Assembly (NCBI RefSeq): GCF_900105055.1
Contig: NZ_FNTA01000004.1
Location: 1,240,001-1,304,000 of the forward strand
DNA from: Amycolatopsis lurida
GTDB lineage: Bacteria > Actinomycetota > Actinomycetes > Mycobacteriales > Pseudonocardiaceae
Reading direction: 5' to 3'
DNA: 64,000 nt
Position numbers and translations under genes: made by a program. Position 1 is the stretch's first letter. Every line of letters starts with the position of its first letter. Below, piece after piece: positions 1-64,000 of the stretch. The notes under the pieces were generated by a model, which saw only the letters and a program-made list of their open reading frames with translations, was not told the origin of the DNA and ran no database searches.

Positions 1-1
1 G

Positions 2-1051
2 TGGTTCGGCGAAGACGCGAAGGTGAACATAGGGGCGGTGGCGATCATCGCCGTGCTGACCGTGATCGCCGTCCTCGGGATCAAGGAGTCGGCGCGGGTG
101 ACGAATCTGCTCGTGCTGGTCAAGGTCGCGGTCTGTGTGCTGATCCTCGCGGTCGGCGTGTTCTACATCCGCGGCGAGAACCTCACCCCGTTCATCCCGC
201 CCGCCCAGGCGCCGACGGAGACGGCCGGGACCCTGCATCAGCCGATCGTGCAAGCCGCGCTCGGGCTCGAACAGTCCGTCTACGGGATCGCCGGGATGGT
301 GACGGCCGCGGCCGTCGTCTTCTTCGCCTACACCGGTTTCGAGGCGCTCGCCAACCTCGGCGAGGAGACCGTGAACCCGAAACGCGATCTGCGCGTCGGC
401 ATCCTCGGCGCGCTCGGTGTCTGCGCGCTGCTGTACATCGGGGTCTCGCTGGTGCTGACCGGGATGGTGCCGTTCACCGAGATCGACGCGGGCGCCCCGC
501 TCGCCGACGCCTTCGACCGCGTCGGGCAGCACTGGGTGGGCGCGCTGATCTCGCTCGGCGCGGTCACCGGGCTGACGTCGGTGATGATGGTGGAACTGGT
601 GACGATCGGCCGGATCGGGTTCGCGATGGGCCGCGACGGCCTGCTGCCGAAGAAGTTCGGCACGGCGCACCCGCGCTGGGGCACCCCGCACCGGATGACC
701 ATCGCCGGCGCGGTGCTGATCGCGGCGCTGGCCGCGTTCGTACCGATCTCCGAACTCGCCGACATGGTCAGCATCGGCGCGCTGTCGGCGATGATCATCG
801 TCGCGGTGGCCGTCCCGGTGCTGCGGAAACGGCGTCCGGACCTGGAACGCCCGTTCACCGTGCCGTTTTCGCCCTACCTGCCGATCCTGGCGGCGCTGGC
901 GTGCTTCTACCTGATGCTGAACCTGGACGTGATGACGTGGCTGCGGTTCGCCGCATGGCTGCTGCTCGGCCTGCTGATCTACGTCTTCTACGGGCGCACG
1001 CATTCCCGGTTCGCGAAGGACGACGTCAGCTCCACAGACCGGCCGTCGTGA
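2..1051 (+). CDS. APC-family amino acid permease, C-terminal part
   Basis: Membrane transporter of the amino acid-polyamine-organocation superfamily, probably importing amino acids or amines across the cytoplasmic membrane. The reading frame is open from the window edge, so the start and the first transmembrane helices lie outside; about 349 residues are visible. The visible part is a run of hydrophobic helices separated by short loops, and the segment FFAYTGFEALANLGEE followed by NPKRDL is the conserved APC loop signature. A second typical loop, FAMGRDGLLPKKFG, precedes the last helices. The C-terminal end is hydrophilic. Its last 26 bases overlap, tail to tail, the gene on the other strand. 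The substrate cannot be decided from this fragment. Confidence 0.85.
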   Translation, partial: WFGEDAKVNIGAVAIIAVLTVIAVLGIKESARVTNLLVLVKVAVCVLILAVGVFYIRGENLTPFIPPAQAPTETAGTLHQPIVQAALGLEQSVYGIAGMVTAAAVVFFAYTGFEALANLGEETVNPKRDLRVGILGALGVCALLYIGVSLVLTGMVPFTEIDAGAPLADAFDRVGQHWVGALISLGAVTGLTSVMMVELVTIGRIGFAMGRDGLLPKKFGTAHPRWGTPHRMTIAGAVLIAALAAFVPISELADMVSIGALSAMIIVAVAVPVLRKRRPDLERPFTVPFSPYLPILAALACFYLMLNLDVMTWLRFAAWLLLGLLIYVFYGRTHSRFAKDDVSSTDRPS

Positions 1052-1694
1052 TGGCGGCGACGGCGGCCTCGGCGTCGCCGTCGCCGACCACGACCAGCAT
1101 CCGCTTGAGCGCCGCGGCCACCCATTCCACCGGCTGGTCGTGCAACCCGTTGTCCCCCAAGGACGGATAACCGTCCATGATGGACACCAAGGTTCCTTCG
1201 GTGCCGATCCGCAGCCCGGCGGCCAGCACGTGGTGCGCGGCGGGCGGGCGCCAGCGGGACGACCACAGCGGCGGGATCCCCGTGTCGAGGTAGTCGAGCA
1301 GCGCTCGCGCCGGGGTGTCGTGCGCGCCGAACTCGGCCGGGTCGACCTCCGCGATCACCGCGACCCACGGCAGCTGCCACAGCGCGGCCAGGAGCATGAA
1401 CAACGACTGGGGCGCCCAGTTCCCGCTGGCGGACACGGCGGCGAGCCGTCCGCCCGACAGCGTCCCGATCGCCCTGGCCAGTCCTTCGGTCGTGGTGCCG
1501 GACAGCGCCGCGACCTCGTCCTGGCCCGCGACGGCGAACCCCGCCGCGCGCAGGGCGGCCAGCGCCGTGAACGGCCCGGCGAGCCCGTCCTTCTGCGGGA
1601 GTTCGGCCCGCGCGACGGCGACGAGGTGCTCGCCGCCGGGCAGCCAGCGCCGCCCGGACAGGCCCGTCCGGTCGCCGTCGATTCCGGAGGACAT
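1026..1694 (-). CDS. Uncharacterised actinobacterial protein (DUF6885-like)
   Basis: A protein of 222 residues with no recognised catalytic motif. It begins MSSGIDGDRTGLSG and contains the run AELPQKDGLAGPFTALAALRAAGF, which I associate from memory with actinobacterial proteins annotated DUF6885; that assignment is tentative. There is no signal peptide or clear membrane helix, so it is probably cytoplasmic. The ATG overlaps the stop codon of the upstream GNAT gene (ATGA), so the two are translationally coupled and form a small operon with the EamA exporter. The 3' end overlaps the permease gene on the opposite strand by 26 bases. Longer start choices would run into the GNAT gene and give low-complexity sequence, so I rejected them. 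Function unknown. Confidence 0.7.
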   Translation of the reverse strand: MSSGIDGDRTGLSGRRWLPGGEHLVAVARAELPQKDGLAGPFTALAALRAAGFAVAGQDEVAALSGTTTEGLARAIGTLSGGRLAAVSASGNWAPQSLFMLLAALWQLPWVAVIAEVDPAEFGAHDTPARALLDYLDTGIPPLWSSRWRPPAAHHVLAAGLRIGTEGTLVSIMDGYPSLGDNGLHDQPVEWVAAALKRMLVVVGDGDAEAAVAAITTAGLWS

Positions 1695-2110
1695 CAGTCG
1701 TCGAACGTCCACGACTGCATGATGAACGGCCCGTCGTTCGACGCCCCGGCCGAGGTGTAGGTCGCCAGCGCGGCCTCGTTGTCCGTCTCGACCCCGACCC
1801 ACATCCCCCGGCAGCCACGCTCCCGCGCGATCCCGGCCAGCGCGTCGACCAGGTCGCGGCCGATCCCGCGCCGCTGGTAGTCCGGGCTGACGTCGAGTTC
1901 GTTGAGGAACATCTCGGTGCCCTTGTCCGGATGCGTCACCTCGGTGCCGGTGATCATCCCCGCGGGTTCGCCGTCCTCGTAGGCGATCAGGAGATGGTTC
2001 TCCTCCCCCGCGAGGAACTTCTCGGACGCGTCCCGTTGCGCGGGCCCGTCGAACAGATGCTGAGCGGCGACGACCTCCTCGACGGTGACCGCCCGCCGGA
2101 TCTCGGCCAC
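1694..2110 (-). CDS. GNAT-family N-acetyltransferase
   Basis: Predicted acetyl-CoA-dependent acetyltransferase of 138 residues, normal for a single GNAT domain. The acetyl-CoA-binding motif A is visible as LDVSPDYQRRGIGRDLVDAL (R/Q-x-x-G-x-G/A pattern) and is followed by GCRGMWVGVETDNEAALATYTSAGA, the usual motif B region ending in a Y-x-x-x-G segment. The GTG start at 2110 was chosen because GGGAGGA lies a few bases upstream; an ATG further upstream at 2179 would add a tail without family similarity and overlap the EamA gene. The stop overlaps the next gene by four bases. The substrate is unknown. Confidence 0.8.
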   Translation of the reverse strand: MAEIRRAVTVEEVVAAQHLFDGPAQRDASEKFLAGEENHLLIAYEDGEPAGMITGTEVTHPDKGTEMFLNELDVSPDYQRRGIGRDLVDALAGIARERGCRGMWVGVETDNEAALATYTSAGASNDGPFIMQSWTFDD

Positions 2111-2156
2111 ATGTCCTCCCGGTGCTGAAAGCGCCTCAGACTGGTCAGTATCCCGC

Positions 2157-3026
2157 TCAGGGAGGCGCCGGGCCATCACGTTTGCCCGGCGACCGCAGCG
2201 CGACCCCGGCGACGACGGCCAGGGTGCCGATCGCCTCGGGCAGGGCCGGGACCTGCCGGAGCCACAGAAAGCCGATCAGCCCCGCGGTGACCGGCAGCAA
2301 CGCGAGCAGCAGCGCGAACCGCGCCTGCCCGGCCTTGCGCAGGACCACCTGGTCGAGCGCGTACGGCACGACGGTCGAGAGCACGCCCACTCCGATGCCG
2401 AGCAGCAGGAGACGTGAGGAACCCCACACCGCGCCGGTGCCCAGCGCCAGCGGCGACAGCACCACCGTGCCCACGGCGAACCCGACGGCCAGCCCGTCGA
2501 TCCCGTTGCCGCCGACCGCGACCCGCTTCCCGAGCAGGATGTAACCCGCCCAGGCGGCCGCCGCGCCGAGCGCGAACAGCACGCCGAGCAGGCTGCCTTC
2601 GAGCCGGACGTCCGCGATGGCGACCACCCCGGCCGCGACCAGCAGCAGCGCGAAGACGTCGCGGCGCGTGCGCGAACCGAACGCCGCCACCACCACGGGC
2701 CCGGCGAACTCGAGGGCGACCGCGGTGCCCAGCGGCAGCCGCGCGATCGCCTCGTAGAAGAGCACGTTCATCCCGGCGGTGACGACGCCGAAGGCACCCG
2801 CGAGCAGGAACGTGCGGCCGGTCCACGCCGAGCGGGGTGGCCTGCGCCACGCCAGGAGGACCACGGCCGCCCCGAGACAGCGGAGCCAGGCCACCCCCGC
2901 GGGGGAGGCGACCGAAAAGAGACCTACGGCGATGGCCGCGCCGGCGTACATCGAAATTCCGCTGAGAACGAACAAGACCGGCGACGGCACGCTCGGAAGA
3001 CGGTTCCGGACGACTGCGATTCCCAC
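2157..3026 (-). CDS. EamA-family (RhtA-like) exporter
   Basis: Integral membrane protein of 289 residues with about ten predicted helices, made of two EamA repeats, the size and layout of RhtA/YdcZ-type metabolite exporters. The second repeat carries the sequence VVPYALDQVVLRK, similar to the STVVPYSLE signature of RhtA homoserine/threonine exporters. It probably exports an amino acid or related small molecule. The start is GTG at 3026. It is the first gene of a three-gene leftward run (EamA, GNAT, unknown protein) and is divergent from the DUF7455 gene, with a 264-base promoter region between them. Confidence 0.8.
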   Translation of the reverse strand: MGIAVVRNRLPSVPSPVLFVLSGISMYAGAAIAVGLFSVASPAGVAWLRCLGAAVVLLAWRRPPRSAWTGRTFLLAGAFGVVTAGMNVLFYEAIARLPLGTAVALEFAGPVVVAAFGSRTRRDVFALLLVAAGVVAIADVRLEGSLLGVLFALGAAAAWAGYILLGKRVAVGGNGIDGLAVGFAVGTVVLSPLALGTGAVWGSSRLLLLGIGVGVLSTVVPYALDQVVLRKAGQARFALLLALLPVTAGLIGFLWLRQVPALPEAIGTLAVVAGVALRSPGKRDGPAPP

Positions 3027-3108
3027 CCCCGCATGGTGCCTGACGTGGGGAAAGACGGTTCGGCGGGGAGTCGTCTCCCACGTTGCGTGATTACGCTACG
3101 GCATCCGA

Positions 3109-3118
3109 GGTAATTACC
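3109..3118. promoter_or_regulatory. 10-bp perfect palindrome in divergent promoter region
   Basis: GGTAATTACC lies in the 264-base gap between the EamA gene and the DUF7455 gene. This AT-rich palindrome stands out in GC-rich DNA and could be a regulator site or part of a promoter. No clear -35/-10 pair could be assigned in the gap. Confidence 0.3.
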
Positions 3119-3290
3119 AGTGACAAATGAGACACCCGCACGGGAACACTTGCGGGTCGCCAAACGTCTGGAAGAGTGGAAGCACGAACACGGCGGGGCC
3201 GGGAACGAACGTTGCCGGCATCAGTGCCGAAGTGGTCGTAGCTGGATCGATGGCACCGGGCCACCGGTGCCGGGACGGAGGGAGACTCCA

Positions 3291-3470
3291 ATGACTTCAC
3301 CGACGCTCACCCGCCCCGAACTGACCGCTGCCGACCGATGCGACCGGTGTGGAGCTGCAGCCCAGGTTCGAGCCATTCTCAGCACCGGTGGCGAGTTGCT
3401 CTTCTGTGGTCACCACGCCCGCGCACACGAAACGAAGCTCAAGGAAATGTCCGCGGACATTCAGCGGTAG
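3291..3470 (+). CDS. DUF7455 small zinc-ribbon-like protein
   Basis: A 59-residue protein, MTSPTLTRPELTAADRCDRC..., with the motif C-x-x-C at residues 17-20 and a second metal-type pair C-x-x-H (CGHH) near residue 39, followed by a helical tail. This fits the small actinobacterial DUF7455 family, usually encoded near sigma factor and SOS genes; its role is unknown. The ATG at 3291 is preceded by GGAGGGAG at a normal spacing. Longer in-frame starts upstream lack this site. The metal-binding role is inferred from the cysteine and histidine spacing. Confidence 0.8.
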   Translation: MTSPTLTRPELTAADRCDRCGAAAQVRAILSTGGELLFCGHHARAHETKLKEMSADIQR

Positions 3471-3573
3471 CCCACCAGTCCACGACCACCCGGCGGCCGG
3501 CCGTTCCTGCAAGGGAGCGTGCCGGCCGCCCTGTTTTTCGCGGGGATGTGCCGGTTCGCTGAATGCCTCCTAA

Positions 3574-3596
3574 AACATACAGACAGCATGTATGTT
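3574..3596. promoter_or_regulatory. Operator-like inverted repeat, probable TetR site
   Basis: AACATACA, a 7-base spacer, then TGTATGTT: a perfect 8-bp inverted repeat ending six bases before the hydrolase ATG. Its position over the probable promoter or start region and the TetR gene at the end of the same operon suggest that the TetR protein binds here and represses its own operon. Confidence 0.7.
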
Positions 3597-3602
3597 ACTT
3601 CC

Positions 3603-4465
3603 ATGACCACAAGCGATCTGCTCGGCGAGGCGCACGAGGCGGACCTCGGCGGCGCCCGTATCCGCTACGCGACCGCGGCGAAGGCCCGCCTGTGGTCTTC
3701 GTGCACGGACTGCTGACCAACGGCCTGCTCTGGCGCAAGGTGGCCCCCGCGGTCGCCGACGCCGGCTTCCGCTGCCTGACCCCGGACTGGCCGCTGGGTT
3801 CGCACGAGATCCCGGTCCCGAACACCGACCTGAGTCCGCCCGGGGTCGCCGCGCTCATCGCACGGTTCCTCGAAGTGCTCGACCTGACCGACGTCACCGT
3901 GGTCGCGAACGACACCGGGGGCGCGCTCACCCAGCTGCTCATGACCACGAACCCGGAACGGGTGGGCCGGGTCGTGCTGACCCCGTCGGACTCCTACGAG
4001 CGCTTCCTGCCGCCGCTGTTCGCGGGGCTGAGCACGCTGGCCCGGATTCCCGGCGGGGCCCGGCTGATGGTCCAGGCGCTGCGCTGGCGGTGGCTGCTGA
4101 CGAAGACGGACTTCCTCTGGCTGGCCAAACACCCGGTCCCGGACCACATCCTGGACGCGTACCTGCTGCCCAGCCGCCGGAGCGCGGAGATCCGCGACGA
4201 TCTGCGCCGGTTCACGGCGAGCGTCGACAACCGGTACACGCTGACCGCCGCCGAGCGGCTGCCCGCGTTCACCAAGCCCGTTCTGCTGGCCTGGGCACCC
4301 GAAGACCGGCACTTCCCGCTGTGGCTGGGCCGCAAGCTCGCCGGGGTCCTGCCGAACGCCGAACTGAAGACGATCGAGGACTCCTACGCCTTCGTGCCGG
4401 AGGACCAGCCGGAGCGGCTGAGCGGCATGATGGTGGAATTCCTGCGTGCCCACGCCACGACGTAG
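3603..4465 (+). pseudogene. Alpha/beta hydrolase with an internal frameshift
   Basis: The gene encodes an alpha/beta-fold hydrolase of the haloalkane dehalogenase/epoxide hydrolase type, but the N-terminal 25 codons and the rest are in different frames. MTTSDLLGEAHEADLGGARIRYATA is read from 3603; the remainder, GEGPPVVFVHGLLTNG onward, is read in a second frame. Restoring one G in the GG at 3677-3678 would give a continuous 287-residue protein. The HG oxyanion motif (VFVHG) and the nucleophile elbow ANDTGG, with Asp in the nucleophile place, are intact; the usual late catalytic His is not obvious, the segment reading DSYAFVPEDQPERL as in many actinobacterial relatives. It overlaps the TetR gene by 20 bases. 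This is either a true inactivating mutation or a sequencing error. Confidence 0.75.
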
Positions 4466-5054
4466 CCAGACCGAACGATCGCACTCGACGCAGGCCGCGT
4501 TGATCATGGCGGCGCGCACCCTGTTCGCCGAACAGGGTTACGCCGCCGTGCCCGCCGACGAGATCGTCCGGGCGGCGGGCGTCACCCGTGGCGCGCTGTA
4601 TCACCACTTCGGGGACAAACAGGGCCTGTTCCGTGCCGTGATCGAGCAGATCGAAACCGAGATCACCGAGGAACTGAAGACCGTCCTGCGGGCCACGGAC
4701 GACCCGTGGGCGGGGGCACTCGGCGTGCTGAGCCGGTTCCTGGACCTGTGCCTGCGGCCCGAGGTGGTGCGGATCGCGCTCACGGACGCCGTCTCGGTCC
4801 TCGGCTGGCAGGAATGGCGGGAGCTGGAGAACCGGTACGGGCTTGGCCTGATCACGGACATCCTGGAGGCCGCCGCGGCGGACGGGCTGCTGATCGACGC
4901 GCCCATCCCGGAGCTGGCGCAGCTGGCGCTGAGCGCCTGCGCGGAGGCGGCGCTGATGATCGCGCACGCCGAAGACCCCGCGGCGGCCAAGGAGAAGTCC
5001 CTCGCCGCCCTGGTGGCCCTGCTCTCGGGCCTCGTGAGTGGTAAGGACGGTTAG
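4446..5054 (+). CDS. TetR-family transcriptional regulator
   Basis: One-component regulator of 202 residues. The N-terminal helix-turn-helix is typical: ALIMAARTLFAEQGYAAVPADEIVRAAGVTRGALYHHFGDKQGLF, residues about 18-62. The C-terminal ligand domain is unclassified. It starts with GTG at 4446 inside the end of the hydrolase gene, so it is coupled to it, and the inverted repeat at 3574-3596 in front of the operon is its likely binding site. The last seven residues (LVSGKDG) and the stop codon are encoded by the left arm of a long palindrome, which therefore overlaps the gene end. The ligand is probably a substrate of the hydrolase; this is inferred from context only. Confidence 0.88.
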   Translation: MPTPRRSQTERSHSTQAALIMAARTLFAEQGYAAVPADEIVRAAGVTRGALYHHFGDKQGLFRAVIEQIETEITEELKTVLRATDDPWAGALGVLSRFLDLCLRPEVVRIALTDAVSVLGWQEWRELENRYGLGLITDILEAAAADGLLIDAPIPELAQLALSACAEAALMIAHAEDPAAAKEKSLAALVALLSGLVSGKDG

Positions 5055-5076
5055 AACCGTCCTTACCACTCACGAG
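5031..5076. repeat. Family-1 palindrome between convergent genes
   Basis: Perfect inverted repeat with 22-bp arms and a 2-base loop; the arm starts CTCGTGAGTGGTAAGGACGG. It lies between the TetR gene and the convergent ROK gene and contains the TetR stop codon. Three related copies occur at 21307, 26457 and 37059. It is a probable bidirectional terminator. Confidence 0.85.
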
Positions 5077-5078
5077 CT

Positions 5079-6260
5079 CTAGACGGTGTCCAGGATCATC
5101 TCGAAGGCGGCTTCGGCGGCGCCCAGCAGCTTCACGTCCGCCCCGAGCGCCGAACTCACGATCTGCGTCCCGCCCACGGCCCGGCTGACCAGGCTCCGCC
5201 GCCGGACCTCGGCCGCGACCGACTTCACGACCGAGTCGGGCAGCACGGTGAGCAGGTCGCCCAGCACGACCAGCTGCGGGCCGAGCAGGTTGACCACGTT
5301 CACCAGGCCCAGCGTCAGCCATTCCGCGAACTCCGCCAGCCGCTCCTCGGCCGCGTGCGGATCCCGGCCCAGCTCGCGCAGTTCGAACAGGATCGCCCCG
5401 CGCGGGGTGTCCTCGGGCAGGTCGAGCGCGCGGCACAGCGCCGCCTCGCCGACCTCGGTCTCCCAGCAGCCGCTGGACCCGCAGTAGCAGGGACGGCCGC
5501 CCGGCCGGATCGCCATGTGCCCGATCTCGCCGACGTAGCCGGCGCCGCCGCGCAGCGACGAGCCGTCCGCGATGATCCCTCCCCCGACACCGACGTCGGC
5601 GGAGACGTACACGGCGTCGGAAGAGCCCCGCGCGGCACCGCGCAGGTGTTCGGCTATGGCGCCGAGTTCGGCGTCGTTGCCGACCAGGATCGGGATGCGC
5701 AGCACACCGCCGAGCCGTTCCCCGAGCGCCACGTCCGTCCAGCGCAGGTTGGGCGCCTCGTGGACGTGCCCGTCGGCCCGGCGGACGACGCCGGGCACGG
5801 ACACCCCCGCGGCGATCGGCTGCACGCCGAGGTCGCCCGCCAGTACGGTGGTCGACTCGATCACGTGCGTGATCACCTCGTCGGCCTCCCGCATCCGGCC
5901 GTGCAGGTTCCAGCTGTTGCGTCCGAGGATCTGGCCGCCGAAACCGACCAGCGCGATCGCCACGTGTTCGACCTGGAGATCGACCGCGAGCACCACCGCC
6001 GCGTGCGGCTGCGGCAGGACCAGGAGCGAGGGGCGGCCCGCCCCTCGTCCCGGCCTCGGGACCCGCTCCTCGACGACACCCGCTTCCGCGAGGCCGTCGA
6101 CGAGGGTCTTGATGGTGCTGCGGTTGAGCCCCAGCTCGGTGGCCAGGGTCGCCCTGGTGCTCGGGCCGCTGACGTGCAGCAACCGGAGCAAGGTCGTGCG
6201 GTTGTGCCTGCGCACCTCGTCTGGTCGTGCAACGGGTGTGCTGGTCACGGGCTTCATCAT
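5079..6260 (-). CDS. ROK-family transcriptional regulator (Rok7B7-like)
   Basis: A 393-residue regulator with an N-terminal winged helix-turn-helix (about residues 35-63, TRATLATELGLNRSTIKTLV) and a C-terminal ROK sugar-kinase-like domain. The ROK zinc site is complete: His248 in GEIGHMAI and the cysteines of CYCGSSGC (258, 260, 265). It is the last gene of an operon with a sugar ABC transporter, 11 bases after the permease stop. This order matches Streptomyces xylFGH with rok7B7, so it probably controls pentose uptake in response to a sugar or sugar phosphate. Two adjacent ATGs (6260, 6257) are possible starts. The inverted repeat at 9812-9838 is a candidate target. Confidence 0.88.
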   Translation of the reverse strand: MMKPVTSTPVARPDEVRRHNRTTLLRLLHVSGPSTRATLATELGLNRSTIKTLVDGLAEAGVVEERVPRPGRGAGRPSLLVLPQPHAAVVLAVDLQVEHVAIALVGFGGQILGRNSWNLHGRMREADEVITHVIESTTVLAGDLGVQPIAAGVSVPGVVRRADGHVHEAPNLRWTDVALGERLGGVLRIPILVGNDAELGAIAEHLRGAARGSSDAVYVSADVGVGGGIIADGSSLRGGAGYVGEIGHMAIRPGGRPCYCGSSGCWETEVGEAALCRALDLPEDTPRGAILFELRELGRDPHAAEERLAEFAEWLTLGLVNVVNLLGPQLVVLGDLLTVLPDSVVKSVAAEVRRRSLVSRAVGGTQIVSSALGADVKLLGAAEAAFEMILDTV

Positions 6261-6271
6261 TCCATGCGGAC

Positions 6272-7732
6272 TCAGCGCGGCGACGCAGCCGCGCGGCGCC
6301 GGGACAGCGCGTCCACCGTCGCCGCGAGAAGCAGCACCAGACCGGTGACGATGTTGACCACCGCCGCCGACTGTTTCAGCAGGCCGAGCGCGTTCTCGAC
6401 GACCGCGAGCACGAGACCGCCGATCACCGCGTCGACGACCCGGCCCTTGCCGCCGAACAGCGACGTGCCACCGATGACGGCGGCGCCGACCGCGAACAGC
6501 AGCGTGTTGAGGCCACCCGCCTGCGGGTCGACCGAACCGACCTTCGACGAGTAGACGATCGCGCCGATCGCGGCCACCGCCGAGCAGATGACGAACACCG
6601 AGGCGCGGATCTTCTCGACGTTGATACCGGCGCGGCGGGCCGCCTCGCGGTTGCCGCCGACGGCGTAGATGTGGCGGCCGTACTGGGTGCGGTTGAGCAC
6701 GTAGGTACCGAGCACCAGCAGGCCGAGCACGATCGGCACGACGTACGGGACGCCGGAGATCACGATGTTCGGGTTCGGCGCGCGGTTCAGCGTCAGCAGA
6801 TAGGTCGCGATCGCGGCGACCACGGCGATCGCACCGACCTTGAACAGCACCATCGGCGTCGGCTGGGTGACCAGGCCGCGTTTGAGCCGCGAGAAGTGCT
6901 GGCCCAGTGTCACCGCCGCGAATCCACCGGCGGCGATCAGGAAGAGGATCCAGCTGCCCACAGTGGACAGATTGCCGTTGGCGACCTTGAACAGCACGTC
7001 CGAGGTGCTGATGCCGAGCGTGCCGCCCTCACCGATGAACTGGAGGATGACCCCTTGCCAGGCGAGGAAGAGCGCCAGCGTCACCACGAACGAGGGCATC
7101 CCGATCTTGGAGACGAGGAAGCCGGTGAGGACACCGATCGCGCCACCGACGCTGATCGCGAGCAGCATCTCGATCCACGGGTTGGCCGCGGTTCCCGAGA
7201 GCACGAGCGCGATGGCGAGCACGGCGAACCCGACGCCCGCCCAGATCCGCAGGACCACGCCGAGCAGCGCGGCGATCGCGAGCACCACGAGGAACGCGAT
7301 GAACACGCCGTTCCCCATGCCGCCCAACAGGTTTCCGTTGCGCACGTAGTGCATCGCGAGGACCGCGGCGGTGACGCCGGACGCGGTGCCCGCGGACAGG
7401 TCGATCTCGCCGAGCAGCAGCACGAACACGATGCCCATCGCGATGATCGCCTTGCCGGCGCCTTGGGCCATCAGGTTCGCGATGTTGTTCATCGTCAGGA
7501 AGGTGTCCGACAGCGAGGCGAACACGATCACCAGCACGAGCAGGCCGAGCAGCGCCGGGAGCGAACCCAGCTGTCCGGCCTTGAGCCGGGAGAAGTAGTC
7601 GCCGACGGCCTCGCGTGTCGACATCGATGTCGTGTCGATGCCGAAGTCGGTGATGGCCGCCGACGGGTTGAGCGCGGCGGCCGCCGACTTGCCCCCCTCC
7701 GGCGAGGCGGACTTTGCAGGTGTCTCAGTCAT
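6272..7732 (-). CDS. xylH: Sugar ABC transporter permease, XylH type
   Basis: Membrane subunit of a monosaccharide ABC importer of the CUT2 family, 486 residues. It has an approximately 60-residue hydrophilic N-terminal extension and then multiple transmembrane helices with the family segments MGIVFVLLLGEIDLSAG, GGNREAARRAGINVEKI (the cytoplasmic coupling loop) and the C-terminal GGTSLFGGKG. The length, longer than RbsC, agrees with XylH-like permeases. The start is ATG at 7732; no strong ribosome site is seen, only GAAAGAA. It sits between the ATPase gene (23-base gap) and the ROK regulator. Xylose is the most likely substrate by analogy with xylFGH; the sequence alone does not prove it. Confidence 0.85.
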   Translation of the reverse strand: MTETPAKSASPEGGKSAAAALNPSAAITDFGIDTTSMSTREAVGDYFSRLKAGQLGSLPALLGLLVLVIVFASLSDTFLTMNNIANLMAQGAGKAIIAMGIVFVLLLGEIDLSAGTASGVTAAVLAMHYVRNGNLLGGMGNGVFIAFLVVLAIAALLGVVLRIWAGVGFAVLAIALVLSGTAANPWIEMLLAISVGGAIGVLTGFLVSKIGMPSFVVTLALFLAWQGVILQFIGEGGTLGISTSDVLFKVANGNLSTVGSWILFLIAAGGFAAVTLGQHFSRLKRGLVTQPTPMVLFKVGAIAVVAAIATYLLTLNRAPNPNIVISGVPYVVPIVLGLLVLGTYVLNRTQYGRHIYAVGGNREAARRAGINVEKIRASVFVICSAVAAIGAIVYSSKVGSVDPQAGGLNTLLFAVGAAVIGGTSLFGGKGRVVDAVIGGLVLAVVENALGLLKQSAAVVNIVTGLVLLLAATVDALSRRRAAASPR

Positions 7733-7755
7733 TTCCGGTTCTTTCTCGCCTCGGA

Positions 7756-8529
7756 TCAGAGGACGGCGGCTTCGGGGCGGGCAAGGCCGAGGTCGCCGGA
7801 GCGACCGGCGGTGATCAGTTCCACGACCTGGCCGTGGGTGACGTCCTTGGTGTGCACTTCGGCGACGAGACGGCCGAGGTAGAGCACCGCGATACGGTCG
7901 GCGACCTCGAAGACGTCGGCCATGTTGTGGCTGATCAGCACGACGCCGAGGCCCTGTTCGGCGAGGCGGCGGACCAGGTCGAGCACCTGGCGGGTCTGCG
8001 CGACACCGAGCGCGGCGGTGGGCTCGTCGAGGAGGACGACCTTCGAGTCCCACAGCACGGACTTGGCGATCGCGACGGTCTGCCGCTGCCCGCCCGAGAG
8101 GGCCGAAACGGGCGTACGGACCGATTTCACGGTGCGGACCGAGAGCGAGGCGAGCGTCTCGCGGGCGGCCTTTTCCATGCTGGCCTCGTCGAGCAGCCAT
8201 TTGCTGCCGCGTTCCCTGCCGAGGAACATGTTCTGCACGATGTCGAGGTTCTCGGCCAGCGCGAGGTCCTGGTAGACGACCTCGATCCCGAGATCCGCGG
8301 CGTCGCGCGGGCCGTGGATGTTCACCTGCTTGCCCTGGAACGTCACCGTTCCCGAGTCGTAGCCGTGGATTCCGGCGATCGACTTGACCAAAGTGGACTT
8401 ACCGGCACCGTTGTCGCCGACCAGCGCGGTGACCTCGCCGGCGCGCACGTTGAAGTCCACGTCGTGGAGGACGTGGACCGGCCCGAAGCTCTTGTTCAGC
8501 TGCTTCAGTTCGAGGATGGGTTCACTCAT
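7756..8529 (-). CDS. xylG: Sugar ABC transporter ATP-binding protein, XylG type
   Basis: A 257-residue ATPase with a single nucleotide-binding domain, unlike the two-domain RbsA/XylG of enterobacteria but normal for this actinobacterial CUT2 type. Walker A GDNGAGKST is at 38-46, the signature LSGGQRQ at 144-150, Walker B VVLLDEPTA at 164-172, and the switch His in LISHNMAD. The start MSEPILELKQ was preferred because similarity begins there; an upstream ATG-type start would add a tail that overlaps nothing useful. It powers import through the neighbouring permease and binding protein. It lies 87 bases downstream of the binding-protein stop. Confidence 0.88.
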   Translation of the reverse strand: MSEPILELKQLNKSFGPVHVLHDVDFNVRAGEVTALVGDNGAGKSTLVKSIAGIHGYDSGTVTFQGKQVNIHGPRDAADLGIEVVYQDLALAENLDIVQNMFLGRERGSKWLLDEASMEKAARETLASLSVRTVKSVRTPVSALSGGQRQTVAIAKSVLWDSKVVLLDEPTAALGVAQTRQVLDLVRRLAEQGLGVVLISHNMADVFEVADRIAVLYLGRLVAEVHTKDVTHGQVVELITAGRSGDLGLARPEAAVL

Positions 8530-8616
8530 GGGGGTTCTCGAATTCTCCCGGCTGGGTACCGGGCCGGTGCGCGCTGTCGGGAGCACGCACCGGCCCGGTC
8601 GTCTGGATTGAACAGG

Positions 8617-9750
8617 TCAGGAGATACCGAGCTGCGTGCACGCCGCGGCCAGGTCGCCGCCGCAGATCTCGGCCGCCTTGACGTAGCCCTGCGTCACGAC
8701 CTCCTTGACGCCGTCCTTGGTGGTCAGCTTCGGCTCGAGGAGCACGGACTTGACCTCGCGGTTGCCCTTCGGGTCCTTCGCCTTGCCGGTGGCCAGCGCG
8801 TCGGCGCCCGCCTTGTCGCCCTTGGCCAGCAGGACGGCGAGCTTCGCCGCGGCTTCGGCCTCTTCCTTGATCGGCTTGAAGACGGTCATGTACTGGTCGC
8901 CGCGCAGGATCGCCATGAGGCCGTCCGCGGTGGCGTCCTGGCCGGTGACCGGGACCTTGCCGTTGAGGCCGTTCTTCTTCAGCACGGTGATGACCGCGCC
9001 GGCGAGACCGTCGTTCGCGGCGACGACGCCGTCGACCCTGCCCTTGTTGTCGGTCAGGATCTGCTCGAAGGTCTGGCCGCCCTTCTGGTTGTCCCAGTTG
9101 TCGATGGCCTGTTCCCGCACGAGTTTCAGGTCGCCGGCGGCGAATTTCGGCTGCAGCACGGACTTCTGGCCGTTGGCGAACAGCGTCGCGTTGTTGTCGG
9201 TCGGGGCACCCTCGATCATGACGACCTCGGCGCCCTTCTTGTCCTTCAGCGCGTCGGCGAGACCCTGGCCCTGAAGCTGGCCGACCTTCTCGTTGTCGAA
9301 CGAGACGTAGTAGTCGGAGCTGCCGCCGAGGTTCAGGCGGTCGTAGTCGATCGTCGGGATGCCCGCGGCCTGCGCCTTGCGGGCGACCGCCGCGCCGACC
9401 TCGCCGTTGATGGCGGCGATGATCAGGACCTTGACGTTCTGCGCGATCATGCCGTCGGCCAGCGTGGTGAACTTCTGGACGTCGCCCTGGGCGTTCTGGA
9501 CGTCGGCGTCGAAGCCCGCGTCCTTGAGCGCCTTGGTCAGGAACGGCTTGTCGAAGGACTCCCAGCGCGCGGAGGTGGCGGTCTCCGGCAGGATGACGCC
9601 GACCTTGCCACCGGCGGCGGCACCGCCGGGGGCGGGTGCGGACTGCGAGGAGTTGCCACTGCCCGAGTCGGCGGTGTTGGCGCCACAGGCGGAGAGCACC
9701 AGGCCGGCGCCCACCGTCGCGGCGAGGAGGGTAAGGGTTCTGCTGCGCAT
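8617..9750 (-). CDS. xylF: Sugar ABC transporter substrate-binding lipoprotein, XylF type
   Basis: A 377-residue extracellular binding lipoprotein of the periplasmic-binding-protein type I (ribose/xylose) class. The signal peptide MRSRTLTLLAATVGAGLVL ends in the lipobox LSAC, with the lipidated Cys at residue 22, followed by a Ser/Gly/Pro-rich linker. The mature domain has the repeated segments TLADGMIAQNVKVLIIAA and VVAANDGLAGAVI of this family. GGAAGGA precedes the ATG at 9750; an earlier in-frame start lacks a signal peptide. It is the first gene of the xylFGH-ROK operon, and a perfect inverted repeat is found 62 bases upstream. Confidence 0.88.
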   Translation of the reverse strand: MRSRTLTLLAATVGAGLVLSACGANTADSGSGNSSQSAPAPGGAAAGGKVGVILPETATSARWESFDKPFLTKALKDAGFDADVQNAQGDVQKFTTLADGMIAQNVKVLIIAAINGEVGAAVARKAQAAGIPTIDYDRLNLGGSSDYYVSFDNEKVGQLQGQGLADALKDKKGAEVVMIEGAPTDNNATLFANGQKSVLQPKFAAGDLKLVREQAIDNWDNQKGGQTFEQILTDNKGRVDGVVAANDGLAGAVITVLKKNGLNGKVPVTGQDATADGLMAILRGDQYMTVFKPIKEEAEAAAKLAVLLAKGDKAGADALATGKAKDPKGNREVKSVLLEPKLTTKDGVKEVVTQGYVKAAEICGGDLAAACTQLGIS

Positions 9751-9811
9751 CCTCGTTCCTTCCGGATCTTGCTCGCGGGCGGCGATCCTCGAGGACCGGT
9801 CGCACCATCGC

Positions 9812-9838
9812 GCATATGTTGTGGGCGACAACATATGC
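9812..9838. promoter_or_regulatory. Operator-like inverted repeat upstream of sugar operon
   Basis: GCATATGTTGT, five bases, then ACAACATATGC: a perfect 11-bp inverted repeat 62 bases before the binding-protein start. Its position and AT-rich arms fit a repressor site, most simply for the ROK protein encoded at the end of the operon. Confidence 0.7.
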
Positions 9839-10042
9839 CGCCGAACGTGTTTCACGGAAGACGGCTGAATCGATTAAGCCACATCAAATGGACACGGTTT
9901 GGCAACGTGGCCGTAGCAAGACGTACGAAGTCTAGGTGCGCTGACGGTGTGACCGCCACCACTCACTCAGCGTGATCGGCGCTGCTGATCGCGGTGCGAG
10001 GACCAGGGAGCTCGCCGACTTCCTCCGGACGAACCGGCGGTT

Positions 10043-10196
10043 ACGCGTGACTGGACGGACGACACGCGTGATCCGATGGACGACACGCGTGATTGGACGG
10101 ACGACACGGTGTGGAGCCGGATGCTCGGTGTGACGTCCGCCTGATCACGCGTGTCGTCCCTCCACACACGCGTGCCGTCCGTCTGATCACACGCGT
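10043..10196. repeat. 21-bp units, three direct then three inverted
   Basis: Three consecutive 21-base units of the form ACGCGTGA-n5-GACGGACGAC-like sequence (for example ACGCGTGATCCGATGGACGA + C) are followed, after about 50 bases, by three units in inverted orientation (GTCGTCC...CACGCGT), one of them 23 bases. The transcript could fold into a long branched hairpin. It begins 19 bases after the helicase stop codon and resembles the block at 52701-52849. Confidence 0.8.
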
Positions 10197-10214
10197 GCCC
10201 GGTCATGGCGTTGG

Positions 10215-11969
10215 TCACCAGGAACGCAGGGTGACGATCCGCTCTTCGAGTTGCTCCACCGAAGCCATCGCGGTCGGCGGGCCGCCGCAGACCCGGCGCA
10301 GTTCGTTGTGGATCGCGCCGTGCGGCTTCTTCGTCCGGTGGTGGTGCACGCCCACCAACGCGTTCAGCTCCTTGCGCAGGCTGCCGAGCCGCTCGCTGAC
10401 CGACTGCGGCCGCGCGACCGGAGCGGCTTCCTCGGCCTTGGGCTTGCGCCGCTTCTCGTCGGAGAGCTGCTCCTCCTGCCGCTTCCGCAGGAGGGCGCGG
10501 ACCTGGTCCGGCTCCAGCAGCCCGGGCAGGCCGAGGTATTCCTGCTCCTCGTCGGAGCCGGAGAACACCGCGGTGCCGAAGGAGTTGCCGTCGTAGATGA
10601 CCTGGTCGAGCTCGGCGGAGGCACCCAGCGAGGTGAACGCCTTCTCCTCCTCGCCCGGCTCGTCCTCGGTGCGGTTGGCCTGGGCCAGGAGTTCGTCGTC
10701 CCAGCCCTCCTTCTCGCGGTGCGGCTTGCCGAGGACGTGGTCGCGCTGCGCCTCCAGCTCGCTGGCCAGCTCCAGCAGCACCGGCACGCTCGGCAGGAAC
10801 ACCGAAGCGGTCTCGCCGGGTTTGCGCGAACGCACGTACCGGCCGATGGCCTGTGCGAAGAACAGCGGGGTCGACGCGCTCGTGGCGTAGACGCCGACCG
10901 CCAGCCGCGGCACGTCGACGCCTTCGGACACCATCCGGACCGCGACGAGCCAACGGTCGGTCGAATCGGAGAACTCCTTGATCCGCCCGGACGCCTTGGG
11001 ATCGTCGGAGAGGACGACCGTCGGGGTTTGGCCGGAGATGCGCTCCAGGATCTTGGCGTAGGCGCGCGCCGAATCCTGGTCGGTGGCGATCACCAGACCG
11101 CCCGCGTCCGGGATGCCGTTGGCACGGAGCTGCGCGAGACGCGTGTCCGCGGCCTGGAGCACCGACGGGATCCACTCCCCGGCGGGGTCGAGCGCCGTGC
11201 GCCAGGCCCGTGCGTTCTGTTCCGCGGTCAGCGGCTCGCCGAGCCGCGCGGTGAACTCCTCCCCCGCGCTCGTGCGCCAGGAGGCCTCACCGGAGTAGGC
11301 GAGGAAGACGACCGGCCGGACCACGCCGTCGGCGAGCGCGTCGGCGTAGCCGTAGGCATGGTCGGCCTTGCTGCGCTGGAAACCCGAGCCGTCGGCCTCG
11401 TAGGTGACGAACGGGATCGGCGAGTCGTCGCTGCGGAACGGCGTCCCGGTGAGCGCGAGACGACGGACGGCGGGGGTGAACGCCTCGCGGATCGCGTCGC
11501 CCCACGACTTCGCGTCACCACCGTGGTGGATTTCGTCGAGGATGACCAGGGTCTTGCGGTTCTCGGTGCGCACGCGGTGCAGCGTCGGATGCGCGGCGAC
11601 CTGCGCGTAGGTCACCGCGACCCCTTGGTAGTCACGCGAGGTGACGCCGGTGCCGTTGCGGAAGTTCGAGTCGATCGCGATCCCGGCGGCCGCGGCCGAG
11701 GCGGCCCACTGGTGCTTCAGGTGCTCGGTCGGCGCGACGATGGTGATCCGCTCGACGGTCCGGTCGCTCAGCAGCTCGGCGGCGATCCGGAGTCCGAACA
11801 CCGTCTTGCCCGCGCCCGGCGTCGCGACGGCCAGGAAGTCCTGCGGTTTCTTCGTGAGGTACTTCGTCAGCGCTCGCCGCTGCCAGGCACGCAGCGGGCG
11901 GGCCGTGCTGTCCTTCGCCGCGGGAGGCGCGCCCAGCTCGCCTCGATCGCGTTCAACGGTTTCCGACAT
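10215..11969 (-). CDS. DEAD/DEAH-box superfamily 2 helicase
   Basis: A 584-residue superfamily 2 helicase or translocase acting on nucleic acid. The motifs are complete: motif I ATPGAGKT (49-56), motif II DEIHH (144-148), motif III TGTPFR (173-178), and in the second RecA domain VRMVSEGVDVPRL and the motif VI region QAIGRYVRSR. A charged C-terminal region rich in Glu, Lys and Arg follows. Conserved actinobacterial proteins of this kind are of unknown precise function, probably in repair. The ATG at 11969 is preceded by GGAGGGGAA. Divergent from the YihY gene. Confidence 0.87.
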   Translation of the reverse strand: MSETVERDRGELGAPPAAKDSTARPLRAWQRRALTKYLTKKPQDFLAVATPGAGKTVFGLRIAAELLSDRTVERITIVAPTEHLKHQWAASAAAAGIAIDSNFRNGTGVTSRDYQGVAVTYAQVAAHPTLHRVRTENRKTLVILDEIHHGGDAKSWGDAIREAFTPAVRRLALTGTPFRSDDSPIPFVTYEADGSGFQRSKADHAYGYADALADGVVRPVVFLAYSGEASWRTSAGEEFTARLGEPLTAEQNARAWRTALDPAGEWIPSVLQAADTRLAQLRANGIPDAGGLVIATDQDSARAYAKILERISGQTPTVVLSDDPKASGRIKEFSDSTDRWLVAVRMVSEGVDVPRLAVGVYATSASTPLFFAQAIGRYVRSRKPGETASVFLPSVPVLLELASELEAQRDHVLGKPHREKEGWDDELLAQANRTEDEPGEEEKAFTSLGASAELDQVIYDGNSFGTAVFSGSDEEQEYLGLPGLLEPDQVRALLRKRQEEQLSDEKRRKPKAEEAAPVARPQSVSERLGSLRKELNALVGVHHHRTKKPHGAIHNELRRVCGGPPTAMASVEQLEERIVTLRSW

Positions 11970-12233
11970 GCAGGTTCCCCTCCTCCCTCGCCCGAAACGC
12001 CTGGTCATCCACCCTGACACAAGCGAAAACCCCCACTTGGGTATCCGGCCGCGACGCCGGCGCCTGAGGTGAGGGCACTCCGGAGAGCCTACCTCGCGGG
12101 CCCGTGGAACGCCGGAAGCGCCACCCCCGTTGTCGGGTTACTCACCCGAAAAACCAGGGGTGGCGAGCCGAATCGCGCGGCATGGACCATGCTGGAGACG
12201 GTCAAGGGCGCTCGGCGCCGTCGGAGGAGCTGC

Positions 12234-13358
12234 ATGAGCGAGGAGAACGGCCGTCCGGATACGGCCGCCGAGGTCGCGAAGGGCCGCAGGGGTCCGTTGC
12301 GCCTGCTCAGCCGCACGCTCAGCAAGGCGTGGGACGGCAACATCTTCTCCGAGGCCGCCGAAGCCGCGTTCTGGCAGACGCTCTCCCTGCCGCCACTGCT
12401 GCTCGGGCTCCTCGGTTGCCTCGGTTTCGTCGGCGACTGGTTCGGCCAGGAGGTCGTGACCGCGGTCCACGACCGGATCATCACCTTCAGCAAGACGATC
12501 TTCAGCGACAACGCCGTCCACGACATCATCGAGCCGACGGTCAACAGCATCCTGTTCGTCGGCAAGGGCGAGATCGTCTCCGTCGGCTTCCTGATCTCCC
12601 TGTGGGCGGGTTCGTCGGCGATGTCGTCGTTCGTCGACGCCATCACCGTGGCGCACGACCAGTACGGCGTCCGCAACGACGTGTGGCAGCGGATCTTCGC
12701 GCTGTTGCTGTACCTGGCCGGGCTGGTCATCCTGGTGGTCGGGCTGCCGCTGCTGGCGATCGGGCCGGACCTGCTCCCCCAGTTCTTCCCCACCGACTGG
12801 CGCGGCACGGTGTCGTACTGGGTCGGCACGCTGTACTACCCGGTGCTGGCCGTGATGATCGTGCTCGCGCTGACGACGCTGTACAAGCTGGCCCTGCCGC
12901 GCCGGCTGCCGTGGCACCGCGGGCTCCCCGGCGCGATGCTCGCCATGGTCGTGTTCCTGCTCTCCAGCATCGGGCTGCGGATCTATCTGAACTGGATCAC
13001 CAAGACCGGCTACACCTACGGCGCGCTCGCCGCGCCGATCGCGTTCCTGTTGCTGATGTTCTTCATCGGGCTCGCGGTGGTCGGCGGCGCGTACTTCAAC
13101 AGCGCGATCCAGGAACTGTGGCCCGCCAAGGCGACGAAACGGCAGCGCCGGAAATGGCGGCGGCTGGAAATGGAACGCGCGAACGAACGGATCCGCGCCG
13201 AAGAGGGTCGCAAACTGTGGGAACGGACGACGGTCCCGCTCCGCCGCCCCCGCCAGAACGGCGATTTTCCCGATGGTGACCCCGAACACGTGTCGGAACA
13301 ATCGGTGAACGAAGAAACGCAGAGCGAAGCCGATTCGGTGACAGACCGGCGAAGTTGA
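12234..13358 (+). CDS. YihY/BrkB-family inner membrane protein
   Basis: A 374-residue integral membrane protein of the YihY (UPF0761, formerly 'ribonuclease BN') family, with about six helices. The family helices are visible, for example ISLWAGSSAMSSFVDAI and GYTYGALAAPIAFLLLMFFIGLAVV, and the characteristic segment AEAAFWQTLSLPP. The C-terminal 80 residues are charged, with RQRRKWRRLEMERANERIRAEE likely forming a helix in the cytoplasm. GGAGG lies before the ATG at 12234. Function unknown; transport has been suggested for relatives such as YhjD. A second, only distantly similar family member is encoded at 45843-46865. Confidence 0.85.
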   Translation: MSEENGRPDTAAEVAKGRRGPLRLLSRTLSKAWDGNIFSEAAEAAFWQTLSLPPLLLGLLGCLGFVGDWFGQEVVTAVHDRIITFSKTIFSDNAVHDIIEPTVNSILFVGKGEIVSVGFLISLWAGSSAMSSFVDAITVAHDQYGVRNDVWQRIFALLLYLAGLVILVVGLPLLAIGPDLLPQFFPTDWRGTVSYWVGTLYYPVLAVMIVLALTTLYKLALPRRLPWHRGLPGAMLAMVVFLLSSIGLRIYLNWITKTGYTYGALAAPIAFLLLMFFIGLAVVGGAYFNSAIQELWPAKATKRQRRKWRRLEMERANERIRAEEGRKLWERTTVPLRRPRQNGDFPDGDPEHVSEQSVNEETQSEADSVTDRRS

Positions 13359-13385
13359 GCGGGACCTCCTCCCGAAGTCGTACTC

Positions 13386-13409
13386 GGATTCCACCCGTGG
13401 TGTGAATCC
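13386..13409 (+). terminator. Possible weak terminator after the YihY gene
   Basis: GGATTCCAC and GTGTGAATCC form a short imperfect hairpin 27 bases after the stop. There is no T-tract. It is a candidate only. Confidence 0.3.
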
Positions 13410-13479
13410 ACTCCACCCCCCGCCGTGAAAAGCTCGCGGTAACCCGCCCGTTCCGAGCTATTTCCTGGGGGATACCGCC

Positions 13480-16400
13480 ATGTCCACGCTGGCCAGACTG
13501 AGCCTGCGCAACCGAAGTCTCATCGGGCTGCTCGCCCTGGTGGTGATCGGCTTCGGCGCCTTCGCCCTGCCACAGCTGAAGCAGCAACTGTTCCCGTCAC
13601 TGCAGTTCCCGCAGGCGCAGATCATCACGCCGTACGCGGGCGCGTCGCCGGACGCGGTCGACCGTCAGGTCACCGAGCCGCTCGAAGGCGGGCTGCAGGG
13701 ATTGAAGGGGCTCGAAGAACTGAGCTCGACGTCGTCGGAGGGGCTGTCGCGGATCACCGCGCAGTTCGAGTTCGGCACGGACATCGACGCGGCGGTCGGG
13801 CAGATCCAGCGCGTCGTCGACGGGCTGAAGACACGGCTGCCGCAGAACAGCGAGTCGACGGTCTCGGCGGGCTCCACCGACGATCTCCCGGTCGTGCTGC
13901 TCGCCGCCGGGACCACCGGTGACCCGCAGGCGCTCGCGCCCGCGCTGACCGGGGAGGTCGCGCCGGAACTGCGGAAGATCGACGGTGTCCGCGAGGTCGA
14001 GGTGACCGGCGCGCGGCAGCCGCGGGTGACCATCGCGCTGGACTACGCGAAGCTGGCGGCCGCGGGGGTCGACCCGTCGTCGATCGCCACCACGCTGCAG
14101 ACCGCCGGTGCCGCCGTCCCGGCCGGGACGCTGACCGAAGGCGGCAAGACGCTCACCGTCCAGGTCGGCGGCGGACCGACCACAGTGGACACGATCAAGA
14201 ACCTTTACCTCACGCCGTCGCAGCCTTCCCGTCCCGGCGCGCAGGCGGGCAAGCCCGTGAAGCTCGGTGACGTCGCGGACGTCCAGGCCGGATTCGCGCC
14301 GCCGACGTCGATCACGCGCACCAACGGCAAGCCGAGCCTCGGGCTCTCGATCACCATGGTGGAGAACGGGAACGCGGTCGCGATCTCGGAAGCGGTGCGG
14401 GACAAGCTGCCCGAGCTGTCGAAGAAGATCGGCGCCGAGATGAGCGTCGTGTTCGACCAGGGCACGCCGGTCAAGGACGCGATCAGCGGCCTGACCACCG
14501 AAGGCCTGCTCGGGCTGGCGTTCGCGGTCGTGGTGATCCTGCTGTTCCTGATGTCGGTGCGCTCCACCCTGGTGACGGCGGTGTCGATCCCGCTGTCGGT
14601 GGTCGTGGCGCTGCTGGCGCTGTGGACCGGAGACCTGTCGCTGAACCTGCTCACCCTCGGCGCGCTCACCATCGCCATCGGGCGCGTGGTCGACGACTCG
14701 ATCGTGGTGCTGGAGAACATCAAACGACATCTGGCGTACGGCGAGGAGAAACAGCGGGCGGTCCTCGACGGCGTGCGCGAGGTCGCGGGCGCCGTGACGT
14801 CGTCCACCCTCACCACGGTCGCGGTGTTCCTGCCGATCGCCTTCGTGGGCGGGTTCGTCGGCGAGCTGTTCTCGCCGTTCGCGATCACGGTCACCGTGGC
14901 ACTGCTGGCGTCGCTGCTGGTGTCGCTGACGATCGTGCCGGTGCTCGCGTACTGGTTCCTCAAGCCGCCCAAGACCCCCGCGAACGAGCACGAGGCCGAG
15001 GTCACGCGCCAAGCCGCCGAAGACAAGGAACGCCGCGGGCTGCTGCAGCGCGGATACGTTCCGGTGATCCGGTTCGCCACCCGGCGCCGCGTCACCGTGG
15101 TACTGCTGGCACTGATCATCTTCGGCGGCACGGTCGGACTGGCCTCGCAGCTGAACACCAACTTCCTCGACCAGTCCGGCTCGACGACGCTGAGCCTTTC
15201 GCAGAAGCTGCCGCCCGGCACCAGTTCCGAGGCCAAGGAGAAGGCCGCCGGCGCGGTCGAGCAGGCGCTCGCCGCCGAACCCGCCGTCGAGACCTACCAG
15301 GTGAGCATCGGCGGGGGCGGTTTCTTCGGTGGCGGCGGGATGGCGACCAGCATCCAGGCCACCGTCGCCAAGGACACCGACCTCGACGCCCTCTCCGAGC
15401 GGCTGCGGGGCAAACTCGACAAGCCGGAACTCGGCGAGGTCAAGATCGGTGCGGAAGCGGGCGGGTTCAACTCGGACCAGATCTCGATCACCGTCACCGC
15501 ACCGAACGAAGCGGCGCTGAAGCCCGCCGCCGAGCAGGTCCGCCAGGCGCTGTCCGGTGTCCCGGATCTGACCGAGGTGACCAGTGACCTCGCGCAGGGC
15601 TCGCCGCGCGTACAGGTCGAGGTCGACGCCGCCAAGGCCGCCGCGAGCGGGCTTTCGGCGACCACGATCGGCCAGATCGCGAACCAGGCCATCGCCGGCC
15701 GCACGGTGACCCAGCTGCCGGTCGACGGCCAGCGCACGGACATCGTGCTGCGCGCGGGCACGGCCCCGGTGTCGGTCGACGCGGTCAAGGCACTCCCGAT
15801 CCCGAGCGCCGCCGGCGTCGTCCGGCTCGACTCGGTCGCCAACGTGTCCACAGTGGACGGCCCGGCCGCGGTGCACCGCACCTCGGGCGAGCTGAGCACC
15901 ACGGTCACCGCCAAGAACACCGGCGCGGACCTGGCCGCCACCACGAAGGCCATTCAGTCCAAGTTGGACGGCCTGACCTTCACCGGCGGCGCGGCGTACA
16001 AGCTCGGCGGCGTCAGCGAGGACCAGCAGGAGGCCTTCGGGAACCTGTTCCTCGCGCTGCTGGCCGCGGTCGCGATCGTGTACCTGATCATGGTGGCGAC
16101 GTTCCGCAGCCTGATCCAGCCGCTGATCCTGCTGGTGTCGATCCCGTTCGCGGCGACCGGCGCGATCGGGCTCCTCCTGGCCACCGGAACCGCGCTGGGC
16201 CTGCCCGCGCTGATCGGGATGCTGATGCTCGTCGGCATCGTGGTGACCAACGCGATCGTGCTGATCGATCTGATCAACCAGTACCGGGCTTCGGGGATGA
16301 GCGTCGCCGACGCCGTCGTCGAAGGCGGCAGGCGACGGCTGCGGCCGATCCTGATGACCGCGGCGGCGACCATCTTCGCGCTGGTCCCGATGGCGCTCGG

Positions 16401-16608
16401 GCTGACCGGCCAGGGCGGGTTCATCGGGCAGCCGCTGGCGATCGTGGTCATCGGTGGCCTGGTCAGCTCGACCCTGCTGACGCTGATCCTGGTGCCGACG
16501 CTGTACACGACGGTCGAGACTCGGAAAGAGCGTCGCCGCGCGAAGAAGGACGCCCGCCGGTCTCCGGCCCCGGCCACCGAGACGCTGACCCCGGAGCCGG
16601 CTTCGTAG
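13480..16608 (+). CDS. AcrB/HAE1-type RND efflux permease
   Basis: A 1042-residue resistance-nodulation-division pump, the length of AcrB. It has the standard plan: first helix (13-31), a porter domain, six helices, a second large loop and six more helices. The proton-relay pair Asp405-Asp406 is present in GRVVDDSIVVLENI. A glycine-rich stretch GGGGFFGGGGMAT lies in the second loop. Such pumps are best known from Gram-negative bacteria, but Gram-positive versions (YerP/SwrC) exist without outer-membrane partners. No membrane-fusion protein or regulator is next to it. The start ATG follows GGGGGA. The substrate is unknown, perhaps amphipathic compounds. Confidence 0.88.
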   Translation: MSTLARLSLRNRSLIGLLALVVIGFGAFALPQLKQQLFPSLQFPQAQIITPYAGASPDAVDRQVTEPLEGGLQGLKGLEELSSTSSEGLSRITAQFEFGTDIDAAVGQIQRVVDGLKTRLPQNSESTVSAGSTDDLPVVLLAAGTTGDPQALAPALTGEVAPELRKIDGVREVEVTGARQPRVTIALDYAKLAAAGVDPSSIATTLQTAGAAVPAGTLTEGGKTLTVQVGGGPTTVDTIKNLYLTPSQPSRPGAQAGKPVKLGDVADVQAGFAPPTSITRTNGKPSLGLSITMVENGNAVAISEAVRDKLPELSKKIGAEMSVVFDQGTPVKDAISGLTTEGLLGLAFAVVVILLFLMSVRSTLVTAVSIPLSVVVALLALWTGDLSLNLLTLGALTIAIGRVVDDSIVVLENIKRHLAYGEEKQRAVLDGVREVAGAVTSSTLTTVAVFLPIAFVGGFVGELFSPFAITVTVALLASLLVSLTIVPVLAYWFLKPPKTPANEHEAEVTRQAAEDKERRGLLQRGYVPVIRFATRRRVTVVLLALIIFGGTVGLASQLNTNFLDQSGSTTLSLSQKLPPGTSSEAKEKAAGAVEQALAAEPAVETYQVSIGGGGFFGGGGMATSIQATVAKDTDLDALSERLRGKLDKPELGEVKIGAEAGGFNSDQISITVTAPNEAALKPAAEQVRQALSGVPDLTEVTSDLAQGSPRVQVEVDAAKAAASGLSATTIGQIANQAIAGRTVTQLPVDGQRTDIVLRAGTAPVSVDAVKALPIPSAAGVVRLDSVANVSTVDGPAAVHRTSGELSTTVTAKNTGADLAATTKAIQSKLDGLTFTGGAAYKLGGVSEDQQEAFGNLFLALLAAVAIVYLIMVATFRSLIQPLILLVSIPFAATGAIGLLLATGTALGLPALIGMLMLVGIVVTNAIVLIDLINQYRASGMSVADAVVEGGRRRLRPILMTAAATIFALVPMALGLTGQGGFIGQPLAIVVIGGLVSSTLLTLILVPTLYTTVETRKERRRAKKDARRSPAPATETLTPEPAS

Positions 16609-16624
16609 ACCTGGGGGCGGGGGA

Positions 16625-16666
16625 GGAAGGCACGCCGGGGCCGGGTGGGCGTCCGGCGTGCCTTCC
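16625..16666 (+). terminator. Strong hairpin after the RND pump gene
   Basis: GGAAGGCACGCCG and CGGCGTGCCTTCC form a perfect 13-bp stem with a 16-base loop, starting 16 bases after the stop. There is no T-tract, as is common in actinomycetes. Confidence 0.75.
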
Positions 16667-16703
16667 GGCATTCCGTCGACTGAATGCGCCTGCCCCGCCG
16701 GCG

Positions 16704-16760
16704 AGTACGTGAAGGCCCCCTTCACTGCGTCTAGCGCAGTGAAGGGGGCCTTCACGTACT
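16704..16760. repeat. Family-2 palindrome between convergent genes
   Basis: Perfect inverted repeat with 26-bp arms and a 5-base loop (TCTAG). Each arm contains GTGAAGGCCCCCTTCAC, which is itself palindromic. It lies between the RND gene and the convergent secreted-protein gene. A relative occurs at 28298. Confidence 0.85.
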
Positions 16761-16798
16761 TGGGGCCCGCCCTCGGCGGCGGCGCGGCAACCCGTAAC

Positions 16799-17635
16799 TC
16801 ACGCCTTCCGGAACCGCCAGGTCTTGCTGTCGAACGCCACGCACCACGACGGCGAAAGCACGACGACCCGCAGGGTCCCGTCGGCGGCGACGTCGATGCC
16901 CTCGGTCTCGAAGTTCCCGCTGCAGGTGCTCTTCAGCGGCAGCTGCCCCAGCGACGTGACCCTCCCGGTCACGTCCGAACCGGACAGCGCACCGGAAAGG
17001 TCGACCTGCAGCAGCGGCTTGGTGGTCCCGAACAGGGAGCCTTCGGGGTCGTCGGACGCGCACAGCAGCCGGGTCGCGGTGACGAAGTCGCAGCCCTGGA
17101 TGTCCCGCACCGGCTTGTCGAGCCGGATCGCGGACGCGTACGGCAGGTTCGCCGACGGATTCGTGTGCGCGACCCCAGGCATCGGGTGCACGAGGAGCCG
17201 GTCCATCGTGCCCCACTCTCCCGCCACCATCCAGCGCGCGTCGGGCGTCACGGCGGCGAACGAGTTGTTGTTCGCCTCCCACGACTCCAGCGTGTGCGTG
17301 TAGTTCGCCCACTTTCCGTCGGGCGACTCGACGCGGAAGAGCTTCGCTCCCCGGTCGTCGCGCTGGTACGGCTCGACGTACCAGCCCTGCGCGGAGCCCG
17401 GGTCGCCGACGTGGTTCCAGCCCTGGGTCGACAGGCTCACGGGAACCGTCGCGATCCCGGTGTAGCGGTAGATCGTCCCGGACGGCCGTTCGATGGTGGC
17501 CAGGCCCTGGCCCTCGTCGAGCGGGCGGGCATTGTCCGAGCCGATGGTGGTCCAGCCGGTGACGGCTTGGGCGGCGGCGGATGAGAACACCGCGACCAAC
17601 GCGGCGATGGCGAGCACGATCCCGGTTCTACGCAT
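16799..17635 (-). CDS. Secreted protein of unknown function
   Basis: A 278-residue protein with a clear Sec signal peptide (MRRTGIVLAIAALVAVFSSAAAQA, cleavage probably after AQA). The mature part looks like an all-beta, propeller-like fold: segments such as GKWANYTHTLESWEANNNSF, DARWMVAGEWGTMDRLLV and TFETEG-type repeats alternate with short turns, and it has four to five cysteines that could form disulfides. I do not recognise a catalytic motif. Its probable Shine-Dalgarno sequence touches the foot of a strong hairpin in the 5' region (17643-17697). Confidence 0.75.
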   Translation of the reverse strand: MRRTGIVLAIAALVAVFSSAAAQAVTGWTTIGSDNARPLDEGQGLATIERPSGTIYRYTGIATVPVSLSTQGWNHVGDPGSAQGWYVEPYQRDDRGAKLFRVESPDGKWANYTHTLESWEANNNSFAAVTPDARWMVAGEWGTMDRLLVHPMPGVAHTNPSANLPYASAIRLDKPVRDIQGCDFVTATRLLCASDDPEGSLFGTTKPLLQVDLSGALSGSDVTGRVTSLGQLPLKSTCSGNFETEGIDVAADGTLRVVVLSPSWCVAFDSKTWRFRKA

Positions 17636-17642
17636 GAAGGCT

Positions 17643-17697
17643 CCGTCCCGGCGGGTTTTCGCTGGCGCGTACTGATTACCAGCGAAGACCGGGACGG
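17643..17697 (-). promoter_or_regulatory. Two-part hairpin next to the start of the secreted-protein gene
   Basis: Outer arms CCGTCCCGG/CCGGGACGG and inner arms TTCGCTGG/CCAGCGAA make a long stem-loop. It lies between the DUF3039 gene and the secreted-protein gene, both leftward, and ends 8 bases before the start codon, touching the ribosome site (GGACGGAG). It may terminate the first gene or control translation of the second. Confidence 0.6.
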
Positions 17698-17755
17698 GCA
17701 GCCACCATGTGAAGGATTTTCAGATTTTGTCCGGTTTCGGACACCGGACGGACAC

Positions 17756-17998
17756 TCAGTCGCCCGGCTTGAGGCCGTCGTAGATCTTCTTGCAGTCCGG
17801 GCAGACCGGCGAACCGGGCTTCGCCGACTTCGTCACCGGGAAGACCTCACCGCACAGCGCCACCACGTGCGTGCCCATGACCGCGCTTTCGGCGATCTTG
17901 TTCTTGCGCACGTAGTGGAACATCTTCGGCGCGTCGTCGTCGGTGCCGTCGGTGCCCTCGGGACGGGTATCCGGCTTCGGAAGGGTCTGTGTACTCAC
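17756..17998 (-). CDS. DUF3039-family small zinc-binding-type protein
   Basis: An 80-residue protein. The family signature is visible: MFHYVRKNKIAESAVMGTHVVALCGEVFPV followed by PVCPDCKKIYD, that is one Cys in ALCGE and a C-x-x-C pair that together with a His could bind a metal. The N-terminus is an acidic, disordered tail (TRPEGTDGTDDDAP). I used GTG at 17998 because it gives the usual MSTQTLP-like beginning; GGAGGGG lies very close to it, so the start is not certain. DUF3039 proteins are conserved in actinobacteria; the function is unknown. Confidence 0.75.
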   Translation of the reverse strand: MSTQTLPKPDTRPEGTDGTDDDAPKMFHYVRKNKIAESAVMGTHVVALCGEVFPVTKSAKPGSPVCPDCKKIYDGLKPGD

Positions 17999-18056
17999 CC
18001 CTCCATTGTGCCCCAAATCCTCCTGCGCACACCGGCGACCTGGCAGGATCTCGCCC

Positions 18057-18863
18057 ATGTTCCAGAAGGTGCTCGCGACGTTCGGCTCGGGCGGGGCGAA
18101 GATCGACGCCCGGCTGCTCGACCGCACGGTCTCCCCCGGCCGCCCGCTGCGCGGCGAGGTCCTGCTGCTCGGCGGCGAAGTCGATCAAGAGATCAACGGT
18201 CTCTCGGTGAAGCTGCTCGCCCGGGTCACCCTCCCGGACGAACGCCGGCCCGGCGTCGAGGACCTCGAGTTCGGCACTCAGCAGCTGGCGGGCAACGAGC
18301 GGATCGGGCCGGGACAGCAGGTCCGGATCCCGTTCGAGGTGGCCCTGCCCTGGGAGACGCCGATCTCGAGTGTCTTCGGCAAACCGCTGACCGGGATGGC
18401 CGTCGGCCTGCAGACCAGCCTCGACATCGCGAACTCCGTCACCGACCCGGTCGACGTCGACGGCGCCGCGATCGAGCCGCTGCCCGCGCAGAAACGGCTC
18501 TTGGACGCCTTCAGCCGGATCGGCTTCGTCTTCCGCGAGGCCGTGCTGGAACGCGGCCGGATCAACGGCGCCGTCCAGCAGCTCCCGTTCTTCCAGGAGA
18601 TCCGCTTCACCCCTTCGCCGCGGTTCGCGCCCGTCTTCACCTCCGTGGCGGTGACCTTCCTGTCGTCGCCGTCGGAGACGCAGGTCGTGCTGGAGGTGAC
18701 CAAACGGGTCCGGGTCTCCAAGAGCGGCGGGTTCGGCGGACGCGGCCAGGAGTTCCTCGGCCTGTTCAAGGTCGACCACGCGGCGCTGGACCGGCTCCAG
18801 TGGGAGCCACAGCTCGAAGGCTGGCTGCACGAGGTGGCCAAGGCGCGCGGGATCTTCGACTGA
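18057..18863 (+). CDS. SpoOM-family sporulation-control protein
   Basis: A 268-residue protein of the Spo0M family, which has an arrestin-like beta-sandwich fold and in Bacillus affects sporulation control; its role in actinomycetes is not known. The start MFQKVLATFGSGGAKIDARL and the segments RGEVLLLGGEVDQEINGLSVKLLARV and GMAVGLQTSLDIANSVTDPVDVD are typical of the family. The ATG at 18057 gives the conserved N-terminus; longer forms run back into the divergent DUF3039 gene. It ends with TGATG, overlapping the HD-protein gene, so they are co-translated. Confidence 0.8.
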   Translation: MFQKVLATFGSGGAKIDARLLDRTVSPGRPLRGEVLLLGGEVDQEINGLSVKLLARVTLPDERRPGVEDLEFGTQQLAGNERIGPGQQVRIPFEVALPWETPISSVFGKPLTGMAVGLQTSLDIANSVTDPVDVDGAAIEPLPAQKRLLDAFSRIGFVFREAVLERGRINGAVQQLPFFQEIRFTPSPRFAPVFTSVAVTFLSSPSETQVVLEVTKRVRVSKSGGFGGRGQEFLGLFKVDHAALDRLQWEPQLEGWLHEVAKARGIFD

Positions 18864-19507
18864 TGGAGTGGCCCACCGCGATCACCCGGCTCGGCGGCGA
18901 TCACCAGATCGCCGCCGTCGCGTGGGACGACCTTCAGACCCGCTACGCCGAACCGCATCGCCGCTATCACGATCTCCGGCACGTCACGGCCGTCGCACAC
19001 GACAGCGGCGATCTCGCCGTCGCCTTCGGCTTGGGGTCCCGCGAACGTGCACTGGTCGCCGTCGCCGCGTGGACGCACGACGTCGTGTACGACGCCCGTC
19101 CCGGCGAGGACGAACGGGCCAGTGCGGCCTGGACGCGCGACGAACTCACCAACGCCGGCGTCCCCGAGGCGGATGTCCAGCGTGCCGAGGAGCTGGTCCT
19201 GAGCACGATCCACCACTCCGCCCCGGACGACGACCTGCTCGCCACGGCGCTGCTCGACGCCGACCTCGCCATCCTCGGTGCCACACCGGAGCGCTACGAG
19301 GAGTACGCGAGCGGTGTCCGGGAGGAGTACTCGATCTACTCCGACGAGGACTGGCGGGCGGGACGCGTGGCCGTGCTGGAGAACCTGCTGGCCAGGCCGC
19401 GGCTGTACCGCAGCGACATCGCGCGGGCACGCTGGGAGAGCAAGGCGCGCGCGAACCTCGCGCACGAACTGACCCGATGGCGTGACGCGGACCCCCATCA
19501 CCGATGA
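18863..19507 (+). CDS. HD-domain metal-dependent hydrolase-like protein
   Basis: A 214-residue protein with a probable HD phosphohydrolase fold. The metal-binding residues are visible as RRYHDLRHV (residues about 33-41), the HD pair in WTHDVVYDARPGEDERAS (about 70) and a late Asp in LLDADLAILG. Proteins of this group ('predicted metal-dependent HD superfamily phosphohydrolase') have no defined substrate; nucleotide or phosphate esters are likely. The ATG overlaps the stop of the SpoOM gene and psuG follows after 9 bases, so the four genes 18057-21303 probably form one operon. Confidence 0.8.
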   Translation: MEWPTAITRLGGDHQIAAVAWDDLQTRYAEPHRRYHDLRHVTAVAHDSGDLAVAFGLGSRERALVAVAAWTHDVVYDARPGEDERASAAWTRDELTNAGVPEADVQRAEELVLSTIHHSAPDDDLLATALLDADLAILGATPERYEEYASGVREEYSIYSDEDWRAGRVAVLENLLARPRLYRSDIARARWESKARANLAHELTRWRDADPHHR

Positions 19508-19516
19508 TGTTCGTTC

Positions 19517-20434
19517 GTGACTCCGCAACTGTCCCTTCACGAAGAGGTCGCCTCCGCCCTCGCCGCCGGTGACCCCGTCGTCGCGCTGGAGAGCACCATC
19601 CTCTCCCACGGTCTCCCGCCCGGCCGCAACCTCGACGTCGCCCGGCGGCTGGAGAAGGTCGTGCGCGACGGCGGCGCCGTCCCCGCGACCATCGCCGTCC
19701 TCGACGGCGTCCCCCTGATCGGCCTCACCGACGGGCAGCTGGAACGGGTCTGCGCGCCCGGTGCGGATCTGGACAAGCTCTCCCTGCGCGACATCGGCCC
19801 GGCCGTCGGCCTCGGCCGCTCCGGGGCGACGACGGTCGCGAGCACCGCGGCGCTGGCCGCCGCGGCCGGGATCGGGATGTTCGCCACCGGCGGGCTGGGT
19901 GGCGTGCACCAGGGCGCGGCGCAGAGCTGGGACGTCTCGGCGGATCTGGGCGTGCTCGCGAAGGTGCCGACCACGGTCGTCTGCTCCGGGGTGAAGTCGG
20001 TGCTCGACATCGCCGCGACCCTCGAAGTGCTGGAGACCAACTCCGTACCGGTGCTGGGTTACCGCACCGGCGAGTTCCCCGCGTTCTACCTCCGCTCGTC
20101 CGGCTTCGAGGTGCCGTGGCGGGTCGACGACGCCGCGCAGGCCGCCTCGGTCATCGCCGCTCACCGGTCGCACGCGGATTCCGGTGTCCTGCTGGCGAAT
20201 CCGATCCCGGAAGCGTCCGAAATGGACAAGGAACTGCACGACCGGCTGCTCGCCGAAGGGCTGGAGCTCCTCAAGGCACGCGGCGTGCACGGCAAGGACG
20301 TCACGCCGGTACTGCTGGAGCACTTCCACACCGCCAGCGAAGGTGTGAGCCTCGACGCGAACGAGGCGCTGGTGCTGTCCAACGCGGAACTGGCCACTTC
20401 GGTCGCCGTCGCGCTCGTGAAGAGCGCGGCATGA
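19517..20434 (+). CDS. psuG: Pseudouridine-5'-phosphate glycosidase
   Basis: Cleaves pseudouridine 5'-phosphate to uracil and ribose 5-phosphate in the cytoplasm. The 305-residue length matches PsuG (YeiN). Conserved stretches include VALESTILSHGLP near the N-terminus, GRSGATTVASTAALA, the loop ATGGLGGVH, the lysine-containing SGVKSVLDIAATLE (catalytic Lys region) and PVLGYRTGEFPAFY. GTG at 19517 is the start. The stop overlaps the kinase gene (ATGA), which encodes the preceding step, so this is a complete pseudouridine salvage pair. Confidence 0.93.
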   Translation: MTPQLSLHEEVASALAAGDPVVALESTILSHGLPPGRNLDVARRLEKVVRDGGAVPATIAVLDGVPLIGLTDGQLERVCAPGADLDKLSLRDIGPAVGLGRSGATTVASTAALAAAAGIGMFATGGLGGVHQGAAQSWDVSADLGVLAKVPTTVVCSGVKSVLDIAATLEVLETNSVPVLGYRTGEFPAFYLRSSGFEVPWRVDDAAQAASVIAAHRSHADSGVLLANPIPEASEMDKELHDRLLAEGLELLKARGVHGKDVTPVLLEHFHTASEGVSLDANEALVLSNAELATSVAVALVKSAA

Positions 20435-21303
20435 GCGGGATCGTGGTCGTCGGCGACGTCGGCCTGGACGTGGTCGCGCGGCACGAGGGACCCATCCCGC
20501 ACGGTGGCGACGTCCGCGCGAAGGTCCACTTCACCAGCGGCGGCGCGGGCGCGAACACCGCGCTGTGGCTGCGGGCCGAGGACACGGAGACCACACTGGT
20601 CGCGCGGATCGGGGACGATTCCGGCGGCCGCATGGTGAAGGGCGAACTGGAGGCGGCCGGTGTCCGGTGCGAATTCGCCGTCGATCCCGAAGAGCCGACG
20701 TTCTGCGTCGTCGTGCTCGTCGACGGCGCCGGTGAGCGGAGCATGCTCGCCGACCGCGGCGCGAACGCGCGGTTCAGCCCCGAGGACGTCACCGAGGCGG
20801 CGCTGCGCGGGGCGAGCCACCTGCATCTTTCGGGGTACGTCCTGCTGTACCCGTCGTCGCGGCCCGCGGCGCTCGCGTCGCTGGCGGCGGCCAAGAAGGC
20901 CGGGCTGACGACGTCGGTCGACCCGCAGGCGGCGACGCTGATCACCGATCCCGCGGCCTTCCTCGACGACGTGCGCGGAGTCGACCTGCTGATGCCGAAC
21001 ACCAGCGAACTGGTCGCACTGACCGGGTCGAGCGATCCCGAGGCGGCGAAGGAACTGCTGGACTACGTCGGCGAGGTCGTGGTCACCGCCGGTCTCGACG
21101 GCGCCAGCTGGGTGGACGCGAGCGGCACCATCACCTCGGTGCCCGCCCAGCCCGCGGAATGCGTCGACTCGACCGGTGCCGGCGACGCGTTCGACGCCGG
21201 TGTGCTGGCGGCGTGGCTGCGCGGTGAGTCCACCGTGGAGGTGCTTCGGGCCGGGACCCGGCTGGGTGCCCAGGCGGTTTCGAAGGTCGGGCCGCAGCCG
21301 TAG
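20431..21303 (+). CDS. psuK: PfkB-family carbohydrate kinase, probable pseudouridine kinase
   Basis: A 290-residue PfkB-family kinase. It has the first PfkB signature region GGAGANTALWLR (residues about 37-48) and the second signature DSTGAGDAFDAGVLAAWL near residues 244-261, which contains the catalytic base Asp. Because it overlaps psuG by four bases, the likely substrate is pseudouridine, giving pseudouridine 5'-phosphate for PsuG. A ribokinase-like or other sugar specificity cannot be excluded from sequence alone. A family-1 palindrome follows the stop codon directly. Confidence 0.85.
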   Translation: MSGIVVVGDVGLDVVARHEGPIPHGGDVRAKVHFTSGGAGANTALWLRAEDTETTLVARIGDDSGGRMVKGELEAAGVRCEFAVDPEEPTFCVVVLVDGAGERSMLADRGANARFSPEDVTEAALRGASHLHLSGYVLLYPSSRPAALASLAAAKKAGLTTSVDPQAATLITDPAAFLDDVRGVDLLMPNTSELVALTGSSDPEAAKELLDYVGEVVVTAGLDGASWVDASGTITSVPAQPAECVDSTGAGDAFDAGVLAAWLRGESTVEVLRAGTRLGAQAVSKVGPQP

Positions 21304-21306
21304 TCA

Positions 21307-21362
21307 CGCGCCTCGTGAGTGGTAAGGACGGTTCTAACCGTCCTTACCACTCACGAGGCGCG
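21307..21362. repeat. Family-1 palindrome between convergent genes
   Basis: Perfect inverted repeat, 27-bp arms with a 2-base centre (CT). The core GTGAGTGGTAAGGACGGTT is identical to the copies at 5031 and 37059. It starts 3 bases after the kinase stop and ends 7 bases before the stop of the convergent DUF3099 gene. Confidence 0.88.
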
Positions 21363-21369
21363 AAACGGG

Positions 21370-21744
21370 TCAGCCGCCGTCGATGACGCGGTGCGAACTG
21401 CTTTCGATCCGCGTCGGTTCGGCCTGGTAGCGGTTGACCTTCTCGCTCTTGCGCGGCGGCCGGTCGTTGGCGATCAGGACGGCGACCCAGGGCAGCGGGA
21501 TCGAGATCGCGATCAGCGCCAGCGCCAGCCACCAGGTCTCGTAGAAGATCCCGGCGAGGATCAGGCACGGGATGCGGAACGACATCATGATGATGTACTT
21601 CCGCTTCCTTTTGGCCAGCTGGTCTTCGTAGGACGGGGCGGCTTCGGTGATCAGCACCGGAGCGGGTTCCCTCGGTTCGGGACCGTGGGCGGGCGCGTTC
21701 ACAGCACCACCTCCGGTCTCCATGCTCCCACTCGCCGGGCTCAT
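21370..21744 (-). CDS. DUF3099 membrane protein
   Basis: A 124-residue protein with two transmembrane helices (about residues 50-68 and 71-92). The segment VLITEAAPSYEDQLAKRKRKYIIMMSFRIPCL is the hallmark of the DUF3099 family of small actinobacterial membrane proteins. Function is unknown. The ATG at 21744 overlaps the stop of the M20 hydrolase gene (ATGA); an internal ATG at 21723 is an alternative start. Confidence 0.8.
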   Translation of the reverse strand: MSPASGSMETGGGAVNAPAHGPEPREPAPVLITEAAPSYEDQLAKRKRKYIIMMSFRIPCLILAGIFYETWWLALALIAISIPLPWVAVLIANDRPPRKSEKVNRYQAEPTRIESSSHRVIDGG

Positions 21745-23006
21745 CCGACACCCGGGTGGGTGAGCCGGTGCAGAGCCGCGACCACGAGCGTCTCGACACC
21801 CGCCGAAAGCGTCGGATGCGGGATCGGCGCGAAGAGCGGCGAATGGTTCGACGGGATGTCCTGTTCGAAGCGACCGGCGGTCATCGCGGCGATCACCTTG
21901 CCCTCGTCCAGGCCGCCGACCAGCCAGAACACCGAGGGGACGCCGGCCGCGCGGCCGAATTCGCTGAAGTCCTCACTGCCGGTGACCAGCGGCGCGGGCA
22001 TCACCCGGCCCTCGCCGAAGTGGTCGCGGAAGACCGCGGTGAGCGCCTCGGTGGCCGCGTGATCGTTCTCGGTGACCGGGAACGCGCCGATCCGCTCGAT
22101 CTCGGGCGGTTTCGGCGCGCCCGCGGTGGCCGCCTCGCCCTGGACGATCCGCTCGACCGCCGCGACGACCTTCTCCCGCACGGCCTGGTCGAACGACCGG
22201 ATGTTGACCTCGAGGACGGCGTGGTCGGCGATGATGTTGTGCGCCGTGCCGACGTGCAGCGACCCGACGGTCACCACCGCCGACTCGGTCGCCGAGATCT
22301 CCCGCGACACGATGGTCTGGAGCTTGAGCACCACGGACGCGGCGAGCACCGCCGGATCCACCGTGGTCTCGGGGCGCGAGCCGTGCCCGCCGCGGCCGTG
22401 CAGGGTGATGCGGAGCGCGTCGGTGGCCGCCATGATCACGCCCGGCCTGGTCAGCACCCAGCCCGCCGGACCGGGTACGACGTGCTGGCCGAGCACGACG
22501 TCGGGCTTTCCAGCGGGGCCGAAGACCCCGTCGCGGACCATGCCGACGGCGCCGTCTCCCGCCTCCTCGCCCGGCTGGAACACGATCATCAGCGTGCCGG
22601 ACCAGTGCTCGCGTCCGGCAGCGAGCAGCGCGGCGGCGCCGGAGAGCCAGGTGGCGTGCATGTCGTGACCGCAGGCGTGCATCACCGGGACGTCGCGGCC
22701 GTCGGCGTCGATCCCGCGCGCGGTGCTCGCGTACGGCAGACCGGTCTTCTCCTCGACCGGCAACGCGTCGATGTCGGCGCGCAGCATCACCTTCGGGCCC
22801 GGCCCGTTGCGCAGCACGCCAAGGACGCCGGTGCGCCCGATGCCGGTGTGCACCTCGTAGCCGTCGGCCTCCAGGCGCTTCGCCAGTTCGGCGGCGGTGC
22901 GGGTTTCGGCGAACGACAGCTCCGGATGCCGGTGGAGGTCGGTGTACAGGTCTTCCCATCCGGGCAGCGCCGCCTGCAGCGGTGCCAGGACACTCTCAAG
23001 GCTCAC
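21741..23006 (-). CDS. M20-family amidohydrolase/peptidase
   Basis: A 421-residue zinc hydrolase of the M20D group (hippurate hydrolase, IAA-amino acid hydrolase, amidohydrolases) that removes acyl groups from amino acids or peptides. Metal ligands are visible: HACGHDMH (about residues 110-117), the EE pair in FQPGEEAGDG, His in GQHVVPGP and the late His in SNHSPLF. The dimerisation domain contains HGRGGHGSRPETTVDP. The start is GTG at 23006. It overlaps the DUF3099 gene; the methyltransferase gene on the other side is divergent, 27 bases away. Confidence 0.88.
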   Translation of the reverse strand: MSLESVLAPLQAALPGWEDLYTDLHRHPELSFAETRTAAELAKRLEADGYEVHTGIGRTGVLGVLRNGPGPKVMLRADIDALPVEEKTGLPYASTARGIDADGRDVPVMHACGHDMHATWLSGAAALLAAGREHWSGTLMIVFQPGEEAGDGAVGMVRDGVFGPAGKPDVVLGQHVVPGPAGWVLTRPGVIMAATDALRITLHGRGGHGSRPETTVDPAVLAASVVLKLQTIVSREISATESAVVTVGSLHVGTAHNIIADHAVLEVNIRSFDQAVREKVVAAVERIVQGEAATAGAPKPPEIERIGAFPVTENDHAATEALTAVFRDHFGEGRVMPAPLVTGSEDFSEFGRAAGVPSVFWLVGGLDEGKVIAAMTAGRFEQDIPSNHSPLFAPIPHPTLSAGVETLVVAALHRLTHPGVG

Positions 23007-23033
23007 GACGTCATCCTGGCAGTATTACCCACC

Positions 23034-24530
23034 GTGAGCACACGAGCGGCCCTCCCCGACCTGTCCGACGACGTCTGCGCGAGGTTGCGGGACGCCTTCC
23101 GCCGGACGGGGTACGACACCGACGGCGTGGTCGGCGCCCTCGGCTCCGCGCACGCCGCCCTCGGCCGCGGCGAACCGGAACTCGCCTACCGCGCGACCCG
23201 CGACGCGGGTGACCTCGGCACGCTGATCCGGTTGTTCCTGCTGGGCTCGACCGAACCGGAGAAGGACGTCGAGGCCGCTTTCGCGCCACTGTCCCTCGAT
23301 GACGCGGTCGCCGCCACACTGCTCGTGCCGGTCGCCGACGGCTACCGGGCCGGTCTCGACGTCCGCCCGCACGGCGACGACGAAGGCTCATGGTGGGTCG
23401 TTTCGGATCTCGACGCCGACGTCCTCGGCCAGACCGTGCCCGAAGACCACGTGCTCGGCGTCGGGCACGCGTCCCTCAGCCTCATCCGGGCCACCAGCCG
23501 CCGCGAGGTCGGCAGCCTGCTCGACGTCGGCACCGGCAACGGCGTCCAGGCGCTGCATGCCACGCGGCACGCGAAGCAGGTCACCGCCACCGACGTCTCG
23601 GCCCGCGCGCTGGCGCTGGCGGCGGCGACGTTCCGGCTCAATGAACTGGACGTCGAGCTCGTCCGGGGCGAATGGTTCGCGCCGGTCGCGCGGCGCCGGT
23701 TCGACCAGATCGTGTGCAATCCGCCGTTCGTGGTCGGCCCGCCGCGGGTCGACTACACCTACCGCGACTCCGGCCTCGCGGGTGACGACGCCAGCGCGCT
23801 CGTGGTGCGGCAGCTGCCCGGGTTCCTCAACGACGGCGGCACCGGCCAGCTCCTGGCGTCCTGGCTGCACGTGAAGGGCGAGGACTGGGGCGATCGGGTG
23901 ACCCGCTGGCTGCCCGCCGAGACCGACGCGTGGTTCGTCCAGCGGGACATCGCGGACCCGGGACTGTATGTCGGCACATGGCTGCGTGACGCGGGCATCG
24001 ATCCCCGGTCACCCGAAGGCCGCGCGAAATCCGGAGCGTGGCTCGACTGGTTCGCCGAAAACGACGTCCAGGGGATCGGGTTCGGCTTCGTCACCCTTCG
24101 GCGGGCGGACGGCGCGACTCCGACCATCGTGTGCGAAGACCTGCGCCAGGCCTACGACGACCCCCTGGGCGCCGAGGCCGCGAACTGGCTGGATCGGGTG
24201 GAATGGCTTCGCGCCAACGGTGATTCGCTCCTCGACGTCCGTTTCCGGGTCCCGGAAACGGTTCTCCTGGAGAGCGTCGCCGAGCCGGGTGCGGAAGGCT
24301 GGGCCACGACCGTCCAGCGGCTGCACCGCACCGACGGTCCCGGGTGGTCGCACGAAGTGGACGAACTCGCGACACGGCTGCTCGCGGGTTGCCAGGGCGC
24401 GCTGCCCCTGGAGGACCTGATCGTGCTCCTGGCGGCCGCTCAGGGGCTCGAACCGGAGGAACTGGCCGAAGCCGCGCTGCCCGTCGTCCGGGAACTGGTC
24501 CGGCACGGCATGCTCCTCCCGGCCGTCTGA
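23034..24530 (+). CDS. SAM-dependent methyltransferase with N-terminal DUF7059-type domain
   Basis: A 498-residue protein. The N-terminal 150 residues form an all-alpha region found in actinobacterial proteins (DUF7059). A class I methyltransferase domain follows, with the SAM-binding motif [12 protein letters not shown] (about 163-174) and the NPPF motif typical of enzymes that methylate a planar amide or amine nitrogen in protein, RNA or DNA (about 227-230). The C-terminal region is unassigned. A protein-release-factor or ribosomal substrate, as in PrmC/PrmB, is possible but unproved. GTG at 23034 starts the gene. Its stop overlaps the dtd start (TGATG). Confidence 0.82.
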
Positions 24531-24955
24531 TGCGGGCGGTGGTGGCGAGGGTCACGGAAGCGAGCGTGACCGTCGGCGACGAGGTGACCGGTGCCATCGA
24601 CGAGCCGGGTTTGCTGGTGCTGCTGGGAATCCATGCCGACGACGATGCGTCGAAGGTGCCGGCGATGGCCCGCAAACTGCACGAAGCTCGCATACTTCGC
24701 GACGAGGAGTCCTGCGCCACCACCGGCGCTCCCCTGCTCGTCGTGAGCCAGTTCACTCTTTACGGCGACACCCGCAAAGGCCGCCGTCCGTCCTGGACGG
24801 CGGCCGCCCGGCCCGAGGTCGCCGAACCCCTCGTGACGGCCGTCGTCGACGCGCTGCGCGAACGCGGCGCACGGGTCGAAACCGGCCGCTTCGGGGCCAT
24901 GATGGCGGTCCGGAGCGTGAACGACGGTCCGTTCACCCTCCTCATAGAGGTCTAG
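24530..24955 (+). CDS. dtd: D-aminoacyl-tRNA deacylase
   Basis: A 141-residue enzyme that hydrolyses D-amino acids, and glycine from mischarged tRNA(Ala), preventing errors in translation. Family motifs are clear: [19 protein letters not shown] at the start, the [17 protein letters not shown] segment and the C-terminal NDGPFT (the Gly-cisPro-containing motif region, here in the NxP form). The ATG overlaps the stop of the methyltransferase gene. Normal length; confident assignment. Confidence 0.93.
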
Positions 24956-25054
24956 ACCACGTTTCCCTCTCCCCCGCACGGGCATTCTCAGGAAAAGCTC
25001 AGGGTTGGTGGAGCAACGTCCCAGGTCAGCCGCCCGTCTCCTCTGTAGCGGCCG

Positions 25055-25080
25055 GGAACGTTTTCGGACCTCCCGGCGTT
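25055..25080 (+). promoter_or_regulatory. SigR/SigH-type promoter upstream of sigB
   Basis: GGAAC, 18 bases, GTT fits the ECF SigR/SigH consensus GGAAY-N18-GTT (read as GGGAACG-N16-CGTT it also fits mycobacterial SigH/SigE). It is about 120 bases before the sigma-factor start, predicting stress induction of sigB. Confidence 0.65.
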
Positions 25081-25201
25081 GAGCCAAGTGTCCAGCCAAG
25101 CTGGGCCGAGGAGGAGTAGCCGGTTTTCCACAGGGCCTGCTACGCCGAGACGGACCCGGCGGACGACCGCAGCACGTTCAGCCCGTGACCGGGGAGGCAG
25201 A

Positions 25202-26233
25202 ATGTCAGTCCAGACTCTCGAACGCGAAGCGCGCGGGATTCGCGAGCGCCGTATCCCGGCGCAATCCACCCAGGAGCCGGTGAGCACGGGGGCGCTCACC
25301 GACGCCGACCTCGACGCCCAGAGCCCGGCCGCGGACCTCGTTCGCGTGTACCTCAACGGAATCGGCAAGACGGCGCTGCTGTCCGCCGCCGACGAGGTCG
25401 AGCTGGCCAAGCGCATCGAAGCGGGCGTGTTCGCCCAGCACATGCTCGACACGGCCGAGGGCCTCACGCCGAAGCGGCGTTCGGAGATGACCGCCCTCGT
25501 GCGTGACGGGCACGTCGCGAAGAACCACCTGCTGGAGGCCAACCTCCGTCTCGTGGTCTCGCTCGCGAAGCGCTACACCGGCCGGGGGATGCCGCTGCTC
25601 GACCTGATCCAGGAGGGGAACCTGGGTCTCATCCGCGCGGTGGAGAAGTTCGACTACTCCAAGGGGTTCAAGTTCTCGACCTACGCCACCTGGTGGATCC
25701 GCCAGGCCATCACCAGGGGGATGGCCGACCAGGGACGCACCATCCGGCTGCCGGTCCACCTGGTGGAACAGGTGAACAAGCTGGCGCGTATCAAGCGCGA
25801 TCTGCACCAGCAGCTCGGCCGGGACGCCACCCACGAGGAGCTGGCCGCCGAATCGGGTATCCCGGCGCACAAGATCTCCGACCTGCTCGACCACTCGCGT
25901 GACCCGGTGAGCCTCGACATGCCGGTCGGCACCGAGGAGGACGCCCCGCTCGGTGACTTCATCGAGGACTCCGAGGCGACCGACGCCGAGAGCGCCGTGA
26001 TCTCCGGTCTGCTCCAGGACGACCTGCGCCGCGTGCTCGCGACGCTGGACGACCGCGAGTCCCAGGTGATCCGCCTGCGCTACGGCCTCGACGACGGCCA
26101 GCCGCGCACGCTCGACCAGATCGGCAAGCACTTCGGGCTTTCCCGTGAGCGCGTTCGGCAGATCGAGCGAGAGGTCATGTCGAAGCTGCGTCAGGGTGAG
26201 CGGGCGGACCGCCTGCGCGCCTACGCTTCGTAA
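25202..26233 (+). CDS. sigB: RNA polymerase sigma factor of the SigB/primary-like group
   Basis: A 343-residue group 2 sigma-70 factor. Region 1.2 ([26 protein letters not shown]), region 2 ([31 protein letters not shown] and [21 protein letters not shown]) and region 4.2 ([19 protein letters not shown]) are all present, but there is no long N-terminal extension as in HrdB/SigA. This matches SigB of mycobacteria and related actinomycetes, a stress and stationary-phase factor with primary-type promoter recognition. ATG at 25202 follows GGGGAGG. The upstream SigR-type promoter would place it in an oxidative or envelope-stress cascade, as in Mycobacterium. Confidence 0.9.
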
Positions 26234-26364
26234 TGGTCATTGAGCCGTTTCGGCTCGGAAAAGCAACACCCGTTCGGCAGCGTTGACTTATGACCTGTGT
26301 CACGAGACCGTCGAGCAGGTAATAAGTCTTCGCGGTCGGGTGTTCACACCCGGATCGCTTTCCC

Positions 26365-26402
26365 CGGGAGGTCGGGTCCGTCGGGGTGGGCCCGGCCTCC
26401 CG
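26365..26402 (+). terminator. Hairpin downstream of sigB
   Basis: CGGGAGGTCGGGTCC pairs with GGGCCCGGCCTCCCG over 15 bases, two of them G-U, with an 8-base loop. The sequence CTCTTTGT follows. Confidence 0.6.
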
Positions 26403-26456
26403 AACTCTTTGTCCGGCGCGACGACAAATTGCAGCGCGGGAATTGCACTCGGCCCC

Positions 26457-26510
26457 GTGGGTCGTGAGTGGTAAGTGTCGTTCTAACGACACTTACCACT
26501 CACGACCCAC
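26457..26510. repeat. Family-1 palindrome, variant with compensatory changes
   Basis: Perfect inverted repeat with 26-bp arms. It shares CGTGAGTGGTAAG with the other copies, but the inner part is TGTCGTT/AACGACA instead of GACGGTT/AACCGTC. Both arms changed together, so pairing is kept. It lies between two rightward genes, unlike the other copies. Confidence 0.85.
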
Positions 26511-26626
26511 TCGCGCCGGCGCCCACCGGCAGTGGCCCCGGTTACTTCCGCCGTGGCCTCTCCGGACCGGGCCCCGGGCTTGGGTACCGTGGGCGGGTTC
26601 CCGATGCCGGCAAAGGAGCCCGCGCA

Positions 26627-28285
26627 GTGGCGCCCACCACGTTCCAGTACACCGAAGTCCTTCCCCTCGCGAAGGACACCCGCACCGAGTACCGGCTGAT
26701 CGGCACCGAAGGTGTCGAGGTCGTCGAAGCCGCGGGCCGGAAGTTCCTCAAGGTCGAGCCCGAGGCGCTGACCAGGCTCGCCAAGACCGCGATCACCGAC
26801 ATCCAGCACCTGTTGCGCTCGTCACATCTGGCGCAGCTGCGCGCGATCGTCGACGATCCCGAGGCCAGCGGCAACGACCGTTTCGTCGCGATGGACCTGC
26901 TGCGCAACGCGGCGATCTCGGCCGGCGGTGTCCTCCCGATGTGCCAGGACACCGGCACCGCGATCGTGATCGGCAAACGCGGTGACGGCGTGCTCACCGG
27001 CGCCGACGACGAGCGCGCGCTGTCCCGCGGTATTTTCGACGCCTATCAGGAGTTGAATCTGCGCTATTCGCAGATGGCGCCGGTGAATTTCTGGGATGAG
27101 CGCAATACGGGCACCAACTTGCCCGCGCAGATCGAGCTCTATCACAAAGATGGCCAAGGCGACCCGAGCTACGAATTCCTGTTCATGGCCAAGGGCGGCG
27201 GCAGCGCGAACAAGACGTTCCTCTATCAGGAAACGAAAGCCGTCCTGAACCCGAAGCGGCTCGCGAAGTTCCTCGACGAGAAGCTGCGCAGCCTCGGCAC
27301 CGCCGCCTGCCCGCCGTACCACCTCGCGATCGTCGTCGGCGGCACGTCGGCGGAGTTCAACCTGAAGGTCGCGAAGCTCGCTTCCGCCCGCTATCTCGAC
27401 GACCTGCCCACCGAGGGTTCCGAGCTGGGCCACGGTTTCCGCGACGTCGACCTCGAACAGCAGGTGCTGGAGATGACGCGCCAGTTCGGGATCGGCGCGC
27501 AGTTCGGCGGCAAGTACTTCTGCCACGACGTCCGGGTGATCCGCCTGCCGCGCCACGGCGCGTCCTGCCCGGTCGGTGTCGCCGTCTCGTGCTCGGCCGA
27601 CCGCCAGGCGAAGGCGAAGATCACCGCCGACGGTGTCTTCCTGGAGCAGCTCGAACGCGACCCGGCGCAGTTCCTGCCGGACGTCACCGAGGACGACCTG
27701 TCCGACGAGGTGGTGACCGTCGACCTCAACCGGCCGATGGCCGAGATCCGCGCGCAGCTCTCGCAGCTGCCGGTGAAGACCCGTCTGTCGCTGACCGGTC
27801 CGCTCGTCGTCGCCCGCGACATCGCGCACGCGAAGATCGCCGAGCGGCTCGACGCGGGTGAAGAGATGCCTCAGTACCTTCGCGACCACCCCGTGTACTA
27901 CGCCGGCCCGGCGAAGACGCCCGAGGGTTACGCGTCGGGCTCCTTCGGGCCGACCACCGCGGGCCGCATGGACTCCTACGTCGAGCAGTTCCAGGCCGCG
28001 GGCGGTTCGCTGGTGATGCTGGCGAAGGGCAACCGGTCCAAGAAGGTGACCGCCGCGTGCAACGAGTACGGCGGGTTCTACCTCGGCTCGATCGGCGGCC
28101 CGGCCGCGCGGCTCGCGCAGGACTGCATCAAGAAGGTCGACGTCCTCGAGTACGCCGAACTCGGGATGGAGGCGGTCTGGAAGATCGAGGTCGAGGACTT
28201 CCCCGCGTTCATCGTCATCGACGACAAGGGCAACGACTTCTTCGAGGCCACGTCGGAACCGGTGCTGCAGATCAGCTTCCGGTAA
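26627..28285 (+). CDS. Class I fumarate hydratase
   Basis: A 552-residue iron-sulfur fumarase interconverting fumarate and malate in the TCA cycle. The single chain has the N-terminal alpha domain and C-terminal beta domain of FumA/FumB. Cysteines likely to bind the 4Fe-4S cluster lie in [11 protein letters not shown] (about residue 106) and in [17 protein letters not shown]. The C-terminal part has [25 protein letters not shown] and [20 protein letters not shown], typical of the beta domain. The GTG at 26627 follows AAAGGAG. Actinomycetes often also have class II FumC; that gene is not in the window. Confidence 0.92.
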
Positions 28286-28297
28286 CAGCCGTCCGGT

Positions 28298-28348
28298 CCG
28301 TGAAGGCCTCCTTCACTACCTTCAGGGTAGGGAAGGAGGCCTTCACGG
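28298..28348. repeat. Family-2 palindrome between convergent genes
   Basis: Inverted repeat, 23-bp arms with one mismatch and a 5-base loop. The core GTGAAGGCCTCCTTCAC resembles the arm of the element at 16704. It lies 13 bases after the fumarase stop and 13 bases before the stop of the convergent lipoprotein gene. Confidence 0.83.
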
Positions 28349-28360
28349 CATTCCGGTCGG

Positions 28361-28888
28361 CTAGCGCATCTGCTTCAGGACCACGGTCCGCTCCCCCAGC
28401 GGCGCCGACAGCGTCACCGAGAGCACCGGATGCCGGATGTCCATCGTGCACATCTGGCCGGTCTGGCCCTTCAGTTCGGTCAGGTTGACGGTGACCCTGG
28501 TCCCGTCCTGCTGCGCGGCCTCCGCCGTCGCGTGCCCGCAGCCGCCTTCCTGGCCACGGATGTTCAGGATGGTCCCGCCGTTGCTGGTGTACACCTCACG
28601 CGGGTAGTCCGCGGGCAGCGCCGCCGCGTCGAGCTGCTTGTCCGGCAGCTTGGTGCTGCCTTCCGGAACCTCCTGGCGAGGCGCGCCCGGCACACCCGGC
28701 TGGCTTCCCGGCGCGGGCGTCGGGGACGAAGACGGCGTGGTCGGCGGTGCGGTCGGTGACGGCGGCACGGTACTCAGGGTGCCGCTCCCGGGTCCGGCCG
28801 CGGGTTCCGCTGCCTGGTTCTGCGCCCCGCAAGCGGATACCGCAACGACGATCAGGCCAAGGCCGATGACATTCGTTAAGTACCTCAT
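28361..28888 (-). CDS. Proline-rich lipoprotein, paralogue 1
   Basis: A 175-residue exported lipoprotein. The signal peptide MRYLTNVIGLGLIVVAVSAC ends in the lipobox VSAC (Cys20). A long Pro/Ser/Thr linker follows (about residues 30-75), then a small domain with three cysteines and the end GQMCTMDIRHPVLSVTLSAPLG, ERTVVLKQMR. The next gene encodes a protein with the same layout and C-terminus (GQMC...PVKLAEPLGARTVVL), so the pair arose by duplication. The function is unknown. It lies downstream of the phosphonate operon on the same strand. Confidence 0.78.
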   Translation of the reverse strand: MRYLTNVIGLGLIVVAVSACGAQNQAAEPAAGPGSGTLSTVPPSPTAPPTTPSSSPTPAPGSQPGVPGAPRQEVPEGSTKLPDKQLDAAALPADYPREVYTSNGGTILNIRGQEGGCGHATAEAAQQDGTRVTVNLTELKGQTGQMCTMDIRHPVLSVTLSAPLGERTVVLKQMR

Positions 28889-28940
28889 GTGGCTAGGACG
28901 GAACGAGGCCGCTCGGGGGTTGCACAGGATCTCGACCCGC

Positions 28941-29408
28941 TTACAAGACGACGGTCCGCGCCCCCAGCGGCTCGGCGAGTTTCACCGGCAGGACGGCGTA
29001 GCGGATCACCTGCGGGCACATCTGCCCTGGCTTCCCGTGGTCGATGGTCACGTGGACCACGACCCGTTGCGCGTTCTCTTCCGCGAGGTTCGCCTTCGCC
29101 TCGTCGCAGCCGCTCAGTTCGATGTGCACGTTCAAGCCACCGGTCTCCGCGCTGACCTGTGCGGGCAGCTTGGTGTCGACCTGCGACGGCGGCAGCATCT
29201 TGTCCGAGGGAGGCGGGCCGACGGTCGGCCGGGAGATCGGCGGTTTCGCTCCCGGCGGGCTCGCCGGGAGCGAGGTGGGCAGATCCGAGGGTGTGGTGAC
29301 GACCGGAGGAGTGCTCGTGTTCGCCGGTGCCCCGGGGCCGCCCGCGCCGCAGGCCGCCGTCGCGGCGAGCACGAGCCCCGCGCCCAGCGTCTTCGCTGCC
29401 TTCATCAT
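28941..29408 (-). CDS. Proline-rich lipoprotein, paralogue 2
   Basis: A 155-residue exported lipoprotein with signal peptide and lipobox TAAC (Cys20), a Pro/Thr/Ser linker and a C-terminal domain similar to that of the downstream gene product: ELSGCDEAKANLAEENAQRVVVHVTIDHG and GQMCPQVIRYAVLPVKLAEPLG. Cys residues in both domains could form a disulfide. Two adjacent ATGs are possible starts. It lies 36 bases after the stop of the last transporter gene and could be co-transcribed with it; whether it has a role in phosphonate uptake is unknown. Confidence 0.78.
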   Translation of the reverse strand: MMKAAKTLGAGLVLAATAACGAGGPGAPANTSTPPVVTTPSDLPTSLPASPPGAKPPISRPTVGPPPSDKMLPPSQVDTKLPAQVSAETGGLNVHIELSGCDEAKANLAEENAQRVVVHVTIDHGKPGQMCPQVIRYAVLPVKLAEPLGARTVVL

Positions 29409-29444
29409 GGTTTCAGGACGGGATGAAGCCCGCGCAGGGTTGCA

Positions 29445-30242
29445 TCACCGCTGGGCGGCGCGGCCGCGGGCCAGTCCGAGGATCACCACCCCGGCGAGGG
29501 TGACGGCCAGCAGCAGCACCGTGCTCGCCGACGCCAGGAACACCTGTCCCCGGTCCGTCAGCGCGAAGATGCTCGCGGGCAGCGTGCGCCAGTCCGGCGG
29601 GTACAGCATCATCGTCGCGCCCAATTCGCCCATCGACATCGCCAGCGCGAGACTCGCCGACGCCGAGATCGACGGCAGCAGGACCGGCAGCCGCACCCGC
29701 AGCAGCACCCGGACCGGCGAAGCGCCGAGACTCGCCGCCGCCTGCGCCAGCAGCGGATCCATTCGCGCGATCGCGGCGGAGACCGTGCTGTAGGAGAACG
29801 GCAGCAGGATCATCACGTGTCCCAGCAGCACGATCCAGCGTGTGCCGTTGAAGGCGAGCGGCGGACGGCTGAACGCGACCAGCAGCGCCAGCCCCAGCAC
29901 CACCGACGGTACGGCGATCGGCAGATGGAACAGGGTGTCGACGGCCTTCCGCAGCTTCGACGGCGCGGACCGCGCGGCGAGCGCGGCCCACGTCCCCAGC
30001 AGCACCGAGACCACCGACGCGATGACGCCGGTTTGGATGCTCACCGAAAGACTCGCGAACGTCTCCCCGGACAGCGCCTGCCCGAAATGCGAGCCGGTGA
30101 GCGCTCCTGGCAGCAACCCCGTCCAGTTCCCGGCGACCGACGCCAGCACGATCATCAGTAGGGGTGCCAGCACAATCGCGGTGAACAGCACCGCGAACAC
30201 CGCCCACAGCAGGACGCGGCTACGCCTGGTCCACAGCAGCAC
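29445..30242 (-). CDS. ABC transporter permease 2, phosphonate-type
   Basis: A 265-residue membrane subunit with six to seven helices. The ABC-permease EAA loop is recognisable as QAAASLGASPVRVLLRVRLPVLLPS (about residues 185-209). It belongs to the iron(III)/2-aminoethylphosphonate class (PhnV-like). GTG at 30242 overlaps the first permease gene by 23 bases. With that permease, the ATPase and the binding protein it makes up a complete importer. Confidence 0.83.
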   Translation of the reverse strand: MLLWTRRSRVLLWAVFAVLFTAIVLAPLLMIVLASVAGNWTGLLPGALTGSHFGQALSGETFASLSVSIQTGVIASVVSVLLGTWAALAARSAPSKLRKAVDTLFHLPIAVPSVVLGLALLVAFSRPPLAFNGTRWIVLLGHVMILLPFSYSTVSAAIARMDPLLAQAAASLGASPVRVLLRVRLPVLLPSISASASLALAMSMGELGATMMLYPPDWRTLPASIFALTDRGQVFLASASTVLLLAVTLAGVVILGLARGRAAQR

Positions 30243-31074
30243 GACGGCCTCCGTTCGTCAGTCGCCGGTAGGTTCCGTACAGAACGAGGGAGAAGACCAC
30301 GTTGACCACCGCGATGACACAGGCCTGCGGGAAGTCGAAGGTGACGATCCCCTTGCCGTAGACCAGCATCGGCAGCGTCGTGACGTCCTTCGCGCCGAGG
30401 AACAGCACGATCCCGAACTCGTTCATCGCCAGCAACATGGTCAGGCAGGCTCCGGAAGCCAGTGACGGCAAGGCTTCCGGCAGGATCACCTGGCGCAGCA
30501 CGCGGCCGGGTTTCGCACCGAGGCTGGCCGCGACCTCCATCTGCGCCGACGAGACCTGGCCGAACGCGGCGAGCGCCGGCCGCATCACGAACGGCGTGTA
30601 GAAGGTGATCTCCGCCAGCAGGATCCCGAACGGCGAGTACAGGAACCCGCCCGCGCCCAGGATCCCGGCGCTGCCGTAGATGAAGGTGAACGCGAGCGCG
30701 ATGAGGAACGACGGGAACGCGAGCACGGTGTCCACCAGCCGTGAAAGCGTCCGCGCTCCGGGGAACGGAACGAACGCGATCACCAGCGCGAGGAACGTTC
30801 CCAGCACCACACAGCCCGCGGTGGCGCCGAGCGCGAGCGCGACGGTCTTCCAGGCGGCGTCCCGGAATTCCGCCGATCCCAGGACCTCCAGCCACACCGA
30901 AAGGCCGACCTCGCCGGTCTTCGACTCCAGGGACTGGAGGACGACCAGCACGAGCGGATAGCCGAAGAAGCCGAGCAGGACGAGCACCGGTGGCAGCAGG
31001 AACCAGCCGCGCCCAGGCTGTTTCTCCCGACGCCGCGCCGGTGCCGCCGTCGCGGCCAGTGCCAGACCCGTCAT
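30220..31074 (-). CDS. ABC transporter permease 1, phosphonate-type
   Basis: A 284-residue membrane subunit of the same importer (PhnU-like). After a short basic N-terminus, helix 1 is FLLPPVLVLLGFFGYPLVLVVL. The EAA loop is VAASLGAKPGRVLRQVILPEALPS (about residues 191-214). The start ATG at 31074 overlaps the ATPase stop (ATGA), which decides between this and longer versions. It forms a heterodimer with permease 2. Confidence 0.84.
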   Translation of the reverse strand: MTGLALAATAAPARRREKQPGRGWFLLPPVLVLLGFFGYPLVLVVLQSLESKTGEVGLSVWLEVLGSAEFRDAAWKTVALALGATAGCVVLGTFLALVIAFVPFPGARTLSRLVDTVLAFPSFLIALAFTFIYGSAGILGAGGFLYSPFGILLAEITFYTPFVMRPALAAFGQVSSAQMEVAASLGAKPGRVLRQVILPEALPSLASGACLTMLLAMNEFGIVLFLGAKDVTTLPMLVYGKGIVTFDFPQACVIAVVNVVFSLVLYGTYRRLTNGGRRAAVDQA

Positions 31075-32132
31075 CCGACGCCCACCAGCGGGCAACCGTC
31101 CGGAATGGACACTCCGACCCGCTCCCCCACACTCGGAAGTCCCTCGATGTCCGGAACTTCGGCCCGGACTTCGTCCCCGTTGTGCGCCAGTTCGAGGTCG
31201 AGCCGGAAGCCCGTGCCACGCCACTGGACACCGCGCAGCACCGCGGGCAGGGCGCCGGGGGCGTCCACCGCGGTGATCCCGACCCGGTGTGGCCGGACGC
31301 CGAGCGCGACCGGTTGCCCCGCCCGGATCACGCCGGACGGGTCGGCGGCCAGTTCGCGGTCGCCGAGCCGGACCCTGGTGCCATCGGGGTGGATCAGCTC
31401 GACCGGGATGAGGTTGGAAGCACCGAGGAAGCTCGCGGTGAACTCCGTCGAAGGACGCTGATAGAGCTCGCGGCTCGGGCCGAGTTCGACGAGTTTCGAG
31501 TCGCGCATGACGGCGATCCGGTCGGCCAGCGCCAGCGCCTCACCCTGGTCGTGGGTGACGTAGATCAGCGTGGTGTCCGGGAGTTCGGCCCGCAGCCGCA
31601 GGAGTTCCGCGACCATGTCCTCGCGCAGGGCGGCGTCCAAAGCGGACAGTGGTTCGTCGAGCAGCAGCACGCGTGGCCGGATCGCCAGCGCCCGCGCGAG
31701 CGCGACCCGCTGCTGCTGCCCGCCCGAAAGCTCCCGCGGGTAGCGACGGGCGTACTTGCCCATCCCGACCAGCTCCAGCGCTTCGGCGACCCGGCTCGCC
31801 GTCTCGGCGCGAGGTGTCTTCCTCGCCTTGAGACCGAAAGCGACGTTGGCCTCGACCCGCATGTGCGGGAACAACGCGTAGCTCTGGACGACGACACCGA
31901 GACCGCGCCGGTGCGGTGGCAGATCGGTGACGTCCTCGCCGTCGAGCAGCACTCGGCCGGTGCTCGGCACGACGAAACCCGCGAGTGCCTTCAAGGCCGT
32001 CGACTTGCCGGAGCCGGACGGCCCGAGCATCGCCAGCGTCTCCCCTCTCGCCACGGTGAGGTCCAGTGGCGAGAGGGCGGTCGTCTGGCCGAAGCGGACG
32101 GAAACGCCGCGGAATTCGACCGCCGGGGTCAT
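31071..32132 (-). CDS. ABC transporter ATP-binding protein, phosphonate-type
   Basis: A 353-residue ATPase with an N-terminal nucleotide-binding domain and a C-terminal TOBE/MalK-like regulatory domain. Walker A is GPSGSGKST (about 38-46), the Q-loop VVVQSYALFPHM, the signature LSGGQQQRVALARAL, Walker B VLLLDEPLSALD and the switch His in VTHDQGEAL. This is the spermidine/iron/2-aminoethylphosphonate (PhnT-like) class. The ATG at 32132 overlaps the stop of the binding-protein gene. It energises uptake through the two permeases encoded downstream. Confidence 0.87.
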   Translation of the reverse strand: MTPAVEFRGVSVRFGQTTALSPLDLTVARGETLAMLGPSGSGKSTALKALAGFVVPSTGRVLLDGEDVTDLPPHRRGLGVVVQSYALFPHMRVEANVAFGLKARKTPRAETASRVAEALELVGMGKYARRYPRELSGGQQQRVALARALAIRPRVLLLDEPLSALDAALREDMVAELLRLRAELPDTTLIYVTHDQGEALALADRIAVMRDSKLVELGPSRELYQRPSTEFTASFLGASNLIPVELIHPDGTRVRLGDRELAADPSGVIRAGQPVALGVRPHRVGITAVDAPGALPAVLRGVQWRGTGFRLDLELAHNGDEVRAEVPDIEGLPSVGERVGVSIPDGCPLVGVG

Positions 32133-33148
32133 CGGCCCACGGCCTTCTTGTACGCGGCCAGGTCGGCGTCGAGCTTCGCGAGAACAGCGTCCCAATCCGG
32201 CTGCCAGATCTCGACGCCGTCGAGCGCGGCCTTCACCTTGTCCGCCCGCGGGCCGGACGGCGTGACGTCGGTCCGCGACGGGGCACCGAAGGCGTCGACG
32301 ACCTTGCCCTGCACCTCGGACGAGAGCAGGAAGTCCAGGAACTTCTTGGCGTTCTCAGCGTGCGGCGCGTTGTTCACCAGGCCCGCGTAGTACGGGAGGG
32401 CGAAGGTGGAGCGCTTGCCCTGCGCGTCGGCCGGGAAGAAGACTTCGAAGCCGCCGCTCTTCTCGATCGCGGCCAGGTTCATCTGGACGTCGCCGTTGGC
32501 CACCAGGATCTCGGCCTTGGCCACCTTCGGCTGCAGCTTGCCCGTGGACGACGACGGGCCGACGTTGTTGGCTTCGAGCTTCGCGAGGTAGTCGAGCGCG
32601 CCCTGGTCGCCGAGGACGTGCTGGAGCTGCAGCAGGACCGCGGTGCCGTCGCCCGCCTCGCCGGGGGTCGAGTACTGGAGCTTGCCCTTGAGCGACGGGG
32701 ACAGGAGGTCGTCCCAGGTCTTGGGCGAGGCCTGCGGGTTGCGGATGAAGCTGAGGTAGTTGTTCATGATCGCGAAGTAGCGGCCCTGGCCGTCCTTCTG
32801 CCCGGCGGCGACCTGGTCGATCCCGGCGGGGGCGGTGGCGGCGAGCAGGCCCTGCGACGCGGCCCGCTGGATGAACGGCGGGAGCGTGACCAGGATGTCG
32901 GCCTGGGTGTTCGCCTTCTCCTTCTCCACCCGGGAGGCGACCTCACCCGACCCGGCGGTGACCGCCTGGACGGTGATCCCGGTCTTGGCCTTGAACTCCT
33001 CGAAGCGCTGGGCGTACCAGTCTTCGAGACCGTCCACTGTGTACAGCGTGACGGTCTGGTCACCGGAGGCGCCGCCGGCGGTTCCGCCACAGGCGCCCAG
33101 GGTGAGGGCGAGCAGCCCGGCGAGGGCGGTGGCCGCGAGTTTCTTCAT
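32129..33148 (-). CDS. ABC transporter substrate-binding lipoprotein, probably for 2-aminoethylphosphonate
   Basis: A 339-residue binding lipoprotein of the iron(III)/putrescine/2-aminoethylphosphonate (PhnS-like) class. The signal peptide MKKLAATALAGLLALTLGAC has lipobox LGAC (Cys20). The mature protein begins VTLYTVDGLEDWYAQRFEEF, typical of this family. The ATG at 33148 is preceded by AAAAGGAG. It is coupled to the ATPase gene by ATGA overlap and lies 16 bases after the phosphonatase-like gene. The phosphonate substrate is inferred from the neighbouring hydrolase and oxidoreductase, not from binding residues. Confidence 0.82.
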   Translation of the reverse strand: MKKLAATALAGLLALTLGACGGTAGGASGDQTVTLYTVDGLEDWYAQRFEEFKAKTGITVQAVTAGSGEVASRVEKEKANTQADILVTLPPFIQRAASQGLLAATAPAGIDQVAAGQKDGQGRYFAIMNNYLSFIRNPQASPKTWDDLLSPSLKGKLQYSTPGEAGDGTAVLLQLQHVLGDQGALDYLAKLEANNVGPSSSTGKLQPKVAKAEILVANGDVQMNLAAIEKSGGFEVFFPADAQGKRSTFALPYYAGLVNNAPHAENAKKFLDFLLSSEVQGKVVDAFGAPSRTDVTPSGPRADKVKAALDGVEIWQPDWDAVLAKLDADLAAYKKAVGR

Positions 33149-33164
33149 GTCGTCAAAGCTCCTT

Positions 33165-33836
33165 TTAGGACAGCAGGGTGGGGAGGTCGCGCACGGATTC
33201 GAGGACATGGGTGGCGCCGGCGGCTTCGAGCTCCGGCTTCTTCGCCGATCCGGTGAGCACGCCGGCGACGATCGAAGCGCCGGAGCGCAGCCCGGTCTGG
33301 ACGTCCGACGGGGTGTCACCGGCGACGGCGATCCTGCGGACGTCGGCGATTTCGAGCCGCAGCGCGGCGGCGAGGACGAGGTCGGGGAACGGACGGCCGC
33401 GCACCCTCTCGCCCGGCGCCAGCACGGCGTCGGCGAGGCCGTGCCAGCCCAGGGCGTCCAGGATCGCGTTCTGCGTGGCGGGCGCGAAGCCGGTGGTGAG
33501 CGCGACCTTCACCCCTTGGGCGCGCAGTTCCTGGATCGTCTGCTCGGCGCCGGGGATCGGCTCGCAGTGGCCGTCGGCGACGAGTTTCTCGTAGGCGTCC
33601 TGGAAGGCGGTGTTCGCGCGTTGGGCGCGTTCCTCGTCTCCGTCGAGCAGGGCGCGGAAGACGACGATCTTGGACTGTCCCATCGTTTCGACGACGTAGT
33701 CGAGCATGCCGGGGAAGCGGCCGTCCTCTTCGGACACTCCGGCGGCGGCGATCGCGGCGGTGAAGGCGCGGATCACCAGACCGTCGTCGGCGACGGTGGT
33801 GCCTGCCATGTCCAGGACGACGAGTTCGGTGTTCAC
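33165..33836 (-). CDS. HAD hydrolase of the phosphonatase (PhnX-like) type
   Basis: A 223-residue HAD-family enzyme resembling phosphonoacetaldehyde hydrolase, which breaks a C-P bond. The nucleophile motif is LDMAGTT: Asp9 is present and Ala11 replaces the usual second Asp, exactly the feature of PhnX (DWAGTT). Lys56 in MGQSKIVVFRALL falls where PhnX has its Schiff-base lysine (MG-x-x-K). The motif III region is AGDTPSDVQTGLRSGA. It is shorter than E. coli-type PhnX and matches the 'phosphonatase-like' subfamily. GTG at 33836 overlaps the oxidoreductase stop. The likely substrate is phosphonoacetaldehyde or a close relative. Confidence 0.82.
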   Translation of the reverse strand: MNTELVVLDMAGTTVADDGLVIRAFTAAIAAAGVSEEDGRFPGMLDYVVETMGQSKIVVFRALLDGDEERAQRANTAFQDAYEKLVADGHCEPIPGAEQTIQELRAQGVKVALTTGFAPATQNAILDALGWHGLADAVLAPGERVRGRPFPDLVLAAALRLEIADVRRIAVAGDTPSDVQTGLRSGASIVAGVLTGSAKKPELEAAGATHVLESVRDLPTLLS

Positions 33837-34945
33837 CAGGAGAGCTCCTCTGCGGTGTCTTCGGCGATGGCGGGGGAACAGGTCATCCCCCGGCCACCCG
33901 GTCCGGTGACGAGCCACGCGTTGTCCGCGACGCGGGCGCGATGCACGATCCGGGTGGTGTCGGTGGTCTGGGCGTAGACGCCCGCCCAACGGCGGGCGAT
34001 GCGCGGGAGCGGCCGTCCGAGCAGCGCCCCGGCGACCTCGGCCAGGTGGTCGTACGGGTCTTCGGTGGTGTCGAACGAGAACGGCTCGTCGTATTCGTGG
34101 GTGTCGCCGATGGTCAGCGAGCCGTCGAGCCGCTGGACCATGAGCAACTGCATCTTGTGGGCCGCGGCGACTTCGCCCTGCGGCTGGCCCGCGTTGAGGC
34201 CGTCGAGCGCCTCGCCGCGGTACGCCGGGTAGTAGCGGAAGCTGTCCGCGTCGGCGACCGTGGTGGTGAGGGTTTCCCCGAGCGGCTCGGTCTGCGCCAT
34301 CTGCAACCGCACCCGGCGGACCGGGGTCTGCCCGGCGAGTTCCTTGACCAGGCCACCGGTCCAGGCGCCGGTGCACAGCACCACGACGTCGCCTTCGTGG
34401 GTTTCACCCGCGTCGTCGACGACACCGCGATCGGTCAGGTCGCGGATCTCGCGGCCCGGCAGCCAGGTGTAACGGCCGGACTTCGCCAGCTCGGCGCGCA
34501 GGGCGGGCTGGGCGACGCGCGGTTCGACGGCGGCGTCGCGGTCGCACCAGAGCGCGCCGAGAAAGTCACCGCGCAGGGCCGGGTTCAGGTCCCGGGTCTC
34601 GGCGGCGTCGAGCAGCTTGAAGCCGCGGTCCTCCGTGCTCGCGGCCGCGGCCTCGGCGACGGCGAGTTCGGCTTCCGTGCGGACGACGGTGAGTGAGCCG
34701 TTCGGCCGGAAGCCGATCCCTTCGACCCGTTCCCCGATGCGCTCCCACAGCACTCGCGCCCGCGCGGCCGTCCCCAGTTCGGGGCCACTGGCGCGGCCGC
34801 CGACCCAGACCAGGCCGAAGTTGCGCACGGACGCGCCCCTGGCCTCGGGTTCCCGTTCGATCTGGACGACGTCGTGGCCGCGTTCGACGGCCTGCCAGGC
34901 GTGCTGGGTGCCGAGCACTCCGCCGCCGATGATGAGGATTCGCAC
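33833..34945 (-). CDS. FAD-dependent oxidoreductase of the phosphonate-linked type
   Basis: A 370-residue flavoprotein of the DAO (D-amino acid/glycine oxidase) fold. The FAD-binding start is MRILIIGGGVLGTQHAWQAV with an acidic residue after strand 2 (VVQIERE). Near the C-terminus GPGGRGMTCSPAIAEDTAEEL is the FAD-contact segment. This subfamily (TIGR03364-like) is regularly found next to phosphonatase-like hydrolases. A simple model is oxidative removal of the amine, or N-methylamine, from an aminoethylphosphonate to give the aldehyde cut by the next enzyme; this is inference. It is the first gene of the six-gene operon; start GTG. Confidence 0.8.
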   Translation of the reverse strand: MRILIIGGGVLGTQHAWQAVERGHDVVQIEREPEARGASVRNFGLVWVGGRASGPELGTAARARVLWERIGERVEGIGFRPNGSLTVVRTEAELAVAEAAAASTEDRGFKLLDAAETRDLNPALRGDFLGALWCDRDAAVEPRVAQPALRAELAKSGRYTWLPGREIRDLTDRGVVDDAGETHEGDVVVLCTGAWTGGLVKELAGQTPVRRVRLQMAQTEPLGETLTTTVADADSFRYYPAYRGEALDGLNAGQPQGEVAAAHKMQLLMVQRLDGSLTIGDTHEYDEPFSFDTTEDPYDHLAEVAGALLGRPLPRIARRWAGVYAQTTDTTRIVHRARVADNAWLVTGPGGRGMTCSPAIAEDTAEELSW

Positions 34946-35063
34946 ACCGCAGACGCTCGCCTGCGCGCACCAACGCTCCGTGGCCCCCGCCCTAACCGCA
35001 GGTGAAGTGCCTTCGAAATGTGGACCAGACCTGTTATCTTCGCGTTATATTACTCCGCGTTTC

Positions 35064-35111
35064 GCCCTCTGGAAGCGGTCGTTGAATCCGCAAGTATCGC
35101 GTTCAGAGGGC
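35064..35111 (-). terminator. Possible hairpin after the GntR gene
   Basis: GCCCTCTG and CAGAGGGC, 32 bases apart, could pair in the 182-base gap between the GntR gene and the phosphonate operon. The loop is long, so the call is weak. The promoter of the operon should also lie in this gap. Confidence 0.3.
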
Positions 35112-35127
35112 CGAATGCGGCGGGTGG

Positions 35128-35904
35128 CTACTCCACGCGGCCCAGTCGGGTCTCGAAGGAGAGCCGGTCGCCGCGGAACAGCGACCGGACGCGCTCGAAC
35201 GGGATACCGTCCGGCCCCCACGACGTCCGGTGCATCAGCAGCATCGGCAGGGCCGGGTTCGTCCCGATCAGCAGAGCCTCCCGGGGCGTGGCGAGCACGG
35301 TCTCGACCCGCTCTTCCGCTCCGTCGAAAACGACGCCGAGCCGTTCCCGCAAACAGGCGTAGAGCGACTGTGTGGGATCGAACACATCCATCAGCGTCGG
35401 GAATCGCGCGGCGGTGAGATAGGTCGATTCCAGCCCGACCCGCTCGTCGTCGGCGAGCAGCACCCGTTCGATGTGGATGACGTCGTCTTCGGGATCGATT
35501 TCCAGTTCCGAAGCCAGCGACGGGCCCGCTTCCCGGCGTTCCAAAGAGATCAGATTCCGGCCCGGCTGAATGCCCTGCCTCCTGAGTCCTTCGGTGTAAC
35601 TCACCAAGGCGAGCGGCTGGACGAGCTTGGGGCCCGCGACGTACGTGCCGCTGCCCTGCCGCCTGCTCAGGCGCCCTTCGAGCACGAGTTCACCGACGGC
35701 CTGGCGGACCGTCGCACGGGAAACCTCGAATCGTTCGGACAGTTCTCTTTCGGTGGGAAGTACCGCTCCTTGCCCTAATTCCGAGATCACGTCGAGCAGA
35801 TCGACTTTGACCGCGTAATAGCGGGGAATCCGGCCGTGCTCGGGAATTCCGTCCCGGACCGGGCCGTCGGCGGGTGGATGAAGTCTTGGCGAACGCGCTT
35901 TCAC
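35128..35904 (-). CDS. GntR-family regulator (HutC/PhnF subfamily)
   Basis: A 258-residue regulator. The N-terminal winged helix is clear: LPTERELSERFEVSRATVRQAVGELVLEGRLSRRQGSGTYV. The C-terminal part is the chorismate-lyase-like UTRA ligand domain (LERREAGPSLASELEIDPEDDVIHIERV... through FERVRSLFRGDRLSFETRLGR). This subfamily includes PhnF and PhnR. Being directly upstream of the phosphonate operon in the same orientation, it probably represses it and responds to a phosphonate. I chose GTG at 35904 because AGGA lies at a good distance; a start at 35961 would add 19 residues. Confidence 0.83.
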   Translation of the reverse strand: MKARSPRLHPPADGPVRDGIPEHGRIPRYYAVKVDLLDVISELGQGAVLPTERELSERFEVSRATVRQAVGELVLEGRLSRRQGSGTYVAGPKLVQPLALVSYTEGLRRQGIQPGRNLISLERREAGPSLASELEIDPEDDVIHIERVLLADDERVGLESTYLTAARFPTLMDVFDPTQSLYACLRERLGVVFDGAEERVETVLATPREALLIGTNPALPMLLMHRTSWGPDGIPFERVRSLFRGDRLSFETRLGRVE

Positions 35905-36048
35905 GATCCAGATCCTAGGCCCGTTTCCCCATGCCTGTACTGACCCGAACGAAGTGTTCATGCCACGCTCACACTGGTGGCCGAAAAGGGCACCTTCGGC
36001 AGGCGTTCAGCCTTCCGGCGGTTCCGGCGATCGCCGCTCCCGGAGTAG

Positions 36049-37038
<990 letters not shown>

Positions 37039-37058
37039 TCTCTCGCACGGCATGCCCT

Positions 37059-37108
37059 GACTCGTGAGTGGTAAGGACGGTTCTAACCGTCCTTACCACT
37101 CACGAGTC
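37059..37108. repeat. Family-1 palindrome between convergent genes
   Basis: Perfect inverted repeat with 24-bp arms and a CT centre, core GTGAGTGGTAAGGACGGTT. It lies 20 bases after the protease stop and 2 bases before the stop of the convergent flavoprotein gene. Confidence 0.87.
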
Positions 37109-37110
37109 TT

Positions 37111-38217
37111 TCAGCGGGTCTTGTCCAAACGCGACAGTGTCTCTTCGTACCCCGACACCAGTTCCGTGATCACGTCGGCGACCGGGCGCACCCGGTCCAT
37201 CCGCCCGACGATCTGCCCCACCGGCATCGAGACCACGCTCGGATCGGCCGCGTGGTGGATCCGGTTGTGGGCGTGGGAGACCAGCAGGTTCTGCAGCGGC
37301 ATCGGCAGCGGTTCGGGCGCGTCGGGCGCGGCCCATGCCTCGGTCCACCGCGTTTTGAGCAGCCGCGCCGGTTTTCCGGTGTAGATCCGCGTCCGGACGG
37401 TGTCGGACGAACCCGCCGCGACCAGCGCGCGCTGCATCGCCTCGGACTCCCCCATGGTCTGGAGGTATTCCTCGGTGGCGAGCCAGAAGGAGCCCATCCA
37501 CACCCCGGACGCGCCCAGCGCGAGCGCCGCCGCGACCTGCCTGCCCGAGCCGATCCCGCCGGCGGCGAGCACCGGGACGCGGTCGCCGACGGCGTCCACC
37601 ACCTCGGGCAGCAGGACCATCGACGCGATCTCGCCGGTGTGCCCGCCCGCCTCGTAGCCCTGCGCCACCACGATGTCGACGCCGTTGTCGACATGCCGCA
37701 CGGCGTGTTCGGCCTTGCCCGCCAAGGCCGCGACCGGCACGCCCTTCGCGTGGCACTGCTCGATGACGTCCACCGGCGGTGACCCCAGCGCGTTGGCGAT
37801 CAGCCGGATGGGGTGTTTCAGCGCGACCTCGACATGGGACCGGGCGACCGAATGCAGCCAGCCCAGCACTCCCGCGCGTTCGTCGGTGTCGTCCGGCAAC
37901 GGCGGCACCGCGAGATCGCGCAGCGTCCGCTCCACGAAGTCGCGATGCCCCTGCGGGATGTGTTTCGCGAGATCGATCGACGTCCCCTCGGCCGGGACCT
38001 TCGCGGGCATCACGATGTCGACGCCGTAGGGCTTCCCACCGGTGTTCTCGTCCATCCAGGACAGGACGGCGTCGAGCTCGGCGGCGTCGTTGAACCGCAC
38101 GCAGCCCAGCACGCCGAGACCGCCCGCCCGGCTGATCGCCGCGGCGACGTGCTCGGACGGGGTGAACCCGACGATCGGCAGGTCGATCCCGAGCCGGTCG
38201 CACAGAGACGTCCGCAT
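37111..38217 (-). CDS. Nitronate monooxygenase-family flavoprotein
   Basis: A 368-residue FMN enzyme with a TIM-barrel fold of the 2-nitropropane dioxygenase/nitronate monooxygenase family. The segments DIVVAQGYEAGGHTGEIASMVLLPEVVDAV and VPVLAAGGIGSGRQVAAALALGASGVWMGS are the FMN-phosphate-binding regions. It is a distant paralogue of IpdC encoded at 57013-58059. The ATG at 38217 lies 8 bases after the fadD19 stop, so it is co-transcribed with that gene, which suggests a role in steroid CoA-thioester redox chemistry. The exact reaction is unknown; the family name should not be taken as function. Confidence 0.8.
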   Translation of the reverse strand: MRTSLCDRLGIDLPIVGFTPSEHVAAAISRAGGLGVLGCVRFNDAAELDAVLSWMDENTGGKPYGVDIVMPAKVPAEGTSIDLAKHIPQGHRDFVERTLRDLAVPPLPDDTDERAGVLGWLHSVARSHVEVALKHPIRLIANALGSPPVDVIEQCHAKGVPVAALAGKAEHAVRHVDNGVDIVVAQGYEAGGHTGEIASMVLLPEVVDAVGDRVPVLAAGGIGSGRQVAAALALGASGVWMGSFWLATEEYLQTMGESEAMQRALVAAGSSDTVRTRIYTGKPARLLKTRWTEAWAAPDAPEPLPMPLQNLLVSHAHNRIHHAADPSVVSMPVGQIVGRMDRVRPVADVITELVSGYEETLSRLDKTR

Positions 38218-38225
38218 GTAACTCC

Positions 38226-39848
38226 TTACGCCGGTTGGATGCTGATGGGCTCGTGCTCGGCGGCGTAGCGCTCCGCCCAGGGATAGTCCGGTTTCCCGCT
38301 GGGTGACCGTCCGATCTCCTCGGCGAGCCAAAGACTGCGCGGCACCTTGTAGCCGGCGATCTCGGTCCGCACGTGTGCTTCGAGCGCGGCGAAATCGAGC
38401 TCCTTGCCGGAGCGCGGCTGGATCACCGCGGCCACCCGCTGGCCGAGCCGGTCGTCGGGGATGCCGATGACGAGCGCGTCGAAGACGTCGGGATGCGACT
38501 TGAGCGCGCCCTCGACCTCCTCCGGGTACACCTTTTCGCCACCGGTGTTCACGCACTGCGATCCTCGGCCGAGCAGGGTCACCGTGAGGTCGTCCTCGTA
38601 GCGCGCGTAGTCACCCGGGACGACATACCGCTTGCCGTCGACCTCCACGAAGATCTTCTCGGTCTTCGCGGGATCCTTGTAGTACCCGAGCGGGACATGC
38701 CCGCGCCGGGCGATCAGGCCGATCGCACCCGGTTTCGGCTCGACGAGCGCGCCGTCGTCGTCCACCAGGATCGCGTCCTTGCCGAAGTTGACCCGGGGGC
38801 CGGCGGAATGATCGCTGTCCTTGCTGACCATGCCGATGCCGGTGAACCCGCTTTCGGACGATCCGATCGCGTCGGTGATCACCACATGCGGGAGCAGCGA
38901 CAGGAATTCCTGCTTCACCGATTGGGAGAACAGGGCGGCGTGACTCGACACCGCGACGATCGACGACGCGTCGTAGTCACCTTCGCGGTAGGCGTCGATC
39001 AGCGGCCGCGCCATCGCGTCGCCGACGATGGTGAGCACCTGGACCTTGTTGTCCTGCACGGCTTTCCAGACGTCGTGCGCGTCGAACCGCGGGACGAACA
39101 CGACCGGGCTGCCGGTGAACAGCGCGCCGAACGCGGCCCACTGCGCGGCGCCGTGGATCAGCGGCGCGGCCGGGAGCCGGACGAGGCTGCCCGACTTGCC
39201 CTGTTCGGCGAGCGTCCATTCGTCCGGGACGTACTCGCCGGTGACGAAGTTGATGCCGCCGCCGAGCGCGCGCCAGATGTCTTCGTGGCGCCACAGGACG
39301 CCCTTGGGGTACCCGGTGGTGCCGCCGGTGTAGAGGATGTAGATGTCGTCGGCGCTGCGCTCGGCGAAGTCCCGCTCGGGGGATCCTTCGGCGAGCGCGG
39401 CTTCGTAGCCCACGCCGCCGTAGGACGAGTAGTCGCCGTCGCTTCCGTCGTCGACAACGACAACGTGTTTCAGTTTCGGCGTCTCCGGCAGGACGGCGGC
39501 GACCTTGTCCGAGTATTGGCGCTCGTGGACCAGCGCCACGAGGTCGGCGTTGTCGAACAGGTACCGCAGTTCGCCGTGGACGTAGCGGTAGTTGACGTTG
39601 ACCGCGATCGCGCGCAGCTTGTACGCGGCGATCATCGATTCCAGGGCCTCGATCGAGTTCCGGGAATAGACACCGATGTGGGATCCAGGTCCCACGCCGT
39701 GTGCGGCGAGATGATGCGCCAGCCGGTTGGCGCGCTCTTCCAGTTCGGCGAAGGTGACCCGCCGATCGCCGCAGACGACCGCGATGCGCTCCGGCACGGC
39801 GTCGACGGCGTGCTCGAGTAGATCCGCGATGTTGAGTGCCACTCCCAC
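38226..39848 (-). CDS. fadD19: Steroid side-chain acyl-CoA ligase, FadD19-like
   Basis: A 540-residue ATP-dependent acyl-CoA synthetase. The AMP-binding motif is YTGGTTGYPKG and the C-terminal lysine region is IGRSPSGKPDYPWA. The N-terminus GVALNIADLLEHAVDAVPER and many internal stretches agree closely with my memory of Mycobacterium FadD19 (Rv3515c), which activates C-24-type steroid side-chain acids; in Rhodococcus FadD19 is required for C-24-branched sterols. The start is probably GTG 39848 (aligning with the FadD19 N-terminus); 39842 is possible. It is divergent from echA19, exactly as Rv3515c/Rv3516, with a KstR-type site in the 28-base gap. Confidence 0.85.
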   Translation of the reverse strand: MGVALNIADLLEHAVDAVPERIAVVCGDRRVTFAELEERANRLAHHLAAHGVGPGSHIGVYSRNSIEALESMIAAYKLRAIAVNVNYRYVHGELRYLFDNADLVALVHERQYSDKVAAVLPETPKLKHVVVVDDGSDGDYSSYGGVGYEAALAEGSPERDFAERSADDIYILYTGGTTGYPKGVLWRHEDIWRALGGGINFVTGEYVPDEWTLAEQGKSGSLVRLPAAPLIHGAAQWAAFGALFTGSPVVFVPRFDAHDVWKAVQDNKVQVLTIVGDAMARPLIDAYREGDYDASSIVAVSSHAALFSQSVKQEFLSLLPHVVITDAIGSSESGFTGIGMVSKDSDHSAGPRVNFGKDAILVDDDGALVEPKPGAIGLIARRGHVPLGYYKDPAKTEKIFVEVDGKRYVVPGDYARYEDDLTVTLLGRGSQCVNTGGEKVYPEEVEGALKSHPDVFDALVIGIPDDRLGQRVAAVIQPRSGKELDFAALEAHVRTEIAGYKVPRSLWLAEEIGRSPSGKPDYPWAERYAAEHEPISIQPA

Positions 39849-39852
39849 AAAG

Positions 39853-39866
39853 TAGAACATGTTATC
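39853..39866. promoter_or_regulatory. KstR-type operator between fadD19 and echA19
   Basis: TAGAACATGTTATC matches the KstR consensus TNNAACNNGTTNNA except for the last base. The site lies between two divergent genes whose starts are only 28 bases apart, so both promoters must overlap it and the mRNAs may be nearly leaderless. Confidence 0.7.
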
Positions 39867-39876
39867 GTTCTGGGCA

Positions 39877-40692
39877 ATGGCCGCTCTTTTGACGGAGGTC
39901 CCGGTGGGCGAACCGCACGCGCTGGTGGAAAAGATCGAACACACCCTCGTGGTCACGATGAACCGGCCGGAGGCCCGCAACGCGCTCAGCGGCGAGATGC
40001 TCGGGATCATGGTCGAGGCGTGGAACCGGGTCGACGAGGACGACGACATCCGATGCTGCGTGCTCACCGGCGCGGGTGGCGCGTTCTGCGCGGGCGCGGA
40101 TCTGAAGTCGATGTCGAAGAACTCGCCGTCCGACTCGTTCGAGAAGGGCACGTTCGACCCCAGCCGGATCGAGGGCCTGCTCAAGGGCCGCCGGCTGACG
40201 AAGCCGTTGATCGCCGCCGTCGAAGGCCCCGCGATCGCGGGCGGGACGGAGATCCTGCAAGGTACGGACATCCGCGTCGCGGGGGAAAGCGCGAAGTTCG
40301 GCGTGTCCGAGGCGCGATGGAGCCTGTTCCCGATGGGCGGCTCGGCCGTGCGGCTCCCCCGTCAGATCCCGTACACCGTCGCCGCCGACCTCCTGCTGAC
40401 CGGACGGCACATCAAGGCGGCCGAGGCACTGGAGATCGGCCTGATCGGCCACGTCGTCCCGGACGGGAAGGCCCTGGACAAGGCCATGGAGCTGGCCGGC
40501 CTGATCGCGGCGAACGGTCCCCTGGCGGTCCGCGCGATCCTCAAGACGATGCGCGACACCGAGGGCATGCACGAAGAAGAGGCCTTCAAACTCGACGCCC
40601 AGTACGGCATCGAGGTCTTCGCGAGCGAAGACGCGAAGGAAGGCCCCCGCGCCTTCGCCGAGAAGCGCAAACCCGTCTTCCGGGGCCGCTGA
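39877..40692 (+). CDS. echA19: Enoyl-CoA hydratase, EchA19-like
   Basis: A 271-residue crotonase-fold enzyme that hydrates steroid side-chain enoyl-CoA during beta-oxidation. The oxyanion-hole segments are [17 protein letters not shown] (about residues 62-78) and [17 protein letters not shown]; a Glu is in the place of the second catalytic residue in [10 protein letters not shown]. The start ATG 39877 gives [19 protein letters not shown]. It is divergent from fadD19, as in M. tuberculosis (Rv3516). No Shine-Dalgarno sequence is seen, which fits a leaderless transcript. It is followed by a long palindrome. Confidence 0.82.
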
Positions 40693-40696
40693 CCCC

Positions 40697-40752
40697 CGCA
40701 ATTCGTCACCTACTTGCGAGGACAGGACATCGCAAGTAGGTGACGAATTGCG
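40697..40752. repeat. Unique palindrome between convergent genes
   Basis: Perfect inverted repeat with 23-bp arms (CGCAATTCGTCACCTACTTG + CGA and its complement) and a 10-base loop. It fills the gap between the echA19 stop and the stop of the convergent ligase gene. The sequence is unrelated to the two other families. Confidence 0.85.
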
Positions 40753-42312
40753 TCAGGGGACGCGGTGGCCTTCCCAGTAGGGGTCGCGGAGCTTGCGCTT
40801 GTAGAGCTTTCCGTTCGGGTCGCGCGGGAGTTCGGGCAAGTAGTCGACGGAACGCGGGAGTTTGAACTTCGCCAGCCGCGACGCCGCGTACTCCAGGATC
40901 TCCGCGGTCAGCTCCTCGGAGGGCTCGACGCCGTCCGCGGGCTGGACGACGGCCTTGATCGCTTCGCCCCAGTCCTCGTGCGGGACGCCGAACACCGCGA
41001 CGTCGGCGATCTTCGGATGCATCACCAGTTCGCCCTCGATCTCCGCCGGGTAGATGTTGACCCCGCCCGAGATGATCAGATCCGCCTTGCGGTCGTGCAG
41101 GAAGAGATAGCCGTCCTCGTCGAGATGCCCGACGTCGCCGAGGGTGAACAGGTCCCCGACCCGCGCCTTGTCGGTCTTGGCCCGGTCCTTGTGGTACTCG
41201 AACTTCGAGTCGCCCATCTTCATGTACACCGTGCCGGTCTCGCCGGCGGGCAGTTCCGTGCCCTCGTCGTCGAGGATCTTGATCGTCGAACCCGGCCACG
41301 GCAGCCCGACCGAACCCGGTTTCCTGAGCCACTCCTCCCCCGAGATCGCCGTCCCGCCGCCCTCGGTCGCCGCGTAGTACTCGGTGACGACCGGGCCCCA
41401 CCAGTCGAGCATCCGGCGTTTGACCTCCAGCGGGCACGGCGCGGCGCCGTGGATCATCACCCGCAGCGAACTCAGGTCATAGGCCGCGCGGACGTCGTCC
41501 GGCAGCGCGAGCAGGCGGCGGAACTGCGTCGGGACCATGTGGCTGTGCGTGACGCGGTGCCGCTCGATCAGCCGCAGCATGTCCTCGGCGTCCCAGCGGT
41601 CCATCAGCACCGCGGTATGCCCCAGCTGCAGGGAGATCACGACGAAGTTCAGCACCGCCGTGTGATAGAGCGGCGACCCGCACAGATGCACGTGGTCGTC
41701 GTGCGGCGCGAGCCCGAAGATGCCGAAGAACCACGTCGACGCGCCCGGAACGGAGTCGGGGTCGGCGCCGGTCAGTGGCCGCCGCACCCCTTTGGGCCGC
41801 CCCGTGGTGCCTGACGTGTAGAGCATCGGCGAGCCCGCCGTGCGCCGCTCCGGACGTCCGTCGCCCTCGCCGGAGCCGAGTTCCTCGATCCGGCGGAAGC
41901 CTTCGACGTCGCCGACGGCGAACCGCCCGCGCTCCGGGATCCCGGCCTCGTCCGCGGCCGCGATCGCGACGTCGGCGAAGCGTTCGTGCGCGAGGAAAGC
42001 CTTGGCACCGCTGTCGGAGAGGATGTAGGCGACCTCCGGCCCGACCAGATGCCAGTTGACCACCACGATGTACAGACCGGACTGGATGGCGGCGAAGTAG
42101 GCCGCGACGAGTTCGTCGCCGTTGGGTTGCAGGACGACGACCACGTCCCCGGCCTCGAGCCCGAGCGCTTGCAGCCCCCGCGCGTAGGCGTTCGCTTTCG
42201 CGGCGAGCTCTCCGTATCCGATCGAGCGGCCGTCCGGATCGACGAGTGCGACCCGCTCCGGCCGGCGTTCGGCGATGTTCCAGACCCCAAGTGTCCCGGT
42301 GGCAGTCGACAT
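40753..42312 (-). CDS. Acyl-CoA synthetase, FadD family
   Basis: A 519-residue AMP-forming acyl-CoA synthetase. The AMP-binding motif is YTSGTTGRPKG (about 164-174), with YYAATEGGGTAIS and the hinge region DRKADLIISGGVNIYP; the C-terminal catalytic Lys is in RDPNGKLYKRKL. It probably activates a sterol side-chain acid or breakdown intermediate, since it has its own perfect KstR-type site 11 bases upstream. I cannot match it to a particular M. tuberculosis FadD; FadD17 is a possibility. ATG 42312 begins the conserved part; an upstream in-frame start would run through the operator. Confidence 0.8.
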   Translation of the reverse strand: MSTATGTLGVWNIAERRPERVALVDPDGRSIGYGELAAKANAYARGLQALGLEAGDVVVVLQPNGDELVAAYFAAIQSGLYIVVVNWHLVGPEVAYILSDSGAKAFLAHERFADVAIAAADEAGIPERGRFAVGDVEGFRRIEELGSGEGDGRPERRTAGSPMLYTSGTTGRPKGVRRPLTGADPDSVPGASTWFFGIFGLAPHDDHVHLCGSPLYHTAVLNFVVISLQLGHTAVLMDRWDAEDMLRLIERHRVTHSHMVPTQFRRLLALPDDVRAAYDLSSLRVMIHGAAPCPLEVKRRMLDWWGPVVTEYYAATEGGGTAISGEEWLRKPGSVGLPWPGSTIKILDDEGTELPAGETGTVYMKMGDSKFEYHKDRAKTDKARVGDLFTLGDVGHLDEDGYLFLHDRKADLIISGGVNIYPAEIEGELVMHPKIADVAVFGVPHEDWGEAIKAVVQPADGVEPSEELTAEILEYAASRLAKFKLPRSVDYLPELPRDPNGKLYKRKLRDPYWEGHRVP

Positions 42313-42323
42313 ACTCGCAAATC

Positions 42324-42337
42324 TAGAACGCGTTCCA
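42324..42337. promoter_or_regulatory. KstR-type operator, ligase side
   Basis: TAGAACGCGTTCCA fits TNNAACNNGTTNNA completely. It is 11 bases upstream of the ligase start in the divergent gap with the DUF35 gene. Confidence 0.75.
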
Positions 42338-42388
42338 CTAGAGAGCAACCGTCAGCGAGGCCCAAATGGGCAGTCTTGCTCGAAAATC

Positions 42389-42402
42389 GAGAACGTGTTT
42401 CA
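42389..42402. promoter_or_regulatory. KstR-type operator, DUF35/ltp side
   Basis: GAGAACGTGTTTCA differs from TNNAACNNGTTNNA only at the first base. It lies 8 bases before the DUF35 gene, so repression would cover the DUF35-ltp4-ltp3 operon. Confidence 0.65.
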
Positions 42403-42410
42403 CTCAGGAT

Positions 42411-43394
42411 GTGAGCGCACCTGAACTCCCGCTGTCGGCCCCGCTCAACGTGGGCTTCGACTACACGCGTTCGGTCGGCCCGGTGCTCGGCCGGTTCGTC
42501 AACGCCCTGCGTGAGCGCCGCGTCGAAGGCGTCCGGGGCAGCGACGGCCGCGTCCACGTACCACCGCTGGAATACGACCCCGTGACCGCCGAGGCGCTGT
42601 CCGAATTCGTGCCGGTGGCGTCCGAGGGCGTGATCGTCTCGTGGTCCTGGATCGCCGAACCCGTCGACGGCCAGCCGTTGTCGCGGCCGTTCGCGTGGGC
42701 GCTGATCCGGCTCGACGGCGCCGACACCTCGATCCTGCACGCGGTCGACGCGGGCAGCCCGTCGAACGTCCACACTGGACAACGGGTGCGGATCCGCTGG
42801 GCGGACGAGACCGTCGGCCACATCCGCGACATCGCCTACTTCGTCCCCGCCGACGGACCCGACACCGAAGCCACCGAGGCGCCTCCCCCGGTCGCGAAAC
42901 GCGAAGAGGGCGCGCCGGTCAGCGTGGTGATCACGCCGATCCACCTGCGTTACGCGCATTCCGCGTCCCCGGAGGAAAGCCGGTACCTGCGCGGGCTCGC
43001 CGAGGGGAAGCTGATCGGCCAGCGCTGCCCGTCCTGCGAGAAGGTCTACATCCCGCCGCGCGGTGCCTGCCCGACCGACGGCGTCCCGACCACCGACGAG
43101 GTCGAACTGTCCGACACCGGCATCGTCACGACGTTCTGCATCGTGAACGTGCCGTTCCTCGGCCAGAAGATCAAACCGCCGTATGTGGCCGCGTACATCC
43201 TGCTCGACGGCGCGGACATCGCGTTCCTGCATCTGGTCCTCGGCTGCGACGCCGCCGAGGTCCGGATGGGCATGCGGGTGCGGGCCGCGTGGAAACCGCG
43301 GGACGAATGGTGGACGTCGCTCGAGAACATCGGCCATTTCGAACCGACCGGCGAGCCCGACGCACCCTACGAATCCTTCGCCCACCATCTGTGA
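42411..43394 (+). CDS. Tandem DUF35 (OB-fold/zinc-ribbon) protein, Rv3521-like
   Basis: A 327-residue protein made of two DUF35-like halves. The C-terminal half (about 170-327) has a zinc ribbon with Cys206, Cys209 and Cys220, with Asp223 where the fourth Cys is expected, followed by an OB fold. The N-terminal half (about 20-145) aligns with it (VEGVRGSDGRVHVPP against IGQRCPSCEKVYIPP) but has lost all the cysteines. DUF35 proteins bind thiolase-like partners; ChsH2-Ltp2 is the known case. The following genes encode two such partners, so this is probably their common scaffold. GTG at 42411 is the likely start. Confidence 0.82.
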   Translation: MSAPELPLSAPLNVGFDYTRSVGPVLGRFVNALRERRVEGVRGSDGRVHVPPLEYDPVTAEALSEFVPVASEGVIVSWSWIAEPVDGQPLSRPFAWALIRLDGADTSILHAVDAGSPSNVHTGQRVRIRWADETVGHIRDIAYFVPADGPDTEATEAPPPVAKREEGAPVSVVITPIHLRYAHSASPEESRYLRGLAEGKLIGQRCPSCEKVYIPPRGACPTDGVPTTDEVELSDTGIVTTFCIVNVPFLGQKIKPPYVAAYILLDGADIAFLHLVLGCDAAEVRMGMRVRAAWKPRDEWWTSLENIGHFEPTGEPDAPYESFAHHL

Positions 43395-43402
43395 GGACCA
43401 CC

Positions 43403-44458
43403 GTGCCAGATGTAGCAGTCGTGGGCTTCGCGCAGGCCCCCAACGTCCGCAGCACCCCGGGCACCACCAACGGCGTGGAAATGCTGGTGCCCATCTTCGC
43501 CGAGGTCTTCGAGCGGACCGGTCTGTCCAAAGAGGACATCGGATTCTGGTGTTCGGGTTCCTCGGACTACCTCGCCGGCCGCGCGTTCTCGTTCATCGCC
43601 GCCGTCGACGCCATCGGCGCCTTCCCGCCGATCCACGAGTCGCATGTCGAGATGGACGCCGCCTGGGCGTTGTACGAGGCCTGGCTGAAGATCCGGATGG
43701 GCGAGGTCGACACGGCGCTCGTCTACGGCTTCGGCAAGTCGTCCGCCGGGCAGTTGCGACGGGTGCTGGCCCTGCAAATGGACCCCTACGTCGTCGCGCC
43801 GCTCTGGCCGGACTCGGTGAGCGTCGCCGGGATCCAGGCGAGGCTGGGGCTTGAATCCGGGCTCTGGTCGGAAAAAGATCTCGCCGAGGTCGCCGCGCGC
43901 AGCCGCGCGGACGCCGCCGGCAATCCGGCCGCGCAGGTCTCCGGAACGGTCGAGATCGCCGAACTCCTGGATGCCCCCTACTTCGCGGATCCCTTGCGGG
44001 CCCACGACATCGCTCCCATCACCGACGGCGCCGCAGTCCTCGTGCTCGCGTCGGCCGAGCGGGCGGCGGACCTCGTCGACAGCCCGGCGGTGATCACCGG
44101 GATCGAGCACCGCGTCGACTCCCCCGCGCTCGGCGTCCGGGACCTGACCAAGTCACCTTCGACGGTGGCCGCCGGACGGGCGCTCGATCTCGACGGCGTC
44201 GAGGTCGCGGAACTACACGCGCCGTTCACCCATCAGGAACTGATCCTGCGCGACGCGCTGGGCCTAGGCGACCAGGTCCGGATCAATCCCTCCGGTGGCG
44301 TCCTGACCGGCAATCCGATGTTCTCGGCGGGGCTGGCGCGGATCGGCGAGGCGGCGAACCGCATCCTCGACGGCAGCGCGCGCAAGACCCTCGCCCACGC
44401 GACCAGCGGCCCCGTCCTCCAGCAGAACCTGGTCGCGACCTTGGAGGTCCTCTCGTGA
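43403..44458 (+). CDS. ltp4: Thiolase-like lipid-transfer protein, Ltp4-like
   Basis: A 351-residue member of the SCP2-thiolase family that acts as an aldolase or thiolase on sterol side-chain CoA esters. It begins VPDVAVVGFAQAPNVRSTPGTTNGVEML and ends ATSGPVLQQNLVATLEVLS; the loop LHAPFTHQELILRDALGLGD and NPSGGVLTGNPMFSAG are the thiolase C-domain regions. The usual thiolase nucleophilic Cys is not seen. It corresponds to Rv3522; in Rhodococcus Ltp3 and Ltp4 are needed for C-24-branched sterol side chains. I chose GTG 43403 because GAGG lies before it; GTG 43391, overlapping the preceding stop, is an alternative. Confidence 0.82.
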   Translation: MPDVAVVGFAQAPNVRSTPGTTNGVEMLVPIFAEVFERTGLSKEDIGFWCSGSSDYLAGRAFSFIAAVDAIGAFPPIHESHVEMDAAWALYEAWLKIRMGEVDTALVYGFGKSSAGQLRRVLALQMDPYVVAPLWPDSVSVAGIQARLGLESGLWSEKDLAEVAARSRADAAGNPAAQVSGTVEIAELLDAPYFADPLRAHDIAPITDGAAVLVLASAERAADLVDSPAVITGIEHRVDSPALGVRDLTKSPSTVAAGRALDLDGVEVAELHAPFTHQELILRDALGLGDQVRINPSGGVLTGNPMFSAGLARIGEAANRILDGSARKTLAHATSGPVLQQNLVATLEVLS

Positions 44459-45615
44459 AGCACCTCGCGGCCGTACTGGGAACCGGCCAGACCCACCACA
44501 AGGCCAAACGCACCGACGTGTCCATGCCCGGACTGCTCCGGGAGGCCATCGACCGGGCGATGCTCGACGCGCAGACCGGCTGGGACGACATCGACGCCGT
44601 CGTCCTCGGCAAGGCGCCGGATCTGTTCGAGGGCGTGATGATGCCCGAACTGTTCCTCGCCGACGCCCTCGGCGCGACCGGGAAACCCTTGCTGCGCGTG
44701 CACACCGCCGGTTCGGTCGGCGGCTCGACCGCGCTCGTGGCGGCGTCGCTGGTGCAGGCAGGCGTGCACAAACGGGTGCTGACGGTGGCGTTCGAGAAGC
44801 AGTCCGAGTCCAACGCCATGTGGGGCCTGTCGATCCTGCCGCCGTTCCAGATGCCGGTGGGCGCCGGGGCGGGCGGGTACTTCGCGCCGCATGTGCGCTC
44901 GTACATCCGGCGGTCCGGCGCGCCCGACCACGTCGGCGCGATCGTCGCTGCCAAGGATCGTCGCAACGGAGCACTCAACCCCTACGCTCACTTGCGGCAG
45001 TCCGACATCACGGTGGAGTCGGTGCGGGCGTCACAGATGCTGTGGGACCCGATCCGCTACGACGAGACGTGCCCGTCCTCGGACGGCGCGTGCGCGATGG
45101 TGATCGGAGACGAAGCGTCGGGTGACGCCGTTCCCGGTGGCGCGGCGTGGATCCACGCGACCGCGATGCGCACCGAGCCGACCACGTTCGCCGGACGGGA
45201 CCAGGTGAACCCTCAGGCGGGCCGGGACGCCGCCGCCGCGTTGTGGCGGGACGCGGGGATCACCGACCCACTGTCCGAAGTGGACGCCGCCGAGATCTAC
45301 GTGCCGTTCTCGTGGTTCGAGCCGATGTGGCTGGAGAACCTGGGCTTCACCGACGAAGGCCAGGGCTGGAAACTCACCGAAGCCGGCGAGACCGCCCTCG
45401 GCGGGCGCTTGCCGGTCAACCCGTCGGGGGGCGTGCTGTCGTCGAACCCGATCGGGGCGTCCGGGATGCTCCGGTTCTCCGAAGCGGCCAAACAGGTGAT
45501 GGGCCGGGCCGGGGACTACCAGGTCGACGGCGCGCGGATCGCGCTCGGGCACGCGTACGGCGGCGGTTCGCAGTTCTTCTCGATGTGGGTGGTGGGATCG
45601 GCCAAACCGAGCTGA
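44455..45615 (+). CDS. ltp3: Thiolase-like lipid-transfer protein, Ltp3-like
   Basis: A 386-residue SCP2-thiolase family protein matching Rv3523 (Ltp3). It begins MKHLAAVLGTGQTHHKAKRTDVSMPGLLREAIDRAM. The segment LLRVHTAGSVGGSTALVAA occupies the place of the thiolase nucleophile loop but has no Cys, so a retro-aldol role is more likely than thiolysis. The C-terminal region has PVNPSGGVLSSNPIGASGM and ALGHAYGGGSQ. GTG overlaps the ltp4 stop by four bases. Together with the DUF35 protein and Ltp4 it probably forms one complex that removes a fragment from a C-24-branched side chain. Confidence 0.83.
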   Translation: MKHLAAVLGTGQTHHKAKRTDVSMPGLLREAIDRAMLDAQTGWDDIDAVVLGKAPDLFEGVMMPELFLADALGATGKPLLRVHTAGSVGGSTALVAASLVQAGVHKRVLTVAFEKQSESNAMWGLSILPPFQMPVGAGAGGYFAPHVRSYIRRSGAPDHVGAIVAAKDRRNGALNPYAHLRQSDITVESVRASQMLWDPIRYDETCPSSDGACAMVIGDEASGDAVPGGAAWIHATAMRTEPTTFAGRDQVNPQAGRDAAAALWRDAGITDPLSEVDAAEIYVPFSWFEPMWLENLGFTDEGQGWKLTEAGETALGGRLPVNPSGGVLSSNPIGASGMLRFSEAAKQVMGRAGDYQVDGARIALGHAYGGGSQFFSMWVVGSAKPS

Positions 45616-45619
45616 TCTC

Positions 45620-45826
45620 TCAGCCGCGGGTGGCGTCCTCGACCTTCCCCCGTCGGACATACAGGCGGATTCTGTTCGGCCGGAGGTCCAGTGTCACGGC
45701 TCCGTGTCCTTCCAGATCGACGACTTGAACCTCGAAGCCGTCGGCCTCGCCTTTCGCCCGTGCCTCGTCCACCCGCGAACCCACGAGCTCGGACAGCGCG
45801 AACGACGGTCCTCGATGACCGAACAT
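45620..45826 (-). CDS. Small protein, I78 protease-inhibitor-like
   Basis: A 68-residue protein: SELVGSRVDEARAKGEADGFEVQVVDLEGHGAVTLDLRPNRIRLYVRRGKV. The pattern 'G-x-x-V-x-x-A-x-x-x-A-x-x-x-G' followed by 'D-x-R-P-x-R-I-x-L-x-V' resembles the small inhibitor I78/potato inhibitor-like fold found in actinomycetes. There is no signal peptide, so an intracellular role is likely. It converges with ltp3, four bases between the stops, and lies downstream of the BrkB gene. Function is unproved. Confidence 0.65.
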   Translation of the reverse strand: MFGHRGPSFALSELVGSRVDEARAKGEADGFEVQVVDLEGHGAVTLDLRPNRIRLYVRRGKVEDATRG

Positions 45827-45842
45827 CGGGCTCTCCCTTCCG

Positions 45843-46865
45843 TCAGGGGCGGCGGCGCGGCCGGAGGCGTTGCGCGGCCAGGGTCGCGACCACCCCGGTC
45901 ACCGCGCCCACCAGCACCGGCTTCAGCCCGTGCCGGTCCGGTGCCGCCACCACGGGCCGGACCACCACGGGCGGCGGTGGGCGGACCGGGTCCGGCGGGG
46001 CGTCGCGAGCGGTCGCCGTCCAGGCTGTCACGAACACCAGCATCCGGGCTACCAGCGAGATGAAGAAGATGAGGCCGATGATGGAACCGAACGCGACCCC
46101 GGTCGGCGAGTTCCCGATCAAGCGCAGGTAGATCCCACCGGCCAGCTTCAGGAGTTCGAAGCCGACCGCCAGCGCGACGGCGCCACGCATCGCGCTGCGG
46201 ACCCCGACCGGTTTCCGCGGCAGCCGGGTGAGCACCCAGAGGAAGACGAGCCAGTTGGCCAGCAGCGCCAAGGGAATCGAGATCGCCGACAGCACGTTGT
46301 GTCCCCAGGCGGTGTCGTCCACGCCGGCCAGCCCCAGCAGATATCGGCCGAGCGCGGACCCGGAAATCGTGATGGCGAAGGAGACCAGCAGGGCGCTCGC
46401 AAGGCCGAGCAGCGCGAGCAGATCCGCGGCGATCGTGCGCAGCAACGGGAGATCCGACCGGTTCTGGCCCCACAGCGCGGTGAGCGCGTCGCGGAGCGCG
46501 TTCATCCAGTTCCAGCCGGAGTACAACCCGATGATCAGACCGATGATCCCGACACTGGTGCGCTGCTCGACGAACCCGGTGAGCAGCTCCCCCGCCTTGT
46601 CACCGAGACCGCCGGGCAGGGTGCCGGTGAGCGCGCTCAGCATCGACTCGATCAGCTGCGGCTGGCTCGCCAGCACGAAGCCCGCCACCGAAACCGAGAC
46701 CATGAGGATGGGCACCAGCGAGAACAGGCTGAAATAGGTGATCGACGCGACGTAGTGGTAACCGCCGTACTCGATGTAGCGGTTCACCGCCCGCGCCACG
46801 TGGTCCAGCCAGCGGTAGCGGGCACGCAGCCGCTGCCATTTCGTCGATGCTTGCTTCTCCCTCAC
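45843..46865 (-). CDS. YihY/BrkB-family inner membrane protein
   Basis: A 340-residue membrane protein with six helices and the YihY signature ASITYFSLFSLVPILMVSVSVAGFVLA near the N-terminus, then GLIIGLYSGWNWMNALRDALTALWG. The C-terminal tail is Pro/Arg-rich and contains a further hydrophobic stretch. It is closer to the canonical BrkB/YhjD type than the protein encoded at 12234-13358. Substrate and function are unknown. It lies within the sterol region but has no visible KstR site. Confidence 0.85.
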   Translation of the reverse strand: MREKQASTKWQRLRARYRWLDHVARAVNRYIEYGGYHYVASITYFSLFSLVPILMVSVSVAGFVLASQPQLIESMLSALTGTLPGGLGDKAGELLTGFVEQRTSVGIIGLIIGLYSGWNWMNALRDALTALWGQNRSDLPLLRTIAADLLALLGLASALLVSFAITISGSALGRYLLGLAGVDDTAWGHNVLSAISIPLALLANWLVFLWVLTRLPRKPVGVRSAMRGAVALAVGFELLKLAGGIYLRLIGNSPTGVAFGSIIGLIFFISLVARMLVFVTAWTATARDAPPDPVRPPPPVVVRPVVAAPDRHGLKPVLVGAVTGVVATLAAQRLRPRRRP

Positions 46866-46913
46866 CCGCCCATGTCTACCTCAGTGAGGTCACGGCTCGT
46901 GGTCAACACGCGA

Positions 46914-47702
46914 TCAAGCGAGCGCGATCAGCTCCGCGCCGTCGTCCTCCGGCAGTGACGGGCCCGCGGTCGCCAGCACGGTGTTGCCGAGAAAGTCCAG
47001 CTCACAGCCGAGCGTGGAGAGGAACGCGGTGTCGGCGGCGTCCCGCCCGGTCGCGATCCGGCACAGGCTCTGCCTCGGCGCGAGGCCGGTGGCGTCGAAC
47101 ACGTACCAGCGGCCGTCGATCGCGGCCTCGAACACGGCGTGGAAGTCCATTGGGGACAGTCCGGGTGCGTAGACCGCCGCGAAGCGCGCGGGGATGTCGA
47201 GCACGCGGCACAACGAGATACAGACGTGCGCGTAGTCGCGGCACACCCCTTCCCCGGCGAGGTAGGTGTCGACGGCGTCATCGGTCGGCGAGCCCGAACC
47301 GACCACATAGGACAGGTGCTCGCGCACATGCCGGACGATCGCCTCGACCTGGGTGCGGGTGCCGGACAAGCCGCCGAAGCGGGACAGCGCGAGCCCGCCC
47401 ATCCGGTCCGAGGGGCAGTACCGGCTGGGCCTGGTGTAGCGGATCAGATCGTCTTGGCCGACCGGCTCGGCGTCGGCCGGGCCGAGAGCGCGTTCGGCCC
47501 GGTAGCGCACGACGTGCTCCCCGGACGGCAGGTCGACGACCTGGGCACGGGTCCCGTGTTCGAACGCCACCTGGCGCGGCGGCGCGGGGTAGGCGAACTC
47601 CTCCCGGGCGGCCCCGCCCGCGAGCGCGACCACGAACGCGGCGGGACCGGGTTTCGTGACCCGGAAGGACATTTCGACGTCGACCTGAACGTGGGGACCC
47701 AT
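46914..47702 (-). CDS. Transglutaminase-like cysteine-protease-fold protein
   Basis: A 262-residue protein with a transglutaminase-like domain. The probable triad is Cys in GEGVCRDYAHV, His in MDFHAVFEAAI and Asp in YVFDATGLAPR. An N-terminal beta domain (about residues 1-95) precedes it, as in many bacterial transglutaminase-like proteins. Such proteins may act as proteases or amidases; no substrate is known. ATG 47702 was taken as start; a GTG at 47720 is possible. It follows cyp125 by 27 bases and may be co-transcribed with it. Confidence 0.8.
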   Translation of the reverse strand: MGPHVQVDVEMSFRVTKPGPAAFVVALAGGAAREEFAYPAPPRQVAFEHGTRAQVVDLPSGEHVVRYRAERALGPADAEPVGQDDLIRYTRPSRYCPSDRMGGLALSRFGGLSGTRTQVEAIVRHVREHLSYVVGSGSPTDDAVDTYLAGEGVCRDYAHVCISLCRVLDIPARFAAVYAPGLSPMDFHAVFEAAIDGRWYVFDATGLAPRQSLCRIATGRDAADTAFLSTLGCELDFLGNTVLATAGPSLPEDDGAELIALA

Positions 47703-47729
47703 GGCCCCATGGTGCCCCACGGCACCGGT

Positions 47730-48956
47730 TCAGGCGTAGCGGACCTGGTAGTGCTTGATCCCGTTGAGCCAGCTCGACCGGAGCCGGTCCGGCGGGGCCA
47801 CTTCCGCGATGTCCGGCATGACGTCGGCGATGGCGTTGAAGATCAGATCGATCTCCAGCCGCGCGAGGTTGGCGCCGATGCAGTAGTGCGAACCCGTGCC
47901 GCCGAAGCCGACGTGCGGGTTGTCCTCGCGGAGGATGTCGAACTTCTCCGGCTCGTCGAAATGGTCCGGGTCGAAGTTCGCGGAACTGTAGAACATCCCG
48001 ACCCGGTCGCCCTTGCGGATGTGCTGCCCGCCGAGTTCGGTGTCCCGGGTCGCGGTGCGCTGGAAGGCGACCACCGGCGTGGCCCAGCGGACGATCTCGT
48101 CCGGGGCGGTCTTCGGCCGCTCCTTCTTGTAGAGCTCCCACTGCTCGGGGTGATCGAGGAACGCCTTCATCCCGTGGGTGATCGCGTTGCGCGTGGTCTC
48201 GTTGCCCGCGACGGCCAGCAGGATGACGAAGAAGCCGAACTCGTCCGACGCCAGCGATTCGCCGTCGACGTCGGCCTGCACCAGCTTCGTGACGATGTCG
48301 TCCATCGGGCACTTGCGCCGTTCTTCGGCCATGTTCCAGGCGTAGCCGACGATCTCCGCCGACGCGGCGAGCGGCTCGACCTCGTACTCGGGGTCGTCGT
48401 AGGCGACCATCTGGTTGGACCAGTCGAAGACCTTGAGCCGGTCTTCCTGCGGGATGCCGATCAGTTCGGCGATGGCCTGCAAGGGAAGTTCGCACGCGAC
48501 GTCGACGACGAAATCGCCGGAGCCCTTCTTCTTGGCCTCGCTGACGATTCGCTCCGCGCGATCGCGCAGGGTGTCCTCGAGCTTCGCGATAGACCGCGGC
48601 GTGAAGCCCTTCGACACGATCCGCCGCAGCTTCGTGTGCTGCGGGGCGTCCATGTTGAGCAGGACCAGGCGGTTGGCTTCGAGACTGTCGTCCGTCATGT
48701 TCTCGTCGAACCGGATGATCGCGGTCTTCTCCCGGGAGGAGAACAGCTCGCTGTCCCTCGACACCGCCTTGACGTCTTCGAGCCGGCTGACCACCCAGTA
48801 GCCGTCATCGCGGAAGCCCGCGGTGTTGTGCGGCTGCGGGTTCCACCAGACCGGTGCCGTACGGCGGAGTTCGGCGAACTCCTCCAGAGGCAGTCTGGTG
48901 GCGTAAAGATCCGGATCGGTGAAATCGAAACCGGCGGGGATCAGGGGAGCGGCCAC
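47730..48956 (-). CDS. cyp125: Steroid C26 monooxygenase, CYP125
   Basis: A 408-residue cytochrome P450 that oxidises the terminal methyl (C26/27) of the sterol side chain to the alcohol and acid, opening side-chain breakdown. The oxygen-binding I-helix motif is AGNETT (250-255), the K-helix ExxR is Glu287-Arg290 and the haem ligand is Cys359 in FGGTGSHYCIGANLAR. Long stretches agree with M. tuberculosis CYP125A1 (Rv3545c), for example VLLNMDAPQHTKLRRIVSKGFTPR and NPHVGFGGTG. GTG 48956 follows GGAGGT. It is divergent from fadA5, as in M. tuberculosis, with KstR-type sites between. Confidence 0.93.
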   Translation of the reverse strand: MAAPLIPAGFDFTDPDLYATRLPLEEFAELRRTAPVWWNPQPHNTAGFRDDGYWVVSRLEDVKAVSRDSELFSSREKTAIIRFDENMTDDSLEANRLVLLNMDAPQHTKLRRIVSKGFTPRSIAKLEDTLRDRAERIVSEAKKKGSGDFVVDVACELPLQAIAELIGIPQEDRLKVFDWSNQMVAYDDPEYEVEPLAASAEIVGYAWNMAEERRKCPMDDIVTKLVQADVDGESLASDEFGFFVILLAVAGNETTRNAITHGMKAFLDHPEQWELYKKERPKTAPDEIVRWATPVVAFQRTATRDTELGGQHIRKGDRVGMFYSSANFDPDHFDEPEKFDILREDNPHVGFGGTGSHYCIGANLARLEIDLIFNAIADVMPDIAEVAPPDRLRSSWLNGIKHYQVRYA

Positions 48957-48982
48957 GGGCTACCTCCTACGCGGTTCGCCAA

Positions 48983-48996
48983 TGAAACACGTTCTA
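48983..48996. promoter_or_regulatory. KstR-type operator, cyp125 side
   Basis: TGAAACACGTTCTA fits TNNAACNNGTTNNA completely, 26 bases before the cyp125 start. Confidence 0.78.
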
Positions 48997-49041
48997 GACC
49001 CGATTGAAGCATACGGCGTTTACCAAGTGAAGAGTTTCTAG

Positions 49042-50364
<1,323 letters not shown>

Positions 50365-50370
50365 CCGCCG

Positions 50371-50856
50371 CTAGTCCAGGCCGACCTCGACCACCGGACC
50401 GTTGTCCGGCCTCGCGAGCCGTTTGCTCCCCTGACCCTCCTTCCAGTAGTCGAAAAAGATGGTGTTGCCCTCGACCCAGGTCAGCACCGCCTCGGTGAGG
50501 TCGAGCCGGAAGACGTGCGCCTCCCCGTCGTCACCCTGCAGGCGGGCGACCTCCGCCGGATCGGTGATCTCGACGGCCTTTCCCGACACCTTCGCGTCCG
50601 CGCCGCCCTCGTCGATCGCCGAGGCGGCGTGGATCGCGAACCTGCCGTCGCGTTGCAGATCCTTCGCCTTCATCGCGCCGATCATCGAACCGATCAGCAG
50701 GTCCCGCTCACGGAAATCGACCTCACTGCCACTGACCCTGGGCGAGCCGTCCCTCCGGACCGTCGCCAGCACATGCGACTTCGCCGCGGTGAACCGCTCC
50801 TTGATCTTCTCCGCCAGCGCGGGTGCCTCTTCACTGAACTGCTGCCACGTCGCCAT
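50371..50856 (-). CDS. Pyridoxamine 5'-phosphate oxidase-fold protein
   Basis: A 161-residue protein of the split-barrel FMN/F420-binding superfamily. Motifs include SHVLATVRRDGSPRVSGSEVDF (about 27-48) and GSMIGAMKAKDLQRDGRFAIHAA, where the phosphate-binding basic residues lie. It could be an F420-dependent reductase or a haem/flavin-binding protein; the family is functionally mixed. It occupies the place where M. tuberculosis has ddn (Rv3547), another split-barrel F420 enzyme, between fadA5 and the SDR genes, but it is not the same subfamily. Converges with fadA5, 6 bases apart. Confidence 0.78.
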   Translation of the reverse strand: MATWQQFSEEAPALAEKIKERFTAAKSHVLATVRRDGSPRVSGSEVDFRERDLLIGSMIGAMKAKDLQRDGRFAIHAASAIDEGGADAKVSGKAVEITDPAEVARLQGDDGEAHVFRLDLTEAVLTWVEGNTIFFDYWKEGQGSKRLARPDNGPVVEVGLD

Positions 50857-50896
50857 GCCGGACAGCGTCCCACCGGGGTCCGACAGTTTCGAGCGG

Positions 50897-51742
50897 TCAG
50901 GGCCGCGGCGCCCCCATCGGGTTCGGCAGCGGGATCGCTCCGGCGTCGAAGACGCGGCGGCTCAGCGGGACGGCGATCCGCACGGCCTCGGCGGCCCCGT
51001 CCTCGCCGAGTGCTTCGAGCGGACCGGCGGCGAGACGATCGGTGTCGTCCTCGATCCGTTGGCGCAGCGCGATTCCCGGTCCGGTGAGCGTCAAGTCGCC
51101 GTCGAGGATGCCCCGTTCGGACAACCTCGCGACGCTCTCGTCCCACTCGTCGTCGGACCAGCCGCGGTTGACCTGGATGACCTCGCGGGTCACCGCTCCG
51201 CTGCCGATGTGGGTCAGCGTCGTGTCGAGCCCGCGCAGTCCGGCCGCGACGGCGGAGAGCACGTGACCGTCCCCGCGATGCTCGCGCAACACCGTCGCCG
51301 CGAGCCAGATCCGGCCGGCGGGGGTGGCGGGCCTGGCGACCGAAGACCAGGCGGCGGCGAGTGGCCTGGCCGCGTAGTCGGCACCGGCGACGGCGAGCTC
51401 CAGCAGCTCGGCGAGTTCCGCGAGAGGCGCGTCGGCGGGCAGGATCCGGTTCAGGGCTTCCTCGACGGCGGCCATCCGGCTCTGGAGGACCGCCGCGGGT
51501 TCGGCGTACTTCCACGCGTCGGGCAAGGATCGCGCGACCATCCTCGGGGCGAATCCGAAGAGCATCGCGGTCGCGGGCGGTTCCGGCAACGGCCCGAGCG
51601 GCGCGACCCGGCCGGCGAAGTAGCCCATCCACCAGCTCGGCAGGCCCACCGTCTTGGCCGCGGCCGCCGTTTCCGGCGCGAAGTAGACGACGGCGTGCAG
51701 TGGCTCGACCGCTTCCCAGAGACGGCGCTGAAGTGACTTCAC
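50897..51742 (-). CDS. SCO6745-family protein
   Basis: A 281-residue protein conserved in actinomycetes (SCO6745 family). Recognisable segments are RLWEAVEPLHAVVYFAPETAAAAKTVGLPSWWMGYFAGRVAPLG at the N-terminus, FGFAPRMVARSLPDAW, and a C-terminal region with features of a winged-helix (ESVARLSERGILDGDLTLTGPG). It may be a ligand-binding or regulatory protein; the function is unknown. GTG 51742 is the start; longer versions enter the divergent GNAT gene. Confidence 0.75.
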   Translation of the reverse strand: MKSLQRRLWEAVEPLHAVVYFAPETAAAAKTVGLPSWWMGYFAGRVAPLGPLPEPPATAMLFGFAPRMVARSLPDAWKYAEPAAVLQSRMAAVEEALNRILPADAPLAELAELLELAVAGADYAARPLAAAWSSVARPATPAGRIWLAATVLREHRGDGHVLSAVAAGLRGLDTTLTHIGSGAVTREVIQVNRGWSDDEWDESVARLSERGILDGDLTLTGPGIALRQRIEDDTDRLAAGPLEALGEDGAAEAVRIAVPLSRRVFDAGAIPLPNPMGAPRP

Positions 51743-51805
51743 GTCTCCATCTTGCCGCGCCGAAAACCGGATGCGGCCGATCGCGGTGTGGTGTGTGATC
51801 GCGGC

Positions 51806-52672
51806 ATGGCGATCACCGTGGAGAAGCCGGGACCCGGCGGACTGAACGAGGCCGTGGAAGCCCTGCGGGAGTGGCAATCCGAAGGCGCGGCTTGGCAGAT
51901 ACATCCCGGCGACCTCGGCTGGTTCTGGCGCTCGGGGGCGGAGGCCACGGCCGCGGCGGTCCGGATCTGGCGCCGGGACGGGCGGATTCTCGCCGTCGGG
52001 CTCCTGGACGGAGCCGACCTCCTGCGCGTGACGACCGCACCCGATGTCCGCCGGGACGAGGAACTGGCGCGGCGGATGGCCGAAGACGTGATCGAGCCGG
52101 AGCGCGGTGTGCTGCCGCCGGGGGAGGCGGCCGTCGAGGCGCCGATGGACGCTCTGCTCCAGGAACTGCTGCCCCGGCACGGCTGGCACGCCGGCGAACC
52201 GTGGACGCCGCTGAGCCTCGATCTCGCCGAACCGGTGAAGGCCCCGGACCTGCGGATCGAGACGATCGGACCGGACAACTGCCACGTCTGGGCCGACGTG
52301 ATGCGAGGAGCGTTCGACGGCTCGACGTTCACCCCCGACAAGTGGCGCACGATGGCGACCGGTGCGCCGTACGCCGACTCCCGGTACCTGGTCGGGTACG
52401 ACGAGCGGGGCGACGCCGTCGCCGCGGTCGCCGTGTGGTCGGCAGGCGTGGGGAAGCCCGGGATCCTCGAGCCGATGGGCGTGCACCGGGACCATCGCGG
52501 GCACGGGCACGGCAGGGCGATCACCCTCGCCGCGGCTGCCGCGCTCCGCGAGCTCGGCTCGTCGAGCGCGGGCGTGAACACGCCGAGTTCCAACGTCGCC
52601 GCCGTCGCGACCTACGAATCGGGCGGGTTCCGGCGGCTTCCCGAAGTCCGGGACCTGGCGCGAGACGCCTGA
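51806..52672 (+). CDS. GNAT-family N-acetyltransferase (two-domain)
   Basis: A 288-residue protein. The C-terminal domain is a normal GNAT fold with motif A in EPMGVHRDHRGHGHGRAITLAAAAAL and motif B in SSSAGVNTPSSNVAAVATYESGGF. The N-terminal 140 residues look like a degenerate second GNAT domain (AVGLLDGADLLRVTTAPDVRRDEEL). The substrate is unknown. ATG 51806; divergent from the SCO6745-type gene and followed by the 21-bp repeat block. Confidence 0.8.
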   Translation: MAITVEKPGPGGLNEAVEALREWQSEGAAWQIHPGDLGWFWRSGAEATAAAVRIWRRDGRILAVGLLDGADLLRVTTAPDVRRDEELARRMAEDVIEPERGVLPPGEAAVEAPMDALLQELLPRHGWHAGEPWTPLSLDLAEPVKAPDLRIETIGPDNCHVWADVMRGAFDGSTFTPDKWRTMATGAPYADSRYLVGYDERGDAVAAVAVWSAGVGKPGILEPMGVHRDHRGHGHGRAITLAAAAALRELGSSSAGVNTPSSNVAAVATYESGGFRRLPEVRDLARDA

Positions 52673-52700
52673 GCTGAAGGGCGCCTTGGGCACGTTCTTC

Positions 52701-52849
52701 CGGTGATCCGGTGGACGACACGCGTGCTTGGATGGACGACACGCGTGATCAGGCGGACGACACGCCGCGCGACCCGACCGCGCGTCGTGTCGTCCATCCA
52801 GTCACGCGTGTCGTCCACCGGATCACGCGTGTCGTCCGGCTGGTCACGG
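52701..52849. repeat. 21-bp units, direct then inverted, between convergent genes
   Basis: About three units of GGACGACACGCGTG-type sequence on a 21-base step are followed by three inverted units (CACGCGTGTCGTCC), making a long imperfect palindrome. It lies between the GNAT gene and the convergent SDR gene and is related to the block at 10043-10196. It is a candidate bidirectional terminator. Confidence 0.8.
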
Positions 52850-52893
52850 GAAACAGCCGGTGCCGGCCCCGTGACGAGACAGGACCAAAAGAC

Positions 52894-53799
52894 TCAAGCC
52901 CCGTATACGGGTTCAGGTTCGGGAGCATCCGCCAGCAACTCCGCCACGACGGGCCCGAGTTCGGCGGGTGACCACCGGGAACCCTTGTCCCGCACCGCGC
53001 CGTGCCGCCAGCCCTGCGCGATCGAGACGCGTCCGCCGTCGACCTCGAACACCCGGCCGGTGACCCCGGACGACTCCTCGCTGCCGAGCCACACCACCAG
53101 CGGCGACACGTTTTCCGGTGCCATGGCGTCGAAACCGTCCTCCGGCGCGGCCATGTCGTCGGCGAAGGCGACTTCGGTCATCCGGGTGCGGGCGGCCGGG
53201 GCGATCGCGTTCACGGTGACGCCGTACCGCGCGAATTCGGTGGCGGCGACCAGCGTGAGCCCCAGGATCCCGGACTTCGCGGCCGCGTAGTTCCCCTGTC
53301 CGACGCTGCCGAGCAGACCCGCGCCCGAGCTGGTGTTGATCACCCGCGCGGCCCGCGTCCGGCCCGCCTTCGCCTCGGTTCGCCAGTACTCGGCGGCGTG
53401 CCGCGTCGGCGCGAAATGCCCCTTCAGGTGCACGCGGATGACCGCGTCCCACTCGTCCTCGCCGAGGTTGACCAGCATCCGGTCGCGCAGGAACCCCGCG
53501 TTGTTGACCAGGACGTCCAAACCGCCGAACGTTTCGACGGCCGTCCGCACCAAAGCCGCGGCGCCGTCCCACGAGGCGATGTCGTCGGTGTTCGCCACCG
53601 CCTTGCCGCCGAGCGCCTCGATCTCGTCGACGACGTCCTGCGCGGGCCCGGCCGATCCTCCGCTTCCGTCGATCGCGGCGCCGAGATCGTTCACCACCAC
53701 CCGCGCGCCCTCGGCGGCGAACGCGAGCGCGTGCGCCCGTCCGATGCCACGACCGGCTCCGGTCACCACCACGATCCGGCCGTCGGCGATCCCGCTCAC
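52894..53799 (-). CDS. Short-chain dehydrogenase, Rv3548c-like
   Basis: A 301-residue NAD(P)-dependent SDR. The cofactor motif TGAGRGIG is at 13-20, NNAG at 99-102 and the catalytic residues are Ser158, Tyr171 and Lys175 (GNYAAAKSG). The extended form, with AAIDGSGGSAGPAQDVVDEI, is typical of the 17-beta-HSD4/multifunctional enzyme 2 group acting on 3-hydroxyacyl-CoA or steroids. It is in the position of Rv3548c in M. tuberculosis. GTG overlaps the stop of the upstream SDR gene. Probably oxidises a hydroxy-acyl-CoA intermediate of sterol breakdown. Confidence 0.82.
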   Translation of the reverse strand: MSGIADGRIVVVTGAGRGIGRAHALAFAAEGARVVVNDLGAAIDGSGGSAGPAQDVVDEIEALGGKAVANTDDIASWDGAAALVRTAVETFGGLDVLVNNAGFLRDRMLVNLGEDEWDAVIRVHLKGHFAPTRHAAEYWRTEAKAGRTRAARVINTSSGAGLLGSVGQGNYAAAKSGILGLTLVAATEFARYGVTVNAIAPAARTRMTEVAFADDMAAPEDGFDAMAPENVSPLVVWLGSEESSGVTGRVFEVDGGRVSIAQGWRHGAVRDKGSRWSPAELGPVVAELLADAPEPEPVYGA

Positions 53800-54593
53800 A
53801 CCGGCTCCTTTCGTTCTTTCACCAGGGAATTGGAAGCGGCGAGGAAGGCAGGCACCTCTCCCCCGCCGTGCACGGTCAGGCAGGCGCCGCTGACGTAGGA
53901 AGCCAGCGAGGACGCCAGGAACACCGCGCACGAACCGATCTCGTCCGGTTCGGCCAACCGTCCTAACGGGACGGTCGCGCCCACCGCCGCGATCCCCGCC
54001 TCGTCGCCGTAGTGCAGATGGGAGTGCTCCGTTCGCACCATGCCGACGTCGAGCCCGTTGACCCGCACCTTCGGCGCCCACTCCACGGCGAGCGACGCGG
54101 TCAGGTTGTCGAGTCCCGCCTTCGCGGCGCCGTAGGACGCCGTCCCCGGCGACGGTCTCGTCGCGCTGACGCTGCTGATGTTCACGATCACGCCACCGCT
54201 TTCCTGGCGCTGCATGATCGCGTTCGCCGCGCGGGCGACGGTCAACGGCGCCAGCAGGTTCAGCGCGACGATCTTTTCGTGGAACCGAGGCGAGGCGTTC
54301 GCCGCCTCGGCGTACGGCGCGCCGCCCGCGTTGTTGACCACGACGTCGAGCCTGCCGTGCCGCCGGACGACCTCTTCGACGAGCGCGTCGACCTCTTTCG
54401 GGTCGCGGACGTCGCAGGAGATGAACGTCGACGTCCTGTCCCCGGCGCGGACGAGCCGCTCGGGTTCGGTGCGCGCACAGGTGACGACATCGGCTCCGGC
54501 GCGCAGGAAAGTCCTGGTGACACCGGCGCCGACGCCGCGTACCCCGCCGGTCACCAGCACCACGGCGCCGTCGAGCCGGAGTTCGAGTGCCAT
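53796..54593 (-). CDS. Short-chain dehydrogenase, Rv3549c-like
   Basis: A 265-residue classical SDR. TGGVRGVG is at 15-22, NNAG at 87-90, and the catalytic residues are Ser141, Tyr154 and Lys158 (SYGAAKAG). It is in the place of Rv3549c and divergent from echA20, as in M. tuberculosis. ATG 54593 follows AAGGAGG. The KstR2-type site lies in the 91-base gap, so it is probably controlled with the ring C/D genes. The substrate is not known. Confidence 0.82.
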   Translation of the reverse strand: MALELRLDGAVVLVTGGVRGVGAGVTRTFLRAGADVVTCARTEPERLVRAGDRTSTFISCDVRDPKEVDALVEEVVRRHGRLDVVVNNAGGAPYAEAANASPRFHEKIVALNLLAPLTVARAANAIMQRQESGGVIVNISSVSATRPSPGTASYGAAKAGLDNLTASLAVEWAPKVRVNGLDVGMVRTEHSHLHYGDEAGIAAVGATVPLGRLAEPDEIGSCAVFLASSLASYVSGACLTVHGGGEVPAFLAASNSLVKERKEPV

Positions 54594-54646
54594 GCCGGGC
54601 CTCCTTCACGTCGCTGTACCCGGGCCGGACGTCCTGCTAACGTACC

Positions 54647-54662
54647 AAGCAAGTGCTAGGTT
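54647..54662. promoter_or_regulatory. KstR2-type operator upstream of echA20
   Basis: AAGCAAGTGCTAGGTT matches the KstR2 palindrome AAGCAAGNNCTTGCTT at 12 of 14 defined positions. It lies in the gap between the SDR gene and echA20, where KstR2 acts in mycobacteria. Confidence 0.68.
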
Positions 54663-54684
54663 TGGTAGCGGAGAAGGGTGCACG

Positions 54685-55434
54685 ATGACCGTTTCCACCC
54701 ACTCACCGGAGCCCGGCATCGCCGTGGTCTCGGTCGACGCGCCCCCGGTGAACGCGCTGAGCGTGAAGGGATGGTTCGCCCTCGCCTCCGCCGTCACCGA
54801 CGCAGGACGCGATCCGGCGACCCACGTGGTGGTGCTGCGCGCGGAGGGCCGCGGGTTCAACGCCGGAGTCGACATCAAGGAGATCCAGCGCGACCCGGGG
54901 TACGGCGCGCTGATCGGCGCGAACGAGGGCTGTGCGGCGGCGTTCTCCGCCGTGTACGACTGCGCCGTCCCGGTGATCGCCGCGGTGCAGGGCTTCTGCC
55001 TCGGCGGCGGGGTCGGCCTGGTCGGCAACGCGGACATCGTGGTCGCCAGCGAGGACGCGACCTTCGGGCTCCCGGAGGTCGATCGCGGCGCGCTCGGCGC
55101 GGCGACCCATCTCGCGCGGCTGGTCCCCCAGCATCTGATGCGGGCCTTGTACTACACGGCTTCGACGATCACCGCGGATCAGTTGCACCACCACGGTTCG
55201 GTCTACGCCGTGGTCCCGCGGGAGGAACTCGACGAGACGGCGCTCGGCGTCGCGCGGCAGATCGCGGCGAAGGACCCCCGCGTGATCCGCGCCGCGAAAC
55301 AGGCCATCAACGGCATCGACGTCCAGCCCGTGCACCGCAGCTACCGCTTCGAGCAGGGATTCACCTTCGAACTCAATCTGGCAGGCGTCTCGGACGGTGC
55401 GCGTCAGGAGTTCTTGGACGGTAAGGGGAAGTGA
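54685..55434 (+). CDS. echA20: Ring D hydrolase of the crotonase family, EchA20
   Basis: A 249-residue crotonase-fold protein. In mycobacteria EchA20 hydrolyses the last five-membered ring (ring D) of HIEC-CoA to give COCHEA-CoA. Segments of the family are RGFNAGVDIKEIQRDPGYGAL (about 56-76), VQGFCLGGGVGLVGNADIVVA and FGLPEVDRGALGAATHL. The ATG follows GGAGAAGGG. It is directly upstream of ipdA (one-base overlap), as Rv3550-Rv3551. Alternative upstream starts read through the promoter and SDR gene and were rejected. Confidence 0.87.
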   Translation: MTVSTHSPEPGIAVVSVDAPPVNALSVKGWFALASAVTDAGRDPATHVVVLRAEGRGFNAGVDIKEIQRDPGYGALIGANEGCAAAFSAVYDCAVPVIAAVQGFCLGGGVGLVGNADIVVASEDATFGLPEVDRGALGAATHLARLVPQHLMRALYYTASTITADQLHHHGSVYAVVPREELDETALGVARQIAAKDPRVIRAAKQAINGIDVQPVHRSYRFEQGFTFELNLAGVSDGARQEFLDGKGK

Positions 55435-56294
55435 TGGCCGACAAGCGGATGACGCCGGACGAGATCGCCGCCGAACTGCGGGACGGCATGACGATCGGCA
55501 TCGGCGGCTGGGGCTCGCGGCGCAAGCCCATGGCGCTGGTGCGCGCGATCCTGCGGTCTCCGGTCAAGGAGCTCACCGTGGTCTCCTACGGCGGTCCGGA
55601 CGTCGGGCTGCTGGCGTCGGCGGGCAAGATCAAGCATCTCGTCTTCGGCTTCGTCACGCTGGACTCGATCCCCTACGACCCATGGTTCTCCCGGGCGCGG
55701 GAAACCGGGTCGATCACCGTCATGGAATACGACGAAGGCGTGTTCGGAACCGGACTTTCCGCTGCCGCGCAACGGCTTCCGTTCCTTCCGACGCGGGCGG
55801 GCCTCGGCTCCGGCGTCATGGATCTGAACCCGTCTTTGCGCACCGTCCACTCACCGTACGACGACGCCGAAGAGCTGCTGGCCGTGCCCGCGCTGAAGCT
55901 CGACGCGGCCTTCGTCCACCTCAATCGCGCCGACGCCCGGGGCAACGCTCAGTACCTCGGGCCGGATCCGTACTTCGACGAGCTGTTCGCCCTCGCCGCC
56001 GAAAAGTGTTACGTGTCAACGGAAAAGATCGTGGAGACGGCCGAGCTCACCGAATCCGGGCCGGTGCAGAGCCTGCTGCTGAGCCGGATGCTCGTCACCG
56101 GGGTGGCCGAAACACCGAACGGCGCGCATTTCACGACCGCCGTCCCGGACTACGGACGCGACGAACGTTTCCAGCGTCACTACGCCGAAGCGGCCAAGGA
56201 TCTCGACGCGTGGCCGAAGTTCGTCGACAGGTTCCTGTCCGGCGACGAAGCGCAGTACCAGAAGGCCGTCGCCGAATTCGGGGAGTCCGCATGA
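55434..56294 (+). CDS. ipdA: COCHEA-CoA hydrolase alpha subunit, IpdA
   Basis: A 286-residue protein with the class I CoA-transferase fold; with IpdB it opens the last steroid ring (ring C) of COCHEA-CoA by hydrolysis. The start DKRMTPDEIAAELRDGMTIGIGGWGSRRKPMALVRAIL has the glycine-rich loop of the family. In M. tuberculosis IpdA a glutamate (Glu105) is catalytic; here Glu98 or Glu101 in VMEYDEGVF is the candidate. ATG 55434 overlaps the echA20 stop by one base; GTG 55431 is possible. Coupled to ipdB by ATGA. Confidence 0.88.
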   Translation: MADKRMTPDEIAAELRDGMTIGIGGWGSRRKPMALVRAILRSPVKELTVVSYGGPDVGLLASAGKIKHLVFGFVTLDSIPYDPWFSRARETGSITVMEYDEGVFGTGLSAAAQRLPFLPTRAGLGSGVMDLNPSLRTVHSPYDDAEELLAVPALKLDAAFVHLNRADARGNAQYLGPDPYFDELFALAAEKCYVSTEKIVETAELTESGPVQSLLLSRMLVTGVAETPNGAHFTTAVPDYGRDERFQRHYAEAAKDLDAWPKFVDRFLSGDEAQYQKAVAEFGESA

Positions 56295-57016
56295 GCGACA
56301 TCAGTCGTGCCGAAGTGGCCGTCGTGGCCTGTGCCGAGCTGTTCCGCGGTGACGGCGAAATCGTGGTGAGCCCCATGGGTTTCATCCCGTCGCTGGGCGC
56401 CAGGCTCGCCAGGCTGACGTTCGAACCCGACATCCTGCTGTCCGACGGCGAGGCGTACCTGATGACTCCGGACGCCGTCGTCGAAGGCTGGCAACCGTTC
56501 CGCAAGGTCCTCGACACCGTGGTACCACGCGGAAAACGGCATGTGGTGATGGGCGCCAACCAGATCGACGGCGAGGGCAACCAGAACATCTCGGCCATCG
56601 GCGACCATTCTCGCCCCAAGAAACAACTTCTCGGTGTCCGCGGCGGGCCGGGCAACACGGCCAACCACCGCACGAGCTACTGGGTTCCCCGGCACGGCAA
56701 GCGGGTTTTCGTCGAGCAGGTCGACGTCGTGTCCGGGGTCGGTTACGCCAGGGCACGCGAGGCTGGGCTGCGGCACCACGACGTCCACCGCGTCGTCACC
56801 AACCTCGGCGTCCTGGACTTCGGCGGCGAAAACCACGCGCCGAGGCTGCTTTCCGTGCATCCGGGGGTTTCCGTGGACGAGGTCGTCGAGGCGACGTCGT
56901 TCCCGCTGATCACCGACGGGGTCACCGAGTCCCGACTGCCGACCGAGTCCGAACTCCTCCTGATCCGCACGAGTCTCGATCCGAAATCCCTGCGGGACAA
57001 GGAAGTCCCGTCGTGA
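56291..57016 (+). CDS. ipdB: COCHEA-CoA hydrolase beta subunit, IpdB
   Basis: A 241-residue partner of IpdA. Typical class I CoA-transferase beta subunits have a catalytic Glu in an S-E-N-G motif; here the corresponding region is not of that form (SDGEAYLMTPDAV), consistent with a hydrolase rather than a transferase. Other family segments are VVMGANQIDGEGNQNISAIGDHSRPKKQLLGVRGGPGN and VVTNLGVLDF. ATG overlaps the ipdA stop; the stop overlaps the ipdC start (GTGA). Position and order equal Rv3552. Confidence 0.88.
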   Translation: MSDISRAEVAVVACAELFRGDGEIVVSPMGFIPSLGARLARLTFEPDILLSDGEAYLMTPDAVVEGWQPFRKVLDTVVPRGKRHVVMGANQIDGEGNQNISAIGDHSRPKKQLLGVRGGPGNTANHRTSYWVPRHGKRVFVEQVDVVSGVGYARAREAGLRHHDVHRVVTNLGVLDFGGENHAPRLLSVHPGVSVDEVVEATSFPLITDGVTESRLPTESELLLIRTSLDPKSLRDKEVPS

Positions 57017-58059
57017 AGACCGCGCTGACCGAACTCGCCGGAATCCGGCACCCGATCGTGCAGACCGGGATGGGCTGGGTCGCCGGTCCGCGCCTGGTGT
57101 CCGCGACGGCGGAAGCGGGCGGCCTCGGCATCCTCGCGTCCGCCACGATGACCTACGACGAACTGGCGGCCGCCATCAAGGAGGTCAAGAGCCGCACGTC
57201 CGAACCGTTCGGCGTCAACCTCCGCGCGGACGCCGAAGACGCCGCGCGCCGGGTCGAGCTGCTCATCACCGAGGAAGTCCGCGTCGCGTCCTTCGCGCTC
57301 GCGCCGAAGAAGGACATGATCGCGCGGCTCAAGGACAACGGCGTCCTCGTCGTCCCTTCGGTCGGTGCCGCCCGGCACGCGGAGAAGGTCGCGGGCTGGG
57401 GTGCCGACGCCGTCATCGTGCAGGGCGGCGAAGGCGGCGGGCACACCGGCGGGGTCGCCACGACGCTGTTGCTGCCGTCGGTGCTGGACGCGGTCGACAT
57501 CCCGGTGGTCGCGGCCGGTGGCTTCTTCGACGGCCGGGGGCTCGCCGCCGCGCTCGCCTACGGGGCGGCCGGCGTCGCCATGGGCACCCGGTTCCTCTTG
57601 ACGAGGGAAAGCACTGTCCCCGACGAGATCAAGCGGGCGTACCTCGCCCGTGACCTCAACGGCACCGTCGTCACCCGGAAGGTGGACGGGATGCCGCATC
57701 GCGTGCTCCGGACGGAACTGGTCGACGCGCTCGAGTCCGCCGGTCCGGTACGCGGGCTCGCCCGGGCCGCCCGGAACGCTTCGAAGTTCCGGAAGCTGAC
57801 CGGCCTGTCGTGGCGCTCGCTGGCCACCGAGGGGCTGCGGATGAAACGCGGCGGCGACCGGACCTGGTCGCAGGTCCTGATGGCCGCCAACACGCCGATG
57901 CTGTTGCGCGCCGGGCTCGTCGAAGGCGACCGGAGCGCCGGGGTGCTGGCGTCCGGGCAGGTCGTCGGCCTGCTCGACGACCTGCCCGCGGTCGGCGACC
58001 TGATCGAGACGATCGTCGCCGACGCCACCGGCATCCTGCGGCGGCTGGCCTCGGAGTGA
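57013..58059 (+). CDS. ipdC: Flavin-dependent oxidoreductase of steroid ring C/D breakdown, IpdC
   Basis: A 348-residue FMN-dependent TIM-barrel protein of the nitronate monooxygenase family. IpdC (Rv3553) acts on the hydroxylated HIP-CoA derivative before EchA20. It begins MKTALTELAGIRHPIVQTGMGWVAGPRLVSATAEAGGLGILAS, with GGEGGGHTGGVATTLLLPSVLDAVDIPVVAAGGFFDGRG forming the FMN-phosphate site. GTG overlaps the ipdB stop. The set echA20-ipdA-ipdB-ipdC is complete and in the M. tuberculosis order. Confidence 0.88.
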   Translation: MKTALTELAGIRHPIVQTGMGWVAGPRLVSATAEAGGLGILASATMTYDELAAAIKEVKSRTSEPFGVNLRADAEDAARRVELLITEEVRVASFALAPKKDMIARLKDNGVLVVPSVGAARHAEKVAGWGADAVIVQGGEGGGHTGGVATTLLLPSVLDAVDIPVVAAGGFFDGRGLAAALAYGAAGVAMGTRFLLTRESTVPDEIKRAYLARDLNGTVVTRKVDGMPHRVLRTELVDALESAGPVRGLARAARNASKFRKLTGLSWRSLATEGLRMKRGGDRTWSQVLMAANTPMLLRAGLVEGDRSAGVLASGQVVGLLDDLPAVGDLIETIVADATGILRRLASE

Positions 58060-58090
58060 GGGGCCGGGCACGCTGTGCTTGACTTCGGCC

Positions 58091-58882
58091 ATGATCTCGG
58101 AGAGTCGTTGTCCGGTCGAGGACGGTGAGCTGTACGTCCGCAGCACCGGCGAAGGGCCGCTTCTGCTCCTGATCGCGGGCGGGCTGGGCTCGGCGGACAC
58201 CTTCCGGGCGATGACGAAGCTGCTCGCGGACGACTACACCGTCGTCACCTACGACCGGCGCGGGCACTTCCGCAGCACGGACACCAGCACCGGCCCGGTC
58301 AGCGTGCCGAAGCAGGCCGACGACGCCCACGCGGTGCTCCAGCACGTCGGGGGTGCCCCCGCGCGCGTGTTCGGCACCAGCGCGGGCGCCATGATCGGCC
58401 TCGACCTCGTGGCCCGCTACCCGGACGCGGCGACGGTGCTGGTCGCCCACGAACCGCCCGCCATCCAGCTGCTGCCCGACGCGCTCGGCTGGCTCGACGA
58501 GGCCAGCGCGCAGGTCCGGCTCGCGCAGGCGGGCGATCTGATGGGGGCGTTCAAACGGTTCACCGACGGGATCGCCGGCGCCGCGCTGCCCGAGCTGCGC
58601 GCGATCCGGCTGCCGAACGAGGAGGACTGGAAGCGGCTGTTCGGCCGCGAACTGGCCGAGATCCTCGACTACCTCCCCGATCTGCGGGCACTGCGGCGGA
58701 GCAGGACCGAGATCGTCCCCGTCGCCGGTGTCGGCAGCCGAGGGCACTACCACTACCAGCCCGCGAAGGTCCTGGCGCTCGAACTGGGGCTGCCGTTCAC
58801 GGAGGTACCGGGCGCGCATCTGGCGCCGCAGCGGAATCCCGCCCAGTTCACCGAAGCGCTGCGGGACCTGCTCGAAGGCTGA
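58091..58882 (+). CDS. Alpha/beta hydrolase
   Basis: A 263-residue alpha/beta-fold hydrolase. The nucleophile elbow is GTSAGAM (Ser in residues about 97-103), the oxyanion region IAGGLGSADTF and the late catalytic His in PGAHLAPQRNP. An Asp for the triad is not firmly placed. It lies 31 bases after ipdC and may belong to the same transcript, but no steroid role is known. ATG 58091 is used; a TTG at 58079 would add four residues. It converges with the DUF2000 gene, one base between the stops. Confidence 0.82.
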   Translation: MISESRCPVEDGELYVRSTGEGPLLLLIAGGLGSADTFRAMTKLLADDYTVVTYDRRGHFRSTDTSTGPVSVPKQADDAHAVLQHVGGAPARVFGTSAGAMIGLDLVARYPDAATVLVAHEPPAIQLLPDALGWLDEASAQVRLAQAGDLMGAFKRFTDGIAGAALPELRAIRLPNEEDWKRLFGRELAEILDYLPDLRALRRSRTEIVPVAGVGSRGHYHYQPAKVLALELGLPFTEVPGAHLAPQRNPAQFTEALRDLLEG

Positions 58883-58883
58883 G

Positions 58884-59360
58884 TCAGGCCATCAGCGGCA
58901 GTTTCCCGACCAGCTTGTCGATCCGGTTGCGCGGGCCGACGATGCCGATCGCGCAGAAGTCCATCTCCTCGGTCGGGATCTCCTTCATCGTCGCGAGGAA
59001 ATCGGTGTAGACCCGGATCTGCTGGGCGACGGCGGGCATGTCGGCGACGTGGCAGCCTGGCGAGGCCGCGGCCTTGGTCCTGATGGCCCGGAGTTGCGCG
59101 GCGTCGGCCGCCAGCACCGAGCAGCCGATCCACGGCAAGCCCGAATAGTGCTCGCCGTTCGCGTTGACCGCTTCCTCCCCCAGGAGCCCGGTCACCGACT
59201 TCACCGTGGCGACGGCGGTGCAGACGGCCGCGTTCGCCGCCCGGCCGGGCGGCAGCTCGCTGTCGACCACGATGACCCACTTCAACCGGGCCTGGCGGGT
59301 GGACGCGGCGAGGTCGATTTCCTCGGGGGCGAATCCGATGGCCGTACCGTACTCGGACAT
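58884..59360 (-). CDS. DUF2000-family protein
   Basis: A 158-residue protein of the DUF2000 family. The segment KWVIVVDSELPPGRAANAAVCTAVATV is characteristic and resembles the N-terminal turn of peptidyl-tRNA hydrolase 2-like folds. No catalytic residue can be named. The gene is divergent from the Lrp gene, and DUF2000 genes are often found beside Lrp regulators, so it is the likely target of this regulator. Confidence 0.8.
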   Translation of the reverse strand: MSEYGTAIGFAPEEIDLAASTRQARLKWVIVVDSELPPGRAANAAVCTAVATVKSVTGLLGEEAVNANGEHYSGLPWIGCSVLAADAAQLRAIRTKAAASPGCHVADMPAVAQQIRVYTDFLATMKEIPTEEMDFCAIGIVGPRNRIDKLVGKLPLMA

Positions 59361-59413
59361 TCAGCTGATCTCCTGCTCACTTCAACGGATGAACAAGGCC
59401 AAGCTAAGAGGAC

Positions 59414-59441
59414 GTACGAGTAGAGTCCATCGTGTTCGTAC
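59414..59441. promoter_or_regulatory. Inverted repeat between DUF2000 and Lrp genes
   Basis: GTACGA and TCGTAC, 16 bases apart, lie in the 103-base divergent gap. This is a possible binding site for the Lrp-type regulator. Confidence 0.45.
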
Positions 59442-59463
59442 TTAATACGGCGAGAGGCCTCGG

Positions 59464-59931
59464 ATGGCGCGACTGGACGAACTTGATAAGGCGATCCTGG
59501 CGCAATTGCAGTCGGACGCACGGAAGACCAACCGCGAGGTGGCCGCCGCGGTGGGCGTTTCGCCGACCACCGCGCTGGACCGCACCCGCGGGCTGCGGGA
59601 ACGCGGCGTGATCCGCGGCGCCCTGCTGGACGTGGACCTGCCGTCGATCGGCCGCGGGGTGCAGGCGCTCATCGCGGTGCGGGTGCGCCCGCCCTCGCGG
59701 CGCAACATCGAAGGCTTCCGGAACTGGGTCAACGCGCTCCCCGACCTCGTCGGGCTCTACGTGACCACCGGGACCGAGGACTTCATCCTGCATGTCGCCG
59801 TGCCCGACAACGACAGCCTCTACGCCTTCGTGATCGACAAGCTGACCGAACGCCCCGAGGTGGCCGACGTGCGCACCTCCATGGTCTTCGAGCACAGCCG
59901 TCGTACCAAGATCACGCCGGTGGACCGCTAG
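59464..59931 (+). CDS. Lrp/AsnC-family transcriptional regulator
   Basis: A 155-residue regulator with an N-terminal helix-turn-helix (LDELDKAILAQLQSDARKTNREVAAAVGVSPTTALDRTRGLRERGVI, about 4-50) and a C-terminal RAM domain that binds an amino acid and forms octamers (ALIAVRVRPPSRRNIEGFRNWVNALPDLVGLYVTTG). It is divergent from the DUF2000 gene and may regulate it. ATG 59464 was used. The stop codon TAG shares two bases with the TAG of the convergent gene (sequence CTAG). Confidence 0.88.
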   Translation: MARLDELDKAILAQLQSDARKTNREVAAAVGVSPTTALDRTRGLRERGVIRGALLDVDLPSIGRGVQALIAVRVRPPSRRNIEGFRNWVNALPDLVGLYVTTGTEDFILHVAVPDNDSLYAFVIDKLTERPEVADVRTSMVFEHSRRTKITPVDR

Positions 59932-60485
59932 AGCTCGCGGATGACGCGGGCCGGGTTGCCCGCCGCGAACACCTTCGACGGCAGGTCACGCGTGACGACA
60001 CTGCCCGCGCCCACCACCACGTCGTCCCCGATGGTCACTCCGGCGCACACGATGACGCCGCCGCCGAACCAGACGTTGTCCCCGATGGTGATCGGCGCGG
60101 CAGACTCCCAGCGCTGCCGCCGCAGTTCGTGGTCCTCCATCGGATGCAGCGCGGTCAGCAGCTGACAGCGCGGGCCGATCGAGCAGTCCGAGCCGATCTT
60201 GATCGGCGCGCAGTCGAGCAGGATGGCGTCGTAGTTGAGGAAACTGTTGGCGCCGATCTCGATCAGATAGCCGTAGTCGCACTGGAACCGCGGCATGATC
60301 CAGGAGCCCTCGCCGAGCTTTCCCAGCAGTTCGCGCAAGATCGTGTCCCGCTCACCGGTCTCCTCGGCGCCCGTGCCGTTGAACCGGTCGACGAGCGCCT
60401 GCGCGCGCCTGCGATCCGCGACCAGCTCGGGTTCGTTGTCCCGGTACAGCTCGCCGCGCAGCATGCGGTCCTTCTGCTCACCCAT
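59928..60485 (-). CDS. Sugar O-acetyltransferase (maltose/galactoside type)
   Basis: A 185-residue acetyl-CoA-dependent acetyltransferase with a left-handed beta-helix (hexapeptide repeats). It begins with the Mac domain (KDRMLRGELYRDNEPELVADRRRAQALVDRFN), followed by hexapeptide turns such as IEIGANSFLNYDAILLD and IGDNVWFGGGVIVCAGVTIGDDVVVGAGSVV. The catalytic His is in TALHPM. It is the Maa/LacA/NodL type and acetylates a sugar hydroxyl; the natural substrate is not known. ATG 60485. Confidence 0.88.
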   Translation of the reverse strand: MGEQKDRMLRGELYRDNEPELVADRRRAQALVDRFNGTGAEETGERDTILRELLGKLGEGSWIMPRFQCDYGYLIEIGANSFLNYDAILLDCAPIKIGSDCSIGPRCQLLTALHPMEDHELRRQRWESAAPITIGDNVWFGGGVIVCAGVTIGDDVVVGAGSVVTRDLPSKVFAAGNPARVIREL

Positions 60486-60505
60486 GCCGCCAACCTACCG
60501 AAAAG

Positions 60506-60548
60506 CGTCCTGCCGGCGAGCTTCCCGAGGAAAGCCGCCGGCAGGACG
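60506..60548. terminator. Hairpin upstream of the acetyltransferase gene
   Basis: CGTCCTGCCGGCG and CGCCGGCAGGACG make a perfect 13-bp stem with a 17-base loop. It ends transcription coming leftward from the DUF1996 gene. Confidence 0.65.
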
Positions 60549-60602
60549 GGGTGAATGCTTGCGGAGCGTTCTTCAGTTGTGTCGATCGATTTCCGGGTAG
60601 GG

Positions 60603-60648
60603 CCGGCCCGGCGGATGGGTGAGGTGTAGGGGGGACCCGCCGGGCCGG
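60603..60648 (-). terminator. Hairpin after the DUF1996 gene
   Basis: CCGGCCCGGCGG and CCGCCGGGCCGG form a 12-bp GC stem, 47 bases after the DUF1996 stop. With the next hairpin it makes a tandem terminator. Confidence 0.65.
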
Positions 60649-60694
60649 AGTATCTTCCTTTCTCTTCGCAGGTTCCTGCTTCCGCTTCAGGGCG

Positions 60695-61780
60695 TCATTC
60701 GCGGCACTTGCGGCCTTCGTTGACGCAGTCGACGAGGCGATCCATGATCCGGTCGGACATCACGTTCGCGAAATCGTCGTGGTCGGAGAACGGGTTGTGA
60801 TCCTCTTCGGTGAACGAGTCCACTTTGTACTGGCCGGCGGCCTGGATCTGCCGCGGGATCTCGTAGGTCAGCGAGATGGTGAGCTCCGGGACGGCGGTGA
60901 GGCCGTTCGCGCATTCGCCGTTCTCGTCGGGATACTTGATGTGGTCCCGGTGGTTTTCGCTGTCGATGTTGTCGCCGTCGAGACAGCTCGGGAACGTGTG
61001 CACCCGCTTGACGTCACTGCCCTCGGGGCAGATCGGGTACTGCTTGATGAGCCTGTTCTCGAAGCCGGTGCAGGTCCAGCTCTCCCGCGCGTTGGCGGGC
61101 CCGTTCGTGGAGACCTTCGCGTCACCGTAAAGGATCCGGAGGAACTTCGGCATCTCCTTCACCTTCTCCCTGGCGTTTCCCTTGAAGGTGATGTCGACGA
61201 CCGCGGGGCGCTGGATCTCACCGTCATTGCCGGCGAGTTCGTTGTCCGCGTTCGGTTCTTCCAGCTGAGCCTCGTCCTGCCGGTTCCGGTCACCCTGCCG
61301 CCGCTCTCGGCCCTGTTGTTCTTCGGCTTCCTCCGCGGCGTCGATCCGCACCACCGGCCAGAAGTACGTCGACTCGTCGCCGTTGCGGCAGGTGGTACCG
61401 GCGCCCAGCAGGCTGTCGTTGTCCGAATCCGCGTTCGTGGAAAGGTTTCCGACGTAATCGTGCAGATGCTGGGCGCCGTTGCGCACCCCCGGCTGCGCGA
61501 TGAAGTTGTCGGGATTGAAATGCCCGTTCTCGTTCCGGCCGCAGTCGACGGTGAACGAGCCGGTGGAGGCGTTCCGGCCCGGCTCCGGCTTGTCGATGTT
61601 CGGCCGGACCCGGGTGATGTCCACGAACTGCGACTTGTCCACCTCGTCCGCGGCGGCGCGTTCGGGGTCGCCGGTCGTGGTGGACACCACCAGACCGCCG
61701 ACCGCGATCGACAAGCCCAGCAACGCGGTCGCGATCTTGGTCCTGCGGGCGATCCGATGGCGCCCTTGATTTCGTGCCAT
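60695..61780 (-). CDS. Exported DUF1996-family protein
   Basis: A 361-residue protein with an N-terminal basic region and one hydrophobic segment (KIATALLGLSIAVGGLVV, about 15-32), so it is secreted or anchored by this segment. The DUF1996 domain begins after residue 50: FTVDCGRNENGHFNPDNF and QHLHDYVGN, later FPSCLDGDNIDSENHRDHIKYP. A charged, Gln/Glu/Arg-rich insert (about 147-185) interrupts it. The conserved His/Asp residues and cysteines suggest a metal or glycan-binding or enzymatic role, not established. A SigL-type promoter lies upstream, 140 bases before the start. Confidence 0.82.
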   Translation of the reverse strand: MARNQGRHRIARRTKIATALLGLSIAVGGLVVSTTTGDPERAAADEVDKSQFVDITRVRPNIDKPEPGRNASTGSFTVDCGRNENGHFNPDNFIAQPGVRNGAQHLHDYVGNLSTNADSDNDSLLGAGTTCRNGDESTYFWPVVRIDAAEEAEEQQGRERRQGDRNRQDEAQLEEPNADNELAGNDGEIQRPAVVDITFKGNAREKVKEMPKFLRILYGDAKVSTNGPANARESWTCTGFENRLIKQYPICPEGSDVKRVHTFPSCLDGDNIDSENHRDHIKYPDENGECANGLTAVPELTISLTYEIPRQIQAAGQYKVDSFTEEDHNPFSDHDDFANVMSDRIMDRLVDCVNEGRKCRE

Positions 61781-61919
61781 TAGCTGCTCACCTCATTCTT
61801 TTCCGGGCACGCCGATCACTCGCGCCCGGGCATGAGCCACGCATTTGTCGAATACGCCGATTACCGCATTCGTGGCGAACCCTTCTGTTCGCCCGCCGAT
61901 TCAGATCCGGCTACTGGGG

Positions 61920-61947
61920 AATACGGTTCCAGCCGAGGACCGGTTCA
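61920..61947 (-). promoter_or_regulatory. SigL-type ECF promoter of the DUF1996 gene
   Basis: On the minus strand TGAACC-N16-CGTATT. The same hexamers and spacing occur at 63371-63398. The transcript would carry a leader of about 130 bases. Confidence 0.68.
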
Positions 61948-61982
61948 AAACGCGATCCGGCCGTTATCTTTCCGTTATAAGA

Positions 61983-62738
61983 CTACCGGCGCACGGTGGC
62001 CAGCACGGTGCCGTCCCGCTTGAGCACCTCGAAGCGTTCGATGTCGGCCTTCTGCAACGCCGTCGAACCGGTGATGACGAGCGGAGCCGGGGAACCGGGC
62101 ACGCCGTACCCCTTGGCCGGCACGCTCCAGTTGTTGACGACGTAGGCCTCCCCACCGTGGGAGTAGGCGAAAAGCTGGCAGGTCATCGGGCCGACGAGGC
62201 CGCGCAGTTCGAGTTCGACGGCGCTGCCCCACTCCTTCTCCTGCACCGTGACCTCGGCGGCGACCGCGTTGCCCGCCTCGGACCAGCCGAACGGCGCGGC
62301 GCCGCCGTCCGGGCCCGCCTCGCGTCCCCGCGACGACGACGGAGGCGGCACCACCGACGTGACGACGGTGGGCGCGGCCTGCGTCACGATCGGTTCACGG
62401 TCGGTGAGCGAAAGGACGGTGACCGGACCGCCGACGACGAGCACGAGTACGGCGGCGGCCATCGCGAGCCGGATGATCTTGCGGCGACGGCCCGCCTTGG
62501 CCGCGTCGGCGAGCAGCATCCGCAGCACCCGCGGGCCCGGCCCCTTGACGGGCGGATCCGGCCAGCTCTTCTTGACCATGTCGAGAATGTCGGGCAGGTG
62601 GTACATCTCCACCAGTTCGACCTGACACTCGGGACACTCCAGCAGATGCGCTTCGAACCTGGCGTGATCCTCTTCGCCGAGGACGCCGAGCACGTAGGCG
62701 GCGATGTCCGTGTGGACGGTTCCGGACACCTCGCTCAC
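61983..62738 (-). CDS. Zinc-type anti-sigma factor, RslA-like
   Basis: A 251-residue membrane anti-sigma factor. The N-terminal zinc-binding anti-sigma motif H-x3-C-x2-C is in AHLLECPECQVEL (about residues 31-43); one transmembrane helix follows (RLAMAAAVLVLVVGGPVTVL, about 90-109), then an extracellular domain of about 140 residues that probably senses the signal. The length agrees with M. tuberculosis RslA (about 250 residues), which holds SigL. ATG overlaps the sigma-factor stop (ATGA), so the two are co-produced. Release on oxidation of the Cys pair is inferred. Confidence 0.86.
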   Translation of the reverse strand: MSEVSGTVHTDIAAYVLGVLGEEDHARFEAHLLECPECQVELVEMYHLPDILDMVKKSWPDPPVKGPGPRVLRMLLADAAKAGRRRKIIRLAMAAAVLVLVVGGPVTVLSLTDREPIVTQAAPTVVTSVVPPPSSSRGREAGPDGGAAPFGWSEAGNAVAAEVTVQEKEWGSAVELELRGLVGPMTCQLFAYSHGGEAYVVNNWSVPAKGYGVPGSPAPLVITGSTALQKADIERFEVLKRDGTVLATVRR

Positions 62739-63295
62739 CCCCGCTCCTGCAACGCCCTGCGCAACGCGCGCACAGCGTGGTGGATCCGCGATTTCACCGT
62801 ACCCGGCGGCACCCCGAGCGTCGCCGCGACCTCGTTCACGGTGCGGTCACGAAGATAGGTCTGCTGAACGGCCTCGCGTTGTTCCGGGGAAAGATTGCGC
62901 AGGGCCTCGTAAACGATCATGGCCGCGAGCGTCTTCTCCGATTCGTCCGGCACTCCGATCGAATCCGACTCCAGTTCCTCCACCTCTTGAGGGCGGGCGC
63001 TCCGGCTCCGCCAGCCGTCGATGACGATGCGCCTGGCCACGGTGAACAGCCAGGCGCGCAGCATTTCCGGCTGCCGGTCGAGTTTGCCGGCGTTGCGCCA
63101 CGCCTTGATGAGCGTCTCCTGGACCACGTCCTCGGCCCACTGGCGATCGTGGCCGGTCAGCTTCAGCACGAACGCCATCAGGCTGGACCCGAACTCCTGG
63201 TACAACGCCCTGATGAGGTCGTCATGCCCGTTCGACGCGGGTTCATGATCGACGATTGGCTGCAGTATCCGAGAGTGGCGTCCCACGCGGCACAT
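62735..63295 (-). CDS. sigL: ECF sigma factor, SigL-like
   Basis: A 186-residue extracytoplasmic-function sigma factor. Region 2 is visible in DDLIRALYQEFGSSLMAFVLKLTGHDRQWAEDVVQETLIKAWRN and RAWLFTVARRIVIDGWR; region 4 in LSPEQREAVQQTYLRDRTVNEVAATLGVPPGTVKSRIHHAVRALR. The following gene encodes its zinc anti-sigma factor. The promoter motif TGAACC-N16-CGTAT in front of the two flanking genes is the one known for mycobacterial SigL, which supports the identification. The start ATG 63295 has no good ribosome site, so the true start may be downstream. Confidence 0.83.
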   Translation of the reverse strand: MCRVGRHSRILQPIVDHEPASNGHDDLIRALYQEFGSSLMAFVLKLTGHDRQWAEDVVQETLIKAWRNAGKLDRQPEMLRAWLFTVARRIVIDGWRSRSARPQEVEELESDSIGVPDESEKTLAAMIVYEALRNLSPEQREAVQQTYLRDRTVNEVAATLGVPPGTVKSRIHHAVRALRRALQERG

Positions 63296-63370
63296 CTTTG
63301 TGGGCTCAGGGGCGATAAGTCCAGTACCAAAACCGGCTCGGGCCGGTTCTCCGAGCGCGGGAAAGTTTTT

Positions 63371-63398
63371 TGAACCGTTTCCCGCTCGTGACCGTATC
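63371..63398 (+). promoter_or_regulatory. SigL-type ECF promoter of the Y-X4-D lipoprotein gene
   Basis: TGAACC-N16-CGTATC, pointing to the lipoprotein gene 147 bases downstream. GCGGGAAA/TTTCCCGC (63357-63364, 63378-63385) flanks the -35 as an inverted repeat. Confidence 0.66.
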
Positions 63399-63544
63399 CC
63401 CTACCGAAGACCCCCGACCCGGCGCTGTCCCCCGCATCGCCGAATCCACTGTGGATCATGACTGTCCATAGTGGAATTGAACCTGCCTGCACACCATCTC
63501 CCCGCGGTGATGGCGTTCTCCTCTGCCCCGACAGGAGGATTTCC

Positions 63545-64000
63545 GTGAACCCCGTGTCACGCTCGGTCATACCTCTGACCCTCACCCTGGCCGCGGTCGC
63601 GCTGACCTCGGCCTGCACCACCGGTACCGCGGGACCGAACGGCACTCCGGGCACGGCCCCGGCCGCCGGAGCGGCGGAAATCCCGGGAATGCCCGACCCC
63701 TCGGCCGAACCGGCTCCCGGTGTCACGGCGGCGATCCTGTTCGACCTCGGCCCGATCGTCACCGACACCAATGGCTTCACGCTTTATCGCTACGACAAGG
63801 ACACGGTGAATCCGCCCAAGTCGACGTGCACCGAAACCTGTTCGCGGACCTGGATTCCCGCCAAGGCAGGCGGCGATCTCGTGGTCACCGGGATCGATCG
63901 CGCCCTGGTCGGCAGCGTGACCAGGGACGACGGCACCGAGCAGGTCACGCTCGCGGGCTGGCCGCTCTACCGCAACGCCGGCGACGCGATGCCCGGCAAC
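63545..64000 (+). CDS. Lipoprotein with Y-X4-D repeats, cut by the window end
   Basis: A secreted lipoprotein, 152 residues visible and open at the window edge. The signal peptide ends in the lipobox TSAC (Cys24), followed by a Gly/Pro/Ala linker. The mature part has the 'secreted repeat' features of the PF03640-type family: GFTLYRYDKDTVNPPKSTC, that is Y-x4-D followed by CTETCSRTW, and a second motif in GWPLYRNAGDAMPGN. Family members (such as SCO0930 of Streptomyces) are of unknown function, perhaps binding haem or redox partners. GTG 63545 follows AGGAGG. It is preceded by a SigL-type promoter. Confidence 0.85.
   Translation, partial: MNPVSRSVIPLTLTLAAVALTSACTTGTAGPNGTPGTAPAAGAAEIPGMPDPSAEPAPGVTAAILFDLGPIVTDTNGFTLYRYDKDTVNPPKSTCTETCSRTWIPAKAGGDLVVTGIDRALVGSVTRDDGTEQVTLAGWPLYRNAGDAMPGN

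Follow-up and report, generated by a model that had tools for sequence, protein, structure and literature searches.

At one locus of Amycolatopsis lurida, which belongs to a genus of antibiotic-producing soil bacteria, genes for a stress-type ECF sigma factor and an anti-sigma factor lie between genes for two exported proteins, and the same pair of short boxes stands in front of each of the latter. Is this arrangement a regulon of the adjacent sigma factor, and does it extend beyond the locus? We addressed these questions in a 64-kb window, the whole stretch of DNA analyzed (C4:1240001-1304000 of the 9.05-Mb genome), and then in the rest of the genome and in related genomes.

The sigma operon and its two flanking sites

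The features of the locus, in window coordinates, are as follows.

60695-61780, minus strand: gene for an exported DUF1996 protein (Pfam DUF1996, E 7e-23)
61921-61947, minus strand: predicted sigma-A promoter of the DUF1996 gene, TTTTGAACC-N16-CGTAT (exact match, conservation)
61983-62738, minus strand: gene for a membrane-anchored zinc anti-sigma factor (zf-HC2; HLLECPEC, an H-X3-C-X2-C motif)
62735-63295, minus strand: gene for an ECF sigma factor, named sigma-A here (Pfam Sigma70_r2 and r4)
63371-63397, plus strand: predicted sigma-A promoter of the Lipoprotein_15 operon, TTTTTTGAACC-N16-CGTATC (exact match, conservation)
63445-63475, plus strand: dyad TCCACTGTGGA-N9-TCCATAGTGGA in the lipoprotein leader, a possible hairpin or operator
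63545-64000, plus strand: gene for a Lipoprotein_15 lipoprotein with Y-X-[FWY]-X2-D repeats (Pfam), which runs beyond the window end

An earlier note on this DNA had claimed identical promoters, equally spaced, before the two outer genes, with the sigma/anti-sigma pair between them. TGAACC-N16-CGTAT indeed occurs exactly twice in the window, at 61947-61921 (minus) and 63371-63397 (plus), and the next best matches have two mismatches. The sigma-A (62735-63295, minus) and anti-sigma (61983-62738, minus) genes lie between the sites, which face the DUF1996 and Lipoprotein_15 genes, respectively. The identity applies to the boxes, as the 16-nt spacers differ between the two sites. The genome scan that the note had proposed, performed by pattern searches, returned six exact N16 sites, an enrichment over the 28 found for the 30 other spacings between N8 and N38 (0.93 each; Poisson P ~0.0004).

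Sigma-A, a protein of 186 amino acids that is identical (100%) in A. roodepoortensis, A. keratiniphila, A. orientalis and A. regifaucium, matches only Sigma70_r2 and Sigma70_r4/r4_2 in Pfam, and thus consists of regions 2 and 4 alone. The start of the anti-sigma gene overlaps the sigma-A stop codon, and the two genes are therefore probably co-transcribed. The anti-sigma factor has the H-X3-C-X2-C signature of zinc anti-sigma factors, as seen from its zf-HC2 domain, its HLLECPEC sequence and its match to RslA.

The distances from the -10 box to the start codon are ~140 nt for the DUF1996 gene (ATG at 61780) and 147 nt for the lipoprotein gene (GTG at 63545). The unusually long leaders of about 130-145 nt described earlier are thus present in A. 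lurida, at ~133-141 nt, but their length is not conserved across relatives or targets: L037 has a much shorter leader before DUF1996, Lentzea a short one before the lipoprotein gene, and the DUF305 and secreted-protein genes introduced below have leaders of ~40 nt. The dyad in the lipoprotein leader is partly kept in 19 leaders of the Amycolatopsis group, with one compensatory stem change, and is absent from the Lentzea leaders. We rejected this leader as a structured RNA, a single compensatory change being too weak; comparison of the leader RNA with Rfam gave no match.

Conservation and extent of the regulon

Nearly every Amycolatopsis locus with a DUF1996 gene at this place retains the DUF1996 promoter. 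Among 24 different sequences, TGAACC and CCGTAT are invariant, and the other spacer columns show 33-83% identity. Variants occur in A. xylanica (L042; TTAAACC-N16-CGTATCC) and in Qaidamihabitans (L041), where TGAACT is followed by a spacer of 17 nt. The lipoprotein promoter was found with CGTAT at the same place in 27 of 27 Amycolatopsis/Qaidamihabitans loci (L031-L057), where a T-run usually precedes it, as well as in L083 and L085. It is also present, mostly as CGTAC, in L058-L082, which comprise Lentzea and Umezawaea loci and one record named Nocardia. In Lentzea and Umezawaea, the DUF1996 gene and its promoter are both missing beside the sigma operon, which has the lipoprotein promoter only, while in A. 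anabasis (L056) the place of DUF1996 is occupied by a second Lipoprotein_15 gene preceded by TGAACC-N17-CGTGTG. By phylogenetic footprinting across Amycolatopsis and a close relative, with boxes invariant and spacers diverged, both predicted flanking promoters are real, and the element is kept across dozens of species.

Across the phylum, several distant genomes have TGAAC(C/T)-N16-CGTATCCCC upstream of SCO0930-like lipoprotein genes. One distant member (L346) shows the same divergent layout of lipoprotein, ECF and zinc anti-sigma genes, with TGAACC-N16-CGTATCCCC, and probable ECF genes lie 3′ of the lipoprotein gene in L348, L349 and L355. In the SCO0930 family, genes of the Streptomyces type are preceded by TGAACA-N17-CGTACC, and no neighboring ECF gene was seen at two such loci (L353, L354). 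This distribution suggests that Lipoprotein_15 is the ancestral core target, to which DUF1996 was added later.

The regulon had been called local, a description that does not hold, since at least two loci elsewhere in the genome have the same conserved promoter. One exact site (C4:4488740) precedes a DUF305 lipoprotein gene, whose orthologs keep the promoter with CGTAT in 17 of 17 cases; in the more distant G165, a DUF305 gene has the same boxes and a different spacer. Another (C4:4912239) precedes the gene for a 193-amino acid secreted protein, and this promoter is kept in ~20 orthologs, with CGTGT in a few. The exact site C4:2668591 was rejected as a target promoter, as it has no good target gene.

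Closely packed genes in the same direction follow the Lipoprotein_15 gene and encode DUF4142, a ferric-reductase-like membrane protein (Ferric_reduct), a small ferredoxin (Fer4_15) and a ferredoxin reductase (Pyr_redox_2); the Lipoprotein_15 gene is predicted to head an operon with them (the part beyond the lipoprotein gene is at L141 4090-7025). In G161, a lipoprotein fused to DUF4142 is encoded 68 kb from sigma-A and still has TGAACC-N16-CGTATCCCC in front of it (L276). The A. lurida lipoprotein belongs to Lipoprotein_15 (PF03640; 97.5 bits, two stretches) and scores below the SCO0930 lipoprotein family cut-off (NF040526; 154 bits vs 275). A structure prediction for DUF1996 from a 23-sequence alignment gave a pLDDT of 38.

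Sigma-A was detected at ≥73% identity in 44 of 60 Amycolatopsis genomes and not in the other 16. The sequence TTGAACC-N16-CGTATC was present in 44/44 genomes with sigma-A and in 0/16 without it, all members of one genus and so not phylogenetically independent; most genomes have the lipoprotein site linked to sigma-A. One of the 16 (G154) encodes a 57% sigma homolog and has one TGAACC-N16-CGTAT before a DUF305 gene, a site missed by the stricter pattern. Conservation and co-occurrence together strongly support the prediction that the adjacent ECF sigma factor controls a common regulon, with a conserved two-box promoter at the target genes, as is characteristic of regulons of ECF factors with zinc anti-sigma factors.

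Alternative readings of the shared element

Loose matches to the element are common. TGAACC-N15-18-CGTA has 58 matches in the genome, many of them inside coding sequence, and two of the six exact sites are apparently either non-functional or coding, among which we rejected the recF-gyrB site (C4:4068474) as a target promoter; it is conserved, yet probably coding. One could thus regard the two flanking sites as chance matches or remnants, but this reading has a negligible probability and is refuted by conservation, with boxes invariant across species and spacers diverged. Moreover, when the 3.3-kb region 60695-64000 was shuffled 20,000 times (first order), exact sites averaged 0.0006 per shuffle, and two sites occurred in 0/20,000. 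It is only slightly less improbable that the shared sequence is the operator of another regulator that co-occurs with sigma-A: the conserved dyad in the lipoprotein leader would fit such a regulator but is not common to the DUF1996 leader, the boxes (TGAAC, CGT) and the distance between them are those of the ECF/SigL class, and ECF-linked Lipoprotein_15 genes across the phylum are preceded by the same element.

The genome encodes four SigL-type ECF factors, sigma-A and paralogs B, C and D. As the three further paralogs share the -35 box, cross-recognition is possible, and all four might read TGAACC-N16-CGTNT as one pooled network in which sigma-A is not a specific activator. Such pooling would be compatible with the TGAACC-N16-CGTGT sites found before paralog C (its own promoter, also in six further genomes), before paralog D in A. 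lurida and before another, long Lipoprotein_15 gene, as well as with the TTTTGAACC-N16-CGTTT site of the second DUF1996 gene (C4:2582420) and the species in which the secreted-protein promoter reads CGTGT. We nevertheless consider it unlikely. The -11 base is constant by gene, being CGTAT in all DUF305 orthologs and CGTGTAG in 30 of 30 orthologs of the long Lipoprotein_15 gene, and genomes that lack sigma-A but have another SigL-type paralog do not contain TTGAACC-N16-CGTATC. Paralog B has AGAACC-N16-CGTACC or TGAACC-N16-CGTAGC as its promoter in most genomes checked. Autoregulatory sites are thus present for B and C. For sigma-A, a relaxed TGAAC-type search of the loci checked, which would overlook other promoter forms, found none apart from a weak unrelated match in L061; autoregulation is common in regulons of this kind but not obligatory. 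The reading that we prefer, and hold to be highly probable from these comparisons, is that sigma-A and its membrane zinc anti-sigma factor control both flanking promoters and the unlinked targets, with a job that is probably envelope electron transfer or metal handling.

Relation to SigL and to known systems

The earlier note had called the regulon SigL-type. At the level of the ECF subfamily this is borne out: the best PDB match of sigma-A is Mycobacterium tuberculosis SigL (6dv9, E 6.8e-33), and RslA (3hug_B, E 7e-7) is the only significant PDB match of the anti-sigma factor, including the CPEC motif. A closer equivalence is contradicted by subfamily score, tree and -10 base. On NF007227, the NCBIfam subfamily model that matches best, sigma-A reaches 201.0 bits, just short of the cut-off of 202, while paralog C passes with 223.9. 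In the tree, whose branches are long, SigL groups with C (support 96/93), apart from A and B. The -35 element of SigL is TGAACC. Its -10 element is T-G-N-C/A-A-G after C-G; Asp60 recognizes the -11 G, the base with the strongest preference, and His54 the -12 T (PMC6372665). The sigma-A promoters have CGTAT, and every sigma-A locus read encodes Asn and Arg at the places aligned with positions 54 and 60; position 60 is Gln in C and Arg in B. Sigma-A is thus SigL-like and, judging from these sequences, probably not a SigL ortholog.

We hypothesize a link between residue 60 and the -11 base. A strict pairing of Arg60 with -11 A was rejected, as it breaks down beyond A and B: in L346, the ECF factor has Pro at this position, yet its target carries CGTAT. 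A tentative extension, which we think somewhat less probable than its negation, is that sigma-A and B, its sister, make up a SigL-like subgroup in which the change of -11 G to A, together with that at the Asp60 position, insulates the regulon from co-resident paralogs reading CGTGT, and that the regulon encodes a module for electron transfer across the membrane and for metal handling, in which the DUF1996 and DUF305 proteins are the extracellular partners.

The regulon, as predicted, is of the familiar ECF/zinc anti-sigma kind; we infer direct recognition, the release mechanism, the signal and the physiological role. The anti-sigma factor would keep sigma-A at the membrane until a signal arrives. 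An envelope or redox signal would then loosen it, either by oxidation of its zinc/thiol site, as for RslA, in which oxidation leads to zinc loss (PMC2877774), or by proteolysis; Rip1 acts on the M. tuberculosis SigL pathway (PMC10449499). Freed sigma-A would bring RNA polymerase to TTTTGAACC-N16-CGTAT(C) and switch on the DUF1996 gene, the Lipoprotein_15/DUF4142/ferric-reductase-like/ferredoxin/ferredoxin-reductase operon, the DUF305 lipoprotein and the small secreted protein. Electrons may pass across the membrane from the reductase and ferredoxin to the ferric-reductase-like protein and on to the lipoprotein. Two exported protein families would thereby be tied to one envelope signal, and the regulon, likely driven by ordinary ECF/zinc anti-sigma release, would serve redox or metal handling in the envelope. 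Such a role agrees with the impairment of SigL mutants at low iron (PMC10449499), with the sensitivity of fungal DUF1996 mutants to oxidation and to several metal ions (PMC4738358), and with the resemblance of the DUF305 target to CopM.

In the open-access literature, to which our search was confined with subscription papers outside it, we found no publication on this Amycolatopsis regulon. The regulon offers a handle on the function of DUF1996, Lipoprotein_15, DUF305 and DUF4142, by placing them under one predicted switch with a ferric-reductase-like protein, a ferredoxin and a reductase. It also represents a natural experiment in which co-resident SigL-type paralogs would separate their promoters through a single -10 base.

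Among known systems, M. tuberculosis SigL/RslA shares the combination of an ECF sigma factor with a membrane zinc anti-sigma factor bearing CPEC. It differs in its -11 G, in place of the A of the A. lurida sigma-A promoters, and in its targets, which are other than those found here: pks7-pks10, Rv1138c-Rv1139c and recN (PMC13002591). SCO0930, the namesake of the NCBIfam family nearest the lipoprotein, is listed in the Streptomyces SigU regulon of secreted proteins (PMC6295645); the comparison concerns the target genes, and the end of the -35 box and the spacer length differ. The DUF305 target is similar to CopM-type metallochaperones, with 75 bits on the NCBIfam CopM model, under the cut-off of 90. 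Finally, the fungal DUF1996 proteins have the Pfam domain in common with the A. lurida protein, but they are eukaryotic and vacuolar, whereas the bacterial ones are predicted to be exported.

A repeated element in the lipoprotein leader

The leader between the plus-strand promoter and the Lipoprotein_15 start codon carries a repeated element, which also recurs elsewhere in the window:

63445-63475, two near-palindromic copies of TCCACNGTGGA, spaced 20 nt
15847, 21229, 36201 and also 63445, TCCACNGTGGA occurrences with at most one mismatch

The pair is partially retained across the Amycolatopsis group and may form a hairpin or serve as an operator. With at most one mismatch allowed, TCCACNGTGGA occurs 10 times in the window versus 2.2 expected, a count found in 0 of 100 shuffles; it is possibly a binding site for some regulator.

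Surroundings of the DUF1996 genes

Downstream of the window's DUF1996 gene, two long inverted repeats (60507-60650) look by eye like terminator-type hairpins. Numerous genomes of the A. rifamycinica group have a conserved promoter upstream of a second DUF1996 gene, pointing away from it:

L272:2186, L273:2016 and L274:2175, TTTGAACC-N16-CGTATCCC

Since no conserved ORF lies downstream of this promoter in these genomes, its product may be a small or antisense RNA.

Promoters of the paralogous sigma factors

Related promoters occur elsewhere in the A. lurida genome, including at the genes of sigma-B and sigma-C, SigL-type paralogs of the window's ECF factor, sigma-A:

L128:2543-2570, paired back-to-back TGAACC-N16-CGTGT promoters at sigma-C
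L130:2012, TTTTGAACC-N16-CGTGTCC, immediately 5′ of a Zn_peptidase lipoprotein gene
L139:2235-2262, AGAACC-N16-CGTACC, sigma-B's own promoter

One promoter of the sigma-C pair faces the sigma-C operon and the other a Rieske-type lipoprotein gene. The Zn_peptidase lipoprotein gene is a candidate target of some CGTGT-reading paralog. A DUF4142 gene diverges from the sigma-B gene, and the sigma-B locus is a sister system to the sigma-A system of the window.
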